NCBI RefSeq assembly: GCF_946481145.1
Contig: NZ_CAMLMJ010000002.1
Location: 62,001-126,000 of the forward strand
DNA from: an uncultured Sediminibacterium sp.
Lineage (GTDB): Bacteria; Bacteroidota; Bacteroidia; Chitinophagales; Chitinophagaceae
Direction of reading: 5' to 3'
Length of the DNA: 64,000 nt
Below the pieces are notes generated by a model. It ran no database searches. It was not told where the DNA came from and saw only the letters and a list, made by a program, of their open reading frames with translations. Within the stretch, counting starts at the first letter, position 1. Every line of letters starts with the position of its first letter. Shown in pieces: positions 1 through 64,000 of this stretch. The position numbers and the translations under genes are program-made.

Positions 1-3000
1 TACACATTAGCATAGCTACCATCTTTTCGTTCAAATCTATACTCATCTTCCCAGAACTGTTCATTGGGATTATCGAATAATAACTCTCTTCTCTCCTGCA
101 CTTGTATTAAATCATCAGGATGCACATGTTTTATCCAGAAATCATTGTCGATACTAGCTTCCAAAGTATTATAGCCAAACAATTTAAATAAGCCATCGCC
201 CGATCTTACAACAATTCCTGTTCTCATATCCCAATCCCATATTGCGTCACTGGTAGCTTTAGCCACCAACTCATAACGTTCATTTGACCTGCGAATAGTT
301 GTTTCCGCTTTTTTACGCTCGGTAATATCTCGTATAAAGGCGCAGAAGAATGATTCATTCTCCTGTTTAATTGGTAATACAGTTAATTCAACAGGAAACA
401 TTATTCCTTCCCTGTTGATTGCATTTAATTCCAATAGCGTATTTAATGCAGGCCCATGCCCTGTTACTTTATAATTTTCCATCCCCTGATCATGTAAAAT
501 TCGATACGATTCCGGTATAATGATCTGAGAAAGCCTTTTCCCCATTACTTCTTCCTGTTTCCATCCAAAAATTTGTTCGGCTTTAGGATTCCAAAATGTG
601 ATCATGCCATCAGTATCAATACAAATTATGGCGTCTAATGCGGCATTCATGATAAGCCTTCTTTTCTCTTCGTTATCACGTATCAGGCTATCTATTTTCC
701 TTCTATCTGTGGCGTCACGTTGAACTGCTACCCAATGTGTATACCAGCCATTTTCATCTGCAACTGGTGATACAGTAAAATTGTTCCAAAATGGTTCCCC
801 ATTTTTTTTATAGTTGATAATTTCTATTTCGCATGATTCCCAATTTTTCAGTGCCTGTTTTAATCTATCCAATTCATTTCTGTCAGAATCAACACCTTGC
901 AAAATGCGGGGTGTTTTTCCAATAACTTCTTCTGCCGTATAACCTGTAACCTTTGTAAAAGCTTCATTCACATATAAAATTCGAGGACCATCGCCCTCAA
1001 CCGGTTCAGCTTCTGTAATTAGAACAGCATCCTTGGTATTATTGATAACCATTCGCATGAGATGAAGTCTTTCTTCTTCTGCTTTTTTATTGGTTATATC
1101 ATTACGGATGGCAACAAATTGATATGGTTTACCTTTTTCATTTAAAAAAGGCACAATGGTGGTATCAACCCAGTAATAAGTACCTGCTTTGGTTTTGTTT
1201 TTAATTTCACCTCTCCATACTTTCCCATTTGCGATGGTAATCCACAGCTCTTTGAGGAATGATTTCGGATGATACCCGGAATTAATAATACGATGATCTT
1301 GCCCTATCAATTCTTCTTTACTATAACCGGATATTGCACAGAAATTATCATTCACATATTGTATGATTCCTTTCTGATTAGTGATTGCTACAATACTCGA
1401 TTGATCCAGTGCAAACTTATAATCAGATATTTCCTTTATTTTCTGGGTAAGCTCCGAATTAACTGATTCAAGTTTTTGCTGGTAGCGAATATTTTCTGAA
1501 ATATCTCTTCCATAACAAGCGATACCTATAATTTCTTCCTGGGTAATAATCGGGTTAAAGCTAACTTCTATCCATTCTCCTGTATGCCGTGCTAATGCGG
1601 GATTATGAATTATTTCTTTGAAAAACTCACCCAGGAATGCCCGTTCATATAATTTCTTCCAGAACTCAATAAATTCTGGTACAATATTGGCCAACAATAA
1701 AACATTATCTCCAGGTTCTAATATTTTGCCAGTTTGTTTTTCAATAGATTGAAGGAATGCTTTATTCGCACTTAGCAATTGAAAGTTTTTATCAATGCTC
1801 CATATTAAATCATTTGTATTATTAATTAAGGCTTCTTTATTGTTTTTTTCAAACCTGCTTGCTGTCTCTATGGCTAATTTTTCAGTAATATCATTGATCA
1901 ACACAAGAACAGAGGCCCTATTATTATAAATGATATGATAAGCTGTTATTTCTACAAATAGCAACTCGCCATCTTTTGTCAAGTGACGCCATGTACCATG
2001 ATGTATTAAATATTCGTTAGACCGCCTTTTCTTTGCAGATTTTACCTTTTCAATTTCGTCAGGTGGGCGAATATCCAAGATCGTCATTGAGGTAAATTCA
2101 TCTCTGCTATAGCCATATTTTTCAATAGCTGCATCATTTACTTCCAAAAATTTATAGGTTGCTTCTTCATAAATCCACATGGGCATTGGATTGGCATAAA
2201 ATAATTTTTTATACCGTAATTCTGATTCCGCCAATGCATGTATGCTCATAATTTCACTAGTGGCATCTCGCGCCGTCAACATTAATTTGTCAGGTTGCCC
2301 ATCTTCATTTAACAGGGGAATGCAAGTAATTACAAAATGATGCTGTTGATCGTTGGTGTCACTAATTTGATAATCAAAGCTTGTTTTTTTTCCTTGAAAC
2401 CCCTGCTCAAAATTTTTCAGTATTTCAGGGTGAATTTTTTGTAAAGACATCGTTAGTAATGACAGTCCTTTCCCCAGTTTTTGTCGGAAAAAGAGTTCTG
2501 CCATTTTTTCTGCTGCTTTATTAAAAGTTATCAGGCAATAATTTTTATCAATTACAAGAAAAGTTTCTTCGGTAGAATCAAGAATCATGCGCATATGTTT
2601 CTTGGAATCCTGTAACTGTTCTTCTGCTTTTTTACTTATGGTTATATCGGTAAAAAAAATAGTGATTCCGCCATCCGGAGAAGGGTATATTCTGTTTTCA
2701 AACCATTTATCCCATGGCTCGTAATATTCCTGCATCACACATGGCTGCCTGCTCTCCATTACCTTATAATAATTAAAATAAAATGGTTGTCCAACTCCTT
2801 CAGGAAAAACAGTCCAGATATGTTTACCCAATAAATCATCCGGTTTATGATTCAGCAGCATCGCTGCTCCTCGCTCATTGAGATAACTGTAACACCAGTT
2901 TTTATCTACTGCCACAAAACCATCTGAAATGCTGGACAAGATATTATCCATTAATAAATTGGTTCGCTCAAGTTTTTCATTGATTTGTCTTTCAGTCAAT

Positions 3001-3407
3001 ACTTTTTCCGTTACATTCTCTACTGAAACTATGATTTGCGTTACCCGGGTATTATCATCTATAGCAGGTGTATTGATGATACGCCAGTATCTTTCTACAA
3101 AATTTCCGGTTCCATCATTTGCCGGAATATCGTATCTGAAATTTTGCAGCTCGTTTGTTTGTCTTAATTCAACAACCTCTTTAAACAATGCTAATAATCG
3201 CGTTTTATTACCCTGGTTATGGGCACCAGGGGTGTCTGGGAAAACAGAGAATACGGGGTTTCCCTTTAGAATATCATAGTTTGTATTTGTAACCTGTAAA
3301 TACGCTTTATTAGCTGTAATAATTGTAAAAGAGGGATAGTCGGGTCGTAATAAAAGATACATACCCGGAAGATTGTCAAATACTGATTGGAATTCTTTGA
3401 CCGTCAT
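1..3407 (-). CDS. Multi-PAS sensor protein, probably a histidine kinase (3' end outside window)
   Basis: An open frame runs on the minus strand from the ATG at 3407 to the window edge (about 1135 residues) with no stop. I read at least nine PAS-type repeats of about 115-130 residues, near residues 1-125, 145-265, 265-385, 390-510, 515-640, 655-775, 775-905, 905-1025 and from 1025. Most end in a D-I-T/S-x-x-K/R PAC signature (for example [10 protein letters not shown]). Typical PAS cores such as [18 protein letters not shown] and [11 protein letters not shown] are present. I see no signal peptide or membrane span, so it is probably cytoplasmic. The output domain lies beyond position 1; in this family it is usually HisKA plus HATPase_c, but that is inference. 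The gene is divergent from the nitroreductase at 3544. Confidence 0.9.
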
Positions 3408-3531
3408 GGCAAACTATTTAGCGGCTATAAGAGTATCATGCAGGAAAATCCGCTATACATGAATATAAACATTTTATCATTATTCGTAACCCGCCTGCTT
3501 ATTTAAATTAATTTATAAGATAGGCTACACC

Positions 3532-3539
3532 TATTTTTG
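3532..3539 (+). promoter_or_regulatory. -7 promoter element of the nitroreductase gene
   Basis: TATTTTTG matches the Bacteroidota -7 consensus TAnnTTTG exactly. It ends four bases before the ATG at 3544, so the transcript would have almost no leader. No clear -33 TTG was seen. Confidence 0.6.
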
Positions 3540-3543
3540 CGCT

Positions 3544-4128
3544 ATGGATACTTTTAAAAATTTACAGGATATTATCCTTGATAGAAGAAGCGTTAAGCCA
3601 ACACTAATGAATGGCCAAAAGGCTGAAAATGAAGCGATTCGCAACTTACTTTCTCTTGCAGATTGGGCCCCAACACATGGTAGAACAGAGCCTTGGCGAT
3701 TTAATGTTTATACAGGAGAAGGGTTAAAAACATTTTGTCGTGAACATGCTGATTTATATAAAGCAAATACCCACGAAGATTTGTTCCTATCCTCTAAATA
3801 TGAAGGAATTATCAAACAAGGTGAGCATGTTTCTCATCTTGTACTTGTTTACATGAAAAGACAGGCTACGAAAAAAATTCCGCTTATTGAAGAAATTGCT
3901 GCAACAGCGGCTGCTGTTGAACATATCCTATTAGGTGCTCAGGCACTTGGAATGGCAAGTCTTTGGAGTACCGGCGGCATGACCCACCATGACAACATGA
4001 AAAAAATGCTTGGGTTGTCTGAAGAAGACCGGGTTTTGGGATTGATTTATCTGGGGTATACCGATGAACCGAAAACATCCGGAAAAAGAAATATCCCGCT
4101 TGCTGATAAAATCAGTTGGTTTGAATAA
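3544..4128 (+). CDS. Nitroreductase family protein (YdjA-like)
   Basis: This 194-residue protein has the layout of the small FMN-dependent nitroreductases. An N-terminal DRRSVKP flavin-binding segment is followed by LADWAPTHGRTEPWRF, in which the usual SPT/S of the family is replaced by APTHGRTEPW as in YdjA-like members. Later come AAAVEHILLGAQALGMASLW and GLIYLGY. Family members reduce nitro groups, quinones or enones with NAD(P)H; the substrate here cannot be read from sequence. The ATG is chosen because a perfect -7 promoter element ends four bases upstream. It stands alone, divergent from the PAS sensor and followed by gmk after an 89-bp gap. Confidence 0.85.
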   Translation: MDTFKNLQDIILDRRSVKPTLMNGQKAENEAIRNLLSLADWAPTHGRTEPWRFNVYTGEGLKTFCREHADLYKANTHEDLFLSSKYEGIIKQGEHVSHLVLVYMKRQATKKIPLIEEIAATAAAVEHILLGAQALGMASLWSTGGMTHHDNMKKMLGLSEEDRVLGLIYLGYTDEPKTSGKRNIPLADKISWFE

Positions 4129-4217
4129 TTCATCTGTAATATTTTCTTAGTTCTAAAAAACAGGCTTTTAGGTTGTTATGACTATTCAAAACGTTAGAAA
4201 ATTCTGTTTCTTTGCGC

Positions 4218-4793
4218 ATGCAAGCTAACAAGGGAAAACTCATCATTATTACAGCCCCATCCGGCTCGGGTAAAACTTCTATTACACATTACCTTTTGAA
4301 TAAGTATCCTTTGCTTTGTTTTTCTATTTCAGCAGCAACCAGACAACCCAGAGGACAGGAAAAAGACGGCGTAGATTATCATTTTATGTCTGCCGAACGT
4401 TTTCAGCAAAAAATTAAGGAAGATGCTTTTATTGAATGGGAGATGGTTTATGAAGGAAAATATTATGGCACTTTAAAATCTGAACTGGAACGTATCTGGA
4501 GCGAAGGAAAAACGCCGGTACTGGATATCGATGTAAAAGGTGCCATTCATGTACAGCAACAATTCGAAGGTAATTGCCTGTCTATATTTATCCAGCCTCC
4601 TTCGGTAGAAGAATTAAAGAGGAGATTGGAGAGCCGCGGAACAGAAACCCCTGAGAGCCTTGCAGACAGGGTAAATAAGGCCAGCTACGAAATTTCTTTC
4701 AGTCACCATTTTCACCATACCGTAATAAATGATGATCTTCCAAAAGCGTGTATCACAACAGAGGGTTTGATCAAAGATTTCTTAGGTTGGTAA
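4218..4793 (+). CDS. gmk: Guanylate kinase
   Basis: The enzyme phosphorylates GMP to GDP with ATP in the cytoplasm and is essential for nucleotide metabolism. The P-loop is APSGSGKTS near residues 11-19. The GMP-binding segment SAATRQPRGQEKDGVDYHF follows, then IEWEMVYEGKYYGT and LDIDVKGA, in the family's order. The length of 191 residues is normal. A frame extends upstream to a TTG at 4212, but the ATG at 4218 gives the usual short N-terminus (MQANKGKLIIIT), and the TTG overlaps a TTTCTTTG promoter-like sequence. The gene is co-directional with its neighbours but spaced enough to have its own promoter. Confidence 0.95.
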   Translation: MQANKGKLIIITAPSGSGKTSITHYLLNKYPLLCFSISAATRQPRGQEKDGVDYHFMSAERFQQKIKEDAFIEWEMVYEGKYYGTLKSELERIWSEGKTPVLDIDVKGAIHVQQQFEGNCLSIFIQPPSVEELKRRLESRGTETPESLADRVNKASYEISFSHHFHHTVINDDLPKACITTEGLIKDFLGW

Positions 4794-4833
4794 TGATGTT
4801 TGCCTAAATTTAGGTATATCAATCTCTATTATT

Positions 4834-5652
4834 ATGTCGTTCCAAAACAGAACAGTATTAATTACGGGTGCAAGTCGAGGTATCGGTAAAGCGATAGCCT
4901 TGCGTTTGGCAAAAGAAGGAGCCAATATTGTGGTAGCTGCTAAAAGTGTTACTGAGGATCCGCGCCTTGGCGGAACAATATATACTGCAGCAGCTGAAAT
5001 TGAAGCTGCCGGCGGTAAAGCACTGGCAGTTCAGGTTGATATCAGGCAGGAAGATCAGATACAGGCAATGATTGAACAGGCGGTTGCAAAATTTGGAGGA
5101 ATTGATGTTGTTATAAATAATGCTTCTGCCATTCAACTCACTCCTACAGAGCAAACCGATAGCAAACGTTTCGACCTGATGTATAGTATCAATGTAAGGG
5201 GTACTTTTTTAGTCGTTAAACATTGCATCCCATGGTTAAAAAAAGGCAAGAATCCTCATATCATTACCTTATCACCACCAATCAGCCTGCAACCAAAATG
5301 GTTGGGTGGGCATATAGCTTATACGCTTACTAAATACAATATGAGTATGCTGGCACTGGGCTGGGCTGCTGAATTTAAAGGAGCGGGAATAGCCTCCAAT
5401 GCCCTATGGCCGAGAACAACCATTGATACCGCTGCCGTTCGTAACCTACTTGGAGGCGAAGCCCTGGCAAAAATGAGTCGCACGCCAGAAATCATTGCAG
5501 ATGCAGTTCATATCATACTGCAGCAAACCGCTTCCGCATGTTCAGGAAATACCTTTATAGACGAAGAAGTGTTGGCTTCAGCCGGAATAACTGATTTGGA
5601 AAAGTATGCAGTTGTACCCGGCGGACAGCTTTATAATGACCTTTTTGTTTAG
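4834..5652 (+). CDS. Short-chain dehydrogenase/reductase, HSDL2-like
   Basis: This 272-residue SDR has the Rossmann motif TGASRGIGKA at residues 11-20, NNAS at 95-98, a serine near 147-151 and the catalytic YTLTK at 163-167. The insertion TEDPRLGGTIYTAAAEIEAAGG after the second strand and the segment NALWPRTTIDTAAV are characteristic of the HSDL2 (hydroxysteroid dehydrogenase-like 2) group, which includes many bacterial proteins of unknown substrate. NAD(P)(H)-dependent oxidoreduction is expected from the family. The gene lies 40 bp after gmk on the same strand; I see no functional link. Confidence 0.88.
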   Translation: MSFQNRTVLITGASRGIGKAIALRLAKEGANIVVAAKSVTEDPRLGGTIYTAAAEIEAAGGKALAVQVDIRQEDQIQAMIEQAVAKFGGIDVVINNASAIQLTPTEQTDSKRFDLMYSINVRGTFLVVKHCIPWLKKGKNPHIITLSPPISLQPKWLGGHIAYTLTKYNMSMLALGWAAEFKGAGIASNALWPRTTIDTAAVRNLLGGEALAKMSRTPEIIADAVHIILQQTASACSGNTFIDEEVLASAGITDLEKYAVVPGGQLYNDLFV

Positions 5653-5722
5653 ACATTAATCGAAATTTAAAGGCCGAATAGTAGAAAATTCGCAAAAAAG
5701 GTGGTAATATCGTGTACCCCCA

Positions 5723-6208
5723 ATGCGAACTAAAATAATTCTACTAACCCTGTTGACCTGCATGGTCGTGTCCGCTTATGCCCAATATAACGGTCATTGT
5801 GGCAATTTCCGCTATAGTATAGATGGTAAACTTATCAGTTCTGTGGATATTAATTCAGGAACAGATAAATTTCATGTTAACACCTACTACAAAATAGACA
5901 ACAGAAATGGTTATGTCTGGTTTTGGATTGAAGAAAGCCTAAACGGTAGTAGTAAAATTGGCAAGTATTCCGTACTCTGGAGTCGGTTATCAGATATGGA
6001 TAATGAAAGTGCTATCATTGATAAAAATGATCCGTCTTCAATGATCGTTAACCTTAGTAGTCAGAAATTCTTTTTTACAACATCCTATACTGCGCAAAAA
6101 AAAGGACCTCAATATGAGGTCCGTAGCAAGTTACCTATACGGTTTGCAAATAGCCAGGATGCTGCTGCATTTGCACGGGAATTATTGCAAAACATCCCTA
6201 AATATTAA
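5723..6208 (+). CDS. Secreted protein of unknown function
   Basis: The 161-residue product starts with a clear signal peptide (MRTKIILLTLLTCMVVSAYAQ, cleavage predicted after AYA). The rest is polar and beta-rich with many aromatic residues, and I recognise no domain. It ends eight bases before the convergent stop of lysS. The region just upstream (5653-5722) shows no clear promoter. It is probably a periplasmic or surface protein, inferred only from the signal peptide. Confidence 0.7.
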   Translation: MRTKIILLTLLTCMVVSAYAQYNGHCGNFRYSIDGKLISSVDINSGTDKFHVNTYYKIDNRNGYVWFWIEESLNGSSKIGKYSVLWSRLSDMDNESAIIDKNDPSSMIVNLSSQKFFFTTSYTAQKKGPQYEVRSKLPIRFANSQDAAAFARELLQNIPKY

Positions 6209-6216
6209 CATACAGA

Positions 6217-7743
6217 TTATTCGGCTAATTTCTCCGGGCGCATCTGTGGAAACAGCAATACATCCTGAATAGATGATTGATTGGTCATCATCATACACAA
6301 ACGATCAATACCAATACCAATACCAGAGGTAGGAGGCATACCGTATTCAAGCGCACGTAAAAAGTCGTGATCAATAAACATCGCTTCGTCATCACCTCTT
6401 TCCATCAGTTTAAGTTGCTCTTCAAAACGCTCACGCTGGTCAATCGGATCATTTAATTCCGAATAGGCGTTAGCAATTTCTTTTCCGTTCACCATTAATT
6501 CAAATCTTTCCACCAATCCGGCTTTATTACGGTGCTTTTTAGTGAGCGGACTCATTTCTACCGGATAATCTATGATGAAAGTGGGTTGAATAAAAGTATG
6601 CTCGCTGGTTGCCCCGAAAATTTCGTCGATTAGCTTGCCTTTACCAATATTCAAAGGCACATCTATGTTGAGTTGCTTACAAACATCCCTCAATCCTGCT
6701 TCGTCTAAACCACTTACATCAATACCCGTATTTTCTTTAATTGCATCATGAATACTTATTCTTTTGAATGGCGCTTTAAAGCTGATTATTTTATCGCCTA
6801 ATGAAACATCCGTTGTGCCATGCAGGGCAATGGCTATCTTCTCGAATAGCTGCTCTGTTATTTCCATCATCCAGAAATAATCTTTATAAGCCGTATACCA
6901 CTCCAGAACGGTAAATTCAGGGTTATGCGTACGATCCATCCCTTCGTTCCTGAAATTGCGACTGAATTCATATACCCAATCGAACCCGCCTACAATAAGT
7001 CGCTTAAGGTATAGCTCATTCGCAATACGGAGGTAAAAGGGCACGTCCAGTGCGTTATGATGGGTTATGAAGGGTCTGGCAGCCGCACCCCCAGGAATGG
7101 CTTGTAATACAGGAGTATCTACCTCCAATGCGCCCTGCTCATTCAGGAAAGTACGAATGGTATTTATAAGTTTAGTTCTTTTTACAAAAGTTTCCTTTAC
7201 GTCAGGGTTGATAATAAGGTCAGCATACCGCTGACGATACCTGAATTCAGGATCTGTTACTGCATCAAATACATTTCCTTCCTCATCGCGTTTTACTACC
7301 GGCAATGGCTTTAGTGATTTAGCCAACAGCGTAAAGCTTTGCGCATGAACAGATGTTTCCCCTGTTTTGGTGATAAAGGCAAAACCAGTTACACCAATAA
7401 TATCTCCAAGGTCTAAACCATGCTTAATGACCGTATCCCAGAAAGATTTATCTTCTTCCGGACAGATTTCATCTCTCTTAACGTATAACTGGATTATACC
7501 TTTGCTATCCTGTATTTTAATGAAGAATACCTTTCCCTTATCATTTATACTCATTACCCTTCCAGCTACACAAATTCCGGTAAATGCATCTTTTGTTTCT
7601 TCTGTATATTTTTCCTTTATATCAGTTGAATAATGACTTACAGGGTATAATGGCGCGGGGAATGGGTCTATCCCGGCCTCTTGTAACTTAGCCAGTTTCT
7701 CACGACGAATCTGTTCCTGTTCTGATAAATGTGCTTGACTCAT
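6217..7743 (-). CDS. lysS: Lysyl-tRNA synthetase, class II
   Basis: This protein charges tRNA-Lys with lysine. It has the class IIb layout: an OB-fold anticodon-binding domain near residues 55-145, then the catalytic core. Motif 2 is FRNEGMDRTHNPEFT starting at residue 264, and motif 3 is GIGIGIDRL near residues 475-483. The length of 508 residues is normal for the bacterial enzyme. The start MSQAHLSEQEQIRREKL is typical. A GNAT acetyltransferase gene lies about 100 bp upstream on the same strand. The gene converges on the secreted-protein gene at 5723. Confidence 0.97.
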   Translation of the reverse strand: MSQAHLSEQEQIRREKLAKLQEAGIDPFPAPLYPVSHYSTDIKEKYTEETKDAFTGICVAGRVMSINDKGKVFFIKIQDSKGIIQLYVKRDEICPEEDKSFWDTVIKHGLDLGDIIGVTGFAFITKTGETSVHAQSFTLLAKSLKPLPVVKRDEEGNVFDAVTDPEFRYRQRYADLIINPDVKETFVKRTKLINTIRTFLNEQGALEVDTPVLQAIPGGAAARPFITHHNALDVPFYLRIANELYLKRLIVGGFDWVYEFSRNFRNEGMDRTHNPEFTVLEWYTAYKDYFWMMEITEQLFEKIAIALHGTTDVSLGDKIISFKAPFKRISIHDAIKENTGIDVSGLDEAGLRDVCKQLNIDVPLNIGKGKLIDEIFGATSEHTFIQPTFIIDYPVEMSPLTKKHRNKAGLVERFELMVNGKEIANAYSELNDPIDQRERFEEQLKLMERGDDEAMFIDHDFLRALEYGMPPTSGIGIGIDRLCMMMTNQSSIQDVLLFPQMRPEKLAE

Positions 7744-7846
7744 AAATTTTCGATTACATAAAGAGCTGCAAAATTAACGCTTCAAGCGCAAGAATAGTGA
7801 AAGCCTATCAGATAATTCGGGTATATGTACCGACTTTTAGTATCTC

Positions 7847-8299
7847 TTACTGGTATATATTCGGATTATGTATCTGCATAATCCTGCCGGTTTGTTCTTC
7901 TGGCACTTGTTTCCAACCAAACTGGCTATATAAGCCATGCGCATCTCTGGTAAAAAGCATCCACCTGCGCAGTCCCTGCAGGTCGGGATAGTCATGAATG
8001 GTTTGCATTAACCATTTTGACAATCCCTTTCCCTGGTGTGTTGGTAAAATAAACACATCACCCAAGTAGGCAAAACTGGTTCTGTCTGTAACAACCCTTG
8101 CAAAACCAACTTGCTCGTCTCCACTAAAAACACCAAAGCAAAGGGAATACTTGATCGATTTCCCTACTAATTCTTTCGGGATTCCTTTTGCCCAATAAGA
8201 TGATTCTGATAAATATCGATGGATCGTGTCTACATCCATTTTATCAATATCTGTCGAAATAAAATATTCCTCCCCCGTGATGGTCTGAAAACTATTCAT
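7847..8299 (-). CDS. GNAT family N-acetyltransferase
   Basis: The product has 150 residues. The acetyl-CoA-binding motif A reads VFILPTHQGKGLSKWLM, with the Q-x-x-G-x-G/L pattern, and the C-terminal segment AHGLYSQFGWK is the usual GNAT motif B. Substrate unknown. The start overlaps the stop of the upstream pseudouridine synthase gene by eight bases, so the two are co-transcribed and possibly translationally coupled. Confidence 0.85.
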   Translation of the reverse strand: MNSFQTITGEEYFISTDIDKMDVDTIHRYLSESSYWAKGIPKELVGKSIKYSLCFGVFSGDEQVGFARVVTDRTSFAYLGDVFILPTHQGKGLSKWLMQTIHDYPDLQGLRRWMLFTRDAHGLYSQFGWKQVPEEQTGRIMQIHNPNIYQ

Positions 8300-8879
8300 T
8301 GAACAACTGTTTATATAAATCTCTTTTTGATAAACTTACTAAATCTCCCGGTTGCAATCCATCAACGGTTATTTTTTCAACCCGGTATCGTATAAGTCGT
8401 AAAGTTGGGAATCCAACACTTGCAGTCATTTTTCTTACCTGCCTGTTTTTACCTTCTGTTAAACAAAGACTGATCCAAGGAGCAGGAATTGATTTCCGAA
8501 ATCGGATGGGGGGATTACGAACCGGAACGATGGGTTCATTATTAAACCTGTGAACCCTGGCACTTGAAGTTTTATATTGCTTACCATCAACATTTATAAT
8601 AACACCTTTTGCCAACTGATCAATTGCTTTATCATTAATATCACCATCAACCTGAACCCAATACTCTCGTTCATGCTTAAACATTGGATTTAATAATCGA
8701 TGATTCAGTTGTTTGTCATTGGTTAAAATCAATAAACCTTCACTATCGTAGTCAAGTCTTCCAACCGGATAAACATCTTTGGGAACATCAAAAAAATCAG
8801 CAAGGGTTTGTTTTCCTTCCACAGAAGAAAACTGAGATTGTACCAGATAAGGTTTGTAGATAATGAAGTAGTGATACAT
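8292..8879 (-). CDS. rRNA pseudouridine synthase, RsuA/RluE type
   Basis: The catalytic segment GRLDYDSEGLLILTND contains the aspartate of the RsuA/RluB/E/F family, followed by QRL-like and KNRQVRKMTASVGFPTLRLIR motifs near the C-terminus. There is no N-terminal S4 domain and the length is about 195 residues, which best fits RluE (23S rRNA U2457 in E. coli); the exact target is inference. An in-frame ATG at 8888 lies inside a terminator-like hairpin, so the ATG at 8879 (MYHYFIIYKPY) is preferred. It is co-transcribed with the GNAT gene downstream. Confidence 0.9.
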   Translation of the reverse strand: MYHYFIIYKPYLVQSQFSSVEGKQTLADFFDVPKDVYPVGRLDYDSEGLLILTNDKQLNHRLLNPMFKHEREYWVQVDGDINDKAIDQLAKGVIINVDGKQYKTSSARVHRFNNEPIVPVRNPPIRFRKSIPAPWISLCLTEGKNRQVRKMTASVGFPTLRLIRYRVEKITVDGLQPGDLVSLSKRDLYKQLFNE

Positions 8880-8911
8880 AAAAAACAAAAGTCCCGCATA
8901 AGCGAGACTTT
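8880..8911 (-). terminator. Terminator-like hairpin abutting the pseudouridine synthase start
   Basis: On the minus strand AAAGTC pairs with GACTTT and CGC with GCG around a TTAT loop, and the hairpin is followed by TTTTGTTTTTT and then directly by the ATG at 8879. It has the form of an intrinsic terminator. It could end an unseen minus-strand transcript or attenuate this gene. Confidence 0.55.
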
Positions 8912-9269
8912 GTATATGGATGGGTTAGTAAGTACTGGGAAATAAATTTCCCTACACAATATTAAAAAGAGTTTCATCGAAAGCAAAAAAATTTTTAAAC
9001 AATTTTATTCACATTTTAGACAGTGCTGTGAATTTACCGCCCTTTAAAAAAGGGCAAACCGTCTTTATTATGTAGTAAATCTTAAACAAAAGAATGCAAC
9101 AATAATTATGAACAATCCTTTGAGAACCTTTATTCATAAGTGTTTCAAAGAATTGCAAGTACTAACTACCGGTGATATTTTTATAGCCAAACTGTTTTTA
9201 AAACGAAAAAAACATGCTCATTTTTAAGCTAAATTTCAGCCAAAATAATTTCCCATCAGCGCTACGCAT
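8912..9269. other. Intergenic region without a gene
   Basis: About 360 bp of AT-rich DNA between the pseudouridine synthase and lpxD genes. It holds a small GC hairpin near 9041-9056 (GCCC/GGGC-type arms around a run of A) and no convincing open frame. A minus-strand frame overlapping 8729-8986 is a shadow. Confidence 0.5.
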
Positions 9270-9277
9270 TACCTTTG
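9270..9277 (+). promoter_or_regulatory. -7 promoter element of lpxD-like gene
   Basis: TACCTTTG matches TAnnTTTG. The ATG is 21 bases downstream, preceded by an A-rich stretch. The element overlaps the TTG at 9275, which argues against using that codon as the start. Confidence 0.6.
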
Positions 9278-9298
9278 ATTTTAACAAAAAATGGCCTT

Positions 9299-10249
9299 AT
9301 GAAGTTCCCCGCACCCGTTACCGTAAGCTGGATAGCCTCCTTAATCAATGCACAGGTGAAAGGAAATCCTCATGCAATGATCACTGGTATCAATGAAATT
9401 CATAAGGTTGAAAACGGTGATTTGGTTTTTGTAGATCACCCAAAGTATTATGAAACTTGTTTGAATAGTGCTGCAGATTTTATCATCATTAACACAGAGG
9501 ATGTTACTGTTCCTGAAGGAAAAACAATTTTAATCTGCACTGAACCATTCGAAGCCTATTTAAAAATAGTCAAACATTTTCGTCCTTTTGCTCCTGCTCA
9601 AACAAGTATAAGTAACACTGCAGTAATAGGTGAAAACAGCATTGTTATGCCTAATTGCTTTATCGGTGATCAGGTTGTTATCGGTAATCATTGTATCATT
9701 CATCCAAATGTTACCATCCTCGATCATACCATTATTGGTGATTATGTAGTAATTCAATCTGGTACCGTGATTGGTAGCGATGCGTTTTATTATAATACCA
9801 AAAAGAATCGTGAAGTCTGGTTTAAAAAAATGCTGAGTTGTGGGAATGTTGTAATAGAGGATCATGTTGAAATAGGTGCTGGTTGTACCATCGACAGGGG
9901 TGTAACTGCCGAAACAAGAATCGGAAGAGGTACTTGTATGGATAATATGGTACATATAGGCCATGATACAACGGTTGGAAAAAATTGCTTATTCGCTGCT
10001 CAGGTTGGTATTGCCGGAGGTACCGTTATTGAAGATGGTGTAACCTTATGGGGACAGGTAGGAGTCAGTAAAACTTTAACTATTGGGGCCAATGCTGTTG
10101 TACTGGCACAAAGTGGGGTACCTTCTTCACTGGAAGGCGGTAAAACCTATTTTGGTTACCCGGCAGAAGATGCATCCATTAAAAGAAGGGAACTTGTATG
10201 GATTAAAAGAATACCTGAATTGTGGAAGAAAGTAATGGAGGGGAAGTGA
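9299..10249 (+). CDS. lpxD: UDP-3-O-(3-hydroxyacyl)glucosamine N-acyltransferase-like protein
   Basis: LpxD adds the second hydroxyacyl chain in lipid A synthesis. The 316-residue product has the N-terminal uridine-binding-like domain (about residues 1-95), then a left-handed beta-helix of hexapeptide repeats (GENSIVMPNCFIGDQVVIGNHCIIHPN style) to about residue 290. The candidate catalytic histidine lies in MVHIGHDTTVG, and the segment NCLFAAQVGIAGGTVIEDGV is conserved in LpxD. It is shorter than E. coli LpxD (341 residues), and some Bacteroidota carry two LpxD-like paralogs, so another acyltransferase role is possible. The ATG at 9299 (MKFPAPVTVSWI) is preferred over an upstream TTG because of the promoter position. 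Confidence 0.82.
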   Translation: MKFPAPVTVSWIASLINAQVKGNPHAMITGINEIHKVENGDLVFVDHPKYYETCLNSAADFIIINTEDVTVPEGKTILICTEPFEAYLKIVKHFRPFAPAQTSISNTAVIGENSIVMPNCFIGDQVVIGNHCIIHPNVTILDHTIIGDYVVIQSGTVIGSDAFYYNTKKNREVWFKKMLSCGNVVIEDHVEIGAGCTIDRGVTAETRIGRGTCMDNMVHIGHDTTVGKNCLFAAQVGIAGGTVIEDGVTLWGQVGVSKTLTIGANAVVLAQSGVPSSLEGGKTYFGYPAEDASIKRRELVWIKRIPELWKKVMEGK

Positions 10250-10327
10250 ATTGTCAATGGTCAATAGTGAGTAGTCAGTAGTTAGTGAAAAAGGAGTATT
10301 ATTCCCCATTGACCATTGACAATTCAC
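10246..10327. repeat. Perfect 20-bp inverted repeat between convergent genes
   Basis: The arm GTGAATTGTCAATGGTCAAT (10246-10265) is exactly complementary to 10308-10327, with a 42-base loop. The left arm includes the lpxD stop codon. It probably acts as a two-way terminator for lpxD and the thioredoxin-like gene. The sequence style (CAATGGTCAAT) resembles dispersed intergenic palindromes. Confidence 0.8.
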
Positions 10328-10330
10328 ACT

Positions 10331-10900
10331 TTACATTCCACTATAATTCGGAACATAGTTCTCCCTAGTTAATATTTTCAACAAGTCTTTTTCGAGCGTT
10401 TCAACCGGATATTCTATAATTCTGCCAATTTCTTGCTGCTTGCTGTAAATAATCAGGGTAGGTACACGTTTAATGTTTTTACCCTGTTCTTCATGTTGGG
10501 GGCTTTGCTTATACATTTCAGGCGCATTACTCACGAAAATTAGTTTAACTTTTTCCGTACTCATTCCTGCCGATTCGAGTATTTTCAACATACGGGGCAC
10601 TTCTCTTCTGCTATCTCCGCACCAGGTGCCTAAAAATATTTCAATCGTTTTATTCGCTAATAATGGTTGTATCTGTCTGGTATATACTGAGTCGGGTTGG
10701 TAGTTGGTGAATGCCGGTTCGAACCATTGTTTATAGACATTTTGTTTGAGCAGGGAAACTTCACAACATCCTAATAGCATTGGATCGCCATTGGTATTTT
10801 TTACTTCAATATTGGCATAAACAGGTTGCACCTGGGTATAGGCGTGCGTGCTGGTTGCGGCCAAACATATTACGGCCACAACCCATATCAATGATTTCAT
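10331..10900 (-). CDS. Exported thioredoxin-like protein
   Basis: A signal peptide (MKSLIWVVAVICLAATSTHA) is followed by a thioredoxin fold. The active-site position reads GTWCGDSRREVPRML, so only the first cysteine of the usual CxxC is present. The cis-proline segment VPTLIIYSK is intact. A single-cysteine site suggests a peroxidase-like, reductase-partner or binding role rather than dithiol oxidoreduction; that is inference. It lies downstream of a small cysteine-containing secreted protein, and both follow the SCO/Fur genes on the same strand. Confidence 0.8.
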   Translation of the reverse strand: MKSLIWVVAVICLAATSTHAYTQVQPVYANIEVKNTNGDPMLLGCCEVSLLKQNVYKQWFEPAFTNYQPDSVYTRQIQPLLANKTIEIFLGTWCGDSRREVPRMLKILESAGMSTEKVKLIFVSNAPEMYKQSPQHEEQGKNIKRVPTLIIYSKQQEIGRIIEYPVETLEKDLLKILTRENYVPNYSGM

Positions 10901-10932
10901 GATAGATGGATTAAGTGTATTAAATAAATAAC

Positions 10933-10955
10933 AGACCCTATCGTTAACAGGGTCT
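10933..10955 (-). terminator. Hairpin between small secreted gene and thioredoxin-like gene
   Basis: AGACCCT pairs with AGGGTCT around a nine-base loop. On the minus strand it is followed by an AT-rich stretch but not a clean T run, so it could be a weak terminator or a processing hairpin between the two genes. Confidence 0.4.
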
Positions 10956-10977
10956 CACTGAAAAAAGGATTATTTAT

Positions 10978-11313
10978 TTAAGCAAGTGGCGGGTGAAATA
11001 CAGCCTGTGGTATAGGGAAAGGGAGAGCTGCAATAACAAAACAGTTGTTAACCGTGGTTTTATCAAACATGGTCATACCCATGCAGAAATGATTATCAAT
11101 CCTGAACTTCCAGTCCGTCTTTAGTTGAATGTCTTTTTGTTTTTCTGTTGCAGGAATCTCATCAGGATTATTATCAGCAGTAAGCATACAATCACACCAA
11201 TATTTATCTGCATAGGTTATGGCTAGTGCCGAACATTCTGCATAGGCCAGCAATTTAGCTACCTGTGGTGCATAAAGCGATATGGATAATATTAATGTAA
11301 CCAGGTACTTCAT
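10978..11313 (-). CDS. Small exported cysteine-containing protein of unknown function
   Basis: The likely start is the ATG at 11313 (MKYLVTLILSISLYAPQVAKLLAYAEC), giving 111 residues with an N-terminal hydrophobic segment that looks like a signal peptide or anchor. A frame reaching further upstream to 11346 overlaps the neighbouring gene's end region and adds an unlikely N-terminus. The mature part has a WCDC motif and a proline-rich C-terminus ending HPPLA. I do not recognise the family. The sequence KTDWKFRIDNHFCMG might bind a metal; this is only a guess based on the nearby metal genes. Confidence 0.65.
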   Translation of the reverse strand: MKYLVTLILSISLYAPQVAKLLAYAECSALAITYADKYWCDCMLTADNNPDEIPATEKQKDIQLKTDWKFRIDNHFCMGMTMFDKTTVNNCFVIAALPFPIPQAVFHPPLA

Positions 11314-11351
11314 GAAGTAATACAAGATACATGATATCTGCCTCATTCCGG

Positions 11352-12329
11352 TTATGGCAACTGATATTTTACTTTTAGTTCTTTACAAATTCTCTTGACC
11401 GCCACATTTATAGGCGTATAAGAAAATGCAGGTAAGGCCTTCATTATTTTGGTATTGTTGAAATGAACTTTGGCCTGAGCTGTTCTTGCAGTTTCTTTGG
11501 TAAGCAGGGGCGATTTTTTAGTAAACCATGCTTTTATTGCTTCTATCCGCCATACCAATGCAGCCAAAAAAGGGGTAACCTTTCGGGAAGGAAGTTTCTT
11601 TCCAAACCCATTTGCAATTTCATTGAACACAGTACGATAGGATAAGTTTTCTCCACTAAGAATAAATCGCTGGCTGTGAATATTACTTTCCATTAAAGCA
11701 ATCATGGCATTAACCACATCTGCAACATCCACAAAACCACTCACACCTTCAGTGTACCAAGGAAATTCATTGTAAGCCGATTTAAAAATGGCAGTAGACC
11801 CATTATTCCAATCACCTGCACCGAGAATTATAACGGGATTTACTATTACTGCATTCAATCCTTCTCCGATACCACGCCATACTTCCATCTCAGCGAGGTA
11901 TTTACTTTTGCCGTATTCGCTGTTACTGGTTTCGGGTGTCCAGTTCATGCTCTCATCTATCGGAATATCTTCTCTAATTCTCCCCAAGGCAGCCACTGAA
12001 CTCATGAAGACCATTTTCTCAATGCCTTTTTCCAATGCTGCATTCACCACATTGGCCGTTCCCTCGATATTTACCTGGTGTAATTGTTTTTTCTGTGTAG
12101 GATTAAAAGATACTACTGCAGCACAATGATAAACCTGTTGAATGCCTTCCATGGCATCTTCCATTGAAAGTATATCAAGGATATCTGCCTTTACCCATTC
12201 TACCTGATTACTAATGGTTAAGTTGGGTATCACAGACCGATAAATGGCACGTACTTTTTGTCCGCCCTGAACCAGTCGACTAAGCAAATGAGAACCTACC
12301 AAACCTGTAGCGCCGGTAACAAGGATCAT
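11352..12329 (-). CDS. NAD-dependent epimerase/dehydratase (extended SDR)
   Basis: The Rossmann motif TGATGLVGSHLL lies at residues 5-16 when the ATG at 12329 is used (MILVTGATG). The later segments HCAAVVSFNP, SSVAALG and YGKSKYLAE (catalytic Y-x-x-x-K) follow the dihydroflavonol-reductase-like subgroup. The length is 325 residues. An in-frame ATG at 12389 would add 20 residues and overlap the fur stop, so it is rejected. Substrate unknown. The gene follows the Fur-family gene by 50 bp on the same strand. Confidence 0.85.
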   Translation of the reverse strand: MILVTGATGLVGSHLLSRLVQGGQKVRAIYRSVIPNLTISNQVEWVKADILDILSMEDAMEGIQQVYHCAAVVSFNPTQKKQLHQVNIEGTANVVNAALEKGIEKMVFMSSVAALGRIREDIPIDESMNWTPETSNSEYGKSKYLAEMEVWRGIGEGLNAVIVNPVIILGAGDWNNGSTAIFKSAYNEFPWYTEGVSGFVDVADVVNAMIALMESNIHSQRFILSGENLSYRTVFNEIANGFGKKLPSRKVTPFLAALVWRIEAIKAWFTKKSPLLTKETARTAQAKVHFNNTKIMKALPAFSYTPINVAVKRICKELKVKYQLP

Positions 12330-12379
12330 GAATAAAGTTTGAACGAAGTTATAGGAATGTAACGGAAAAGCTTTTTTAC

Positions 12380-12796
12380 TCAGGAGCATTTATTGCAGAG
12401 ACCGCTTACTACCAGATCGTTTTGTGTAGCTACAAAACCTTCTGGTAACGTAACTTTTGGTACAGTAACATGATCGAGGCAATAGGTTGTTCCGCAATCA
12501 TCACACAAAAAATGAACATGGTCATCGTGATGATGGCCTGCAGAACATTCATCCTTGCAAAGGGCATATCGCACTGAATTATCAGTGGTAGGTATTGTAT
12601 GTATGATTCCTTTCTCTACAAATGTTTGAAGGGTTCTGTAAATAGTTACCCGATCGAACTCAGTGCCACTCTTATGTTCAATATCTGCATGTGCAAGTGC
12701 ACCATTAGCATCTAAGAAATGACCCAGTATTTTTTTCCTGCTTTCAGTGATACTCAGGTGGTTTCTTTTCAATAAATCAACAATTCTTTCCTGCAT
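12380..12796 (-). CDS. Fur-family metal-responsive repressor
   Basis: This 138-residue protein has the Fur winged helix, with recognition region FDRVTIYRTLQTFVEKGII, and a C-terminal sensing domain. The structural zinc site is C98-x2-C101 and C134-x2-C137, and a histidine-rich segment HHHDDHVHF (88-96) supplies likely sensory ligands. Sequence alone does not separate Fur, Zur and PerR. It lies 11 bp after the SCO gene, so the two are probably one operon, with a purine-rich AGGGAGGG ribosome-binding-like stretch before the ATG. A perfect palindrome in the nearby merC-domain promoter is a plausible target, which would fit a Zur-like role. Confidence 0.9.
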   Translation of the reverse strand: MQERIVDLLKRNHLSITESRKKILGHFLDANGALAHADIEHKSGTEFDRVTIYRTLQTFVEKGIIHTIPTTDNSVRYALCKDECSAGHHHDDHVHFLCDDCGTTYCLDHVTVPKVTLPEGFVATQNDLVVSGLCNKCS

Positions 12797-12807
12797 AAAT
12801 TCCCTCC

Positions 12808-13464
12808 CTAATTTGGGTTATTGGTAAAAATGCCGTTCACAAAATTACCAGAGCCTTTTTCTTTTAATAATAACCCAATATCTTTTTTTAATTTTTCAAG
12901 TTCCTCAGATTTCAAGCCATCGTAAACCTGACCGCGCACTTTTCCGGATTTATCAATAAGTGCGAAAAACTGTGTATGAATAAATTGATCTTCGATTTTT
13001 TCAACATTATTCTTAGGATCATCCAATAAGTACGAATTCCTTGCCATCTGGTATAAGCTGTCCTTTCTGCCTGTTACCAGCACCCATTTCTTTGTATCTA
13101 TCTGCATTGAATCTGCATATACTTTTAATCTGGCAACCGAATCAATTTCCGGATCACAGGTATGGGCCAGTATCATAAAGTCTGGTTCATCTTTAAAGGC
13201 TTCATAAACCGTTTTCATACCGACATGCATTCTCGGACAAATACCCTTGCATGTGGTAAAGAAATATTCCACAACTGTTACCTTACCCAAAAGGTCTTTT
13301 TCCGTTACCGGAACACCATCCTGATTTTTAAACATAAATGGTTTTACATAACCCAGTTGCGCCAGCTTTACTTTCCAATTATCCGTTCCACGAAAGAGGA
13401 AATAATAAAAAGCAGCAACGAGTACTACAAAAAACAGGAGGTAACCAATATATTTCTTACGCAT
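12808..13464 (-). CDS. SCO1/SenC family copper chaperone-like protein
   Basis: An N-terminal membrane anchor (YIGYLLFFVVLVAAFYYFLF) precedes a thioredoxin-like domain. The copper site C-x3-C is seen in TTCKGICPRM, and the third ligand histidine is in FIHTQFFALID. SCO proteins deliver copper to the CuA centre of cytochrome oxidase or act in thiol redox control at the outer face of the inner membrane. The ATG at 13464 (MRKKYIGY) is chosen; the longer frame from 13482 adds a poor N-terminus and overlaps the promoter. It is the first gene of the SCO-Fur set and is divergent from the MerC-domain gene. Confidence 0.9.
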   Translation of the reverse strand: MRKKYIGYLLFFVVLVAAFYYFLFRGTDNWKVKLAQLGYVKPFMFKNQDGVPVTEKDLLGKVTVVEYFFTTCKGICPRMHVGMKTVYEAFKDEPDFMILAHTCDPEIDSVARLKVYADSMQIDTKKWVLVTGRKDSLYQMARNSYLLDDPKNNVEKIEDQFIHTQFFALIDKSGKVRGQVYDGLKSEELEKLKKDIGLLLKEKGSGNFVNGIFTNNPN

Positions 13465-13479
13465 AATTCTATTAAAACA

Positions 13480-13487
13480 CAAAGTTA
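13480..13487 (-). promoter_or_regulatory. -7 promoter element of the SCO gene
   Basis: On the minus strand TAACTTTG matches TAnnTTTG, 15 bases before the ATG at 13464. No -33 TTG at the usual spacing was seen. Confidence 0.5.
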
Positions 13488-13535
13488 CACCCCATTCAGT
13501 TCATTCCCCCCAATGAAAAAATGATAGAAAATAAT

Positions 13536-13566
13536 TTTGCAACAATGTTGCATTGTTATATATTTG
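13536..13566 (+). promoter_or_regulatory. Promoter and overlapping palindromic operator of the MerC-domain gene
   Basis: TTTG (13536-13539), a 19-bp spacer and TATATTTG (13559-13566) form a full Bacteroidota promoter. A perfect odd palindrome TGCAACAATGTTGCA (13538-13552) overlaps the -33 box and spacer, so a bound repressor would block it. The Fur-family protein encoded at 12380 is the best candidate ligand (inference). Confidence 0.75.
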
Positions 13567-13573
13567 CAGTCGA

Positions 13574-13966
13574 ATGAATTTTAAGATTAATTGGGACGCT
13601 TTCGGTATTGCCACTTCACTTGCCTGTGCTATACATTGTGCCATTTTACCGCTTTTCTTAAGCAGTATGCCCTTATTTGGCTATAATATTATTGATAACA
13701 AGTGGTTTGAATACGGTATGATTGCCCTCGCATTTGCAGTGGGTACTTTTTCCCTTTTTCATGGCAGAAAGAAACATCACCATAGCTGGCTGCCGATGGT
13801 CTTATTCAGTATTGGAATTGTTTTATTACTAAGCAAAGTAATCTGGCATCACTGGCAGCTTTGGTTATTAATTCCTGCTGTTATTTTTATCGTGGCATCA
13901 CATTACCTGAATTACCGTATGTGCCGTTCTCATAACCATGCACATAGCGACGATTGCAATCATTAA
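13574..13966 (+). CDS. MerC-domain integral membrane protein
   Basis: The 130-residue product has about four membrane spans. The N-terminus INWDAFGIATSLACAIHCAILPLFL carries the MerC-like cysteine/histidine pattern (C-A-I-H-C), and the C-terminus is histidine-rich (HNHAHSDDCNH), suggesting metal binding. MerC was named for mercury uptake, but chromosomal Bacteroidota members are not in mer operons and are usually linked to zinc or other metal control. The ATG at 13574 is used; an upstream TTG at 13553 falls inside the promoter. It overlaps the convergent mntR-like stop by four bases. Confidence 0.85.
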   Translation: MNFKINWDAFGIATSLACAIHCAILPLFLSSMPLFGYNIIDNKWFEYGMIALAFAVGTFSLFHGRKKHHHSWLPMVLFSIGIVLLLSKVIWHHWQLWLLIPAVIFIVASHYLNYRMCRSHNHAHSDDCNH

Positions 13967-14652
13967 TGGTCACTTGTTTTGGCTTCACAATCCTGACATA
14001 CGATTACAATATTTTCTGCAAACCGTGGACCCACACTGGATTTGCGGCCATTAACCTCTATTTCAATCAATTCATCATAAGGCTGGCGCGATAATACTTT
14101 TATATGATCGTGCATACGTAATCCTACACGGTCAACGTATTGAAGAAAGGTTGCTGAATTATCTTTTACACCCACCATTTTACATTGGTGACCAACTGCT
14201 TCTTCATTCAGTGTTTTCTTTGCCGGTATCTTCATTTCACCAGTCGAAGTAGGAATCACATCCCCATGCGGATCGAATGCTGGATAATGCAGAAACTGAT
14301 CAAGACGATCAATAAGCTTTGAGCTTTGTATATGTTCCAGTTGCTCCGCAACTTCATGAACTTCATCCCAGGTAAAACCAAGATGTTCATATAGAAATGT
14401 TTCCCAAAGCCTATGTTTACGCACTACTTCAATGGCTATCTTTTTACCTGTTTCAGTTAAACTGGATTTACCATATTTTTCATAGTTGATCAACCCCTTT
14501 TCCCGAAGTTTTTTCAGCATATCATTGGCCGTTGCCGGTTTTACCCCTAACTGGGTTGCCAACTCATTGGTTCCCGCTTCTGCTTTTTCCTCCTGCATCA
14601 TCGTAAGCTGCAATAAGGCCTTCAGGTAATTTTCTTCCGTAGTTGATAACAT
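13963..14652 (-). CDS. mntR: DtxR/MntR-family metal-dependent regulator
   Basis: This 229-residue protein has the full three-domain form: winged helix (residues 1-65, EENYLKALLQL and TANDMLKKLREKGLI), a dimerisation/metal domain (about 66-140, with RKHRLWETFLYEHLGF and EVHEVAEQLEHI, the family's metal-ligand region), and a C-terminal FeoA/SH3-like domain (about 150-222). Such regulators bind Mn2+ or Fe2+ and repress transport genes. The gene is divergent from a TonB receptor, and a GTTAG-N6-CTAAC box between them matches the family's operator. Whether it senses Mn or Fe cannot be told here. Confidence 0.9.
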   Translation of the reverse strand: MLSTTEENYLKALLQLTMMQEEKAEAGTNELATQLGVKPATANDMLKKLREKGLINYEKYGKSSLTETGKKIAIEVVRKHRLWETFLYEHLGFTWDEVHEVAEQLEHIQSSKLIDRLDQFLHYPAFDPHGDVIPTSTGEMKIPAKKTLNEEAVGHQCKMVGVKDNSATFLQYVDRVGLRMHDHIKVLSRQPYDELIEIEVNGRKSSVGPRFAENIVIVCQDCEAKTSDH

Positions 14653-14656
14653 ATTA

Positions 14657-14664
14657 CAAAGATA
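14657..14664 (-). promoter_or_regulatory. -7 promoter element of the mntR-like gene
   Basis: On the minus strand TATCTTTG matches TAnnTTTG and ends four bases before the ATG at 14652, implying a very short or absent leader. Confidence 0.6.
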
Positions 14665-14686
14665 AAAGAAAAGGCAAACTATTTTT

Positions 14687-14702
14687 GTTAGGCTTGTCTA
14701 AC
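14687..14702. promoter_or_regulatory. DtxR/MntR-type operator between mntR and TonB receptor genes
   Basis: GTTAGGCTTGTCTAAC is an inverted repeat (GTTAG / CTAAC, six-base spacer), close to the TTAGG...CCTAA boxes of DtxR/MntR regulators. It lies 36 bp before the TonB receptor start and just upstream of the mntR promoter, so it could control both. Confidence 0.65.
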
Positions 14703-14737
14703 TTTTATATTTTTACTCCCCGAACTTTAGTATTTGT

Positions 14738-17020
14738 ATGAAACCCTGGCTATTAATTACCTCCTTCTTAATTGCAACCTCTCTGAATGCACAACAAGCT
14801 AATATTTCAGGTAGGGTAACCAATGCTGGTTCTGGATTAGAAACGGTATCGATCAGACTTCTCAATACAGCTATTCAAACCATTACCGATAGTAATGGCT
14901 TCTATCATTTGCAAATACCCCTTCAAGGACATTATACACTGGTAGCAGAGAGAGTGGGATATAACCCATTTCGGAAAAAGATCCATGTATCAGCAATGGA
15001 ACCAATGATCATTGATATTCCACTAAGTATAAAAGAAACAGAGATCCATGATGTTGTAGTCACTGGCACTTTAAAAGAGGTTAGAAAAATGGAAAGCCCT
15101 GTTCCGGTTGAAGTTTATACACCTGTCTTTTTCAAAAAAAATCCGACCCCTAATATTTTTGATGCACTTCAACAGGTAAATGGCGTAAGACCACAGTTAA
15201 ACTGCAATATCTGTAATACCGGAGATATTCATATCAACGGATTAGAAGGACCATATACAATGGTTTTAATTGACGGAATGCCTATTGTGAGTAGTTTATC
15301 TACAGTCTACGGCTTGTCTGGTATTCCGAATGCTTTGATTGAAAGAGTTGAAATTGTTAAAGGACCAGCTTCCTCATTATACGGAAGTGAAGCTGTAGGT
15401 GGATTAATAAATATTATTACCAAAAACACCTCACATGCTTCCAGGTTTTATGCAGATTACATGCATACCAGTTGGAATGAAAAAAACGCTGACCTCGGCT
15501 TTGTTTTAAAAGTATCTGATAAAATCCGTGTTTTAACCGGTTTAAATGGTTATCTGTATAACCAACCCATAGATAATAATAAAGACGGTTTTACAGATGT
15601 TACCCTTCAAAAAAGATTATCTGTTTTTCAGAAATGGGCCGTTTCAAGGAAACAAAATCGCTTATTGAGTTTTGCAGTAAGGTATTATAATGAAGACAGA
15701 TGGGGTGGCGATATGCGTTGGAATAAATTATTCAGGGGGGGGGATAGTATTTATGGAGAAAGTATTTACACCAAACGATGGGAACTAACAGGTCAATATC
15801 AACTACCTACAAAAGAAAAATTACTCTATTCTGTTTCGTATAACTCACATCAGCAAGACAGTCGCTATGGAAACATCTCTTATATAGCAGATCAAAAAAT
15901 TTTATTTAATCAGCTTACCTGGGATAAGAAAATAGCCAACCATGATTTATTAGCTGGTATAGCAGTAAGGTATACTTATTATGATGATAATACAACAGCG
16001 ACCTTAAATACGGATCCAACAAATCCAAAAAACGCACCACAGCAAACCTGGTTACCAGGCATTTTTCTGCAGGATGAATTGAAACTTGGTAAGCAGCAAT
16101 TACTACTTGGACTGCGTTATGACCGACATTCGATTCATGGAAATATATTCACGCCAAGAATTGCCTACAAATGGAAGATTGATGAAGACCAAAGTTTAAG
16201 ATTAAATGCTGGTACAGGCTTCAGAGTCGTGAACTTATTTACGGAAGACCATGCTGCTTTAACTGGTGCAAGAAAAGTAGTGATTAAAAATGAACTGAAA
16301 CCAGAGCAATCTTTTAATGTGAATCTAAACTTTACTAGAAAGTTGCTAACCGGAAATGCTACAATTATCGGATTCGATATTTCAGCATGGTATACGCATT
16401 TCTCAAATCGAATTATTGGGGATTACGAAACCAATCCCAATGAAATTAATTACGATAACTTAAAAGGTTATGCAGTTAGCAAAGGGGTTACCATAAATAC
16501 AGATTTCAATATGGTAAACGGTTTTAAAGGTATGGCTGGTATCACCATCCAGGATGTATCACTCGTAGAAAATGGAATTAAAACACAACAAATACTTACA
16601 GAAAAAATTACCGGTACCTGGTCTTTATCTTATAAAATAAAACCCTGGAATTTTTCCATTGATTATACGGGAAATTTCTATGGCCCTATGCGGTTACCAC
16701 TGCTTGGTCCACTGGACCCACGAAAACCAAATTCTCCTCTTTGGAGCATTCAGAATCTACAATTTGTATACACTGGCATACAACAAATTGAAATATACGG
16801 AGGAATAAAAAATCTCCTGAACTGGACACCCAACCGTGGCAACCCTTTTCTGATTGCACGCACACATGACCCATTTGATAAGCAGGTGCAATACAATACA
16901 AACGGGCAAATTATTCCGACTACTGAAAATCCTTATGCACTTAGCTTCGATCCTACTTATGTTTATGCACCAAATCAGGGCAGAAGATTCTTTTTAGGGA
17001 TCAGGATTTCTATTAAATAA
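14738..17020 (+). CDS. TonB-dependent outer-membrane receptor
   Basis: The 760-residue protein has a signal peptide (MKPWLLITSFLIATSLNAQ), a carboxypeptidase-like beta-sandwich (about 22-100), a plug domain (about 115-240, with IDGMPIVSS and VEIVKGPASSLYGSEAVGG), and a 22-strand-type barrel ending in FFLGIRISIK. The plug holds a cysteine pair C156-x2-C159 in NCNICNTGDIHING. The substrate is probably a metal complex, because the gene is divergent from an MntR/DtxR regulator with a shared operator. A run of nine G residues at 15735-15743 (about codon 333, in LFRGGDSI) is a slippage-prone tract. Confidence 0.92.
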   Translation: MKPWLLITSFLIATSLNAQQANISGRVTNAGSGLETVSIRLLNTAIQTITDSNGFYHLQIPLQGHYTLVAERVGYNPFRKKIHVSAMEPMIIDIPLSIKETEIHDVVVTGTLKEVRKMESPVPVEVYTPVFFKKNPTPNIFDALQQVNGVRPQLNCNICNTGDIHINGLEGPYTMVLIDGMPIVSSLSTVYGLSGIPNALIERVEIVKGPASSLYGSEAVGGLINIITKNTSHASRFYADYMHTSWNEKNADLGFVLKVSDKIRVLTGLNGYLYNQPIDNNKDGFTDVTLQKRLSVFQKWAVSRKQNRLLSFAVRYYNEDRWGGDMRWNKLFRGGDSIYGESIYTKRWELTGQYQLPTKEKLLYSVSYNSHQQDSRYGNISYIADQKILFNQLTWDKKIANHDLLAGIAVRYTYYDDNTTATLNTDPTNPKNAPQQTWLPGIFLQDELKLGKQQLLLGLRYDRHSIHGNIFTPRIAYKWKIDEDQSLRLNAGTGFRVVNLFTEDHAALTGARKVVIKNELKPEQSFNVNLNFTRKLLTGNATIIGFDISAWYTHFSNRIIGDYETNPNEINYDNLKGYAVSKGVTINTDFNMVNGFKGMAGITIQDVSLVENGIKTQQILTEKITGTWSLSYKIKPWNFSIDYTGNFYGPMRLPLLGPLDPRKPNSPLWSIQNLQFVYTGIQQIEIYGGIKNLLNWTPNRGNPFLIARTHDPFDKQVQYNTNGQIIPTTENPYALSFDPTYVYAPNQGRRFFLGIRISIK

Positions 17021-17030
17021 ATGATTAAGA

Positions 17031-17051
17031 TAGAAAAAAATCATTTTTCTA
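17031..17051 (+). terminator. Weak AT-rich hairpin after the TonB receptor
   Basis: TAGAAAAA pairs with TTTTTCTA around a five-base loop, ten bases after the stop. There is no long T run, so the terminator call is tentative. The rest of 17052-17219 is very AT-rich with no gene seen. Confidence 0.35.
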
Positions 17052-17219
17052 AAATTCTTTCTACCGATTAAAGAAAAATTATCGACTACTTTTTTTAGTT
17101 TATTGCATGATATTTTTTTAAGTCGGATCTGTCCAAAAAGGCATCATCAGATAATTACAGAGGAAGGTAATTCAACATAGTTGTTTTAAGCAACTATTTG
17201 TAACCCTTAATACTGTAAT

Positions 17220-18224
17220 ATGAAATCAACAAGGAATAAATATAATAACCTACTTAAGAATATTGGGTTATCTATTGACAAAGCAAGACTACATACACTC
17301 AAAACTGTAAATGCTACACTGGTACAAATTAATTGGGAAATTGGAAGGCATATAGTTGAATTTGAGCAACAAGGTCAGGAAAGGGCAGAGTATGGAACTG
17401 AGTTATTAACAAAGCTGTCTAAAGACTTAAGATTATTATATGGCAAGGGTTTTGGAAGAAGAAATGTACTTGATATGCGAAGATTTTACCTGGCTTATCA
17501 AAAATGGCAGACAGTGTCTGCCATTTTGAGTTGGAGTCATTATATCATATTACTAAGTATCGCAGATATCCGTGAAAGAAAATTTTATGAAAAACAAGCC
17601 ATCAGGGAGAACTGGTCAACACGTGAATTAGAAAGACAAGTAGATTCATCATTATTTAAAAGGCTCACATTCAGTAAAAGTAAAAAATCAATAGCATCAG
17701 TACCGAAAAAACAAAAGACTACAAACCATCCTGCAGCGCTAATTAAAGATCCCTATGTTTTAGATTTTTTAAAAATTCCGCGCAGTTACAAGATTACAGA
17801 GAAACAACTTGAGCAAAAAATTATTGATAACCTGCAACTTTTTTTACTTGAATTAGGAAAAGGATTTGCATTTGTGGGTCGTCAGTATAAAATTTCATTT
17901 CGCAATAAGCATTTTTATATCGACTTGGTTTTTTATCACCGGATCCTGAAGTGTTTTGTTTTAATTGATCTTAAAACAAAAGCTGTAAAACATACAGATA
18001 TTGGTCAAATGAATCTCTACTTAAACTATTTTAAAACAGAAGAGAATGTGGATGATGATAATGAGCCTATTGGCATTATACTTTCAGCAGATAAGGATGA
18101 AGTTCTAATAGAATATGCAACCGGAGGTATTTCTAATAAAATTTTTGTTTCACAGTATAAACTGTACTTACCGGATAAGAAATTACTAGAAAAACAAGTG
18201 AAACTTATTATGGATAAAGATTAA
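17220..18224 (+). CDS. DUF1016/YhcG-family PDDEXK nuclease-like protein
   Basis: The 334-residue product has the DUF1016 N-terminal domain (about 8-150, with INWEIGRHIVEFEQQGQERAEYG in the family's style and SWSHYIILL) and the C-terminal nuclease domain (about 180-325). The catalytic core can be read as FYIDLVFYH, then LIDLKTK for the (D/E)xK part, then IGQMNLYLNYF. Related proteins occur beside restriction systems, prophages and as Rpn/YhcG-like DNA-interacting proteins. Here it stands alone in an AT-rich pocket, which hints at horizontal transfer. A 27-bp perfect palindrome lies inside the gene at 17501-17527. Confidence 0.85.
   Translation: MKSTRNKYNNLLKNIGLSIDKARLHTLKTVNATLVQINWEIGRHIVEFEQQGQERAEYGTELLTKLSKDLRLLYGKGFGRRNVLDMRRFYLAYQKWQTVSAILSWSHYIILLSIADIRERKFYEKQAIRENWSTRELERQVDSSLFKRLTFSKSKKSIASVPKKQKTTNHPAALIKDPYVLDFLKIPRSYKITEKQLEQKIIDNLQLFLLELGKGFAFVGRQYKISFRNKHFYIDLVFYHRILKCFVLIDLKTKAVKHTDIGQMNLYLNYFKTEENVDDDNEPIGIILSADKDEVLIEYATGGISNKIFVSQYKLYLPDKKLLEKQVKLIMDKD
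17501..17527. repeat. 27-bp perfect palindrome inside the YhcG-like gene
   Basis: Arms AAAATGGCAGACA and TGTCTGCCATTTT are exactly complementary around a single G. The stretch encodes the QTVSAIL segment that is conserved in DUF1016 proteins. Confidence 0.8.
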
Positions 18225-18250
18225 TGCCGTATATTTTAATACGGCATTAA
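18221..18250. terminator. Two-way terminator hairpin between yhcG-like gene and cysS
   Basis: TTAATGCCGTAT (18221-18232) pairs perfectly with ATACGGCATTAA (18239-18250) around a six-base loop. It includes the nuclease stop codon and lies between two convergent genes. Confidence 0.7.
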
Positions 18251-18283
18251 TCTCTTTACTATATTTTGATGAGCTTATGGTCT

Positions 18284-19789
18284 TTACTGAATTGAATAAC
18301 TCACGCCGCCATCCTTTTCGTCTTTGAGTTGAACACCTAATGCTGCAAGTTCATTCCTGATCTTATCACTGGTTACAAAATCTTTTCGCAGCTTTGCTTC
18401 CTTACGAATATCAATCAGTAATTGAAGAACACCATCCAATTTCCCATCATCTGCTCTTCGTTCACCGGTTAATCCAAAAATATCTTCAATATAGAGTTTC
18501 AGTTGTTGCTGCATCAGTTGAATGGTAGCCCCGCTTATTGCATCTGCTTTAATATGTTTGTCTTTGATTGAATTAATAACTGAGCTTAATTCAAACATAT
18601 TTGCCAATACTTTAGCCGTATTCAGATCATCGTTCATGAATTCATCGAATTCCCGAACGAGTTGCTGCACTTTTTCATCCAGGCTTTTATCAGATGCTGA
18701 ACTATCTTTATTGATCTCATATTTAGACAACCACTCATAAGCTTCCCAGAGCCTGCGTAAGGCTTTTTCCGAAGCCTGTAAAGCTTCATTACTAAAATCG
18801 AGTGTTCCTCTGTAATGGCTTTGCAGAATAAAGAAGCGTACCGTCATCGGATGATAAGCCTGTTCCAGAATTGGGTGTGTGCCTTCAAATAATTCACTAA
18901 GCTTAATTACATTGTTATAACTCTTACCCATCTTCTTTCCGTTGATGGTAATCATATTATTATGTAACCAGTAACGGGCTGGTGTTTTATGGTTGCAAAC
19001 AGTACTTTGTGCTATTTCACATTCATGGTGAGGAAATTGTAAATCCATTCCACCGCCATGAATATCAAATTCATCGCCCAGGTATTTAGTACTCATTGCT
19101 GAACATTCAATATGCCAGCCTGGGAAACCTTCTCCCCATGGACTTTGCCAGCGCATTATATGCTCCGGTGGAGCATTTTTCCAAAGTGCGAAATCACTTT
19201 TATTTCTTTTTTCATCCTGGTTGTCGAGTTCTCTTGTTGTATCGAGTTGATCATCAAGTACACGACCACTTAATATGCCATAAGGCATTCCCTTTTTGGA
19301 ATAATCAGTATTGTACTTTTCTACATCAAAGTAAACGGACCCATTGGCCTCATAGGCATATCCGTCTGCAATGATCTTTTTTATCATTTCAATCTGCTCA
19401 ACAATATGTCCGGTTGCAGTTGGTTCAATACTGGGTGGCAGATTATTAAATTGCGCCATTGCCCAATGGTAGAGATTAGTATACTTCTGAACTAATTCCA
19501 TCGGCTCCAACTTCTCTAATACCGCCTTTTTACTGATTTTGTCTTCGGCCTCTCTGCCTTCTTCTTCAAAATGACCTGCGTCTGTAATATTTCTTACATA
19601 ACGTACTTTATAGCCCAGATGCATGAGGTATCTGTACACTACGTCAAACGTAATGAATGGGCGGGCATGCCCGAGATGGCTTTCCCCGCTTACGGTAGGT
19701 CCGCAGACATACATCCCGATATAGGGTGCATTTATGGGTTCAAATACTTCTTTTTTTCGGGTAAGTGAGTTGTATACTTTGAGTGACAT
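18284..19789 (-). CDS. cysS: Cysteinyl-tRNA synthetase
   Basis: This 501-residue class I synthetase charges tRNA-Cys. YVCGPT near residue 28 carries the first zinc-ligand cysteine, HLGH is the HIGH signature, WHIECSAMS and HHECEIAQS hold further zinc ligands, and [10 protein letters not shown] is the KMSKS loop, here with G in place of the first serine. The C-terminal helical and anticodon-binding region ([20 protein letters not shown]) is complete. Length and start ([16 protein letters not shown]) are normal. It is followed downstream by a convergent hairpin. Confidence 0.97.
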
Positions 19790-19912
19790 GATGTTGAATT
19801 AGGGGAAATAACTGTGTATAATGGCGTATGAGATTCCGTACGAATCTGAATAAGATCAGCAGCAACAACAACAGGTATACACGTGCAAAAACTTCATGAT
19901 AATACAAAGATA

Positions 19913-21028
19913 CTAATTTTTCAATTGCAGGTCAGCAACCAGCATAATATGATCACTCAGCCCCTCATCTATCATATCAAACATTTTTACATTAAAAGAG
20001 GGGTTAGCAAGTATATAGTCTATACGCAGCGTAGGTGCCAGTGCAATAAAACTACGGCCAATGCCAAATCCTTTTTTCAGGAATGCATCCTGCCAATTGT
20101 TTTTGATATGAAAATAAGTATATGAATTTGGCACGTCATTAAAATCTCCACAGATAATGGAGGGATATGGGCTTTTATCCAGTTCTGACCGCACAATTCC
20201 TGCCTGTACTCCTCTGCGTTTGAAAGCCAGTCGCATTTTTTTAACTATGTTTTTGGAAGCTTTCAGCCCTTCATCATCCTGCTCTCGTATTTTTTCGAGG
20301 TCGGAATAATCAGCATCTTTAAATTTAAAAGATTGCAAATGGGTATTGAATACCCTGATCGTATCGTCGCCTTTTAACAGGTCGGCATAAATCAGGCTTT
20401 CTGCTACGGGATATTTTACTTTACCAGTTGCAATGATGGGATATTTGGAGAAAATGATACAACCCGACTGATACTCACCTCCATCTCTCTGGTAATCTTT
20501 TGAAAAATGATTAAAAGGGTACGTTTTTTTAAATAGTGAAAGATTATCTGTTTCCGGATTATGTCCTTCTTTATGGTTGAATTCTTGTAAACAAACCACA
20601 TCTGGTTCAAATTTTAAAATAGACGCTACCAGTTCCGTTCTCGCTAACTTTCGGGCTGTTTTGTTTTTGGTGAAGCCATTAAAGCTTTGGATATTCCAGC
20701 TTACCACACGTAAAACACCAGCAGGCTTCATTTCACCTGCCACAGAACCCGGTCGCCACGCAAACACCACATTTACCTGTTGTATACCAATTATCAGGGT
20801 GATAAGTGACGCCAGTGCGAGTTTAGGTTTTACAATAAGCCAGAAAATAATAAAAAAGACCAGCCCCAGAATCAGGTAGGGAACAATAAGCCCTGTAAAG
20901 CCAATCACCCACCATTTTGCTGTATTTAAAAAAGGGCTAAGACAGGATAAAAGGAACAGCACTATGATCGTCAAATTAATGATAACGACCAGGGTTTTGG
21001 TTACCCGCCGAACAAAGCTCCTTGCCAT
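19913..21028 (-). CDS. Membrane-anchored endonuclease/exonuclease/phosphatase family protein
   Basis: Three hydrophobic segments fill residues 1-95, then an EEP catalytic domain follows. Its motifs are VSWNIQSFNG, VVCLQEFNH (catalytic Glu), FNTHLQSF, IICGDFND, RIDYIL and LSDHIML (catalytic His). The architecture (three membrane spans plus extracytoplasmic EEP domain) is common in Bacteroidota; substrates may be nucleic acid, phospholipid or phosphoester, and none can be assigned. The gene is downstream of the two rhomboid genes on the same strand, with a 92-bp gap. Confidence 0.88.
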   Translation of the reverse strand: MARSFVRRVTKTLVVIINLTIIVLFLLSCLSPFLNTAKWWVIGFTGLIVPYLILGLVFFIIFWLIVKPKLALASLITLIIGIQQVNVVFAWRPGSVAGEMKPAGVLRVVSWNIQSFNGFTKNKTARKLARTELVASILKFEPDVVCLQEFNHKEGHNPETDNLSLFKKTYPFNHFSKDYQRDGGEYQSGCIIFSKYPIIATGKVKYPVAESLIYADLLKGDDTIRVFNTHLQSFKFKDADYSDLEKIREQDDEGLKASKNIVKKMRLAFKRRGVQAGIVRSELDKSPYPSIICGDFNDVPNSYTYFHIKNNWQDAFLKKGFGIGRSFIALAPTLRIDYILANPSFNVKMFDMIDEGLSDHIMLVADLQLKN

Positions 21029-21120
21029 GAGCTAAAATACTGATTCTGCCAGTATGTAGTTGAAAAAATAATACTCGAAAGAAGCTTTTTTATTTATTAA
21101 ACAAAAGCTTGTTTATAGTC

Positions 21121-22047
21121 CTAGATATCTTCCTTGCTGGCCCTTTCCAAAAACTTCTTTTCGTCATCTGAAAGGCTCTCAAAGCCATTTTGATTGATTT
21201 TATCCAGGATAGAATCTAGTTTTTGTTGGGTAAGGTTTGCCTTCTTTTCAAAAGGACTTGTTCCAACTTTATAAAAATGTTTATTGGAAGATTTAGCTTC
21301 TGTATGTTTTTTTTCCGGATTAAAGAGATCATCCAGCCAGTTGGCGAACCTGTTCATCCAGGAGCCCCAATCATTTCCTTTATTTAATTGGCGTATATAG
21401 AAAAAACCGGTTAAACCTGCTAATAAATGACCTATGCTTATCCCAGCATTGTTACTTGCCATAGTAGCAAAATCTATTGCAACGAATATGAGGGTTATAA
21501 CCCAAAGTGGTATCCCACCATTTATCAATGGAAAAATGCGGTAACCAGGAGCCAATGTAGTTGTTGCAACTGCAATGGCCATTACTGCCGCTCCGGCTCC
21601 AAGTAAGGGAGCTGTACTGGAGACATTGTTTGCCAGAACGGGAATCAAATTATTGCTTAGCAAATAAGAAAGGGCGCCGATCAATCCACCATAAATGTAT
21701 AAGGGAATGAGTTTATTGTTTCCTGCAAGGTCTTGTAAAATAAACCCAAAGCACCAAAGCCACAACATGCTGCTAATAAGCTGCCATACACTATGATGGG
21801 TAATCATAGTACTGATTAGTGTCCAGGGGCGTGTAAAAAACAAATTAGTATCTGCCGGCATGCTAAGCCAGTTTAATACCTGTCGAAAAAAAAGTTCGTC
21901 GGGTGTATCAGTGAGGTAATAAACAACCTTTATAAAGGTTACAATTACGAACATCAGCATATTCACCGCGAATAAAAACACCAACGCATTATTATCCTGT
22001 CCTAATAATATTTTCCTTTTATTGTTGTTATATGATAGTCTGGTCAT
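21121..22047 (-). CDS. Rhomboid-family membrane protein lacking the catalytic serine
   Basis: The 308-residue product has about six membrane spans followed by a charged cytoplasmic tail (about 230-308). It aligns with bacterial rhomboids, but the catalytic motif G-x-S-x reads G150-A-G152-A: the codon is GGA (glycine) instead of serine. The second catalytic residue, H207 (SIGHLLAG), is kept. It should therefore be a pseudoprotease unless another residue acts. The tail ends in LSDDEKKFLERASKED, a segment seen in rhomboids of this group. It follows an intact rhomboid gene by 18 bp, so the two are one operon. Confidence 0.85.
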   Translation of the reverse strand: MTRLSYNNNKRKILLGQDNNALVFLFAVNMLMFVIVTFIKVVYYLTDTPDELFFRQVLNWLSMPADTNLFFTRPWTLISTMITHHSVWQLISSMLWLWCFGFILQDLAGNNKLIPLYIYGGLIGALSYLLSNNLIPVLANNVSSTAPLLGAGAAVMAIAVATTTLAPGYRIFPLINGGIPLWVITLIFVAIDFATMASNNAGISIGHLLAGLTGFFYIRQLNKGNDWGSWMNRFANWLDDLFNPEKKHTEAKSSNKHFYKVGTSPFEKKANLTQQKLDSILDKINQNGFESLSDDEKKFLERASKEDI

Positions 22048-22065
22048 ATTAATGACATTGCTTTA

Positions 22066-22911
22066 TTAATACAACGTTTTTCTGTTGGTTTTGTTCCAGG
22101 TAATAACAATGAGTAGTCCTACAATTGCACCCCCAATATGTGCCCACCGAGCTACATTATCACCTGCTGAATTTTGAATTGCATAGAACACTTCATACCC
22201 AAAATATATTATACCTAACCATTTTGCTTTAACTGGAACAAGAAAATACAGGTAGATATAAGTATTCGGAAAGAGATAAACAAAAGCTGCCAGAATACCA
22301 AACACAGCGCCACTGGCACCCACTGTCGCCGTATTTAAACGGCCATCGTAATAAGAAGTAATACTCGTTAAAATTTGTTCTGCTACCTGTTCATTGTAAG
22401 GAGTAGTACGTATGTAGTTAAGTAGTTCTGGCTGATACCAGTTCATTTGGTATTTTTTTCCGAAGCTGAGCAATCCATCCATAAATGCAACAGCATCGTC
22501 TTTCTGCTGGGCTACCAGATTATAATCACGTATAAGTGGTGCCAGTTCATAAGATAAGAACAGCAAGTGCATTAATGCAGCACCGAGTCCGCATATAAGG
22601 TAGAAAGTTAGAAATCTCTTTGCACCCCAAACATTTTCCAAAACTGATCCAAACATCCACAAGGCGAACATATTTCCTATGATGTGGAAATAATCGCTCG
22701 TGCTATGCAGAAACATGTGTGTAATTAGTTGCCAGGGTTTAAACAATTCACTTTGCCATGCATGTAAGGCAAAATTGTCTTCGAAGGAAAATACGGGTAC
22801 CGCACCCCTTGAGAAAGTTACCTGCGCCAGGAAAAAAATACCATTAATAATCAACAGATTTTTGATGATGATCGGTAATATTTCAAATCTCCCCGGTCTG
22901 AATTCTGTCAT
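22066..22911 (-). CDS. Rhomboid-family intramembrane serine protease
   Basis: This 281-residue, six-span protein keeps the catalytic dyad: S200 in TVGASGAVFGIL and H258 in RWAHIGGAIVG. The HxxxN-type segment HIIGNMFALWMFG and the L1-loop tryptophans are also present. A long loop of about 50 residues (about 120-190) lies between the third and fourth spans. Rhomboids cut membrane proteins inside or near the bilayer. It is the first gene of a pair with the serine-less rhomboid at 21121, suggesting the second may modulate it or its substrates (inference). Confidence 0.92.
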   Translation of the reverse strand: MTEFRPGRFEILPIIIKNLLIINGIFFLAQVTFSRGAVPVFSFEDNFALHAWQSELFKPWQLITHMFLHSTSDYFHIIGNMFALWMFGSVLENVWGAKRFLTFYLICGLGAALMHLLFLSYELAPLIRDYNLVAQQKDDAVAFMDGLLSFGKKYQMNWYQPELLNYIRTTPYNEQVAEQILTSITSYYDGRLNTATVGASGAVFGILAAFVYLFPNTYIYLYFLVPVKAKWLGIIYFGYEVFYAIQNSAGDNVARWAHIGGAIVGLLIVITWNKTNRKTLY

Positions 22912-22951
22912 ATCTATAACGCATCTGCGTATTTAAAGGCTTCAAAAAAAA

Positions 22952-24376
22952 TTAATCTTTCAACTTTAGTTGCACCACATTTTCAATGTGCAAAGTATGC
23001 GGAAACATATCTACCGGTTGAATTTTAGTAACCTTGTATTTTTCATCCAGCAGAGCCAGATCTCTTGCCTGTGTGGCCGGGTTGCAACTTACATATACCA
23101 GTGTTGGTGCAGCGATATCAAGTAGTTTTCTAACCAGCTTATCGTGCATACCAGCTCTTGGTGGATCTGTAATTACTACATCGGGGCGGCCATGTGAATT
23201 AAAAAAATGGTCATCACAAATATCAACAACATCTCCAGCAAAAAAAGTCGTGTGCTCCAAACCGTTTAATTTTGCATTTTCCCTGGCGTCTTCAATTGCA
23301 TCTGCAACCACTTCAACTCCTACTACTTTAGCAGCCTGCTTACTAACAAAAATACCAATACTCCCTGTTCCGCAATACAAATCATAAACAACCTGACTAC
23401 CATCCAGTTCAGCAAAGTCTCTTGTAACCTGGTATAATTTTTCGGCTTGTTTGGTATTTGTTTGAAAGAATGATTTCGGGCTGATTTTGAACTTGAATGA
23501 TTCGAGCTGCTCTATGATATATCCTTTCCCACTGTATACCTGTGGATTCAGGTCAAAGAGGCTATCATTACGTTTGGTATTAATTGTATAGAGCAGGGTT
23601 GTAATTGCCGGGAAAGCTTCCAGCATTCCTTTCAGTAGGTTTTCCTGTTGTGCTTTGTCTTCATATCCCAGGATCACATTTACCATCAGCTCACCTGTAC
23701 TGGTATTTCTTACAAACATATTCCTTAACCAACCCTGGTGTTGCTTAATATCATAAAAAGGCAGGTTGTGCTGAAGGGCATAATCTGCTGCATATTTGCG
23801 GATAAAATTAGTAGGTTCTGCCTGAAGGTGGCAGGTATCTATTTCAACCACTTTATCAAAAAAACCCCTTGCATGAAAACCTGCCGCTCCTGGAAGGTCA
23901 TCTGGATTTACTCCGTCTGCCTTCATCTGCCTAAACATATCTGAGGGAATATATTTGCGGGTAGCAAATGTGTATTCCATTTTATTACGGTAATAACTTG
24001 TTTCAGCAGCCCCGATAATCGGCATTATTTCAGGTAAAGAAATCCGCCCAATACGGGTAAGATTATCGGTAACCTGTTTTTGTTTATACTTTAATTGCTG
24101 TTCATAGGGCAGCATTTGCCATTGGCAACCACCACAAACGCCAAAATGGGAGCAAAATGGACTAACCCTGTCTGGAGAATATTCATTGATTTGAATGGTA
24201 TGACCTTCAGCCCAGTCTGACTTATTTTTAGTGAGTTGTATGTCTACCATATCGCCCGGTACGGCACCTTCAATAAAAATAACTTTACCATCAACCCTGG
24301 CCAGTGAGCGACCTTCGGCAGCATAGTCTTCTACCCTGATATTTTCTAAAACGATTCTTTTCTTTTGCTTTCTCAC
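22952..24376 (-). CDS. rlmD: 23S rRNA (uracil-C5)-methyltransferase, RlmD/RumA family
   Basis: The protein has an N-terminal TRAM domain (about 5-60), a cluster of cysteines in CSHFGVCGGCQWQ that fits the RumA 4Fe-4S site, and a C-terminal SAM domain with YDLYCGTGSIGIF, VITDPPRAGM and the catalytic YVSCNPAT. It methylates C5 of a uridine in 23S rRNA (U1939 for RlmD). A GTG at 24376 is preferred as start because TACATTTG lies just upstream and the TRAM domain begins immediately after it; the frame could extend to 24466 with 30 extra residues. Length from GTG is 474. Confidence 0.9.
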   Translation of the reverse strand: MRKQKKRIVLENIRVEDYAAEGRSLARVDGKVIFIEGAVPGDMVDIQLTKNKSDWAEGHTIQINEYSPDRVSPFCSHFGVCGGCQWQMLPYEQQLKYKQKQVTDNLTRIGRISLPEIMPIIGAAETSYYRNKMEYTFATRKYIPSDMFRQMKADGVNPDDLPGAAGFHARGFFDKVVEIDTCHLQAEPTNFIRKYAADYALQHNLPFYDIKQHQGWLRNMFVRNTSTGELMVNVILGYEDKAQQENLLKGMLEAFPAITTLLYTINTKRNDSLFDLNPQVYSGKGYIIEQLESFKFKISPKSFFQTNTKQAEKLYQVTRDFAELDGSQVVYDLYCGTGSIGIFVSKQAAKVVGVEVVADAIEDARENAKLNGLEHTTFFAGDVVDICDDHFFNSHGRPDVVITDPPRAGMHDKLVRKLLDIAAPTLVYVSCNPATQARDLALLDEKYKVTKIQPVDMFPHTLHIENVVQLKLKD

Positions 24377-24380
24377 GCTG

Positions 24381-24388
24381 CAAATGTA
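24381..24388 (-). promoter_or_regulatory. -7 promoter element of the rlmD-like gene
   Basis: On the minus strand TACATTTG matches TAnnTTTG and ends four bases before the GTG at 24376. It lies inside the longer reading frame, which supports the later start. Confidence 0.5.
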
Positions 24389-24475
24389 ACCAGTAAGATC
24401 CTGAAATTCAGTATTTCGCAGATGATTAACGAACCCATTAGAGTATTTAATTAAATTTATGCCCAATTCTAGGAT

Positions 24476-25966
24476 ATGAAGTATTGTTTTGTATGGATCG
24501 CCTGTTTGTTCTTGTCTGTCCCGGTCTTTTCACAAAAAGCGGGTGGAGCAACTAAGTCAAAACCTAAAGTAACTGCTAAACCCAACTCAACCAGTGGAAG
24601 AAAAATATCTATAACCCTTACCCCACTAAAAAATTGTAAGGTATACCTCGGCAGTTATATGGGTACAGGGCGAACACTTGTGGACTCGGCCTTTTTAAAT
24701 GAAAAAAGTCAGGGAGTATTTTCCGGACCAAAGAAACTTACCGGAGGTATTTATTTTGTGGTATCACCTCAAATGACCATACAATTTGAGTTGTTGATGG
24801 ATAATATTCAACAGTTCAGCATCATTGGTGATACTTCCCGAAAGGACCAGGCCATTATAAGGGGTTCTGCGGAAAATGATCTTTTTAAGACTTATACCGC
24901 CTTTTCCGTAGAGAAAGGAGAATTGATTCAACAGTTAAGCAATGCGTATAAAACGGCTTCCAATAAAGAAGATTCTACACGTCTGCTGGCGGCGCTAACC
25001 AAAGCCGACAAAGAATTGCAGGATTACAGGACCAATATCATTCAGAAACAGCCTAATTCATTGCTGGCTATGCTATTCACCACAATGAAAAGACCTGAAG
25101 TTCCTCCTGTTCCTGTTGTGAATGGCAAACCCGATTCTGCTTATCCATATCGCTTCGTAAAAGAGCATTTTTGGGATGATGTGCTTTTTAGTGATGACAG
25201 ACTACTAAGGACTCCATTTTTTGAACCGAAAATGGATGATTATTTCCGGTATTATGTTTCACCTGAACCAGATTCAATTATTGAGGAAGTAAAATATATT
25301 CTCCTTTCTGCCCGCACAGGAAAAGAGATTTACCCATATCTGCTTACCAAGTTTACCAATAAATACATGAACCCTGAGTTCATGGGTCAGGATAAAGTAT
25401 TTGTATACCTCTTTGAAAACTTTTATGCCAAAGGAGATACGACCATTCTGAATGCCGCATCGCGTAAAACCGTGATTGAAAGAGCGTATAGTTTAATGGC
25501 TAACCAACTTGGTAAACCCGCACCTGTTTTAAACCTTACAGACACAACGGGTAAATATGCTCCCTTATATAATATCAAAGCAGATTTTACAGTTGTTGCT
25601 TTCTGGGACCCCAACTGCGGACATTGTAAAGATGAAATGCCCCGCCTCGATTCATTCTATCGTAATAAGTGGAAAGGACAGAATGTTGCTATTTATGGGG
25701 TGAATATTTATGAAAATGAAATTCCGGCATGGAAGCGATTCATCAATGAAAAAAACCTCGAAGGTTGGATACACACTTATCAAACCAAAAAAGATAAAGA
25801 GACTGAAGAAAAAGCTGGTATAGCAAACTACAGACAGTTGTATGATATCTTTAAAACACCAACCCTCTATCTACTCGATAAAGACAAACGCATTATTGCC
25901 AAACAATTGAGTTTGGAACAATTTGATGACCTGATTGAAACAAAAATCAAAAAGAAAGGAACCTGA
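24476..25966 (+). CDS. Exported DUF4369/DUF5106-TlpA-like thioredoxin-fold protein
   Basis: A signal peptide (MKYCFVWIACLFLSVPVFSQ) is followed by a DUF4369-like beta domain (about 45-130), a helical DUF5106-like region (about 140-330) and a C-terminal TlpA/redoxin domain (about 345-496). The redox site is C-x2-C in DPNCGHCKDEMP, and the cis-proline is in FKTPTLYLL. Such proteins are thiol-disulfide oxidoreductases in the periplasm or at the outer membrane of Bacteroidota; the partner is unknown. It stands alone and ends at a strong terminator. Confidence 0.88.
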   Translation: MKYCFVWIACLFLSVPVFSQKAGGATKSKPKVTAKPNSTSGRKISITLTPLKNCKVYLGSYMGTGRTLVDSAFLNEKSQGVFSGPKKLTGGIYFVVSPQMTIQFELLMDNIQQFSIIGDTSRKDQAIIRGSAENDLFKTYTAFSVEKGELIQQLSNAYKTASNKEDSTRLLAALTKADKELQDYRTNIIQKQPNSLLAMLFTTMKRPEVPPVPVVNGKPDSAYPYRFVKEHFWDDVLFSDDRLLRTPFFEPKMDDYFRYYVSPEPDSIIEEVKYILLSARTGKEIYPYLLTKFTNKYMNPEFMGQDKVFVYLFENFYAKGDTTILNAASRKTVIERAYSLMANQLGKPAPVLNLTDTTGKYAPLYNIKADFTVVAFWDPNCGHCKDEMPRLDSFYRNKWKGQNVAIYGVNIYENEIPAWKRFINEKNLEGWIHTYQTKKDKETEEKAGIANYRQLYDIFKTPTLYLLDKDKRIIAKQLSLEQFDDLIETKIKKKGT

Positions 25967-25969
25967 TAA

Positions 25970-26001
25970 AAAAATCCCGGCTTTTAGACCGGGATTTTTT
26001 T
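25970..26001. terminator. Strong two-way intrinsic terminator
   Basis: AAAAATCCCGG (25970-25980) pairs exactly with CCGGGATTTTT (25989-25999) around an eight-base loop, with flanking A and T runs on both sides. It serves the TlpA-like gene on the plus strand and metF on the minus strand. Confidence 0.9.
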
Positions 26002-26953
26002 ATACTAGTTCTTTTACTACGTTCCAGATTACTTTGGGTTTACCAAGTGTATAATAATGCAACACAGGTACTCCAAATGCTTTCAATTCACGGCTTTGTT
26101 GGGTCAGCCATTCAGTTCCTACCTGCTCGCATTCAGCATCTGTTTTACATTTCATAATAGCATTCGAAAGATCTGTTGGTATATCTACATGGAAAATTCT
26201 AGGTAAAACAGAGAGCTGTTTTTTATTGGTAATAGGTTTTAGTCCTGGAATAATCGGCACATTGATACCAATAGCTTTACAACTTTTTACAAAGTCGAAA
26301 AATTTCTGGTTATCAAAAAACATTTGAGTCATGATATACTCTGCACCGGCATCTACTTTTTCTTTAAGTTTTGAAAGGTCTATCTGAAGGTTGGGTGCTT
26401 CAAAATGTTTTTCAGGATAGCCTGCAACACCTATACAGAACTTGGTTTTGCCGCCATTTTTAATGTCTTCATCCAGGTATAACCCATTATTCATATTGTT
26501 AACCTGCTGTATAAGATCAATTGCATAATGGTTGCCGCCTGGCTCTGGTTCGAAAGAAGATTCATTCTTTGCAGCATCGCCACGCAGTGCAAGCACATTA
26601 TCTATGCCAAGAAAATCCAGGTCAATCAGCGCATCTTCCGTTTCTCGTTTGGTAAACCCGCCACAGATGATATGTGGTACAGCGTCTACCTGATAGTGGT
26701 TCATAATGGCCGCACAAATACCTACTGTTCCAGGTCGTTTTCTAACTTCCACTTTTTCGAATGTACCATCAGATTTTTTCTTGAACATCGTTTCACTTCT
26801 GTGATAGGTAACATTGATCCAGGATGGCTTGAATTCCATTAAAGGATCGAGGTGGTCGTATAATGAAACGATTGTTTTCCCTTTTAAAGGAGGTAATACT
26901 TCAAAAGAAATCAGGGTATCTTTTGCCTGTTGAATATGCTCTGTAATCTTCAT
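26000..26953 (-). CDS. metF: Methylenetetrahydrofolate reductase
   Basis: The FAD-dependent enzyme reduces 5,10-methylene-THF to 5-methyl-THF for methionine synthesis. Recognisable segments are SFEVLPPL (catalytic Glu), NVTYHRS, DNVLALRGD, IGVAGYPEKH, EYIMTQMFFD and PIIPGLKPI. The ATG at 26953 (MKITEHIQQAKDTL) gives 317 residues, the usual length; a frame to 26986 adds 11 residues with no match. The gene is divergent from lptB and stands as a single gene. I did not see a riboswitch in its short 5' region. Confidence 0.95.
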   Translation of the reverse strand: MKITEHIQQAKDTLISFEVLPPLKGKTIVSLYDHLDPLMEFKPSWINVTYHRSETMFKKKSDGTFEKVEVRKRPGTVGICAAIMNHYQVDAVPHIICGGFTKRETEDALIDLDFLGIDNVLALRGDAAKNESSFEPEPGGNHYAIDLIQQVNNMNNGLYLDEDIKNGGKTKFCIGVAGYPEKHFEAPNLQIDLSKLKEKVDAGAEYIMTQMFFDNQKFFDFVKSCKAIGINVPIIPGLKPITNKKQLSVLPRIFHVDIPTDLSNAIMKCKTDAECEQVGTEWLTQQSRELKAFGVPVLHYYTLGKPKVIWNVVKELV

Positions 26954-27062
26954 GCCTGCTTGCTTGCGGGTTTTAAATGGCTGCAATATACAGCCTTAAT
27001 GGCTTTATATAAAAACATCTGTTAATCCGGAGGGGTAATGCCATACTGCAAATCCAAAGTCT

Positions 27063-27070
27063 TATTTTTG
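27063..27070 (+). promoter_or_regulatory. -7 promoter element of lptB
   Basis: TATTTTTG matches TAnnTTTG, 16 bases before the TTG start at 27087. No clear -33 element at the usual distance. Confidence 0.5.
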
Positions 27071-27086
27071 TTGAAATATCAATTTT

Positions 27087-27875
27087 TTGAGCCTTACTAT
27101 ACATACACGCCAGTTGGTTAAAAGTTACAAGGGAAGAACCGTTGTAAAACAAGTGAGTATTGATGTAAATCAAGGTGAAATTGTAGGTTTACTTGGCCCA
27201 AATGGGGCCGGTAAAACCACCACTTTCTATATGGTTGTGGGGCTTATTAAGCCCGACGAGGGAACCGTTTTTTTGAACGATACCGATATTACCAGGCTTC
27301 CTATGTATAAACGCGCTCAGATGGGCATTGGTTACCTGCCACAAGAAGCCAGCGTATTCAGAAGCTTAAGCGTGGAAGACAATATCCTTTCAGTGCTTGA
27401 GATGACCAAACTGACTAAAAAGGAGCGCATTTATAAATTAAACCAGTTACTCGATGAGTTTAACCTGCACCATGTTAGAAAGAACAATGGCGACAGCTTA
27501 AGTGGAGGTGAAAGAAGAAGAACTGAAATAGCCCGCGCTTTAGCCGTTGATCCTAAATTTATTTTACTGGATGAACCATTTGCTGGCGTTGACCCAATAG
27601 CAGTTGAAGACATCCAAGGAGTTGTTGCCCGCCTGAAATATAAAAATATCGGCATTCTGATTACTGACCATAATGTAAATGAAACACTTTCCATTTGCGA
27701 TAGGGCATACCTACTCATAGAAGGAAAAATATTTAAACATGGTACTGCAGAAGAACTTTCCGATGATGAACAGGTAAGACGTTTATACCTTGGAACCAAT
27801 TTTGAACTGAGAAGAAAAGATTGGATCATTGAAATGGGTAAAACACATATTGCACCTTCAGCTACAAGTGAATAG
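27087..27875 (+). CDS. lptB: LPS export ABC transporter ATP-binding protein
   Basis: LptB powers LPS extraction from the inner membrane with LptF/LptG. Walker A is GPNGAGKTT (residues 34-42), the Q-loop is YLPQEASVF, the signature is SLSGGERRR, Walker B is [13 protein letters not shown], and the switch is ITDHNV, all in LptB style. The length of 262 residues is slightly above E. coli LptB (241) because of a C-terminal extension. The start is a TTG: an in-frame stop lies 15 bases upstream and no ATG precedes the conserved N-terminus. lptF/G are not in this window. Confidence 0.93.
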
Positions 27876-27959
27876 TGATATTCAGATCCCGGATTTTTGA
27901 TTTACCATTTTACAGATTAGCATTTATCAACCTGATTCCTTATTTTGCTGGTATCTAAC

Positions 27960-29465
27960 ATGAAACTGTTTAGTCCAGCTATATCACGTTTGGCCCGATT
28001 CAGACATTGGCGCATAGAACAATGGATGAGTGATCCTATTGCAGCCCAGCGAGAGGTATTACAAGATCTTGTTACGCATGGTCAATACACAGAGTTCGGT
28101 CGTAAGTATGGGTTTTCTGATTTATTTAATATCCGGAAATTCAAGGCTGCGGTTCCAATTCATGAATACGATGACCTAAAGCCCTATATCGAAAGACTGA
28201 TGCAGGGCGAAGAACAGCTTTTATGGAATACCCCTGTTAACTGGTTTGCCAAAAGCAGTGGAACTACCAGCGATAAAAGCAAATTCATTCCTATAACCCA
28301 GGAAAGCCTCGAAGATTGTCATTACCAGGGCGCCAAAGATGTACTCACATTGTATTACAATTATCACAATGAGAGCCACCTACTCACGGGCAAAGGATTG
28401 GTGATTGGCGGTAGTCATCAGATAAGTAAAATAAATGAAGCCGTAAATTATGGCGACCTAAGTGCCGTATTATTACAAAACTCACCTATCTGGGCTAACT
28501 GGATCAGAACTCCTGAACTATCTATCGCACTGATGGATGAATGGGAGGATAAGATTGAAAAATTAGCCGCTTCAACTATTCCGGAAAATGTTACTTCTAT
28601 TTCTGGTGTACCTACCTGGGCCCTGGTGCTTATTAAACGTATTCTTGAAATTACCGGTAAGCAAACCTTAAAAGAAGTTTGGCCAGATCTGGAACTATAT
28701 ATACATGGAGGTGTTTCATTTACACCATATAGAGAGCAGTTTAAAAAATTAATTGGCGAAGATTGTACCTATCTGGAAATGTATAATGCCAGTGAAGGAT
28801 TTTTTGCGGCACAGGATGATCCAAATGAAGAAGGAATGTTACTTTTCTTAAATCATGGAATCTTTTATGAGTTTATGCCAGTGGAAGAATATGGTAAGAA
28901 AGATCCGGAAACAATTGGGCTAGATAAAGTTGTGTTAGGAAAAAATTATGCACTTGTAATTAGTACCAATGGTGGATTATGGAGATACCTGGTTGGAGAT
29001 ACCATTCAGTTTACTTCTACATATCCATTCAGGATAAAAGTTAGTGGCAGGCTTAAACAATATATCAATGCATTCGGGGAGGAAGTGATTGCCGATAATG
29101 CCGATAAAGCCATTGCAATAGCTTCTGAAAAAACAGGATTAACTGTAAAGGATTATACTGCCGCCCCTGTTTATTTTGGTGACCATAGCAAAGGTGCCCA
29201 TGAATGGCTGATTGAGTTTGAAGAATCTTCAATTGGAACAGATGTATTTGCATTTGAGCTGGATTGTGCGCTCAAATCTTTGAACAGTGACTACGAAGCC
29301 AAGAGATATAAAGACATCGCGTTAACGCTGCCACAGGTTCATGCTGTACCAAAAGGGTTATTCAATAAATGGTTAAAAAGTAAAGGGAAGCTTGGCGGTC
29401 AACACAAAATTCCTCGGTTGAGTAATGACAGAAAATATATTGATGAGATAAAACAAATGATTTAG
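27960..29465 (+). CDS. GH3 auxin-responsive promoter family protein
   Basis: This 501-residue protein belongs to the GH3 acyl-adenylate-forming family. The ATP-binding motif is FAKSSGTTSDKSKFIP, then YIHGGVSFTPY and LEMYNASEGFFAAQDD follow as in bacterial GH3 proteins, with LVISTNGGLWRYLVGDT and KVSGRLKQYINAFGEE toward the C-terminus. Plant members conjugate amino acids to hormones; the bacterial substrate is unknown. The ATG at 27960 is chosen over a TTG 15 bases upstream. It follows lptB by 84 bp and may be in the same transcription unit as the downstream DUF3667 gene (30-bp gap). Confidence 0.9.
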   Translation: MKLFSPAISRLARFRHWRIEQWMSDPIAAQREVLQDLVTHGQYTEFGRKYGFSDLFNIRKFKAAVPIHEYDDLKPYIERLMQGEEQLLWNTPVNWFAKSSGTTSDKSKFIPITQESLEDCHYQGAKDVLTLYYNYHNESHLLTGKGLVIGGSHQISKINEAVNYGDLSAVLLQNSPIWANWIRTPELSIALMDEWEDKIEKLAASTIPENVTSISGVPTWALVLIKRILEITGKQTLKEVWPDLELYIHGGVSFTPYREQFKKLIGEDCTYLEMYNASEGFFAAQDDPNEEGMLLFLNHGIFYEFMPVEEYGKKDPETIGLDKVVLGKNYALVISTNGGLWRYLVGDTIQFTSTYPFRIKVSGRLKQYINAFGEEVIADNADKAIAIASEKTGLTVKDYTAAPVYFGDHSKGAHEWLIEFEESSIGTDVFAFELDCALKSLNSDYEAKRYKDIALTLPQVHAVPKGLFNKWLKSKGKLGGQHKIPRLSNDRKYIDEIKQMI

Positions 29466-29495
29466 AATTATTACTGACCAAGCCTAAAGCATTCT

Positions 29496-30347
29496 ATGAA
29501 CAAGCCCACAATTACCTGCAAAAATTGCAATAATAACTTTGCAGGAAAATATTGCAATCATTGTGGTGAAAAAGTATATCAGGAAAAAGACAGAAAAATC
29601 ATACACCTGTTTGAGGAAGTATTTCACTTCATAACCCATTTTGAAGGAACTTTTTTTACAACCATTAAAACCATATTCACAAAACCCGGACTGGTTTCAA
29701 TGGATTACTGTGATGGTATTCGAAAAAAATATTTCAAACCTCTATCACTTTTCTTGCTGTTGGTAGTACTCTACCTTTTGTTTCCTCTGGCCAATGGACT
29801 AAATATGCCACTCGAATCGCATATGGAAAATGGGAAGTATGGTGAATATGCAACAACAAAGGTAAACAACTACCTGGCTGCCCATCCTGACCAGAATTTA
29901 GCAAGTCTTCAAGAACATTTCACTACAAAAAGTGAAAAGCTATCGAAAATATTGTTGCTATTTATCATTCCAGTCTGTGCATTGGTTTTATGGCCCATAA
30001 GTTTTTTCAGGAAGAAGTTCTTCTTTGATCATATGGTACTATCATCGGAGATTAATTCATTTTTCCTGATGATAAATTTTTTTATTCTTCCCCTGGTTAT
30101 AATCATTATTCGACTAACGAGTAAATTGTTTGATGCATCTTCAGCATGGCTAAATGATGATGTCTATACTTTTACCGGGCAGATAATAACGGGGATTTAT
30201 TCTGCGCATGCATTTAAGCGCTTTTATGGTTTTAATCTCGTGCAAAGAATCGTTTCAGCAACTATATTTATCCTCATACATAGCTTTATTGTTTACACTA
30301 TGTATAAATTCTTTTTATTTGTAACTGTATTCTATCAAATACATTAA
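29496..30347 (+). CDS. DUF3667 membrane protein with N-terminal zinc ribbon
   Basis: The N-terminus has two C-x2-C pairs (CKNCNNNFAGKYCNHCGEK), a zinc-ribbon pattern, followed by EEVFHFITHFEGTFFTTIK and KPGLVSMDYCDGIRKKYFKP, the DUF3667 signature. About four hydrophobic spans follow between residues 85 and 275. Function unknown. A second member of the same family is encoded at 42947. It ends two bases before fabG, so they are probably co-transcribed. Confidence 0.88.
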   Translation: MNKPTITCKNCNNNFAGKYCNHCGEKVYQEKDRKIIHLFEEVFHFITHFEGTFFTTIKTIFTKPGLVSMDYCDGIRKKYFKPLSLFLLLVVLYLLFPLANGLNMPLESHMENGKYGEYATTKVNNYLAAHPDQNLASLQEHFTTKSEKLSKILLLFIIPVCALVLWPISFFRKKFFFDHMVLSSEINSFFLMINFFILPLVIIIIRLTSKLFDASSAWLNDDVYTFTGQIITGIYSAHAFKRFYGFNLVQRIVSATIFILIHSFIVYTMYKFFLFVTVFYQIH

Positions 30348-30349
30348 TT

Positions 30350-31105
30350 ATGAAATTACTTGAAGGTAAAGTATCGATCGTAACAGGTGCCGCCAGAGGT
30401 ATTGGTGCCGCAATCGCATTAAAACTCGCTGAACATGGCAGCCATATTGCATTTACTTATGTTAGCGACAGCAGTGCAGAAAAAGCAGCTGCACTTGAAA
30501 CACAATTACGCGCCCTGGGTGTAAATGCAAAAGCCTGGAAAAGTAATGCGGGTGATTTTGCTGAAAGTGAAAGTTTTGTAAACGATGTACTAAAGGAATT
30601 TGGCGCAGTTGATGTTTGTGTAAACAATGCAGGCATATCGAAAGACAATCTATTATTAAGAATGACTCCGGAGCAATGGGATGATGTGATGGATATTAAC
30701 CTGAAAAGTGTTTTCAACATGACGAAACAGGTAATCCGTCCCATGATGAAAGCAAAATCTGGAAGCATTATCAACATGAGTTCAATTATAGGTATCAGAG
30801 GTAATGCCGGACAAAGCAGCTATGCAGCCAGTAAAGCCGGAATCATTGGTTTTACCAAATCCGTTGCACATGAATTGGGTAGCCGAAATATACGTTGCAA
30901 TGCTATTGCACCCGGATTTATTGAAACAGATATGACCCATTACCTGCAGGATGGAGATGGTGCAACTGAGTTTTTGAAAAAAATTCCTCTGGGTCGCTTT
31001 GGTAAAGCAGAAGAAATTGCAAATACCTCCCTTTTTCTGGCAAGCCCTATGAGCTCCTATATAACCGGTCAGGTTTTAAGCGCCTGCGGTGGGTTAAATA
31101 TTTAA
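30350..31105 (+). CDS. fabG: 3-oxoacyl-ACP reductase
   Basis: The SDR reduces 3-oxoacyl-ACP with NADPH in fatty acid elongation. TGAARGIGAAIA (residues 12-23), NNAGISKDNLLLRM, the catalytic serine in INMSSIIG and YAASKAG (Y-x-x-x-K) are all present, and GFIETDMT is typical of FabG rather than other SDRs. The length of 251 residues is usual. It follows the DUF3667 gene directly and ends at a strong hairpin. Other SDRs can look alike, but the match to FabG motifs is close. Confidence 0.9.
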   Translation: MKLLEGKVSIVTGAARGIGAAIALKLAEHGSHIAFTYVSDSSAEKAAALETQLRALGVNAKAWKSNAGDFAESESFVNDVLKEFGAVDVCVNNAGISKDNLLLRMTPEQWDDVMDINLKSVFNMTKQVIRPMMKAKSGSIINMSSIIGIRGNAGQSSYAASKAGIIGFTKSVAHELGSRNIRCNAIAPGFIETDMTHYLQDGDGATEFLKKIPLGRFGKAEEIANTSLFLASPMSSYITGQVLSACGGLNI

Positions 31106-31110
31106 ATAGG

Positions 31111-31146
31111 ATGGCAGTTATTGTTTTTTCATACAATAACTGCCAT
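31111..31146 (+). terminator. Hairpin terminator after fabG
   Basis: ATGGCAGTTATTGT (31111-31124) pairs exactly with ACAATAACTGCCAT (31133-31146) around an eight-base loop. It lies six bases after the fabG stop. The T run is in the loop rather than after the stem. Confidence 0.75.
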
Positions 31147-31259
31147 CATAATTATACTGTTTAACCTTACTTCTTTCACAATTACATTCTAAGTAATTGA
31201 TTTACAACATACTAGGCAGTTTCGGTTTATTTATTATTTTGTTAAACAAATGTTTAAGC

Positions 31260-31290
31260 TTGTATGTTGTATTGCAGGCTATTACATTTG
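31260..31290 (+). promoter_or_regulatory. Promoter of the small gene and SulP/carbonic anhydrase genes
   Basis: TTG (31260-31262), a 20-bp spacer and TACATTTG (31283-31290) fit the Bacteroidota promoter. The -7 box ends nine bases before the ATG at 31300. Confidence 0.65.
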
Positions 31291-31299
31291 CAACTCATT

Positions 31300-31596
31300 A
31301 TGGGTAAACGTATTATCAATATCTTCCTCATCCTTGTACTGGCGGTACAAATTCTTCCCATTCAGCAAATGGGCAAGCTTTTGTTTACCAACCAGTTTAC
31401 AGAGGAAATACCCCATAATCTTGACTCAGCCGGAGAGCCTTCCCAGCAATCTGATGCGAAAAGTGATTTTATCTCAACACCAGAACTTTCATTGGTTCAT
31501 CGCAAAGACTGTTTAGGTCTTATTTTCCCCTTTACTGATGCAGTAATTCCGCAGAATCATACTACGGAAATTCATGTTCCTCCTCCCAATTGCTAG
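31300..31596 (+). CDS. Small protein with N-terminal hydrophobic segment
   Basis: This 98-residue frame starts at an ATG nine bases after a good promoter and begins MGKRIINIFLILVLAVQILP, a signal-anchor-like segment. The rest is polar, with one HRKDC and a proline-rich end (IHVPPPNC). I do not recognise the family. It precedes the SulP gene by 51 bp and may be its co-transcribed partner. Overlapping frames that start at 31250 and 31264 run through the promoter and are rejected. Confidence 0.55.
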   Translation: MGKRIINIFLILVLAVQILPIQQMGKLLFTNQFTEEIPHNLDSAGEPSQQSDAKSDFISTPELSLVHRKDCLGLIFPFTDAVIPQNHTTEIHVPPPNC

Positions 31597-31647
31597 CCCG
31601 TATTATAGCTGGTTGGTATTTCTATCTTTATTATTATAAACATTTGC

Positions 31648-33213
31648 ATGAGTAAATATTTAAAGCATGTAGGTGCCGATTTATCGGCGTCTATAGTTGT
31701 TCTTCTGGTGGCATTACCTCTTTGTCTGGGTATTGCACTTGGATCTGGGGCTCCACTTTTTTCGGGAATTATTGCCGGAGTAGTAGGTGGTATTGTAATC
31801 GGTATTTTAAGTGGTTCGCAGTTAAGTGTAAGTGGTCCGGCTGCTGGTCTAACAGTGATTGTAGCCACGGCTATAACAAAATTACAGGTATACGAGGCAT
31901 TTTTACTCGCAGTTGTTATCGCGGGTATATTTCAGCTAATATTTGGCTTTATCAAAGCTGGAGTTATTGGCGACTATGTTCCGAATGCAGTTATCAAGGG
32001 AATGCTGGCGGCTATTGGACTTATCCTGATCATGAAACAGTTGCCTCACCTTGTTGGATATGATACAGATTTTGAAGGCGATGAATCGTTTCTTCAACCC
32101 GATCATGAAAACACTTTCACCGCCTTGTTTCAGGCTGTGAAGTATATAACCCCATCCGCCATGATCATTGGTACCATCTCTTTGGTATTGTTAACCCTTT
32201 GGGAGCGGCCATTTATCAAGTCTAAAAAATCGCTTAAGCTATTACCCGGCCCACTGGTTGTTGTATTAGTAGGAACATTACTCAATGAATACTTTAAAAC
32301 TTCACAACCGGCATATGCTTTGGAAGCAAAACACCTGGTAGCATTACCGGTTGCCAACGATGTAAGTTCTTTTGTTTCGTTCCTTACCTTCCCAGATATT
32401 GCATTCTTGAAAAATCCGGATGTATGGATTTCAGGAATTACTATTGCCATTGTAGCCAGCCTGGAAACACTATTAGGTATTGAAGCCGCGGATAAATTGG
32501 ATCCTTTGAAAAGGGTTACCCCTACAAACCGGGAATTAAAAGCCCAGGGAGTAGGTAATATGGTATCAGGACTTATTGGCGGACTTCCGCTTACCTCTGT
32601 TGTAGTAAGAACCTCTGCTAATATATCTTCCGGTGCAAAATCAAAAATGTCTACTATTTACCATGGCATCCTGATGATGCTTTGCGTGATGTTTATTCCC
32701 GGTATTTTGAACAAGATACCATTGAGCGCCCTCGCGGCTGTTTTAATATTTACGGGATATAAACTGGCGAAAGTCACTTTATTTAAGGAGTTTTACAAAA
32801 AGGGTTGGGATCAGTTTGTGCCATTTGTTGTTACCATTGCAGCTATACTGTTTACTGATTTATTGGTGGGTATTTTAATTGGTATTGGTGTTGGACTCTT
32901 TTTCCTCATCAGAAGTAATTTCAGGTCGGCAGTTATGGTGGTAAATGACGCAAATAATTACCTGATACGTTTCAGGAAAGATGTTTCATTTCTGAATAAA
33001 CCCATTGTAAAGAAAAAACTGGAAGATGTACCCGCTAACGCTTTTGTTATAATCGATGCCACAAGGGCTGATTTTATTGATAAAGATGTAATTGAAGAAA
33101 TAAATAATTTCCTTTGTCATGCCTATCTTAAAAAAATTAAGGTCGAAGTAAAAACAAGCCAGCATAAATCGATGCATAATCTATTTGTTATCCCTAAAAA
33201 TTCAGCAGAATGA
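31648..33213 (+). CDS. SulP-family anion transporter
   Basis: The 521-residue protein has about 12-14 membrane spans and a short C-terminal STAS domain (about 445-515, [25 protein letters not shown]). The N-terminal segment [27 protein letters not shown] and [12 protein letters not shown] are family hallmarks. The stop overlaps the start of a beta-carbonic anhydrase gene by four bases, so the likely cargo is bicarbonate rather than sulfate, as in other SulP-carbonic anhydrase pairs; this is inference from context. Confidence 0.92.
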
Positions 33214-33845
33214 AAATTTACGAGAAATTATTATTAGAAAACAAAGCATGGGCAAACGAAAAAGTACTGGTAGATCCCGAGTATTTTTCAAGGCTCGCAG
33301 ATATACAGCGTCCTGAATTTTTATGGATAGGATGTAGTGATAGCCGTGTACCAGCCAATGAAATTACCAATACCCAGCCAGGTGAAATATTCGTACATAG
33401 AAATATCGCCAATATGGTTGTACATACAGATGTAAACCTGCTAAGTGTATTGGAATATGCTGTAACCCATTTAAAAGTAAAACATGTAATCGTTTGCGGA
33501 CATTATGGATGCGGTGGTGTTAAAGCTGCAATGACCAACCATGATTTCAAGCAGGTATTAAACATGTGGTTGCGTAATATCAAGGATGTGTACCGCACGC
33601 ATCGTCAGGAATTGAACAATATTGAAGACGAACAACAAAAATTTGATCGTCTCGTTGAACTAAATGTTCAGGAACAGGTTATGCATTTAGCCAAAACATC
33701 TATTATTCAACGTGCGTGGAAGAATGAACAAAGACCACATTTACACGGTTGGGTTTACGGGTTAAAAGATGGTTTAATTAAACCGGTATTTGAAATGGCG
33801 GCTAATACAAACATTGATAGTTTGTATGAATACAATGATCTTTAA
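33210..33845 (+). CDS. Beta-class carbonic anhydrase
   Basis: The zinc enzyme interconverts CO2 and bicarbonate. The zinc ligands are C42 and D44-x-R46 in [10 protein letters not shown], then H98 and C101 in CGHYGCGGV. The length of 211 residues fits plant-type/CynT-like beta enzymes. It is translationally coupled to the upstream SulP transporter by an ATGA overlap, so the two probably supply or remove bicarbonate together. A perfect 16-bp hairpin follows 11 bases after the stop. Confidence 0.95.
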
Positions 33846-33856
33846 AATAGTTAAAT

Positions 33857-33892
33857 ATCACCATAAATGACCTCAGGGTCATTTATGGTGAT
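33857..33892 (+). terminator. Terminator hairpin after carbonic anhydrase gene
   Basis: ATCACCATAAATGACC (33857-33872) pairs exactly with GGTCATTTATGGTGAT (33877-33892) around a TCAG loop. There is no T run, but the stem is very stable. Confidence 0.8.
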
Positions 33893-33926
33893 TGAAACAC
33901 ATGACAAAAAATGAATTGTGTTTCAA
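33892..33926 (+). repeat. Second inverted repeat upstream of the exporter operon
   Basis: TTGAAACACA (33892-33901) is complementary to TGTGTTTCAA (33917-33926) with a 15-base loop. It abuts the preceding terminator and lies 42 bp before the ABC gene, so it may be part of that operon's control region or a second terminator. Confidence 0.6.
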
Positions 33927-33968
33927 GGCTTAGATATTAACAGTAACTTTCTTTGACAATCTACCATT

Positions 33969-35675
33969 ATGGCTCAAAAATCGAATAGCACAGCTTACGG
34001 GGCTGCAGGGAAGTTTTATGCCTTGTTGCGTTTAGACAGGAAGGATGTATCGGCAATTTATGCCTTTTCAATACTTGCAGGACTTGTTCAGCTATCGCTT
34101 CCTTTAGGGATACAAACCATTATAAGTTTTGTAATGGCTGGATCTATCTCTACTTCTATTATTGTACTTATCGTTCTGGTTGTAGCTGGGGTTTTTATTT
34201 ACGGTTTACTGCAGGTACGGCAAATGCAGATTATTGAAAAAATAAAACAGAAAATATATACACGCTATGCTTTTGAGTTTGCAGATCGTATTCCAAAGTT
34301 AAATATCGAAAAATTGGATAAATACTATCTGCCTGAGTTGGTTAACCGATTTTTTGATACTGTTTCTTTGCAAAAAGGTATTGAAAAAATCCTCCTCGAC
34401 GTTCCTTCCGCCATTATTCAGATCATATTTGGTATCATCTTATTGTCTTTCTATCACCCCGTTTTTATTGGTTTTGGCGCTTTATTACTGTTATTACTTT
34501 ATGTAATACTTCGTAATACCCTACCTAAAGGCTTTGCAGCCAGTATGGAAGCCAGTGAATTCAAATACCAGACCGCATCCTGGCTACAGGAAATTTCCAG
34601 GTCCATAAAATCTTTCAAATATTCCAGGGGTACTTCCTTAAATATTGAAAAAACTGATACCCTGGTAGGTAGTTATCTTTCTTCCAGAACCTCTTATTTT
34701 AAAATATTACTTGCCCAATTCTGGAGCCTTGTAGCCTTTAAAGTAATCATCACAGCAGCCATGCTGATTGTTGGTGTGCTACTGTTAACTGATCAGCAGA
34801 TTAATATTGGTCAATTCATCGCCGCTGAAATTGTGATACTCACCGTGATGAACTCTGTTGAAAAACTGATCATCAATCTCGATAAAGTATACGATTCGCT
34901 TACCTCCATCGAAAAGCTTGATAAGATTACAGGGGCCGAAACAGAAAAAAGTGGATCTGAATCTATAGACACAAATTCTGGTGGACTTCGTGTAAGGTTC
35001 AGCAACCTTAGTTTTGGCTACCAGCCCGGACAAAATGTATTGACAGAAATTAACTGCGCCGTAAATAGTGGAGAGAAGATCTGTATCATGGGTAATTCAG
35101 GATCCGGAAAATCGACTTTGTTGCGATTATTAACCGGGGCATTCAAAAACTTTGAGGGAAGTGTACTCATCAACGATATCCCAATTGGTAATTATGAGTT
35201 ATCCAGCTTAAGAGCCGCAACAGGTATTTTACTTAGCCAACAGGATATATTTCAGGGAAGCCTTTGGGAAAATATCACCATGGGTAATAAAAAGCTATCT
35301 CAAGCTGCTATTACTGAAGTAATTGAGAAATGTGGTCTTGTCCCGTTTCTTGAATCGCTGCCCGAAGGATTGGATTCAAGACTTGACCCAACGGGGAAAA
35401 GGTTGCCAACGAAAACCCGCCAGGGAATACTACTGGCAAGGGCTTTGCTTGGACAGCGCCAATTGGTACTGATGGAAGAACCATTTACTGGTATTGAAAG
35501 AGATTATAAGCTAAAAGTGATGGACTTCCTAAACAATGAAAGGGAATCAACCGTTATCATCGCTTCAAACGATGATGAAGTAGCTAAAAAATGTACTAAA
35601 ATATTATACCTAAGACAAGGGATAGTAATTGCATTCGGCGATTGGAATACTGTTTCTAAAATAATTAATGCATAA
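33969..35675 (+). CDS. ABC transporter permease/ATPase with degenerate catalytic motifs
   Basis: The half-transporter has a six-span membrane domain (about 28-300) and an ATPase domain (about 340-568). Walker A is intact (GNSGSGKST, 375-383). The other motifs diverge: the LSGGQ signature position reads LPTKT (479-483), Walker B ends LVLMEEPF with E in place of the first D, and the switch histidine is N534 (IIASNDDE). There is no N-terminal C39 peptidase domain. It forms an operon with HlyD-like and TolC-like genes, so it should be the inner-membrane part of a type I-like exporter; slow or unusual ATP hydrolysis is inferred. Confidence 0.9.
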   Translation: MAQKSNSTAYGAAGKFYALLRLDRKDVSAIYAFSILAGLVQLSLPLGIQTIISFVMAGSISTSIIVLIVLVVAGVFIYGLLQVRQMQIIEKIKQKIYTRYAFEFADRIPKLNIEKLDKYYLPELVNRFFDTVSLQKGIEKILLDVPSAIIQIIFGIILLSFYHPVFIGFGALLLLLLYVILRNTLPKGFAASMEASEFKYQTASWLQEISRSIKSFKYSRGTSLNIEKTDTLVGSYLSSRTSYFKILLAQFWSLVAFKVIITAAMLIVGVLLLTDQQINIGQFIAAEIVILTVMNSVEKLIINLDKVYDSLTSIEKLDKITGAETEKSGSESIDTNSGGLRVRFSNLSFGYQPGQNVLTEINCAVNSGEKICIMGNSGSGKSTLLRLLTGAFKNFEGSVLINDIPIGNYELSSLRAATGILLSQQDIFQGSLWENITMGNKKLSQAAITEVIEKCGLVPFLESLPEGLDSRLDPTGKRLPTKTRQGILLARALLGQRQLVLMEEPFTGIERDYKLKVMDFLNNERESTVIIASNDDEVAKKCTKILYLRQGIVIAFGDWNTVSKIINA

Positions 35676-37029
35676 TCAAATGAGCAAATACCTGACTTGT
35701 GAACCTGAGATAGAAATAGCGAACCGCTCGATTAGTTCCTTTGACAATATTTACCATATTTCACGCAGAAGTAAGGTTAAAAATTGGCTTTGGGGTTCTT
35801 TGCTGTTATTACTGTTATCAATGTTTTTACCCTGGACACAAAATATTCGTGCCAGCGGTTTAATTACTACCCTCCGTCAAGAACAACGACCCCAGCAATT
35901 AAACTCTGTAATCGGCGGTAGGGTTGAAAAATGGTGGGTGAAAGAAGGAGATTTTGTACAAAAGGGAGATACCATCATGCAACTGGGCGAGGTTAAAGTA
36001 GAATACTTTGATCCGGCATTATTAGAAAGAACCGACTTACAGATTACTGCAAAAGAAAGTGCAGCATCCGGCTATGAAAGCAAAGCACAAACCGCTTCTC
36101 AACAAGTTACTGCATTGGAAGAGGGAAGGATATTAAAATTATCACAGATTGATATTAAACTCAGACAACAAAATCTGAAAGTTGAAAGTGATAGTATCGA
36201 TTTATCAGCCGTAATAAACGAGTTGAATGTAGCTAAAAGGCAAATTGATGCAGCCAAAGCAATGCTCGACAGTGGAGTTATTGCTTTGATAGATTATGAA
36301 AGAAGGAAAATAAACTTCCAGAATGCAACTGCCAAACGCATCGGAGCAGAGAATAAATATTTACAAAGCAAGCAGGAACTAACCGCATTAAAGATTGAAA
36401 AAAATGCGGTAGTACAGGAATATGCTGATAAAATTGCCAAAGCAAGAGGTGATCAGTTCAGTGCTATATCAGATAAAGCGAGTAGTGATGCTGAAGTAGC
36501 AAAACTCAAAAACGCTTATGCCAACTACGATATCCGTAACAAACTATATTATGTAACGGCCCCGCAAAGCGGACAAATTACCAAGGCCCGTAAAGCAGGT
36601 ATTGGCGAAATATTGAAAGAGGGCGACATGATTGTTGAAATTGTGCCTGATAAAATTCAATATGCAGTAGAAATGTTTGTTTCTCCTATGGATATGCCCT
36701 TGCTTTCAAAAGGACAAAAAATACGTTTTGTATTCGATGGCTTTCCTGCAATTGTATTTAGCGGCTGGCCAGCTAGTTCTTATGGAACTTTTGGTGGTGT
36801 TGTATCAGCCATTGAAAACTCAGTTAGCTATAATGGAAAATTCAGGGTATTGGTTACAGAGGACACGACCGAAAAAGCATGGCCGAAACAATTAAGAATA
36901 GGTGGTGGAGCTAATGGAATTGCATTATTGAAAGATGTAACAGTAGGATATGAATTGTGGCGAAACATTAATGGATTCCCACCGGAATATTATCAACCAG
37001 CTACCAAAGAAATGAGTAGCGGTAAATAA
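35668..37029 (+). CDS. HlyD-family membrane fusion protein
   Basis: The 453-residue adaptor has a single N-terminal span (about 41-60, WLWGSLLLLLLSMFLPW), a split biotinyl-lipoyl domain (GGRVEKWWVKEGDFVQKGD and VTAPQSGQITKARKAGIGE), a long alpha-helical coiled-coil hairpin (about 120-280), and a C-terminal beta-barrel. It bridges the ABC protein and the outer-membrane TolC-like channel. The start overlaps the ABC stop by eight bases; an in-frame ATG at 35680 (MSKYLTCEPEIE) is an alternative start. Confidence 0.9.
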   Translation: MHNQMSKYLTCEPEIEIANRSISSFDNIYHISRRSKVKNWLWGSLLLLLLSMFLPWTQNIRASGLITTLRQEQRPQQLNSVIGGRVEKWWVKEGDFVQKGDTIMQLGEVKVEYFDPALLERTDLQITAKESAASGYESKAQTASQQVTALEEGRILKLSQIDIKLRQQNLKVESDSIDLSAVINELNVAKRQIDAAKAMLDSGVIALIDYERRKINFQNATAKRIGAENKYLQSKQELTALKIEKNAVVQEYADKIAKARGDQFSAISDKASSDAEVAKLKNAYANYDIRNKLYYVTAPQSGQITKARKAGIGEILKEGDMIVEIVPDKIQYAVEMFVSPMDMPLLSKGQKIRFVFDGFPAIVFSGWPASSYGTFGGVVSAIENSVSYNGKFRVLVTEDTTEKAWPKQLRIGGGANGIALLKDVTVGYELWRNINGFPPEYYQPATKEMSSGK

Positions 37030-37035
37030 GTAAGC

Positions 37036-38415
37036 ATGAAATTAGTTTATACAATTATTGGTTTACTTCTGACAGAATTTTGTTTTAGTCAGGTTTTTTA
37101 TATCGATGATTATTTAAAAGTTGTACGTAGTAATCATCCCATTGCAAAACAGGCTTTAATAGGAATTAAAAAAGCCGAAGCAGATTTATTAACTGCCAAG
37201 GGAGGTTTTGATCCTATCATCAATACAAATGCCAGCAGAAAAACATTCGATGGAAAGAATTATTATTTCTACACCAACCCTGAAATAAAAATACCCACCT
37301 GGATCGGTGCAGATATTAAAGCAGGTTTGGAAAATAATGGTGGCCAGTTTTTAAGTTCAGAGAGCACTTCTGGTCAAACCAGCTATCTCGGTGTTACATT
37401 GCCGGTTGCGAAAGGCTTATTATTAGACAAAAGAAGAGCAACACTACAACAAGCCAGGATATTACGTGAACAAAGTGAACAGGAACAGCTAAGTGCTGTC
37501 AACGATCTCCTTTTCAATGCCTATCAAGCTTATTGGCAATGGGCAGGCAGGTATCAGTTGCTGAGTATTTATTCAAAATTTGTTACCATAGCCGAAAACA
37601 GGTTCAGACTGGTAAAAATAGGTTTTCAGAATGGAGACAGATCAGCAGTTGATACCATTGAGGCACTAACTCAGGTTCAGCAATTTTCATTGATGCAAAA
37701 CGAGGCATTACTTGAATTAACAAATAGCGCGCTTGAGCTATCAAATTATATATGGGATGAAAAAGACAGTGCTTTCCTGCTTTCACCACAATACATACCA
37801 GATACTTTAAGTTTTGCAAAATTTGTGGTACTTCCAGATGAAGCTTCACTAATAAGAGAAGCATTGTCTACAAATCCCCAATTAAGAATTTATGACTATA
37901 AACTCAATGCATTGGAGATTGATCGAAAACTTAAGCGGCAGAATATTTTGCCTTCCATAGATTTAAAAGCAAACCTGCTTAATAAAGGATATAATGTTTT
38001 CAAAGGGTGGAATAGTGCCTTGTTTCAAAATAATTATGCCTGGGGAATTGATTTTAAGTTTCCATTATTTATCCGGGAAGGACGAGGTGAGTATAAAAAA
38101 GCTACCCTTAAAATCAGCGAAACAAATTATGAGCTATCACTAAAACGCAGAGAAACTGAGAATAAACTGAGGTCCTACTTCAATGAAACCCGACAGCTTC
38201 AACAGCAGGTTATCATTAGTGAGCAGGCTTACAGGAATTATCAGGCAATGTTAAATGCTGAAAACCTCAAATTCTATAACGGCGAAAGTTCATTGTTTCT
38301 CATTAATACAAGGGAAAATAAACTGATAGAAATTGCAGAAAAACTTGTTTCCTTACGCATAAAATACCTGAAATCGAGATACGCAGTTGAATGGTCTGCC
38401 GGTTTATTGAGGTAA
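37036..38415 (+). CDS. TolC-family outer-membrane efflux protein
   Basis: The 459-residue product has a signal peptide (MKLVYTIIGLLLTEFCFSQ) and two OEP repeats of long helices and beta strands. Examples are ARILREQSEQEQLSAVNDLL in the first repeat and the helix starting at SLKRRETENKLRSYFNETR in the second. It should form the outer-membrane channel of the ABC-HlyD exporter, whose genes lie directly upstream (six-base gap). The stop abuts the convergent alkA-like stop with no gap. The cargo of the exporter is unknown. Confidence 0.9.
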   Translation: MKLVYTIIGLLLTEFCFSQVFYIDDYLKVVRSNHPIAKQALIGIKKAEADLLTAKGGFDPIINTNASRKTFDGKNYYFYTNPEIKIPTWIGADIKAGLENNGGQFLSSESTSGQTSYLGVTLPVAKGLLLDKRRATLQQARILREQSEQEQLSAVNDLLFNAYQAYWQWAGRYQLLSIYSKFVTIAENRFRLVKIGFQNGDRSAVDTIEALTQVQQFSLMQNEALLELTNSALELSNYIWDEKDSAFLLSPQYIPDTLSFAKFVVLPDEASLIREALSTNPQLRIYDYKLNALEIDRKLKRQNILPSIDLKANLLNKGYNVFKGWNSALFQNNYAWGIDFKFPLFIREGRGEYKKATLKISETNYELSLKRRETENKLRSYFNETRQLQQQVIISEQAYRNYQAMLNAENLKFYNGESSLFLINTRENKLIEIAEKLVSLRIKYLKSRYAVEWSAGLLR

Positions 38416-39048
38416 TTAAAATACAACCCCTTTCCTGCAGATATAAGCATGCCATAACAAATAAGCTGCTATTGTTCGATATGGCGCCCATTTAACCGTT
38501 AATTCAGCAATCTCATCTTTTGTTGTATTTGAAGAAAGTTCTTTGATGTGCTTTATACTATTTATCAAAGCTATATCTCCCAAAGGAAATAGATCGGTAC
38601 GATGTAAACAGATCATCAAATAAACATCAACCGTCCAGTCGCCAATACCTTTTATTTTTTTGAGTTCAGTTCGAATGGTAGTTGCATCCTGCTGATTAAG
38701 TATATCTATATCCAAGTCTCCATCCACGATTGACTTTGCCAGACAGCGGGCATAGATGGTTTTCTGTCGGCTGAAGTAGCAGGATTTAAAGGTTTCGTCA
38801 GACATGCCCAGAATAGCTTCCGGACTAATTGTACCAACAGTTGCTTTCAGTTTATCATAAGCTGCTTTTGCAGATGCTAATGATACCTGCTGTTCCAGTA
38901 TAATATGAATAAGTGTTTCAAAACTGGGATTACGCTTCCATATAGGCGGGTATCCGTATGCTTTAATGATTGCCTTAAAGCAATGGTCTTTTCGGGCAAG
39001 CTTGTTACATAGTGAAATGAAGTTTCCCTCATTGAAACTATCCGCCAT
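38416..39048 (-). CDS. DNA-3-methyladenine glycosylase, AlkA-like HhH-GPD protein
   Basis: This 210-residue base-excision repair enzyme removes alkylated bases. It has the HhH-GPD core: LEQQVSLASAKAAYDKL near the N-terminus, the hairpin LKKIKGIGDWTVDVYL, and the catalytic aspartate in RTDLFPLGDIAL. There is no N-terminal AlkA domain, as in the shorter bacterial and yeast MAG-like enzymes. It follows an enoyl-CoA hydratase gene by two bases, so it is part of the paaZ-led transcript although the functions are unrelated. Confidence 0.88.
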   Translation of the reverse strand: MADSFNEGNFISLCNKLARKDHCFKAIIKAYGYPPIWKRNPSFETLIHIILEQQVSLASAKAAYDKLKATVGTISPEAILGMSDETFKSCYFSRQKTIYARCLAKSIVDGDLDIDILNQQDATTIRTELKKIKGIGDWTVDVYLMICLHRTDLFPLGDIALINSIKHIKELSSNTTKDEIAELTVKWAPYRTIAAYLLWHAYICRKGVVF

Positions 39049-39050
39049 TT

Positions 39051-39827
39051 TTATGACTGCTTTACCTTGAATTTTGCAATGGCGTTTTTACTGTATTCAC
39101 TTAGGATTAATCTACCACTGATTTTAGCCCTTTCCTTGAGTAATTCATCCCAATGCTCTGTTCCCTGCCAGAATATTTTTTTCATTTCACGCATGGCTTC
39201 CGGACTTGAATGCGATAAGGTATTGGTAAGTCTGCTGATTGAATCATCCATACCGGCAACATCGGCATGTAATTCTGCAAATAAACCTTTTCGTCTTGCC
39301 CAGTCGGCAGGTCGCCAGGTAGAAGCATCAATTGCTAATTGTGAAAATGCAGAGGTTCCTATTTTCCTTTCTACTGCCGGGCCTACTACAAATGGACCAA
39401 TTCCTACAGCAAGTTCACTTAGCTTAACATCGGCACCTTCAACTGCGATGGCATAATCCGCTGCTGCTGCAATACCTACACCTCCGCCCACACATTTACC
39501 CTGTATACGTGCAACGATCAGTTGAGGAACGGTTCGCATGGCATTAATTACCTGTGCAAATCCATTGAAAAATTTTGTACCTTCAGCTTCATTATCAATA
39601 GATGCCAATTCATCAAAAGAAGCGCCGGAACAGAAAACCTTATCTCCTGCTGAACGCAATACAATAACTTTTGTTGAGGAATTTAAGCCTTCGCTGTGAA
39701 TGTCTTTTGCAAGGGCATCCAATATCTGACCGGGTAATGAATTTCGTTGTGGGTGGTAAAATTCTATGGTTGCAATACCATGCTCGCGCTCTACTTTTAC
39801 ATAGCCTTCTTTAATCTCTTCTATCAT
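39051..39827 (-). CDS. Enoyl-CoA hydratase/isomerase family protein
   Basis: The 258-residue crotonase has the oxyanion-hole segments CSGASFDELA and GKCVGGGVGIAAAADYAIA. The usual catalytic glutamate positions are partly changed (LSELAVGIGPFVVGPAVERKIG), so hydratase activity is not certain and isomerase or other CoA chemistry is possible. It lies 46 bp downstream of paaZ on the same strand, which suggests a role in phenylacetyl-CoA or a related aromatic/fatty acyl-CoA breakdown route (inference). Confidence 0.85.
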   Translation of the reverse strand: MIEEIKEGYVKVEREHGIATIEFYHPQRNSLPGQILDALAKDIHSEGLNSSTKVIVLRSAGDKVFCSGASFDELASIDNEAEGTKFFNGFAQVINAMRTVPQLIVARIQGKCVGGGVGIAAAADYAIAVEGADVKLSELAVGIGPFVVGPAVERKIGTSAFSQLAIDASTWRPADWARRKGLFAELHADVAGMDDSISRLTNTLSHSSPEAMREMKKIFWQGTEHWDELLKERAKISGRLILSEYSKNAIAKFKVKQS

Positions 39828-39873
39828 TTTCTTTTGTTCTTCGTTATGAATATTTAGTCTCTAATAAAATTAA

Positions 39874-41928
39874 TTAATCTTTGCTTTCTTTCAAAGCCAC
39901 CATTGTTAAAATGGTTGCAATACCCGTGACCTCCCCAGTTTCATCCATTATTTCTACCAGCCATTTTACAATACCCTTGTCTATATCCGTTATTTCTTTT
40001 TTCTCCTGGCGTATTTTTTCCTTACAGGTAAATCGCACCTGAATTTCAGCACCGGGATAAACTGGTTTGGTGAAACGCAATTCATCGATACCATAATTCA
40101 GCAATACGGGATTTTTTTCATAGCTGCTTACAAACAAACCAGCAGCAATACTCATGATCAGGTAACCGTGCGCTACCTGCTTTTCAAACATGGTGCCTGA
40201 AAAATCTGTATCGCGTAAGTGTGCATAAAAATGATCGCCACTCAGATCGGCAAAACGATCTATATCTTCTGCTGTAATAAGTCGCTTGTCTGTAAGGATT
40301 TGATCGCCGATTTTCAACTCTTCAAAATATTTTTTAAAAGGATGTACATTGCCTGTAATTCCTTTAGCACCTGCCTGGTAAACATTGCTGATAGCGGTTA
40401 TCATATCAGGAGAACCCTGGATAGCAACTCTTTGCATATAATGTTTTACGCCACGCATACCGCCCATCTCTTCACCTCCACCGGCTCTACCCGGACCACC
40501 ATGCACTAATAACGGAAGTGGGGAACCATGACCAGTACTTTCTTTGGCACAATCCTGATTAAGCACTAAAATTCTACCATGGTATGCACCTGCCCCAAGT
40601 ACATATTGTTTGGCGATAGATTGTTTAGCCGTAACCACGGAACTTACCAATGATCCTTTACCCATTTTGGCCAGGGCAATAGCATCATCAAGGTTTTTAT
40701 AAGGCATCAATGTTGAAACAGGTCCAAAAGCCTCCACTTCATGCACTTCTTTTGCTCCGAAAGGATTTTCATTCAGCAAAAGAATCGGACTTATAAAAGC
40801 TCCTTTATGCATATCTGCATCTATCAACTCTACACTATCTAAAGAACCATATACGATTTGGGAAGAGGCAAGTAGTTTCTGTACCTGTGTTTTTACTTCT
40901 TTAAGTTGCGACGATCCTGCCAAAGAACCCATTCTAACTTTTTCATTCAATGGATTACCGATGGTTGTTTGAGCAAGCGCTTTGCCTAATGCGATTTGTA
41001 CATCTTCTATTTTATTTTCAGGCACAAAGATGCGGCGGATAGCGGTACATTTCTGACCACATTTGGTGGTCATTTCTTTCCTCACTTCCTTGATGAAAAT
41101 ATCCCATTCAGGCATATCGGGTGTAACATCATCTCCCAAAACAATACAGTTCAGGGAATCTGCTTCCATAGTAAATGGTACACTATTTTGAAGAATTGCT
41201 GGAGAAGATTTTAACATTAAACCCGTCGAAGCTGAGCCAGTAAAAGTTACAATGTCCTGTTCGTTCACATATTGCAGCATATCACCCGCACTGCCACAAA
41301 TCAGTTGTAATGCACCTTCCGGAAGTATACCCGAACGAATGATTTCTTTTACAACTGCTTCTGTAAGATAAGCGGTAACTGTTGCCGGCTTTACTACTGC
41401 CGGAACCCCTGCTAATAGGTTTACGGCAATTTTTTCGAGCATTCCCCATACAGGAAAGTTGAAAGCATTGATATGAATGGCAACTCCTTCTTTAGGAACC
41501 AATAAGTGATGCCCCATAAAAGTTCCCGCTTTGCCCAAAATATGTTGCTCACCATCCAGACAATAAGGCTCATCCGGAAATTTTCTCCTTAATGAAGCAT
41601 AAGAAAAAAGATTCCCGATACCGCCTTCTATATCTACCCAACTATCTGCCTTCGTAGCACCAGTTTGGTAGCTTACCTGATAAAAATAATCAAGATGATT
41701 TCTTAAATGTATTGCCAGGCGGCGAAGCATAAGTCCTCTTTCATGAAAACTCATTTTCCGAAGTGCCGGATTACCTGTTGTTCTCGCATATTGAAGGATG
41801 GCATTAAAATCCAATCCACTAGTCGATGCACTTGCAATCTGATCGCCGGTTACGGCATTGTAAAGTGCTTGTCCGGCCCCATCACCCTGTATCCATTTCC
41901 CAAGCACATAATTCTCCAGTTTTGACAT
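39874..41928 (-). CDS. paaZ: PaaZ: oxepin-CoA hydrolase / 3-oxo-5,6-dehydrosuberyl-CoA semialdehyde dehydrogenase
   Basis: PaaZ opens the oxepin-CoA ring and oxidises the aldehyde in phenylacetate catabolism. The 684-residue protein has an aldehyde dehydrogenase domain (about 1-520) with MEADSLN (catalytic Glu) and CGQKCTAIRR (catalytic Cys), and a C-terminal MaoC-like R-hydratase domain (about 535-684) with the catalytic D/H segment FADLSGDHFYAH. The fused length is typical. The other paa genes (paaABCDE, paaG, paaJ, paaK) are not in this window, so the pathway, if complete, is split. Confidence 0.93.
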   Translation of the reverse strand: MSKLENYVLGKWIQGDGAGQALYNAVTGDQIASASTSGLDFNAILQYARTTGNPALRKMSFHERGLMLRRLAIHLRNHLDYFYQVSYQTGATKADSWVDIEGGIGNLFSYASLRRKFPDEPYCLDGEQHILGKAGTFMGHHLLVPKEGVAIHINAFNFPVWGMLEKIAVNLLAGVPAVVKPATVTAYLTEAVVKEIIRSGILPEGALQLICGSAGDMLQYVNEQDIVTFTGSASTGLMLKSSPAILQNSVPFTMEADSLNCIVLGDDVTPDMPEWDIFIKEVRKEMTTKCGQKCTAIRRIFVPENKIEDVQIALGKALAQTTIGNPLNEKVRMGSLAGSSQLKEVKTQVQKLLASSQIVYGSLDSVELIDADMHKGAFISPILLLNENPFGAKEVHEVEAFGPVSTLMPYKNLDDAIALAKMGKGSLVSSVVTAKQSIAKQYVLGAGAYHGRILVLNQDCAKESTGHGSPLPLLVHGGPGRAGGGEEMGGMRGVKHYMQRVAIQGSPDMITAISNVYQAGAKGITGNVHPFKKYFEELKIGDQILTDKRLITAEDIDRFADLSGDHFYAHLRDTDFSGTMFEKQVAHGYLIMSIAAGLFVSSYEKNPVLLNYGIDELRFTKPVYPGAEIQVRFTCKEKIRQEKKEITDIDKGIVKWLVEIMDETGEVTGIATILTMVALKESKD

Positions 41929-41976
41929 ATCAATCGTTTAGGGCACAAAGCTAACGATTGATAGTCAGTACTATTT

Positions 41977-42074
41977 GGGGAAATTTGGCTTCCCAGAGGA
42001 GTTCTTCGGACAAGCTTCAGGCCGCAAGCCATTGCTATCCGGGGAAATTTGGCTTCAAGCTGCAAGCCGCAAGC
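41977..42074. repeat. Short direct repeats upstream of paaZ
   Basis: GGGGAAATTTGGCTTC occurs twice (41977-41992 and 42041-42056). A 19-base unit of the type CAAGCTTCAGGCCGCAAGC also occurs twice (42011-42029 and 42056-42074, two mismatches). The block looks like decayed or slipped repeat DNA, not a promoter. Confidence 0.6.
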
Positions 42075-42171
42075 TACACGCCTTGATGGGTGCTTATTAT
42101 AGACTTTCTGCTATTTTTTGAATAAATAAAAGGGCTTGCGAATTAGAAAATTTAAGGTTAGTTGCTTAAAG

Positions 42172-42300
42172 AAATATTTGGAAGCCTAAATGCACTATCT
42201 ATTATTAGTAGAACACAGATCTTCATGATTGTCAAGATCTATCATGATAAATCCTGACAATCATGAAGATCTGCGTTCCGTCATACGCTTCACTTCCAGC
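42172..42300. repeat. Dispersed palindromic element, copy 1
   Basis: The core arms 42211-42238 and 42251-42278 are complementary over 28 bases with two mismatches, starting GAACACAGAT and ending with GCGTTC, around a 12-base loop. About 40 bases upstream and 20 downstream also match copy 2 at 52.2 kb. The rest of 41929-42385 (457 bp) holds no gene. Confidence 0.8.
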
Positions 42301-42385
42301 TCGCAGTCAAATTTCCTCCGACAGCAATAATTGAAAGCTTTAGTTTAGGCAGAGGTTACCTCCTGATCCAGGAATTTAAAATTGA

Positions 42386-42856
42386 TTATAAACGCGGTAA
42401 CAATCCAAACTGTCGGGCATGATGGGTGATATGTTTATGGTGCAGGAGCACCCATTCTTCAAAGTTCAGTGGTCCAAATACCGGATGAACCGTTTTTACT
42501 GAAGTATCGGCATCAAAAAAATCGAAGAATTGCTGGATGGTACCTGAAAGTTTATTTATTGCCGTTGTTAAATCCGGTTCAGTAAGTGGAAGGGGGTCTT
42601 CGGGCAATACTGGTGCTATGGTATTTTCCCTGAACTGTTTATCACTGAACAAAAATTCGCGGTAACGGGGTAAATGTTCTTCAGGTGTAACTAATGGAAA
42701 ATGTATTTCATTGGTCGATACTTTAAAGAAGCCGGTCACATGTTCTACCATCTGCTGTGCATTCATTTTTCCCCATAATGCCATTGATTCCGGTGTCAAT
42801 GTTTTGATTTTCAATACAAATCCTTCTTTGATAAAAGCAATTTTCTCCTGATCCAT
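42386..42856 (-). CDS. DinB-like / DUF1569-type protein
   Basis: The 156-residue protein has a four-helix-bundle look with three spaced histidines that fit the DinB/YfiT metal site: MNAQQMVEHVTGFFK, HPVFGPLNFEEWVLLHHKHITHHARQ. Members include metal-dependent thiol S-transferases, but most are uncharacterised. It is a single gene between repeat-rich intergenic DNA and a divergent DUF3667 gene. Confidence 0.75.
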   Translation of the reverse strand: MDQEKIAFIKEGFVLKIKTLTPESMALWGKMNAQQMVEHVTGFFKVSTNEIHFPLVTPEEHLPRYREFLFSDKQFRENTIAPVLPEDPLPLTEPDLTTAINKLSGTIQQFFDFFDADTSVKTVHPVFGPLNFEEWVLLHHKHITHHARQFGLLPRL

Positions 42857-42946
42857 CCCGTGTTTTTTTGTAAGATAATTAAATAAGCATGATTCTTTAA
42901 AAGCATAGTCAGAAAGCGGGCTTTCTTTTTTATATTCGTTAATACC

Positions 42947-43738
42947 ATGACCAACTGCTTAAACTGTAATCACCCACTTACGGAAGGACAACACTTTTGT
43001 GCCAATTGCGGACAAAAAATAGCCCTTAAACGACTTAACCTGCACGATATCTGGCATGATGTAGTTCATTACTTTACGCACGCTGATAAAGGTATTTTCC
43101 AGTTATTGAAACAGTTGGTTACTAAAACTGGGATAGTTGCTAAAGAGTATGTGGAAGGAAAAAGAAAAAAATATTTCCCGCCACTTAATTTTTTCCTCAT
43201 TGTAGCAGCTTTGTACGTTTTCATGGAATCTATTGTTCCAAAACAAACCGGCCCTGTTTCACAATCAACAGCGTCGGCTCAATACAAAAACAGTACACAA
43301 AATACAGGTACAGCAACATCTTACAAAAGCATGGAAAAACGTATTGCTGTAGGTCGGTTTTTATCGAAATACGCCAACTTCGTTGCTATGTTTGCCGCAC
43401 CTTTTATCAGCCTTATTATCTGGTTGATTTACAAAAAGGGAGCATATAATTTTACAGAACACCTGGTTGCCAACCTTTATCTTATCGGATTCACCAACCT
43501 GGTTCGTTGTTTAATCTGGATACCGCTCCTTGCATTATTGCATATACATCCAAGGGTACAATGGCCTAATTACCTGTTTGCCCTTTTTGAAATAGGTTAT
43601 CGAACTATTTTCTACTACCGGTTCATAAACGAAACGGGTAATAAAGGTGCATTAAAATCGCTGGCAGTTGCCATACTGAGTGTTATATCCTGGTGGGCAC
43701 TTATTGCTGGCTTGATTTTTGTATATATAATACTTTGA
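42947..43738 (+). CDS. DUF3667 membrane protein, second copy
   Basis: As in the gene at 29496, an N-terminal zinc ribbon (CLNCNHPLTEGQHFCANCGQK) precedes a DUF3667 region (YFTHADKGIFQLLKQLVTKTG, EYVEGKRKKYFPP) and about four membrane spans. The length is 263 residues. The two copies share layout and motifs but differ clearly in sequence, so they are old paralogs. Function unknown. The two secreted paralogs downstream start 20 bp after its stop. Confidence 0.88.
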   Translation: MTNCLNCNHPLTEGQHFCANCGQKIALKRLNLHDIWHDVVHYFTHADKGIFQLLKQLVTKTGIVAKEYVEGKRKKYFPPLNFFLIVAALYVFMESIVPKQTGPVSQSTASAQYKNSTQNTGTATSYKSMEKRIAVGRFLSKYANFVAMFAAPFISLIIWLIYKKGAYNFTEHLVANLYLIGFTNLVRCLIWIPLLALLHIHPRVQWPNYLFALFEIGYRTIFYYRFINETGNKGALKSLAVAILSVISWWALIAGLIFVYIIL

Positions 43739-43758
43739 ACCCATATTAAAACTAACAA

Positions 43759-44442
43759 ATGAAATACCTGATCTGCTCAATCCTTTTTTTTGCCCCTCAG
43801 ATTTTAAATGCACAAACTGAAGTACCCATTTCAATTTTTATTAAAGACGCAAATGGCCGGCTGGTTGATGGCCTGGGTGCAGGTTACAAAATGGAGGGAT
43901 CACCCTATCTGCTAAAATCTTTTAAAAGCGCTAGTATTATTAATTCAAGAGGTAAATCTTATGCAAATATTACTGCCAATATAAACCTCGAAACAAATGA
44001 AATCATCTTCGAAACACCTGATAACAAAAAAATGGCGGTAAGCATACCCGTATCTCGTATCATTTTCGAAGATCCCGAAACAAATAGCAAACAAACATTC
44101 CTTTCCGGATTTAGTCCGATTGACCGGTTAACAGACCGTAGTTTTTACCAGTTACTCGACTCCGGAACTGTATTATTATTAAAATCTTATCAGGTAAGTT
44201 TCACAGAAAGCAGGGGATATTCAGAATCTACCCCCACCAGAGTGTATGAGCAAAATACGGCCTACTATCTATTTCTGCCGGCAACCGGACTGGTAAAAGT
44301 ACCTCGTTCCATTTCTGATGTGCCGGGTTTGTTTGAAAAGGAGAAAAAAGATAAACTCAATAGTTTTATCAGAACTAACCAATTAAAATCGCGCAACGAA
44401 GCTGATTTGATTAAGTTGATCGCTTATTACAATAGCCTATAA
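43759..44442 (+). CDS. Secreted protein, tandem paralog A
   Basis: A 227-residue product with signal peptide (MKYLICSILFFAPQILNAQ) and a beta-rich body. It is a paralog of the next gene, also 227 residues: shared segments include G(S/T)P(Y/F)LLK, the (S/V)R(I/V)(I/V)F(E/D)D(P/A)ET core, LSG(F/L), SFY(Q/E)LL and a C-terminal E(A/T)DLIKL(I/M)(A/E)YYN. The shared DLIKL...YYN tail suggests an ordered C-terminal domain. I do not recognise the family. Confidence 0.75.
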   Translation: MKYLICSILFFAPQILNAQTEVPISIFIKDANGRLVDGLGAGYKMEGSPYLLKSFKSASIINSRGKSYANITANINLETNEIIFETPDNKKMAVSIPVSRIIFEDPETNSKQTFLSGFSPIDRLTDRSFYQLLDSGTVLLLKSYQVSFTESRGYSESTPTRVYEQNTAYYLFLPATGLVKVPRSISDVPGLFEKEKKDKLNSFIRTNQLKSRNEADLIKLIAYYNSL

Positions 44443-44471
44443 TATACTTTGAGTATATAAAGCGGGTAATT

Positions 44472-45155
44472 ATGAAAAAGTTATTTTATCTCATACTGGT
44501 TGCAGCTATTCCTTTTGCAGCAGAAGCTCAGAATTATTTTACGAATTCAAACCTTTCTTATTTACCTATACCACCCGATCGAATTGCTTTCAACCGAAAA
44601 ACCGAAGGCACCCCTTTTCTTTTAAAACGATTTTCGAACGCTACTATTTACGTAGAGCACAATAAAGTAATTGACAGTATAATTGCCAACGTAGATTTCC
44701 GATACAATGAAGTGTTGGTATTGGACAAAAAAAGAAAACTATACGCCATATCTGTACCTGTGTATAGAGTGGTATTTGATGACGCAGAAACCGGAAAAGA
44801 AAGAACCTTACTATCCGGATTACCCGCCATTGATAAACGAACTGAAAAAAGTTTTTATGAGCTATTGGTTCCGGGGAAAATAAATTTATTAAAAGCCATT
44901 ACCCTTTACTGGTCAGATTCACGTGCATATCATGAAGCTGCAACTACCAGAAAATATGAACAGGTGGAGAGCTATTATCTTTTCAATGATGCTATGGGTA
45001 TAATTAAGCTTCCTAAAACTATACAAAATATACCCCAGGCAATTCACCCAACTAAAGCTCATCAGTTAGAGCAGTTTATTAAAGACAATAAGCTGAACCT
45101 TAAGCTTGAAACGGATCTTATTAAACTCATGGAGTATTATAATAACGAGCAATAA
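44472..45155 (+). CDS. Secreted protein, tandem paralog B
   Basis: Paralog of the preceding gene with the same length (227 residues), a signal peptide (MKKLFYLILVAAIPFAAEAQ) and the shared motifs listed there. The N-terminal 30 mature residues differ most between the copies. The genes are 29 bp apart and end at a strong terminator, so they form an operon, perhaps with the DUF3667 gene. Function unknown; secretion to the periplasm or cell surface is the only inference. Confidence 0.75.
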   Translation: MKKLFYLILVAAIPFAAEAQNYFTNSNLSYLPIPPDRIAFNRKTEGTPFLLKRFSNATIYVEHNKVIDSIIANVDFRYNEVLVLDKKRKLYAISVPVYRVVFDDAETGKERTLLSGLPAIDKRTEKSFYELLVPGKINLLKAITLYWSDSRAYHEAATTRKYEQVESYYLFNDAMGIIKLPKTIQNIPQAIHPTKAHQLEQFIKDNKLNLKLETDLIKLMEYYNNEQ

Positions 45156-45172
45156 ATATTCTGTACCGTGGG

Positions 45173-45207
45173 AAAGCCTTGTTTCTTACGAAACAGGGCT
45201 TTTTTTA
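45173..45207 (+). terminator. Intrinsic terminator after tandem paralogs
   Basis: AAAGCCTTGTTTC pairs with GAAACAGGGCTTT (one mismatch) around TTAC, followed by a run of seven T. It lies 17 bases after the paralog B stop. Confidence 0.9.
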
Positions 45208-45262
45208 TATCAGTATGTTGAAGGTTACATATCTATGTTTATTTTTATAAAAACCTTACTTC

Positions 45263-46012
45263 ATGAGAAAATCTATTTCCAGACTCGGTTTAGCTACCAT
45301 TACTTTTATATCGGTGCTGATATTGTCTTTCACCAATAAAAACTATAAAGAGCAAAACATACAGGGTGCGTGGCGGTTTACAGAAGGAAAAGAACAAACA
45401 GTTATCATCATCACTCCCCATATTTTTTCTTCCGCTACCTATAACCTTGAAGAGAAAAAATTCATTTCTTCTTATGGTGGCAGCTATACTATTAATGGTA
45501 GCCAACTAATGCTAAAAACAGAATGGAACAGTTTGGATAGTGCTAAAGTGGGAACAGACTGGAATAGTACATTTACTACCTCTAAAAACCAATTAAGTCT
45601 GAATGGCTTGCCTAAAAAGCTAGAGAGGCTTGATGATGGCACACCGGGTGCCCTTGCAGGTGCCTGGATTATTACCGGCAGTTATTCAAACGACCAGGTA
45701 TCAAAAAGAAGAAGTCCATTTTTTCCACGCCGTACAATGAAAATATTATCTGGCAAACACTTTCAATGGATCGCTTATAATGTTGTAACCAAACAATTTA
45801 TTGATACAGGAGGCGGAACTTATACCACCGAAAATGGTAAATACACAGAGACGATTCATTTCTTTACCAAAACAGCCGAAAGTGTTGGAAAGTCACTTAG
45901 CTTCGAATATTCTTTTGTGGATGGTGACTGGCGACACAAAGGACAAAAATCTACCGGTGGACCGCTGGATGAATGTTGGACCAAAAGAGAAGTACTAGAA
46001 TCAAAACAATAA
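45263..46012 (+). CDS. Exported protein with two lipocalin-like repeats
   Basis: The 249-residue product has an N-terminal hydrophobic signal (ISRLGLATITFISVLILSF) and two similar halves that each open with a GAW motif: IQGAWRFTEG near residue 33 and LAGAWIITGSY near residue 131. Both are followed by beta-strand-rich stretches, suggesting two small beta-barrel modules of the lipocalin-like type. Similar proteins in Bacteroidota are annotated only as membrane or secreted protein. The stop overlaps the next start (TAATG). Confidence 0.7.
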   Translation: MRKSISRLGLATITFISVLILSFTNKNYKEQNIQGAWRFTEGKEQTVIIITPHIFSSATYNLEEKKFISSYGGSYTINGSQLMLKTEWNSLDSAKVGTDWNSTFTTSKNQLSLNGLPKKLERLDDGTPGALAGAWIITGSYSNDQVSKRRSPFFPRRTMKILSGKHFQWIAYNVVTKQFIDTGGGTYTTENGKYTETIHFFTKTAESVGKSLSFEYSFVDGDWRHKGQKSTGGPLDECWTKREVLESKQ

Positions 46013-46665
46013 TGAGTAATCAGGAAATTATTGAAACCACGGTTGTGTATGTTAAGCATACTTTATCAGGTAGCGAATCAGGTCATAACTGGTTTCATAT
46101 TGAAAGAGTCTGGCGAAATGCAAAACTAATAGCTGCTTCAGAGCCAGTTGATTTACTGGTTACTGAACTGGCTGCTTTATTACATGATATTGCAGATTCA
46201 AAATTTCATCATGGTGATGAAGAAATTGGCCCGGCTACCGCGAAAGCATTTTTGCAAACGCTTCCTATAGAAACAGCTATTCAGGATCATGTTGTAAATA
46301 TTGTGGCCAATATTTCTTTCAAAGGCGGTAATCATGACCAGACATTCCATTCACCTGAATTATCCGTGGTGCAGGATGCAGACAGGTTAGATGCTATTGG
46401 CGCCATTGGCATAACACGTGCTTTTCATTATGGCGGCTATAAGAACAGGGAAATTTATGATCCCGCTGTTGCACCTGATTTAAACATGACCAAAGAAGCT
46501 TATAAAAACAGCACCGCTCCCACCATTAATCATTTTTATGAAAAGTTACTTTTATTGAAAGACAGAATGAATACCGAAACCGGTAAAAAACTAGCCTTAG
46601 AAAGACACTTATTTATGGAAAAGTTCCTGAACCAGTTCTACCGCGAATGGAATGGTGAAGCATAA
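46012..46665 (+). CDS. HD-domain phosphohydrolase
   Basis: The ATG at 46012 overlaps the previous stop, giving 217 residues. The HD metal site can be read as HNWFHIERVWRNA (first His), LLHDIADSKF (HD pair) and VQDADRLDAIGAIGI (last Asp), the pattern of the YedJ/PF01966 subgroup of metal-dependent phosphohydrolases. A frame starting at 45973 adds 13 residues inside the upstream gene and is rejected. Substrate unknown; related proteins hydrolyse nucleotides. Confidence 0.87.
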   Translation: MSNQEIIETTVVYVKHTLSGSESGHNWFHIERVWRNAKLIAASEPVDLLVTELAALLHDIADSKFHHGDEEIGPATAKAFLQTLPIETAIQDHVVNIVANISFKGGNHDQTFHSPELSVVQDADRLDAIGAIGITRAFHYGGYKNREIYDPAVAPDLNMTKEAYKNSTAPTINHFYEKLLLLKDRMNTETGKKLALERHLFMEKFLNQFYREWNGEA

Positions 46666-46688
46666 ATTACTTTAAGCCAAGCACAGAT

Positions 46689-47420
46689 ATGAAAAAAATA
46701 TTACCAGCACTTATTGTCTTCCTCTGCTCCTGTTCATCAACCAAATATTTCAGGAAACTGGATAAAGAGGAAAAACAAGCCATTAGGGAAAACAAAAAAT
46801 GGGTTCAGGTTTCAAAAGATGAAGCTCATATACTCATTATGACCACTAAAGGAAATATGGTTGTGAAACTATACAACCAAACCCCATTACATCGCGATAA
46901 TTTTCTTTCAAAAGTTAATGCCGGCTTTTATGATAGCTTATTGTTTCACAGGGTAATTAATCGTTTTATGATTCAGGGAGGAGATCCCAATAGTAAATAT
47001 GCCAAGGCAGATACACGCATTGGTGGTGGTGCTGCACCTGGCGGTCTTATTCCTGCTGAATTCAGAACAGATCAGCATATTTTTCATCAACGCGGTGCAC
47101 TGGCTGCTGCCCGTAGTGAAAACCCAGAGAAAGCAAGTAGTAATTGCCAGTTCTATATTGTACAAAGACCTGCCTGGCGAAAATCGGAATTAGACAGTAC
47201 AATTACAGCCCGAAAACTGGTATTAACAGACGAACAAAAAACATTGTATACAACTGTTGGTGGCACCCCACATCTTGATGGGGGCTACACTGTTTTTGGA
47301 GAATTACTCCAGGGTTTTGAAGTACTCGATTCTATTGCAGCAGTACCCACCAAAAGCGACAGACCACTTAATGAAGTCCGCATGCGAATGTTTCTACTGA
47401 ACAAACCTAAAACCAGGTAG
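46689..47420 (+). CDS. Cyclophilin-type peptidyl-prolyl isomerase, lipoprotein
   Basis: A lipoprotein signal (MKKILPALIVFLCSCSS) is followed by a cyclophilin domain (about 45-240). Core motifs are FHRVINRFMIQGGDP, LAAARSENPEKASSNCQFYIV and GGYTVFGELLQGFEVLDSI. An insertion of about 25 residues (around 165-185) after the FYIV strand is usual in Bacteroidota members. It should assist folding of exported proteins at the membrane. It follows the HD gene by 23 bp. Confidence 0.9.
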   Translation: MKKILPALIVFLCSCSSTKYFRKLDKEEKQAIRENKKWVQVSKDEAHILIMTTKGNMVVKLYNQTPLHRDNFLSKVNAGFYDSLLFHRVINRFMIQGGDPNSKYAKADTRIGGGAAPGGLIPAEFRTDQHIFHQRGALAAARSENPEKASSNCQFYIVQRPAWRKSELDSTITARKLVLTDEQKTLYTTVGGTPHLDGGYTVFGELLQGFEVLDSIAAVPTKSDRPLNEVRMRMFLLNKPKTR

Positions 47421-47477
47421 AAAATTAAGTATTGAAGTTTGACTGGGTTCTTATAGCGAATTGTTCACAGTTTTTTT

Positions 47478-47510
47478 GACCATGGACCATGGACTATGGA
47501 CCATGGACTA
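47478..47510. repeat. CCATGG/CTATGG repeat, copy 1
   Basis: This 33-base block of GACCATGG / GGACTATGG units matches, as reverse complement, 31 of 33 bases of the left part of the palindrome at 53920-53952. It lies just before the cyclophilin terminator. Confidence 0.75.
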
Positions 47511-47516
47511 AAAACC

Positions 47517-47541
47517 AAACCCGGATAAAATACCCGGGTTT
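47517..47541 (+). terminator. Terminator downstream of the cyclophilin gene
   Basis: AAACCCGG (47517-47524) pairs with CCGGGTTT (47534-47541), nine-base loop, followed by TTCCTGTTTT. Confidence 0.75.
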
Positions 47542-47555
47542 TCCTGTTTTAACAA

Positions 47556-47677
47556 CAGGCAGTAGGTTTACATAGGACCAATTATTGCTTGCTCAACCTA
47601 GCGGCTGTTACAGAATCACACCCCCCGACGTGATCAGTAACAGCCTCAATAGGTTTATAAGATAAAGGCAGTGCCTG
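47556..47677. ncRNA. Candidate structured RNA in intergenic DNA
   Basis: A nested stem is visible: AACCTA (47595-47600) with TAGGTT (47650-47655); GGCTGTTAC (47603-47611) with GTAACAGCC (47637-47645); ATCAC (47615-47619) with GTGAT (47630-47634), capped by ACCCCCCGAC. An outer CAGGCA (47556-47561) can pair with TGCCTG (47672-47677). Strand and function are unknown. The 443-bp gap 47421-47863 otherwise holds a repeat, a terminator and a palindrome but no gene. Confidence 0.4.
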
Positions 47678-47797
47678 ATTATCAATGAGATAGGAGGAAT
47701 CACAGTTTCTTGGTGTATTAGCATATGATTACTAATTTTAAACTGTTAAACCGGCGAAGTTTAATAACCCCTCCTTTCTAAGACCAAAATTACAATA

Positions 47798-47813
47798 GAC
47801 CTGTATACGGGTC
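47798..47813 (+). promoter_or_regulatory. Near-palindrome upstream of the PAS-LuxR gene
   Basis: GACCTGTATACGGGTC is symmetric except at one pair of positions and lies 50 bp before the start at 47864. It is a possible operator, perhaps for autoregulation. Confidence 0.4.
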
Positions 47814-47863
47814 AACTGTGAAAAGACGCAGGTGCTGGAAAGGGGAGTATTTATGATATTGTT

Positions 47864-48607
47864 ATGAGTCAGACAGCACCAACTGGATTAGGTAGTTATT
47901 CCAAAAGTTTTATCACTGATATCCCTGCAGATCTTTCTACAGAGGAAGTGAAACATTTTAATCAAACCATTCCAAAATTTCCGGAAGAAGGTATTTATAT
48001 CTATTCCTTTGCTAAAGGGCGTATGATTTATGCCAGTGGATGGGAAGAAGTATTAGGGTATAAGGATGATGAAATTACTATGTTGAAGATCGTTAACATG
48101 ACTGCCCCCGATTATGCTCCCTTTGTGCATGAAGTGAACGATAAAGCACTTATGTTTATTCATAAAACCACTACCGATCTCGACAAATACAGCTTTATGA
48201 TTGAATCAAAAAAGCTGCACAAAAATGGCACCGAAGTACCTATTGTAGCGAGAGTAGGTGTATTTGAACATGCAAACGGTAAAGTATTATCTATTATTGG
48301 TCGCTTCCAGGTAAATAGAAGTATCTATTTTGGAAAAGTGATGCGATATGCTGCATTTGGACCTGAAAAATCCGGCTTTGAAGAAGAATTAAACAAGTCT
48401 TTATTTTACCAGTACGCCATTTCTGATAAAGAAAAAGAAGCACTGGCACTTGTTGCAAAAGGTTATTCTTTTAAAGAGATTGCAAATAATTTCAATGTTT
48501 CCCAATCGGCTATTGAAAAAAGAATTATCCCCTTATATAAAAGATTCGAAGTAAAAAGTCTCACTCACCTTGTAAGCTTTGCATACGATAATCATATTCT
48601 TCCCTGA
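47864..48607 (+). CDS. PAS-domain LuxR/GerE-type transcriptional regulator
   Basis: The 247-residue protein has a PAS-like sensor (about 40-160, with ASGWEEVLGYKDDEIT) and a C-terminal GerE helix-turn-helix (about 185-245: SDKEKEALALVAKGYSFKEIANNFNVSQSAIEKRI). It lacks a receiver domain. Such proteins sense small ligands or redox state through the PAS fold. Its long upstream region holds a candidate operator palindrome. It converges on the membrane ATPase gene 11 bases downstream. Confidence 0.85.
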   Translation: MSQTAPTGLGSYSKSFITDIPADLSTEEVKHFNQTIPKFPEEGIYIYSFAKGRMIYASGWEEVLGYKDDEITMLKIVNMTAPDYAPFVHEVNDKALMFIHKTTTDLDKYSFMIESKKLHKNGTEVPIVARVGVFEHANGKVLSIIGRFQVNRSIYFGKVMRYAAFGPEKSGFEEELNKSLFYQYAISDKEKEALALVAKGYSFKEIANNFNVSQSAIEKRIIPLYKRFEVKSLTHLVSFAYDNHILP

Positions 48608-48618
48608 ACATCCTACAA

Positions 48619-49659
48619 CTAATTCGTTTGATGATTCAGGTTTATCATAGAGATTTTTTCTTCAGGGATGCCCATTTGTAATAATATCTGCTGCCAGCTA
48701 TTTTGAAGGGTATGTGCAGAAACAGCATTTACTTCTCCCAATACCCAAATGGTATTCAGGTTATTAAATGCCTGTATATTCTCAGCCGTGTAATTTCCTC
48801 CGTTCAAATGTTGCATAAAAACCGCCGGTGAAATCAATTCACCCGAATGCTTTAGTCCTGTATTCAAATCATCTATTACCAGTGTATCTGCCTCGCGCCA
48901 GTTCCAGATATTTCCTGGAACAGCTGGCATAGTTGAATTCGGTTCAATCATCCAGCTAAATAGTTTCATGGCAGTTGCATATTTGCAGGTTCTATGCTGA
49001 ATGGACCATTCATTTGCAATTGCTACACCCAAGGAAGTTTTACCTGTTTTATACGCCCCTGAAATAAGTAAATGATAGCCGCCTTTAGGTTTAGTTAAAT
49101 AGGATAGTACGGTTTGTCTGTTTGCATCATTCATAAACCAATTCCATTGACTTAACCGGAATTGAAAAGGGTATTCGGAAGCCTGCTGGTATATTTTTGT
49201 ATGATACCACCATTTAGAAGCATTGTATAACAAAAACCCTATCAACAATAAGCCAATCAGCAGATACCAGTTAAACCCAAGTAAAACACCCGCAAGAAAA
49301 GCACCGATGGCGAAAAAGCCAAGATCTGTTGCTGTATCATAAATAATATTTTTCCAGTCAGGTTCGAATAATGCGCCTTCGAGTTTTTGTTTTTTTAAAG
49401 GTTTTACCACATTATAAATTTCAAAACCTGTCCAGCAAATAGCAATCGCTATAGCGGCAATCCATGAAGCACCTTTTACGTGAAAAACATTTTTTAAAAG
49501 CAGGTAAACCAAATGTGTGGGAATAAAACCCAACATACAATGACCGCATTGGTTGGCAAGCCAACCATAACTAAGGGTAATACCTCTTTGTGAGTCTTTC
49601 CCTATAAGGTCATATTTCAATTGCATTTTTACAATTGATGCAGGTAGCTGGTGCGACAT
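48619..49659 (-). CDS. Membrane protein with C-terminal P-loop ATPase domain
   Basis: The 346-residue product has about four hydrophobic spans in its first half (about 45-58, 65-83, 112-128, 130-146) and a cytoplasmic P-loop domain after residue 185. Walker A is GAYKTGKTSL (201-210) and Walker B is TLVIDDLN (259-266), arranged as in DnaC/IstB-like AAA+ proteins. A conserved-looking YGWLANQCGHCMLGF segment precedes the first span. I do not know this architecture. An ATPase tethered to the membrane is inferred; nothing in the context names its partner. Confidence 0.65.
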   Translation of the reverse strand: MSHQLPASIVKMQLKYDLIGKDSQRGITLSYGWLANQCGHCMLGFIPTHLVYLLLKNVFHVKGASWIAAIAIAICWTGFEIYNVVKPLKKQKLEGALFEPDWKNIIYDTATDLGFFAIGAFLAGVLLGFNWYLLIGLLLIGFLLYNASKWWYHTKIYQQASEYPFQFRLSQWNWFMNDANRQTVLSYLTKPKGGYHLLISGAYKTGKTSLGVAIANEWSIQHRTCKYATAMKLFSWMIEPNSTMPAVPGNIWNWREADTLVIDDLNTGLKHSGELISPAVFMQHLNGGNYTAENIQAFNNLNTIWVLGEVNAVSAHTLQNSWQQILLQMGIPEEKISMINLNHQTN

Positions 49660-49765
49660 ATACTGACTTTATAATATAAATATAGCCACAGTCGTAAAAG
49701 ATTGCCAGGGAATTTTCCTGTAAACCTGATACGTCTGTGGCTATTTATAAAAGAAAGTATAAAAC

Positions 49766-49990
49766 TTACTCTTCTTCTGCCTTGAACAGTGGGTTTCTGC
49801 GGGTAGGGATGATCATTTTTTCATCTTCACTCAAAAACACCCAGAATTCATATAAAGCAAAAATATCACCTGGTGTTTTACTGTCGCCATGCTCGCTTCT
49901 GCGCTCATAAGGTCCCAGTATTTCACCGTTGTGCTTCAGTTCCAATAACTTCTTTTCGTGGGTCAGTTCTTTAAAACTTTCAATGGTCAT
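49766..49990 (-). CDS. Small acidic protein of unknown function
   Basis: The ATG at 49990 gives 74 residues (MTIESFKELTHEKKLLELKH...); a frame to 50011 adds seven residues. The product is charged, without a signal peptide or membrane span, and contains EFWVFLSEDEKMIIPTRRNPLF. No family recognised. It follows the pullulanase gene by 36 bp on the same strand and could be co-transcribed with it. Confidence 0.65.
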   Translation of the reverse strand: MTIESFKELTHEKKLLELKHNGEILGPYERRSEHGDSKTPGDIFALYEFWVFLSEDEKMIIPTRRNPLFKAEEE

Positions 49991-50026
49991 GCCTTTGTTG
50001 ATTTTGTGCAAATATAGGTGTATCTG

Positions 50027-52006
50027 TTATTTTCCAGCCCATACCAGGATAAACTTGTCGTAGGGGTGAATCTCAATACTATTTTCGAAAGGTTTCAGCT
50101 TATCTATATTTTCTATAGAATAGGGGAACCATTTCCCTTCAGGTATCTTAATTTTTTGATTTTGAGACGTTCCATTAAAGATGATCAGAAACTTTGTAAG
50201 ATTATCCCCTACTTCTTTTGCATTAATGGTATAAGCAATAACTCCCTCAGGTATTTTTTCCAAAAAATGTAAATGCTTGCTGATATCTTCCTGGGAACTC
50301 ATTCGGAATGAAAATCTTGTCTTTCTTAAATCGATTAAAGACTGGACAGCGCCAAATAGATTTTTATTTACTGTCTTTTGATCCCACCTTATAGCATTCA
50401 CACTATCTCCTTTATTATAGGAATTTTCTTCTCCAAATTTAGAACGGAGGAATTCTGAACCGGCATGTAAAAAAGGTATCCCCTGTGAGGTAAGCACTAT
50501 GGTGAACGCCAGCTCCTGCATTTTTTTTCTATCGGCTTCCGAAGCCTCTGGAAAAGATAATGCTATTTTGTCCCAAAGAATATTGTTATCATGGCATTCT
50601 GCATAAGTAATCACATTATCCGGTCCAGATGTGTAAGGCTCTTTTGAGTAATTAACCTTACTCATATCAATCTGTTTATGTTTACCGGATGCAACTATGC
50701 CGAATTTTACAGACTCAGTATTGGCTGTTTTTCCTGTTGCAAAGCCCCTGTCTTTAATATCAAATACACTCCCTTTAATACCATCGCGTATATCATCACT
50801 AAATACAGCTATTCCATTCAGCAAATGAGCGTTTTTCTTTACCGCACGCATCGATTCCGGTAATGGTGAAGCGCCGGCTGTCCAACCCTCTCCATATAAT
50901 AGTATATCTGGTTTTATTTTATGAAGGGTATCCGAAATAAGGTTCATGGTGGTGATATCATGAACACCCATCAGGTCGAAACGAAAGCCATCAATGTGGT
51001 ACTCTTTGACCCAGTACAATACACTTTCCATCATAAACTTCCTGAACATAGCTCTTTCGCTCGCTGTTTCATTACCACATGCAGTTGCATCAGAGAAGCT
51101 ACCATCAGCTTTCTGCCGATAATAATAACCAGGCACAAGCTGATTGAAATTGGATGTTTCAGTGAGTGCGGTATGATTATACACTACATCCATCACAACC
51201 CTTAACCCTTTTTTATGAAAGGCCTGGATCATTTGTTTCAATTCGCGGATACGCACATTCCCATCCGCTGCATTGGTACTATATGAGCCTTCAGGTACAT
51301 TGTAATGAACGGGGTCATATCCCCAGTTATATTGTTCTGTTTTAGTTTCATCAACTGAATTATAATCGTAAAATGGTAAGAGGTGAACGTGGGTAACACC
51401 CAAATCCTTTATATGATCAAGCCCCGTTGATAAGCCTGCTGCATTCTTAGTACCAGTTTCTGCCAGACCTAGAAATTTGCCTTTTTGTTTTACGCCTGAA
51501 GATGGGTGAATGGTTGCATCCCGAATATGCAGTTCATAAATAATTGCATCTGTGGGCAGGTTCTTTGCAGAAAAGTCAGGGCTTTTATCCTTCTCCCACC
51601 CTTCAGGATTGGTTTCTTTTAAATCAACTATCATTGCCCGTTGCCCGTTTAGTCCTACCGCTTTGGCATACGGATCTGTTACCTCTTTATTCCACTTACC
51701 ATCAATGGCTGCCCGATAAGTATAAAAATAACCTTTGAGGTTTTCTCTTACAACAGCCGTCCAGGTGCCAGCCGAAGCTTTCTGCATTTGAACCGACCTA
51801 TAGAGCATACCTCCTGTTCCTGTTGTATAGAGCCTTAATTCAACGGTAGTAGCAGTTGGACTCCACACGCGAAAAGTAGTATATGCGGGATAGTAGTTAA
51901 CACCCAGATCGTTTCCTGTATACGCTGGGTATTCACTAAAATTAGTTTGTGCGTAAATATTTTGCTGCATGATAATCAGGCATAACAAACCAGAAAAGTA
52001 TTTCAT
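50027..52006 (-). CDS. Type I pullulanase (GH13), secreted
   Basis: The enzyme cleaves alpha-1,6 branches of pullulan or starch. The 659-residue protein has a signal peptide (MKYFSGLLCLIIMQQNIYAQ), a CBM48-like domain (about 25-120), and the GH13 barrel. The pullulanase marker YNWGYDP is present, as are DVVYNHT, the nucleophile in GFRFDLMGVHD, the acid/base in LLYGEGWTAG and the third carboxylate in ECHDNN. Its position near GHL10 is not a full polysaccharide locus, since no SusC/SusD pair is present. Confidence 0.93.
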   Translation of the reverse strand: MKYFSGLLCLIIMQQNIYAQTNFSEYPAYTGNDLGVNYYPAYTTFRVWSPTATTVELRLYTTGTGGMLYRSVQMQKASAGTWTAVVRENLKGYFYTYRAAIDGKWNKEVTDPYAKAVGLNGQRAMIVDLKETNPEGWEKDKSPDFSAKNLPTDAIIYELHIRDATIHPSSGVKQKGKFLGLAETGTKNAAGLSTGLDHIKDLGVTHVHLLPFYDYNSVDETKTEQYNWGYDPVHYNVPEGSYSTNAADGNVRIRELKQMIQAFHKKGLRVVMDVVYNHTALTETSNFNQLVPGYYYRQKADGSFSDATACGNETASERAMFRKFMMESVLYWVKEYHIDGFRFDLMGVHDITTMNLISDTLHKIKPDILLYGEGWTAGASPLPESMRAVKKNAHLLNGIAVFSDDIRDGIKGSVFDIKDRGFATGKTANTESVKFGIVASGKHKQIDMSKVNYSKEPYTSGPDNVITYAECHDNNILWDKIALSFPEASEADRKKMQELAFTIVLTSQGIPFLHAGSEFLRSKFGEENSYNKGDSVNAIRWDQKTVNKNLFGAVQSLIDLRKTRFSFRMSSQEDISKHLHFLEKIPEGVIAYTINAKEVGDNLTKFLIIFNGTSQNQKIKIPEGKWFPYSIENIDKLKPFENSIEIHPYDKFILVWAGK

Positions 52007-52140
52007 TTGGCAGTTTATCCAGTAAGTTAAAAAGTATTATGCATACAGAAACACTTCTGCATATTTTAATACAAACAACAAACTCAAGATAATGTTGATG
52101 CTAATCTTTATGGATATGTTTTATGCATTGCTGTCCGAGG

Positions 52141-52257
52141 ATATTTGATTGCAGTAAATACACTACCTGTTATTAATAGAACACAGATTATCATGATTTT
52201 CAAGATTTATCATGATAGACCTTGAAAATCATGATAATGCGTGTTCCATCATACACG
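52141..52257. repeat. Dispersed palindromic element, copy 2
   Basis: Arms 52179-52204 and 52221-52246 pair over 26 bases with two mismatches (GAACACAGAT ... GTGTTC ends). Flanks such as CAAGATTTATCATGATA and GTTCCATCATAC match copy 1 at 42.2 kb. The 336-bp gap 52007-52342 holds no gene. Confidence 0.8.
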
Positions 52258-52342
52258 ACACCTATAGTTCGTAGCTTTCTTTACCAGGCACTCATGTATT
52301 GTATCTGATAAGTATTCCTTTATTTTTCGTTGGCTACATGGT

Positions 52343-53845
52343 CTATTTCTCACTTTCGTTACCTAGTCTGTTTACAGCCGTTACTACAATATCAGAAATC
52401 TTAATACTTTCTTTATTTCCTGAAACAATAGATTGATCTAATAGTATACTTCTGTCATTTTTATTTAATATCCGGTATCTTTTCTGTGTGCCATATTGAT
52501 AATAAACTACCCACCTGAAAACGTTATTTGATTCTGGATGTGTCCAACTGACTTTTACTTTTTCGTTTTCAGTTGTGATATCTACTGCCGGTTTTGCGGG
52601 TTTATCTCTTCCAAGCCATGGACTTTCAGGTACCAGTGCCTGTTTTTTATAAGGCCCTTCAATCAGTGCTTTAGCCATTGGCGGGTTTTTGGAAACAGAG
52701 AAAATATTCCAATGTAAAACACCCATACTCGAAGGCAACATACCCCTTGAAATCATGATCTGACTCATGATTTCATTTACATTTTTTGCACTTGTATCTC
52801 TTCCTACACTAATACCCGGCCATAAATGTCTTTGTAAAGTATTCTCCTGTTGCCACCAGCCTAACAATACCGGATAACTTTGTGGCATACGGTTAATGGG
52901 CCAGTATAACTGTGGTGCGAAATAATCAATCCAGCCCTTATTCAGCCAAAGTTTGGCATCAGCATATAATTGATCGTATTGATCAAATCCTTCAATGGAA
53001 GAAGGATATCCAGGTCGCCAGATACCAAATGGACTCAGTCCGAATTTCACGTGTTTTTTTTCGGCTTTTATTTCCTTGTACAATCGTTCAATCAATGTAT
53101 TAACCGCGTCTCTGCGCCAGTCGTCTCTCGAAAGTTTACCCCCTGACTGCTGGTAAGCTTTCCAGCTTATATCATCCGGAAAATCATCTGTACCATTATA
53201 AGAAGGGTAAGGATAAAAATAATCGTCGAAGTGAACGCCATCAATGTCATATCGTTTTACCAGATCCATTACTACTGCTGATGTATGATTCTGTGTTGCT
53301 TTTTGTGCCGGATCCATCCACCAATATCCTTCCTTTAATTTCATCACGAGTTCAGGATGCTTTTTTACAATAGATTGATCACTGATTTCTTTTCCATCTT
53401 TATGATGTGCCCTGTATGGATTTAGCCATACATGTAGTTCCATTCCTCTATCGTGAGCGGCTTCAATCCAAAATTGTAATGGATCATAAAAAGGATCGGG
53501 TGCTTTTCCCTGTTTACCCGTAAGGTAATACGACCAAGGCTCCAAAGCACTGTCGTACAATGCATCCGCCTGTGGACGCACCTGAAAAATAACTGCATTA
53601 AAATGATGTGCCTGTAGGAAATCCAATTGTTCAATAGCTTCTTTCTTTTGTTGCTCAACCGACAATCCCGGCTTACTGGGCCAATTAATATTAGCCACTG
53701 TTGCAATCCAGGCTGCCCTGAACTCCCTATCTGCTGCAAAGTTTTTTGCCGGAAGTTTATCACCTGAATGGGTTGCTCTCTTAGATGGGTTACAACAAAA
53801 AAACAATAACCCTATCAAACAAATACCAATACTATTACGATACAT
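52343..53845 (-). CDS. GHL10-type glycoside hydrolase-like lipoprotein
   Basis: The 500-residue protein has a lipobox (LIGLLFFCC) and a GHL10/DUF187 TIM-barrel. Segments are REFRAAWIATVANINWP, FQVRPQADALYDS, ELHVWLNPYRAH, YDIDGVHFDDYFYPYP and FGLSPFGIWRPG. A C-terminal fibronectin-like part (about 420-500) follows. It is a predicted outer-membrane lipoprotein; the polysaccharide or peptidoglycan substrate is unknown. Confidence 0.88.
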   Translation of the reverse strand: MYRNSIGICLIGLLFFCCNPSKRATHSGDKLPAKNFAADREFRAAWIATVANINWPSKPGLSVEQQKKEAIEQLDFLQAHHFNAVIFQVRPQADALYDSALEPWSYYLTGKQGKAPDPFYDPLQFWIEAAHDRGMELHVWLNPYRAHHKDGKEISDQSIVKKHPELVMKLKEGYWWMDPAQKATQNHTSAVVMDLVKRYDIDGVHFDDYFYPYPSYNGTDDFPDDISWKAYQQSGGKLSRDDWRRDAVNTLIERLYKEIKAEKKHVKFGLSPFGIWRPGYPSSIEGFDQYDQLYADAKLWLNKGWIDYFAPQLYWPINRMPQSYPVLLGWWQQENTLQRHLWPGISVGRDTSAKNVNEIMSQIMISRGMLPSSMGVLHWNIFSVSKNPPMAKALIEGPYKKQALVPESPWLGRDKPAKPAVDITTENEKVKVSWTHPESNNVFRWVVYYQYGTQKRYRILNKNDRSILLDQSIVSGNKESIKISDIVVTAVNRLGNESEK

Positions 53846-53919
53846 AAATCTGTTTTGTAAGCATTAAAATTACTGGAATAATGTGAATCAAGCGTGGAAG
53901 GGGGTATGTGCATGGAACC

Positions 53920-53968
53920 TAGTCCATAGACCATAGTCCATGGTCCATGGTCTATGGTCTATGGACTA
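53920..53968. repeat. CCATGG/CTATGG palindrome, copy 2
   Basis: TAGTCCATAGACCATAG (53920-53936) is exactly complementary to 53952-53968. The 15-base loop is itself made of CCATGG units. Part of it matches copy 1 at 47478-47510. Confidence 0.8.
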
Positions 53969-54042
53969 TTCGCCAGAATCCCTTCAATCCTTGATTCGTC
54001 TGAATAGTTTAGTTTTTCTACCTTCCCCTTTTATTTTTTATC

Positions 54043-54489
54043 ATGGCCTTATCCGGAAAGAAGAAAAAGATTGATGTAATCGACAAATTGCTGGAAGCAT
54101 GCTACCAGCATAATAAAGATGCCTTGTTTATCATGAGCCTGATGCACCAATACGAAGAAAGGGGCAGCCTCAGTAAAAAACAACTGGAAGGACTATTACT
54201 GAAAGCAAAAAAAGTAACCGACATACCAGCCGGCTGGATTGCTGCTGTAGAAGCCATCGTGCTGAAAATGCCCACACGCGATAAAACACCACTGAAAGAA
54301 GTTTCACCGACTAACGAAGCGCCCGACGAAAAATGGCCCGTGCTCATTGCTGGTATCCTCGATAAATACCCACAGCATAAGCGGGTATTGTTCCTTAAAG
54401 CACAGCTTGAACAAAGGAAATTACTGTCTGCTGCGGAACAACAGGAAATTGAAAAATTTCACCAGCTACTCATTACAAAGAAAAAATAG
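54043..54489 (+). CDS. Small basic helical protein of unknown function
   Basis: This 148-residue protein is lysine-rich (MALSGKKKKIDVIDKLLEAC start, ITKKK end) and mostly helical. No signal peptide, membrane span or known domain is seen. It lies immediately before the sulfur island; its stop is two bases before the first CRP-type palindrome. Whether it belongs to that system is unclear. Confidence 0.6.
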   Translation: MALSGKKKKIDVIDKLLEACYQHNKDALFIMSLMHQYEERGSLSKKQLEGLLLKAKKVTDIPAGWIAAVEAIVLKMPTRDKTPLKEVSPTNEAPDEKWPVLIAGILDKYPQHKRVLFLKAQLEQRKLLSAAEQQEIEKFHQLLITKKK

Positions 54490-54491
54490 AC

Positions 54492-54535
54492 TGTGATAAA
54501 AGTCACACCCGGCTTTTTTTATCGGTTTAGATTTG
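54492..54535 (+). promoter_or_regulatory. CRP-type operator A and promoter of the Crp-family gene
   Basis: TGTGATAAAAGTCACA (54492-54507) is a perfect TGTGA-N6-TCACA palindrome. A consensus -7 box TAGATTTG (54528-54535) follows; its last base is 35.5 bp from the palindrome centre. The palindrome is followed by a T run (54514-54520), so a terminator for the upstream gene is an overlapping possibility. Confidence 0.75.
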
Positions 54536-54556
54536 TAGATTATCTAACTTGTGTGC

Positions 54557-55207
54557 ATGGTACCTATTGAGATCATACAAAAACATTTCCCTTTTTTTGA
54601 GAAAGAGCTGCAGGAGCAGATAGCTGCTGTGGGTGAAGTAAAGGAGTTCGACCCGGGCGATATACTCATGAAAACGGGTCAGAATATACGTTCTACCATG
54701 CTGGTTGTTACGGGTCTTATTAAAATATTCAGGGAAGACGAAGAAGGGAATGAGTTCTTTATGTACTACCTGCAGCCTGGTCAGGCCTGTGCTCTGTCGA
54801 TGGTATGCGCCATTAAACAGGAAACCAGCCAGATTATGGCTAAAACAGTAAAGAACACCGAAGTAATTGCCATTCCGCTTACTTATATGGACCAGTGGAT
54901 GGCCAATCATAAAAGCTGGTATCATTTTGTGGTAAGCAGCTATCGCGATCGTTTTGAAGATATGTTACAGACGATCGACCATATTGCTTTCAGGAATATG
55001 GATGAAAGACTGGTATTTTACCTGAAACAACACCAGGATACTACTAATTCAAACCTCCTTTCCATTTCCTTTACGGAAATAGCCCAGGAGTTAAACTCTT
55101 CCCGTGAAGTAATTTCAAGGCTCATGAAGAAACTGGCCGAAAAGGGCATGATTACACAACATAAATCACATATTGAGATCGTGAACCTGCATAAGTGGGA
55201 CACGTGA
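54557..55207 (+). CDS. Crp/Fnr-family transcriptional regulator with C-x5-C sensor
   Basis: The 216-residue protein has a cNMP-binding-type beta-roll (about 10-115), a dimer helix and a winged HTH (about 165-210). The recognition helix SSREVISR (181-188) keeps the R-E-x3-R pattern by which E. coli CRP reads TGTGA, matching the palindromes in this island. It lacks the N-terminal cysteines of Fe-S FNR. Two cysteines, C78 and C84 (QACALSMVCAI), sit after the beta-roll and could sense persulfide or thiol state (inference). The ATG at 54557 is preferred over GTG at 54551. It lies downstream of operator A, so autoregulation is likely. Confidence 0.92.
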   Translation: MVPIEIIQKHFPFFEKELQEQIAAVGEVKEFDPGDILMKTGQNIRSTMLVVTGLIKIFREDEEGNEFFMYYLQPGQACALSMVCAIKQETSQIMAKTVKNTEVIAIPLTYMDQWMANHKSWYHFVVSSYRDRFEDMLQTIDHIAFRNMDERLVFYLKQHQDTTNSNLLSISFTEIAQELNSSREVISRLMKKLAEKGMITQHKSHIEIVNLHKWDT

Positions 55208-55247
55208 TATTTATCACGAATCGAATAATGACTTATAACCATCTTTG
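55203..55247 (+). promoter_or_regulatory. CRP-type operator B and promoter of the TauE-like gene
   Basis: CGTGATATTTATCACG (55203-55218) includes the regulator's stop codon. The -7-like CATCTTTG (55240-55247) ends 36.5 bp from the palindrome centre and lies 17 bp before the next ATG. Confidence 0.75.
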
Positions 55248-55264
55248 CCCTAATAATTAAGAAA

Positions 55265-56077
55265 ATGGAAATAGCTGGTTATATCGCATCACTGGTCATT
55301 GGTATTTCGCTAGGTCTTATTGGCGGTGGAGGTTCAATACTTACAGTACCTGTTCTTGTATATCTTTTTGGCGTTGAGCCTGTATTGGCTACAGCGTATT
55401 CATTGTTTATTGTAGGCACATCGAGCCTGGTGGGCGCGTTCCCTAAGTATAAACAGGGTTTTATCAATGTAAAAACTGCCATCATTTTTGGCATCCCATC
55501 CATTGCTGCCGTGTTTGCCACAAGGAAATTCATTGTTCCCATGATACCGCATGAGGTATTCACGGTGAATGGGTTCGTTGTTACCAGGTCTATTCTTATG
55601 ATGGTTTTATTTGCCTTGTTAATGTTGTTTGCATCGATCTCAATGATCCGTGAAAAACAGAAAACAACAGAGCAAGAGAACGGTCCACAGAAATTCAACT
55701 ACCCACTTATTTTACTGGAAGGAGCCGTTGTAGGCATGTTAACCGGACTGGTTGGCGCTGGAGGTGGTTTTTTAATTATCCCTGCATTGGTACTACTGAG
55801 TAAACTGCCTATGAAGCAGGCTGTAGGAACTTCTTTACTGATTATAGCAGCCAAGTCGCTGATTGGTTTTACCGGAGACCTGTCGCATTTTAACATGGAC
55901 TGGAAATTATTAGGCACTGTAACAGCGCTGGCAATTGGTGGTATTTTTATCGGTAATCGTATGAGTACAAAAATTGATGGTAACAAATTGAAAAAAGGAT
56001 TTGGCTGGTTTGTACTGGTAATGGGTATTTATATCATTGTCAAGGAAATTGTTTTTCCTGGCGGTTCATCACACTAG
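55265..56077 (+). CDS. Sulfite exporter TauE/SafE family protein
   Basis: The 270-residue protein has about eight spans in two inverted halves. Each half opens with the family's glycine motif: SLGLIGGGGSILTVPVLV and LTGLVGAGGGFLIIPALVLL. Members move sulfite, sulfoacetate or related anions. It lies between operator B and the persulfide dioxygenase operon, so export of sulfite formed by that enzyme is the likely job (inference). A GGCC-based hairpin with some G-U pairs follows near 56101-56129 and may end its transcript. Confidence 0.9.
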   Translation: MEIAGYIASLVIGISLGLIGGGGSILTVPVLVYLFGVEPVLATAYSLFIVGTSSLVGAFPKYKQGFINVKTAIIFGIPSIAAVFATRKFIVPMIPHEVFTVNGFVVTRSILMMVLFALLMLFASISMIREKQKTTEQENGPQKFNYPLILLEGAVVGMLTGLVGAGGGFLIIPALVLLSKLPMKQAVGTSLLIIAAKSLIGFTGDLSHFNMDWKLLGTVTALAIGGIFIGNRMSTKIDGNKLKKGFGWFVLVMGIYIIVKEIVFPGGSSH

Positions 56078-56154
56078 TTTCTTTTACCCCCCAATAAATG
56101 AGAGGCCTGCAGCGATGTGGGCCTTTCTAATTATGACAAAGTACAGGTGTTAAT

Positions 56155-56198
56155 GTGACGAATATCACGTTTTATTTTCTCAGATTTTTTCACTTTTA
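56155..56198 (+). promoter_or_regulatory. CRP-type operator C, distal promoter of the sulfur operon
   Basis: GTGACGAATATCAC (56155-56168) is followed by the weak -7-like CACTTTTA (56191-56198), which ends 36.5 bp from the palindrome centre. Confidence 0.6.
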
Positions 56199-56268
56199 CC
56201 CTTAGAAAGTATTGTGTTGCTGAATCAAAACTATAATTACTAAAAGGCAATTGTTAAAATGATAACAA

Positions 56269-56313
56269 CGTGATACAGGTCACGAAAAAAGCTTTAAAAA
56301 GTATTCAATTTTA
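56269..56313 (+). promoter_or_regulatory. CRP-type operator D, proximal promoter of the sulfur operon
   Basis: CGTGATACAGGTCACG (56269-56284) is followed by CAATTTTA (56306-56313), with the same 36.5-bp geometry and the same CAnTTTTA form as at operator C. The operon's first ATG is at 56339. Confidence 0.7.
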
Positions 56314-56338
56314 CCTCATCAAATAAAAACAAACATTT

Positions 56339-57757
56339 ATGATAGTTGAACAAATTTATACCGGATGTCTGGCACAAGGTGCCTACTATATTGAAAGTAA
56401 TGGCGAAGCAGTAGTAATTGACCCGTTACGTGAAGTAGCTCCTTATATTCAGAAAGCAGAGCGCAATGGTGCCAAAATAAAGTATGTATTGGAAACCCAT
56501 TTCCATGCCGACTTTGTTTCAGGTCACCTTGATCTCGCTAAAAAAACAGGTGCACAAATTGTTTATGGACCGAATGCTGCACCGGACTTTGCATTTTATG
56601 CAGCAAAAGATGGTGAATCTTTAAAAGTGGGTAATGCTTCTATTGAAGTATTGCATACTCCAGGACACACCATGGAAAGTACCTGTTATCTTTTAAAAGA
56701 TGAATCAGGAAAAGCTGTCGGACTCTTCAGCGGAGACACCCTTTTTATTGGTGATGTTGGCAGACCAGATCTCGCTCAGAAAGTAAAAGCAGAACTCACA
56801 CAGGATATGCTTGCCGGATATTTGTTCGACTCATTACGCAACAAAATTATGCCGCTTGCCGACGATATCATTGTATATCCTGCGCATGGAGCAGGTAGTG
56901 CCTGTGGTAAAAACATGAGCAAGGAAACAACCGATACACTAGGACATCAGAAACAAAGCAATTATGCTTTAAGAGCAGATATGACCAAAGAAGAGTTTAT
57001 CAAAGAAGTAACAACCGGACTGGTTGCGCCACCTGCTTATTTCCCTTTGAATGTAATGATGAATATTCATGGTTACGATAGTATTGATACTGTGTTGGAA
57101 AGAGGACAGCATGCATTGAGTCCTGAAGCTTTTGAAGCGGCGGCAAATGAAACAGGTGCATTAATTCTCGATACACGCGACCCACAGGTATTTGCAGCAG
57201 GCTTTGTACCAAACTCTATCAATATTGGCATCGACGGCAATTTTGCTCCATGGGTAGGTGCTATGATTCCTGATATTAAACAGGAGATACTGCTTGTAAC
57301 AGATGAAGGCAGAGAACAAGAAGTTATTACCCGTTTGGCAAGGGTTGGTTATGATTTCACCATCGGATATCTGGCAGGAGGTTTTGCAAGTTGGGTAGCA
57401 GCAGGAAAAGAAATAGATCAGATTAGGTCTATCAGTGCAGAAGAGCTGGCTGATATTGCTACTGAAGAAGCAGTAAATATCCTCGATGTTCGTAAAAACA
57501 GCGAATACCTGAGCGAACATGTTTTGGATGCTGAAAATGCACCACTCGACTTTATCAACGATAGTATGAGTCAGATCGATCGTAACAAAACCTATTATGT
57601 GCATTGTGCAGGTGGTTATCGCTCCATGATTTTTAATTCAATACTTCGTGCAAGAGGTTTTGATAACCTGATTGATGTGAAAGGTGGATTTAAAGCGATT
57701 AAAGAATCAAATAAATTCAGGGTAAGCGATTATGTATGCCCTACAACTTTATTATAA
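56339..57757 (+). CDS. Persulfide dioxygenase-rhodanese fusion (ETHE1-like MBL fold plus two rhodanese domains)
   Basis: Residues 1-240 are an ETHE1-like metallo-beta-lactamase domain; by analogy the iron ligands are H54 (THFHAD), H110 (HTPGH) and D133 (SGDTLF). F59 replaces the histidine of the HxHxDH motif, with H63 close by, as in a known subgroup. Two rhodanese domains follow. The first (about 268-355) lacks the active cysteine (LVTDEGRE). The second (about 372-460) keeps it as C423 in HCAGGYRS. Persulfide dioxygenases oxidise glutathione or similar persulfide to sulfite. It starts the main operon under operators C and D and ends two bases before the next ATG. Confidence 0.92.
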   Translation: MIVEQIYTGCLAQGAYYIESNGEAVVIDPLREVAPYIQKAERNGAKIKYVLETHFHADFVSGHLDLAKKTGAQIVYGPNAAPDFAFYAAKDGESLKVGNASIEVLHTPGHTMESTCYLLKDESGKAVGLFSGDTLFIGDVGRPDLAQKVKAELTQDMLAGYLFDSLRNKIMPLADDIIVYPAHGAGSACGKNMSKETTDTLGHQKQSNYALRADMTKEEFIKEVTTGLVAPPAYFPLNVMMNIHGYDSIDTVLERGQHALSPEAFEAAANETGALILDTRDPQVFAAGFVPNSINIGIDGNFAPWVGAMIPDIKQEILLVTDEGREQEVITRLARVGYDFTIGYLAGGFASWVAAGKEIDQIRSISAEELADIATEEAVNILDVRKNSEYLSEHVLDAENAPLDFINDSMSQIDRNKTYYVHCAGGYRSMIFNSILRARGFDNLIDVKGGFKAIKESNKFRVSDYVCPTTLL

Positions 57758-57759
57758 AA

Positions 57760-58041
57760 ATGAAAACAATACAAGAAGTACTCAGCAATGAAAATCCAAT
57801 TGTTGTTGATGTGAGAACTAATAGTGAGTTTAACACTTCACATTACCCGAGCGCGATCAATATTCCGCTTGATGAACTTCCTAAACACCTGAATGAATTA
57901 AAGCAGGAGAACAAGCCGGTAGTATTATACTGCAGAAGTGGTAACAGAAGCGGCATAGGCATGAATTTTCTGCACCAGCAAGGCTTTAAGGAAGTGTACA
58001 ATGGCGGCGGATTATCTGATATGTTGTACTATAAAAATTAA
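57760..58041 (+). CDS. Single-domain rhodanese
   Basis: A 93-residue sulfurtransferase with active cysteine in LYCRSGNRSG and the DVRTNSEFNTSHYPSAINIP entry motif. It moves sulfane sulfur between thiols, thiosulfate or cyanide. An in-frame start at 57736 lies inside the upstream gene; ATG 57760 is chosen. It may pass sulfur to or from the upstream dioxygenase fusion. Confidence 0.92.
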   Translation: MKTIQEVLSNENPIVVDVRTNSEFNTSHYPSAINIPLDELPKHLNELKQENKPVVLYCRSGNRSGIGMNFLHQQGFKEVYNGGGLSDMLYYKN

Positions 58042-58046
58042 GTTGA

Positions 58047-58358
58047 ATGTTATCTTTTTTTAAAAAATTATTCCCTGCTCCCGTAGACTATACTATGCTG
58101 ATTGATAAAGGAGGTTTGATTGTTGATGTAAGAACAGTATCGGAATTTGATGCGGGACATATTAAAGGATCGAAGAATATTCCATTGGATCGCTTACGTA
58201 ATGAGATTACGCGTCTTAAGCAATTAAATGTACCCATTATCACCGTTTGCAGAAGCGGAAACAGAAGTGGTATGGCAAAATCATTGCTAACAGGCGCTGG
58301 TGTTGAAGCATATAATGGCGGTCCCTGGAATTCTTTGGCTAATAAAATCAGTAAATAA
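58047..58358 (+). CDS. Single-domain rhodanese, second copy
   Basis: A 103-residue rhodanese with active cysteine in TVCRSGNRSG and DVRTVSEFDAGHIKGSKNIP. It starts five bases after the preceding rhodanese and has a short N-terminal extension (MLSFFKKLFPAP) that may touch the membrane. The two copies differ in sequence around the active site, so they may have different partners. Its stop overlaps the next ATG by one base. Confidence 0.92.
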   Translation: MLSFFKKLFPAPVDYTMLIDKGGLIVDVRTVSEFDAGHIKGSKNIPLDRLRNEITRLKQLNVPIITVCRSGNRSGMAKSLLTGAGVEAYNGGPWNSLANKISK

Positions 58359-58594
58359 TGAAAACAATCCTGCAAAACTGGCATTTCATGCGTGTGTTAA
58401 GGGTAGTGCTAGCAATAGCTGTGCTGGTTCAATCGTGGTATGCAAAGGATAGTACTACTGCCATTATCGGGATCATGTTATTGGCAATGGGTATCTTTAA
58501 TATCGGTTGCTGTGGGCCAACTGGCTGTTACACAACACCGGGTAAGAAGAATACTGTTTCAACAAAAGAATCCGTTTATGAAGAAATTCTTTAG
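58358..58594 (+). CDS. DUF2892-like membrane protein with cysteine cluster
   Basis: A 78-residue protein with two spans (about 12-27 and 33-48) and a C-terminal GCCGPTGCYT cysteine cluster. It resembles the membrane part of YgaP-type rhodaneses (DUF2892), here as a separate gene after two soluble rhodaneses. The cysteines could accept sulfane sulfur at the membrane (inference). Its last 17 bases overlap the next gene. Confidence 0.8.
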   Translation: MKTILQNWHFMRVLRVVLAIAVLVQSWYAKDSTTAIIGIMLLAMGIFNIGCCGPTGCYTTPGKKNTVSTKESVYEEIL

Positions 58595-58793
58595 TAATAA
58601 TTATTTATTGCTGACCGGAGGACTTCTGGGAGCATTATCTGGATACCTCTACTGGAAATATGTAGGATGTATAACAGGCACTTGTGCCATAACATCTAAA
58701 CCGATTAACAGCACACTATACTTTTCTTTATTAGGTATACTTGCTTTTAGTCTTTTTAAAAAAACACCGAAAAAAAATACCCATGTTGAATAA
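58578..58793 (+). CDS. DUF6132-like small membrane protein
   Basis: A 71-residue protein with two spans around a VGCITGTCAITSKP loop that carries a C-x4-C pair, the pattern of the DUF6132 family. The ATG at 58578 is chosen; the frame runs open upstream inside the previous gene. It overlaps the genes on both sides, so translation is coupled. Function unknown; the conserved cysteine loop and context suggest sulfur or thiol handling. Confidence 0.75.
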   Translation: MKKFFSNNYLLLTGGLLGALSGYLYWKYVGCITGTCAITSKPINSTLYFSLLGILAFSLFKKTPKKNTHVE

Positions 58794-59088
58794 TTCATTT
58801 GAAAAGATCATAAGCAGTGAAAAGCCTGTGTTGGTCGATTTTTATGCCGACTGGTGTGGGCCCTGTAGAATGATGCCCCCTGTTTTAAAAGAAGTGAAAG
58901 ACCGGTTAGGAGATCAAGTTCAGGTATTCAAGGTAAATGTAGATGAACATGCAGATGTAGCTGCTCATTTTCAGGTTAGCAGTATTCCTACCTTGATGAT
59001 TTTTAAAAAAGGGCAGTTATTGTGGAGAGAAACAGGCGTAAAAAATGCCGGACAACTGCAACAATTGCTACAACAACATTTATCATGA
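58783..59088 (+). CDS. Thioredoxin
   Basis: A 101-residue cytoplasmic thioredoxin with WCGPC in FYADWCGPCRMMPP and the cis-proline in SIPTLMIF. In this operon it is likely the reductant that releases sulfur from rhodanese or persulfide intermediates (inference). The ATG at 58783 overlaps the previous gene by 11 bases. The stop overlaps the next start (ATGA). Confidence 0.92.
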   Translation: MLNNSFEKIISSEKPVLVDFYADWCGPCRMMPPVLKEVKDRLGDQVQVFKVNVDEHADVAAHFQVSSIPTLMIFKKGQLLWRETGVKNAGQLQQLLQQHLS

Positions 59089-59345
59089 CAACTTCAGAAA
59101 AATTCTATGCTGAAAATATTCGTTGCGAAGGTTGTGTAAACACGATAAAATCTGAACTCCTAAAAATTCCCGGAGTTCAGGCGGTAACAGTAGCTGTTCC
59201 GGAAAAGAAGATAGCTGTAATGGGCATAGGAATCAATCGGGCACAGATTACTGCTACTTTAAAAAAACTTGGATACCCTGAATCCGGACATAATTCATTC
59301 TTCAGCAAAGCCCTATCTTTCGTATCCTGTTCAGCTGGTAAATAA
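59085..59345 (+). CDS. Heavy-metal-associated (HMA) domain protein
   Basis: An 86-residue HMA fold with the metal motif C-x2-C in IRCEGCVNTIKSEL. Usually such proteins carry Cu+ or similar soft metals; here a sulfur or persulfide-related role is also possible. A further cysteine lies near the C-terminus (SFVSCSAGK). It is coupled to thioredoxin by ATGA. It is the last soluble protein before the outer-membrane porin gene. Confidence 0.88.
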   Translation: MTTSEKFYAENIRCEGCVNTIKSELLKIPGVQAVTVAVPEKKIAVMGIGINRAQITATLKKLGYPESGHNSFFSKALSFVSCSAGK

Positions 59346-59367
59346 TCATTTATAAGTTTTATTAGGC

Positions 59368-60759
59368 ATGGTTTTAAAATATGCTGCCATGGCGGCCTTA
59401 TTTTTCATTTCATTTATCTCTGTAATGGCACAACCAGCAGATGATGAACAAAAAGCCGATAGCAGTTCGCTGCTGGGGGCTTTCAAGCATGGAAAGACAG
59501 AAGGACATTTCCGGTATTTTTTCATGGCAACGGATAATAAAAAAGGACTTACAGATTATCATGCACATGCTACCGGTGGAGGACTTCGATTTGTGTCTGC
59601 CCCGTTTCATGGTTTTCAGTTAGGTATTGGTGGTTTCTTTATTTTCAATACAGGATCTTCTGATTTATTAAAACCTGATCCCGTTACCGGACAATTGAAC
59701 CGATATGAAATTGGTTTATTTGATATAGAACATCCATCGAACAAAAATGATATTGATCGTCTTGAAGAATTATTTATCCGTTATGAATGGAGAAACCAAT
59801 CCATAAAATTTGGCAAACAAATCATCAATACTCCATTTATAAACCCACAAGACGGCAGAATGCGTCCGACAGGAGTAGAAGGAGTCTGGTATCAAAAAAA
59901 ATCGGAACGAACCCAGATCAATGCAGGTGTTTTATGGAAGATAAGTCCGAGAAGTACCGTTCGCTGGTTTAATGTTGGAGAGTCAATAGGTGTTTACCCG
60001 CAAGGGGTTAGTGAATCCGGATCTCCATCTGCCTATAAAAATAATCTCAACAGTAATTATGTTGCCCTATTCGGTATCACACAAAAACTGAATAACCGTT
60101 TAAAAATTCAGTTATGGGAACAATTGGTTGATCAAATGTTTAATACCGTATTGTTACAGGCCGATCAGGATTTTGGATCAAATGAAAGTGCTCATGCATA
60201 TACTGCTGTTCAAGGTATCATGCAACAATCCCTGAAAGATGGCGGCAATACCTCTCCTGCCCTTACTTATATGCAAAAGGGAAGCACTGCACTGAGTTTT
60301 GGTGTCAGGGTTGGTTATAAAAACAAAGAAGAAGATTTATCATTGAATTATAATCGTATTACTGGTAACGGACGATACCTAATGCCAAGAGAGTGGGGGC
60401 GCGACCCTTTCTTTACTTTTTTACCTCGTGAAAGAAATGAGGGTTTTGGTAATTTAAATGCCTGGATGTTACAGTATAAACGTAAATATGGTAAAAGTGG
60501 ACTTCAATCGCAATTCGGTTTGGGTTATTACCAATTGCCGGATGTACTTGATGCAAGACTCAACAAATACGGAATGCCCTCCTACACGCAATTCAATGCG
60601 GATGTACAATATAATTTCAGTGGTGCACTAAACGGGGCGCAGCTGCAATTCCTTTATGTTTATAAAGGGGGTAATGGAAATACCTACAATAATGATAAAT
60701 ATGTGATCCATAAAGTAAATACTTCCTTATTCAACCTAATTTTAAACTATCGATTTTAA
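59368..60759 (+). CDS. OprD-like outer-membrane porin
   Basis: The 463-residue protein has a signal peptide (MVLKYAAMAALFFISFISVMAQ), alternating beta-strand pattern throughout and a C-terminal phenylalanine (NLILNYRF), the outer-membrane barrel signal. Segments such as TGGGLRFVSAPFHGFQLGIGGFF, TPFINPQDGRM and GVWYQKK fit OprD-type specific porins. In this operon it may admit thiosulfate or another sulfur anion (inference). Confidence 0.82.
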   Translation: MVLKYAAMAALFFISFISVMAQPADDEQKADSSSLLGAFKHGKTEGHFRYFFMATDNKKGLTDYHAHATGGGLRFVSAPFHGFQLGIGGFFIFNTGSSDLLKPDPVTGQLNRYEIGLFDIEHPSNKNDIDRLEELFIRYEWRNQSIKFGKQIINTPFINPQDGRMRPTGVEGVWYQKKSERTQINAGVLWKISPRSTVRWFNVGESIGVYPQGVSESGSPSAYKNNLNSNYVALFGITQKLNNRLKIQLWEQLVDQMFNTVLLQADQDFGSNESAHAYTAVQGIMQQSLKDGGNTSPALTYMQKGSTALSFGVRVGYKNKEEDLSLNYNRITGNGRYLMPREWGRDPFFTFLPRERNEGFGNLNAWMLQYKRKYGKSGLQSQFGLGYYQLPDVLDARLNKYGMPSYTQFNADVQYNFSGALNGAQLQFLYVYKGGNGNTYNNDKYVIHKVNTSLFNLILNYRF

Positions 60760-60769
60760 TTTATAAGCT

Positions 60770-61744
60770 ATGTGGAAGAAATTTAAAGCAGACTGGTTGG
60801 CTTATATATTATTTGCATTGGTGCTTTTTGTTATTGCTGGCTGGCTATGGCAAAGCAATGTTCAAAAAGACCTGCAGGTTCAGACAGACAGTAACTGGCA
60901 TGCACCCAGTTATTTTTTAGACCCTATAAAAGATGATAGTACCCGTTCCCTTGTTTTGTATGGGGAAGAATTAATTGCACATACTGCTGCCTATTTTGGT
61001 CCTAAAGGAAGTATTAAAGCCATCAGTAATGGAATGAATTGTCAGAACTGTCATCTTGATGCAGGTAAACGAGTTTGGGGAAACAATTATGCAGCAGTGG
61101 CGGCTAATTATCCAAAGTTCAGGGCAAGAAGTGGAAGCATGGAAAGTATTTATAAACGAGTAAGTGATTGTTTTGAAAGAAGTTTAAATGGACAAGCCCC
61201 CGATAGTAACAGTCGTGAATATAAAGCTATTGAAACCTATATAAAATGGCTAGGTAAAGAGGTCTCAAAAAAAGATAAGCCAAATGGAACAGGTATTAAA
61301 GTACCCGAACTGTTAACCCGTGCGGCCGACCCGATAAAGGGTAAAAAAGTATATGCTTTGAACTGCGAACGCTGTCATGGCAGCAATGGAGAAGGACAGC
61401 TTAACCCCGATAATATTGGATACAGTTATCCTCCTTTATGGGGTAACCACAGTTATAATACTGGTGCCGGACTTTACCGCCTGAGTAATTTTGCGGGTTT
61501 TGTTCAGTCTAATATGCCCTTTAATGAGGTAACGCATCAAAACCATTTAACCAATGAAGAAGCATGGGATCTGGCGGCTTATGTTAATTCACAGCCCCGA
61601 CCTGTTTTTACAAATAAGTCAGACTGGCCCGATATTTCCAAAAAGCCCTTCGATCATCCATTTGGGCCCTATGCTGATAATTTTAGTGAGCAACAACACA
61701 AATACGGGCCCTTTTTACCGATAATAGCTGCTAAGCAACGATAA
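60770..61744 (+). CDS. Dihaem c-type cytochrome, TsdA-like thiosulfate dehydrogenase
   Basis: An N-terminal anchor (about 10-28) is followed by two cytochrome c domains: haem 1 C91-x2-C-H95 (NCQNCHLD) and haem 2 C199-x2-C-H203 (NCERCHGS). The segment ISNGMNCQNCHLDAGKR and the later SDCFERSLNG are typical of TsdA. C134 in that last motif is a candidate axial ligand of haem 1, as the equivalent Cys is in studied TsdA. TsdA enzymes convert thiosulfate and tetrathionate. It lies ten bases after the porin gene, and operator E follows. Confidence 0.88.
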   Translation: MWKKFKADWLAYILFALVLFVIAGWLWQSNVQKDLQVQTDSNWHAPSYFLDPIKDDSTRSLVLYGEELIAHTAAYFGPKGSIKAISNGMNCQNCHLDAGKRVWGNNYAAVAANYPKFRARSGSMESIYKRVSDCFERSLNGQAPDSNSREYKAIETYIKWLGKEVSKKDKPNGTGIKVPELLTRAADPIKGKKVYALNCERCHGSNGEGQLNPDNIGYSYPPLWGNHSYNTGAGLYRLSNFAGFVQSNMPFNEVTHQNHLTNEEAWDLAAYVNSQPRPVFTNKSDWPDISKKPFDHPFGPYADNFSEQQHKYGPFLPIIAAKQR

Positions 61745-61751
61745 CTGATCG

Positions 61752-61797
61752 GCGTGACATGTATCACGCTTCAAAAAATTGTTTATCGGCATTTTTG
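61752..61797 (+). promoter_or_regulatory. CRP-type operator E and promoter of the YeeE pair
   Basis: GCGTGACATGTATCACGC (61752-61769) has six-base perfect arms and is followed by CATTTTTG (61790-61797), which ends 36.5 bp from the palindrome centre. The ATG of the first transporter is at 61814. Confidence 0.75.
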
Positions 61798-61813
61798 CCA
61801 TCAATTATTTTTT

Positions 61814-62377
61814 ATGAAGGAATTCTTACAACAGCCTTGGCCATGGTATATTGCCGGCGCACTTATAGGATTAATCGTCCCGATACTTTTATTGTTGGGT
61901 AATAAACATTTTGGCATATCTGCTAACCTGCGTCATGCCTGCGCCGCCTGTTTTCCGGCAAAGATTAATTTTTTTAACTACGATTGGAAAAAAGAATCCT
62001 GGAACCTGTTTTTTGTAGGAGGTATATTAGTCGGTGCTATGATTGCCGCATTTGGTATACCAGATCCAAACCCGATTGTAGTTAATCCTGCATTGGTTGA
62101 TGAATTGAAAGAGTATGGAATTTCCAATTATAGTAGCATGGTACCGCAGGACCTTGTTTCCTGGGAATCTTTATTTTCTGCCAGGGGTTTTGTAATGATG
62201 GTAGGCGGCGGATTCCTGGTTGGCTTTGGTTCCCGTTATGCAGGTGGTTGTACCAGTGGACATGCCATTATGGGGATCAGCAATTTACAATGGCCTTCGG
62301 TTATAGCTACCTGTTGTTTTATGGTGGGTGGTTTCATCATGGCTAATTTCCTACTTCCGTTTATTATGAAAATGTAA
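61814..62377 (+). CDS. YeeE/YedE-family sulfur transporter, half-size subunit 1
   Basis: The 187-residue protein has about five spans and the family motif GGCTSGHAIMGIS with C146. YeeE/TsuA proteins carry thiosulfate through the inner membrane along conserved cysteines. Bacteroidota often have two half-size genes instead of one long protein, as here. The start at 61814 (MKEFLQQPWPWYIAG) lies after operator E; a frame from the GTG at 61754 runs through the operator and is rejected. Confidence 0.9.
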   Translation: MKEFLQQPWPWYIAGALIGLIVPILLLLGNKHFGISANLRHACAACFPAKINFFNYDWKKESWNLFFVGGILVGAMIAAFGIPDPNPIVVNPALVDELKEYGISNYSSMVPQDLVSWESLFSARGFVMMVGGGFLVGFGSRYAGGCTSGHAIMGISNLQWPSVIATCCFMVGGFIMANFLLPFIMKM

Positions 62378-62387
62378 TCCAGCAACA

Positions 62388-62891
62388 ATGAACCCAAATC
62401 AAACAGAAATAGTAACCGATTTTGAAGTACGCTCCTTAGACACAATGTGTGTTAACGAGTCGGAAAAACAACACCCCTGGTGGTATAATTTCAAATACCT
62501 CGCTGTTGGTGTTTTATTTGGAATTGTTTTTGTGAAAGCAGAAATCATCTCCTGGTTTCGCATGCAGGAAATGTTTCGCTTCCAAAGTTTTCACATGTAT
62601 GGTGTAATTGGAACAGCTATAGTGGTGGCCGCTATATCCATAGCACTGATTAAAAAATTCAAAGTGAAAACAATTCACGGTGAAGAGATTCATTTTACAC
62701 CCAAAAAATTTAATAAGGGCCAGATAATCGGCGGATTAATTTTCGGATTAGGCTGGGCCTTAACAGGTGCATGTCCCGGACCGATCTTCGCACAAATTGG
62801 TATGGGTATTACCGTAATGATTGTAGTTTTATTAAGTGCTATTGCAGGCACCTGGGTATATGGGTATTTTAGGGAGCGGTTGCCGCATTAG
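62388..62891 (+). CDS. YeeE/YedE-like (DUF6691) sulfur transporter, half-size subunit 2
   Basis: The 167-residue protein has about four spans, with the family cysteine in LGWALTGACPGPIFAQIG (C129). It pairs with the preceding gene (ten-base gap) to form a presumed heteromeric sulfur-compound importer. The N-terminal 40 residues are soluble and may contact the first subunit. It ends the sulfur island; the next DNA is repeat-rich. Confidence 0.88.
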   Translation: MNPNQTEIVTDFEVRSLDTMCVNESEKQHPWWYNFKYLAVGVLFGIVFVKAEIISWFRMQEMFRFQSFHMYGVIGTAIVVAAISIALIKKFKVKTIHGEEIHFTPKKFNKGQIIGGLIFGLGWALTGACPGPIFAQIGMGITVMIVVLLSAIAGTWVYGYFRERLPH

Positions 62892-63189
62892 CTTTGGGCT
62901 ATTAGCTATTAGCTGTTAGCCATTAGCTATTAATGCGAATCAAGGGTTGAAATCTGCCAAAAATGAGAAAATCATCGATAGAGGGGTCTTTTGACGTCAT
63001 TAAAATAGGCTCCTATAAAATAATAGCTCCTAATCTTATTTGGCTGCGTAGATAGAACACGGATTTATCATGATCAATCATGATAATCATGATAAATCTG
63101 TGTTCCCTCTAACTCTTCTAAATATTAACAATTCCCTTTTCGCACAAAAAGCTAATGGCTAATAGCTAAAAGCCAACAGCCGCTAGCTA
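62890..63189. repeat. Inverted AGCTATTAGC-type repeat enclosing palindromic copy 3
   Basis: Arms of about 38-39 bases made of GCTAATAG/CTATTAGC units lie near 62890-62928 and 63151-63189 and are about 80% complementary. They flank the dispersed palindrome copy 3. The arm ends reach the stops of the yeeE-like and DUF1003 genes. No gene lies between. Confidence 0.65.
63055..63105. repeat. Dispersed palindromic element, copy 3
   Basis: GAACACGGATTTATCATGAT (63055-63074) pairs with 63086-63105 with one mismatch, 11-base loop. The ends GAACAC / GTGTTC match copies 1 and 2, but the flanks do not. Confidence 0.78.
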
Positions 63190-63612
63190 CTACTTCCCCC
63201 TTTCAAGTATCGCCAATATCTTATCGAGTTTATCTGTTTCAATCCTGTTTAACCTTCTTTGTAATTCCTCGATCTCGAGTTTGGCTTCGAGATTGGTTTG
63301 GTAATCATCCATGGCCTGCAAGCGGTCTCTTTCATTTTGTCTTTTTTGCGACATCATAATGATTGGCGCTGCATAAGCTGCCTGGGTAGAGAATAAAAGG
63401 TTTAATAGTATAAAAGGATAAGGATCCCAATGCATCAGGTAACCAATCAGGTTACAAGCCATCCACCCCAGTACAAAAATGGTTTGGATGATGATAAAAG
63501 TCCAGGAACCCATACCATTAGAAATGCTATCCGCAATTCGCTGGCCAAATGTTCTTTCTGCACTATGTATTTCATGCCAGGTTTTTAATTGCGCAGAATA
63601 TTTCTTTTTCAT
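63190..63612 (-). CDS. DUF1003 membrane protein
   Basis: This 140-residue protein has two spans (about 35-55 and 65-85), with GSWTFIIIQTIFVLGWM and DPYPFILLNLLFSTQAAYAAPIIMMSQ, the DUF1003 signature, and a C-terminal coiled-coil-like charged helix (about 95-140). Function unknown. It is convergent with the sulfur-transporter pair across a repeat region. Confidence 0.9.
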   Translation of the reverse strand: MKKKYSAQLKTWHEIHSAERTFGQRIADSISNGMGSWTFIIIQTIFVLGWMACNLIGYLMHWDPYPFILLNLLFSTQAAYAAPIIMMSQKRQNERDRLQAMDDYQTNLEAKLEIEELQRRLNRIETDKLDKILAILERGK

Positions 63613-63670
63613 GCTTCAGGATTTAGGTATAAAGTTGCGGTTTAACTATCAAATTAATAAAAATAGCTTT

Positions 63671-63774
63671 ACACCACTCTCTGCGAAACCTTTGTTATCT
63701 CTCTTCTCTGCGGTGAAAAATCGCAGATATTCACCGAAAGGCACAGAGAAAGCAGAGGATTCGCGGAGGTGTGT
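63671..63774. repeat. Imperfect inverted repeat with CTCTGCGGTGAA motif
   Basis: Arms at 63671-63717 and 63730-63774 are partly complementary; best matched is CGGTGAA with TTCACCG next to a 12-base loop, then TCTCT/AGAGA and GCGAA/TTCGC blocks. It lies between DUF1003 and the last gene. Similar CTCTGCG-rich repeats are common in many bacterial genomes. Confidence 0.6.
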
Positions 63775-63858
63775 TGCATGATTATCTTGTATGAGCGCTA
63801 TTTGTAATAAAATTTGCATTCTTAGCCAATTGTTATAACTTAATTGTACCAACTGCTT

Positions 63859-64000
63859 ATGAAATATTTATTGTCTGGTTTTATTTCGTTCATTTTACTG
63901 GCAAAGCTACAGGCACAGGTATTTTTTCCTGTCGATGAAAATTCCGGTAAAGTCTTTTATACTCGACTGGAAAATATGCCGGTATCCAAATCAGACATTT
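63859..64000 (+). CDS. Secreted protein, possibly DUF4468-type (3' end outside window)
   Basis: Only the first 47 codons are present: a signal peptide (MKYLLSGFISFILLAKLQAQ) and the start of a mature domain (VFFPVDENSGKVFYTRLENM). The VFFPVDENSGKVFYTR start resembles DUF4468 proteins, but the fragment is too short for certainty. Confidence 0.6.
   Translation, partial: MKYLLSGFISFILLAKLQAQVFFPVDENSGKVFYTRLENMPVSKSDI

Follow-up and report, generated by a model that had tools for sequence, protein, structure and literature searches.

Five short palindromes stand before genes of a cluster with an apparent role in the detoxification of reactive sulfur, which raises the question of what controls these genes, and whether the Crp-family protein encoded among them does so. 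A pattern scan of the window (the whole 64-kb stretch of DNA analysed) for the exact 14-mer GTGAN6TCAC yielded five matches, all within this cluster (Table 1), bearing out the five GTGA-N6-TCAC palindromes of a first-pass annotation, whose coordinates marked the right places but in four cases included extra flanking bases. Likewise, all five operators are present, but two of them form a tandem pair before one gene, that of the dioxygenase, and the -7-like octamers and the distances quoted for them (35.5 or 36.5 bp) gave the same values when re-measured. We computed the sites, their spacing and conservation, their association with these genes, and the co-variation of recognition helix and operator. 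Probably, the cluster is a dedicated reactive-sulfur regulon run by its own Crp-family protein through class II activation and gating by Cys78 and Cys84; what is seen in relatives points to the neighbouring regulator as what turns the cluster on.

Table 1. Operators and genes of the cluster, in window positions; distances run from the palindrome centre to the last base of the -7 element.
Feature	Position	Strand	-7 element	Distance (bp)	Context or basis
Operator 1	54493..54506	+	54528-54535, TAGATTTG	35.5	5' of regulator gene
Operator 2	55204..55217	+	55240-55247, CATCTTTG	36.5	5' of TauE; overlaps stop codon of regulator gene
Operator 3	56155..56168	+	56191-56198, CACTTTTA	36.5	distal tandem site, dioxygenase operon
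Operator 4	56270..56283	+	56306-56313, CAATTTTA	36.5	proximal site, dioxygenase operon
Operator 5	61754..61767	+	61790-61797, CATTTTTG	36.5	5' of YeeE pair
Crp-family regulator, 216 aa	54557..55207	+			Cys78, Cys84; recognition helix S-S-R183-E184-V-I-S-R188
TauE/SafE family exporter	55265..56077	+			PF01925
Metallo-beta-lactamase with two rhodanese stretches (persulfide dioxygenase / sulfurtransferase type)	56339..57757	+			domain and sequence matches
Single-domain rhodanese	57760..58041	+			PF00581
Single-domain rhodanese	58047..58358	+			PF00581
Small membrane protein	58358..58594	+			weak YgaP-like TM match, below cut-off
Small membrane protein	58581..58793	+			weak DUF6132 match, below cut-off
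Thioredoxin	58783..59088	+			domain match
Heavy-metal-associated (HMA) domain protein	59085..59345	+			domain match
OprD-like outer-membrane porin	59368..60759	+			PF03573
Cytochrome c, SoxA/TsdA-type, with second cytochrome c domain	60770..61744	+			domain match
YeeE/YedE half-transporter 1	61814..62377	+			Sulf_transp
YeeE/YedE half-transporter 2	62388..62891	+			Sulf_transp

The dioxygenase-type product matches 3tp9 and 3r2u along almost its whole sequence, and ETHE1 (4chl) and BpPRF (5ve3) in part. An Rfam search of positions 53800-63300 returned four matches, none above the gathering score. The regulator carries PF00027 and PF13545 above cut-off, the cNMP-binding domain and Crp-type winged helix of the Crp/Fnr superfamily, and the Foldseek matches of its structure model are Crp/Fnr structures, FNR and HcpR among them. 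The model has a mean pLDDT of 90 and a predicted helix at residues 79-86; because its pTM is 0.65 and the TM-scores are about 0.5-0.6 among the matches listed, the claim is limited to fold class. Identity with cAMP-CRP was set aside, since the cAMP contacts of CRP, which we take to be Glu72, Arg82 and Ser83, are all changed in the alignment to CRP sequence u59773 (Glu72 faces a gap, Arg82 a Glu and Ser83 a Thr) and the NCBIfam CRP model scores 52 bits, under its cut-off of 266. FNR, which holds a 4Fe-4S cluster with three N-terminal cysteines and a fourth, was likewise set aside because Cys78 and Cys84 are the only cysteines of the regulator and the NCBIfam Fnr model scores 32 bits against a cut-off of 228. 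The BigR family was excluded as well, the regulator's domains being Crp-type and including a cNMP-binding domain, whereas BigR has an ArsR-type fold without one.

Both cysteines, at the site of the former cAMP pocket, are present in 120/120 close homologues among the matches listed; two conserved cysteines also mark persulfide sensors of the BigR/SqrR/CstR kind. The order-level set has Cys78 in 57/57 and Cys84 in 54/57 regulators, and wider relatives retain Cys78 with Cys84 missing in 42/114. Several loci without Cys84 keep the same neighbour genes, so Cys84 may be dispensable for the sulfur role; a search for a common spaced operator among regulators without Cys84 did not find one. We infer that the regulator is a thiol-gated, persulfide-responsive activator. 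The same regulator and operators could instead serve another signal: the dimer's four cysteines may be bridged by a metal or an Fe-S cluster, or the cue may be nitric oxide, oxidants in general, or a sulfur anion bound non-covalently, for instance sulfite or thiosulfate. A cofactor could be held jointly by the two cysteines of each subunit, loss of Cys84 while Cys78 is kept is unexpected for a strict dithiol switch, and the FNR and HcpR fold matches lean the same way; set against this, the regulator is without the FNR-like N-terminal cysteine set and has genes for persulfide, rhodanese and sulfur-transport functions around it, which leaves another signal a serious but lesser possibility.

A genome-wide scan for spaced palindromes in relatives' genomes, the check suggested in the first pass, gave 5, 6, 5 and 5 matches in four Sediminibacterium-type genomes, five per genome being this cluster, against 0, 0, 2 and 0 for the reversed pattern; exact spaced sites in G005 and G006 are situated elsewhere. 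When the same intergenic regions were compared across relatives, the palindrome arms were invariant at 40/40 positions, the -7 stretches at 30/45 and other intergenic sequence at 134/388, and comparison with the four sister genomes supports the targets that had been proposed, namely TauE, the YeeE pair and the dioxygenase operon. Within the order-level set an exact site is found in 41/56 loci, and one with at most one mismatch in 49/56; where TauE lies on the opposite strand (L014, L018, L020, L021), it too has an exact site facing it. Across 169 non-overlapping loci, 78 are without an exact site facing any detected gene, and an exact site at 36.5 bp is absent from 29/72 two-cysteine loci and from 38/42 loci without Cys84.

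It was predicted beforehand that regulators with Val at the equivalent of CRP Glu181 (residue 184 here; RV rather than RE) would have the operator GTAAN6TTAC. With two locus sets combined and four overlapping loci dropped, a GTGA arm is present in 78/78 RE loci with a site and in 1/10 such RV loci, the other 9/10 having GTAA arms only; among RE sites facing genes in the first set, 22/76 have one GTAA arm. The tree places RE/RV switches in two independent pairs, with L019 and L208, whose sites have one mismatch, as a nested third clade, and since two to three independent switches are too few for a sign test, significance is out of reach. This co-variation of the operator base with residue 184 points to a tie between the local regulator and the sites, and comparison also upholds the local Crp-family protein with an R-E-x3-R helix described earlier. 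It is unlikely that the sites are bound by a different Crp paralog, such as a global regulator of the cAMP type, instead of the local protein: GTGA palindromes with this spacing occur widely across the family and three of the four Sediminibacterium-type genomes have two or three PF13545 proteins above cut-off, but G003, as assembled, has a single such match (with two weaker, sub-cut-off ones) and yet five sites, and the operator base follows the local regulator's own residue.

CRP sites in the class II position are centred near -41.5. If the last base of the -7 element lies at -5, as taken for Flavobacterium in the cited part of PMC9723704, the four sites at 36.5 bp would centre at -41.5, the CRP class II position. 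In a 40-bp search stretch per site, the quoted octamer is the sole best match to TAnnTTTG at 54493 and 55204 and ties for best at 56155 (five-way), 56270 (two-way) and 61754 (two-way); because of these ties, the case for the -7 placement is carried by the unvarying distance and its persistence in relatives rather than by the octamer score. Across the 56 order-level loci, 58 of the exact sites that face sulfur genes have the 36.5-bp spacing, while 30 other offsets together account for 11. This comparison suggests a class II-like position, with a spacing that is not peculiar to this regulon: GTGA palindromes in 60 genomes of the family also peak at 36.5 bp, and other Crp-type regulators have the same site geometry.

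At all four target promoters the -7 element begins with CA or GA instead of TA, as it does at 53/68 target sites of RE regulators at 36.5 bp and 49/58 targets in the order-level set. The regulator's self site differs from the targets, with a near-consensus -7 beginning with TA and a spacing of 35.5 bp, which recurs in L001-L006 and L243; outside these seven Sediminibacterium-type loci, exact self-facing sites number three only (L021, L108, L136). On these grounds, the autoregulation proposed in the first-pass annotation finds no support as a positive effect. Such a self site could repress or weakly autoregulate, and all the palindromes might be repressor sites or act without activation; the latter is quite improbable, as occlusion by a repressor tolerates varied site positions, and the strict 36.5-bp spacing and weakened target -7 boxes suit class II activation better. 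Chance is already refuted: one exact GTGAN6TCAC is expected per 120 kb or so here, and five lie in 7.3 kb, all with a spaced -7 and conserved arms, whereas 300 first-order Markov resamplings of the window gave a mean of 0.52 palindromes (maximum 3) and of 0.017 with a spaced -7 (maximum 1), although palindromes with one mismatch tolerated are not rare (22 against 16.0 expected).

For the preferred reading, a dedicated sulfur regulon, we infer binding, activation, the signal with its chemistry, and the direction of transport as follows. A regulator dimer would bind GTGAYN4RTCAC with its centre near -41.5 and recruit RNA polymerase at the weakened -7 elements, as in class II activation. This would activate the exporter gene (TauE), the YeeE pair and the operon that encodes dioxygenase, rhodaneses and thioredoxin. 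The gate would most likely be the pair Cys78 and Cys84, situated where the cAMP pocket used to be; persulfide or polysulfide may modify or link the two and shift the dimer to its DNA-binding form. The products would then convert persulfide to sulfite or thiosulfate, and carry sulfur species across membranes. A wider proposal, whose chances we judge to be even, is that a class of Crp-type activators spread throughout Bacteroidota gave up the cyclic-nucleotide pocket in favour of a dithiol reactive to persulfide, gained control of the TauE, persulfide dioxygenase and YeeE set, which in other bacteria answers to unrelated regulators, and had its operator re-tuned in nature from GTGA to GTAA more than once by Glu-to-Val at the CAP Glu181 position. 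The RE/RV and GTGA/GTAA pattern would be the natural counterpart of the specificity experiments reportedly made on CAP Glu181. If the regulon is as proposed, a Crp-type thiol-gated activator dedicated to reactive-sulfur genes joins the known sensors, and Bacteroidota gain a candidate sensor testable with one protein and five short promoters. The 36.5-bp distance can serve as a rule by which to look for Crp-activated promoters in this group, whose -7 elements are unusual. Known reactive-sulfur sensors, as far as the literature sampled describes them, are of ArsR, CsoR and sigma-54 types and, by title, MarR, OxyR, PerR, LasR, OhrR and AdpA proteins. Among the matches listed, titles and abstract openings named no Crp-type sulfur sensor; the spelling 'Crp/Fnr' was probably missed by part of this search, and we do not claim that such a sensor is unpublished.

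Among known proteins, the top PDB match by both sequence profile and Foldseek is 3dv8, a Crp/Fnr protein of Eubacterium rectale from structural genomics, which has both cysteines at the same alignment positions as the regulator but comes from another phylum and shares 21% identity in the structural alignment. CprK and FLP are Crp/Fnr proteins with cysteine switches, whose cysteine positions and signals differ from those of Cys78/Cys84. The cst operon of Staphylococcus aureus contains an MBL-rhodanese enzyme and TauE, and the enzyme of the present cluster resembles 3tp9 and 3r2u over nearly its whole length. The regulator of the cst operon, CstR, is, by the cited part of PMC9774590, a persulfide-responsive dithiol protein like the one proposed here, but an all-helical CsoR-family repressor and not Crp-type. 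FisR (Cupriavidus, Acinetobacter), in the portion cited of PMC7315123, activates SQR, dioxygenase and TauE genes; the regulator here would also activate dioxygenase and TauE genes, but FisR is a sigma-54 AAA+ protein. The same source reports Acinetobacter baumannii Crp to be persulfidated upon sulfide treatment (PMC7315123); unlike our regulator, that protein came to light through proteome mapping and figures in that paper as a catabolite regulatory protein. Parallels in gene content, as given in the sections cited, are the bigR operon and the A. baumannii FisR and BigR regulons (PMC5823870, PMC7315123). There, BigR (Xylella, Agrobacterium, Acinetobacter) has two sensing cysteines and governs either yeeE-yedE-pdo2 or TauE together with a persulfide dioxygenase that has a sulfurtransferase domain (PMC5823870, PMC7315123), similar to the present set, although BigR, a repressor of the winged-helix ArsR family, comes off DNA upon cysteine oxidation, whereas here a Crp-type protein would sit at activator positions. 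E. coli CRP shares the Crp fold with its helix-turn-helix, the R-E-x3-R helix, the GTGA-N6-TCAC operator and, provided that the -7 element ends at -5 (cited part of PMC9723704), a centre at -41.5; the regulator differs from it in its pocket residues, in the Bacteroidota -7 element and in having a local rather than a global regulon.

Exact GTGAN6TCAC palindromes occur five times in the 64-kb window, the whole of which was searched and holds none beyond these sites, and each is followed by a -7-like element (table below). The first-pass annotation had reported five palindromes with -7-like octamers at fixed distances; all are present as exact matches at the predicted operators, and the distances recompute to the same values. 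Scored alone, the quoted octamer is the sole best element at two sites and joint best at three. Markov resampling gave means of 0.52 palindromes and 0.017 spaced palindromes vs 5 and 5 observed, which tells against spaced palindromes being equally frequent at random. GTGA supplies 4/7 of the 4-base-arm palindromes found 36.5 bp before xAnnTTT(G/A) on both window strands. The class II CRP position is -41.5. If the last base of the -7 element is taken as -5, as in the TAnnTTTG box of Flavobacterium psychrophilum, which spans -12 to -5 (PMC9723704), four palindromes would have their centres at -41.5 and the one before the regulator gene at -40.5.

Features of the window, with distance from palindrome centre to the last base of the -7-like element
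Feature	Window position	Location	Distance (bp)	Remark
Operator 1	54493	before regulator gene	35.5	
Operator 2	55204	before TauE	36.5	overlaps stop codon of regulator gene
Operator 3	56155	before dioxygenase operon	36.5	
Operator 4	56270	before dioxygenase operon	36.5	
Operator 5	61754	before YeeE pair	36.5	
Operators 3 and 4 as a tandem pair	56155-56313	before dioxygenase gene		
Hairpin-like block	56086-56145	between TauE and operator 3		GAGAGGCC...GGGCCTTTC plus TTATGACAAAG
Short self-complementary element	53921-53969			CCATAG/CTATGG

The hairpin-like block, strongly conserved in seven sequences, is perhaps the TauE terminator; Rfam returned an overlapping, sub-threshold MicC match there and no other. 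MicroRNA-family Rfam matches under gathering score at the self-complementary element are probably chance.

Among 21 loci from related genome contigs (L001-L021), the Sediminibacterium-type loci L001-L006 repeat the window pattern, including the 35.5/36.5 distinction; the sequences of L001 and L006 stop short of YeeE. In L014, L018, L020 and L021, which have TauE on the opposite strand, the gene is still faced by an exact site. L008, L010 and L019 lack an exact spaced site towards the cluster genes; their best sites, at 36.5 bp with one mismatch, precede a single gene in L008 and L010 and two genes in L019. The dioxygenase gene is also preceded by two exact operators in tandem, at varying separation, in L001-L006 and L243, and by a single one in 41 further loci across both locus sets. 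Footprint alignments of four intergenic regions (seven sequences each, five for YeeE) have invariant columns in 40/40 palindrome-arm positions vs 30/45 in the 9-base -7 stretches and 134/388 in the remainder.

Six whole genomes were scanned with 21-23 bases between palindrome and -7 element, yielding 5, 6, 5, 5, 2 and 7 matches vs 0, 0, 2, 0, 1 and 4 for a reversed-pattern control. Five matches in each of the four Sediminibacterium-type genomes come from this cluster (5/5, 5/6, 5/5 and 5/5), in agreement with the proposed regulon; in the larger genomes of Chitinophaga japonensis and Niastella vici the sulfur cluster has no exact spaced match, and 2 and 7 lie elsewhere. A second set came from 348 order-level genomes, 59 of which have a regulator related to the one in L019 (E <= 1e-55), and 57 loci were fetched (L207 and L259 being the places of L019 and L018 in the first set). 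With L207 omitted, genes are faced by 58 exact sites at 36.5 bp, in 41/56 loci, and by 11 over 30 other offsets; one mismatch allowed, by 78 at 36.5 bp, in 49/56 loci, and by 37 over those other offsets, with gene profiles made from the window and L001-L021 that bias detection to near relatives. Across both sets, 78/169 loci lack an exact site facing a detected gene.

Spacing as the definition of one regulon is not supported in that form: among the 150 matches listed for palindrome plus AnnTTTG in 60 family genomes the peak is at the same distance (35 at 36.5 bp, 12 at 37.5 bp, 1-6 in other bins), 31/35 of the 36.5-bp matches being GTGAYN4RTCAC. Such geometry is hence common to Crp-type sites in the family rather than peculiar to this regulon.

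PF13545 matches over cut-off number 2, 3, 1 and 2 in the four Sediminibacterium-type genomes; the single one in G003, a possibly incomplete genome with two weaker sub-cut-off matches, is this regulator. A phylum survey of 247 genomes found a relative at E <= 1e-25 in 85, and 95 stretches were fetched, which together with L001-L021 make up the first locus set. Position 184, which corresponds to Glu181 of CAP, carries Glu (RE) in 63 and Val (RV) in 53 of 116 regulators, and the prediction set beforehand was that Val would accompany an altered third base of the half-site. At 36.5 bp, GTGA forms 42/69 palindromes in RE loci and GTAA 14/38 in RV loci (overlapping L116 and L172 both counted). In the first set, GTRA sites at 35.5-36.5 bp that face a detected gene have GTGA:GTAA half-sites of 130:22 (RE) and 1:21 (RV). 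Over both sets, once four overlapping or near-identical loci are dropped, a GTGA arm occurs in 78/78 RE loci with an exact site and GTAA arms only in 9/10 RV loci (79/79 and 10/11 before); Fisher p = 2e-11, ignoring relatedness of loci. The tree holds two independent RE/RV pairs, both of which run as predicted in most pairings and the opposite way in none, and the nested RV clade of L019 and L208 has four one-mismatch sites before TauE/dioxygenase, each with an exact GTAA 5' arm. Exceptions are L123 (RE; a GTAA/GTAA site at 37.5 bp next to a mixed site), L113 (RV; one GTGA arm), and L116 and L165 (RV; GTGA/GTGA sites facing no detected gene). Operators in L082-L096 of the phylum set are mostly hybrids that pair a GTGA arm with a GTAA arm, in an order that depends on the gene (GTGAY..GTTAC before TauE, GTAAC..GTCAC before dioxygenase).

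Autoregulation, activating or repressing, is plausible in Sediminibacterium. Activation, as the annotation's claim implies, is not supported: the self site lies at 35.5 bp in L001-L006 and L243, and its -7 element begins TA, unlike RE target sites at 36.5 bp (CA or GA in 53/68 of the first set and 49/58 of the second); exact self-facing sites occur elsewhere only in L021, L108 and L136.

Cys78 and Cys84, the regulator's sole cysteines, are both kept in 120/120 homologues (best 120 of 4627). Among relatives chosen by similarity to this regulator, and so not representative of Crp proteins at large, Cys78 is missing from only one of 116 (L021, a fragmentary sequence) and Cys84 is present in 72/114; order-level regulators (n = 57) have Cys78 in 57, Cys84 in 54, RE in 54 and RV in 3. 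In the AlphaFold model (pLDDT 90, pTM 0.65) residues 79-86 form a helix, which we take to correspond to the pocket helix of CRP. The best solved relative, 3dv8, a structural-genomics Crp/Fnr protein of Eubacterium rectale, shares both cysteines; because this is another phylum, the cysteine pocket may extend beyond Bacteroidota. The 42 relatives keeping Cys78 without Cys84 (L126, L131, L133-L135, L137-L152, L154-L171 and L173-L175) often carry the motif GESCIMSFLGG. Many of them lie next to sulfur or thioredoxin genes, yet in 38 there is no exact operator at 36.5 bp.

Alongside the Crp-family regulator, the cluster encodes TauE, an MBL-rhodanese enzyme, two rhodaneses, two small membrane proteins, thioredoxin, an HMA protein, a porin, a SoxA/TsdA-type cytochrome and two YeeE halves. 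The MBL-rhodanese enzyme aligns almost end to end with 3tp9 and 3r2u and in part with ETHE1 and BpPRF, and is therefore likely a persulfide dioxygenase/sulfurtransferase. Individual parts of the system are already known; their combination, a Crp-type, putatively thiol-gated regulator with persulfide genes, was not found in the literature searched. CstR reportedly controls similar gene content. BigR and FisR also regulate gene sets resembling this cluster's (PMC5823870, PMC7315123), and the fold of this regulator differs from theirs and from that of CstR (PMC9774590). Because such genes here accompany another fold and sites at predicted activator positions, we favour a Crp-type, thiol-gated regulator that would activate persulfide handling.
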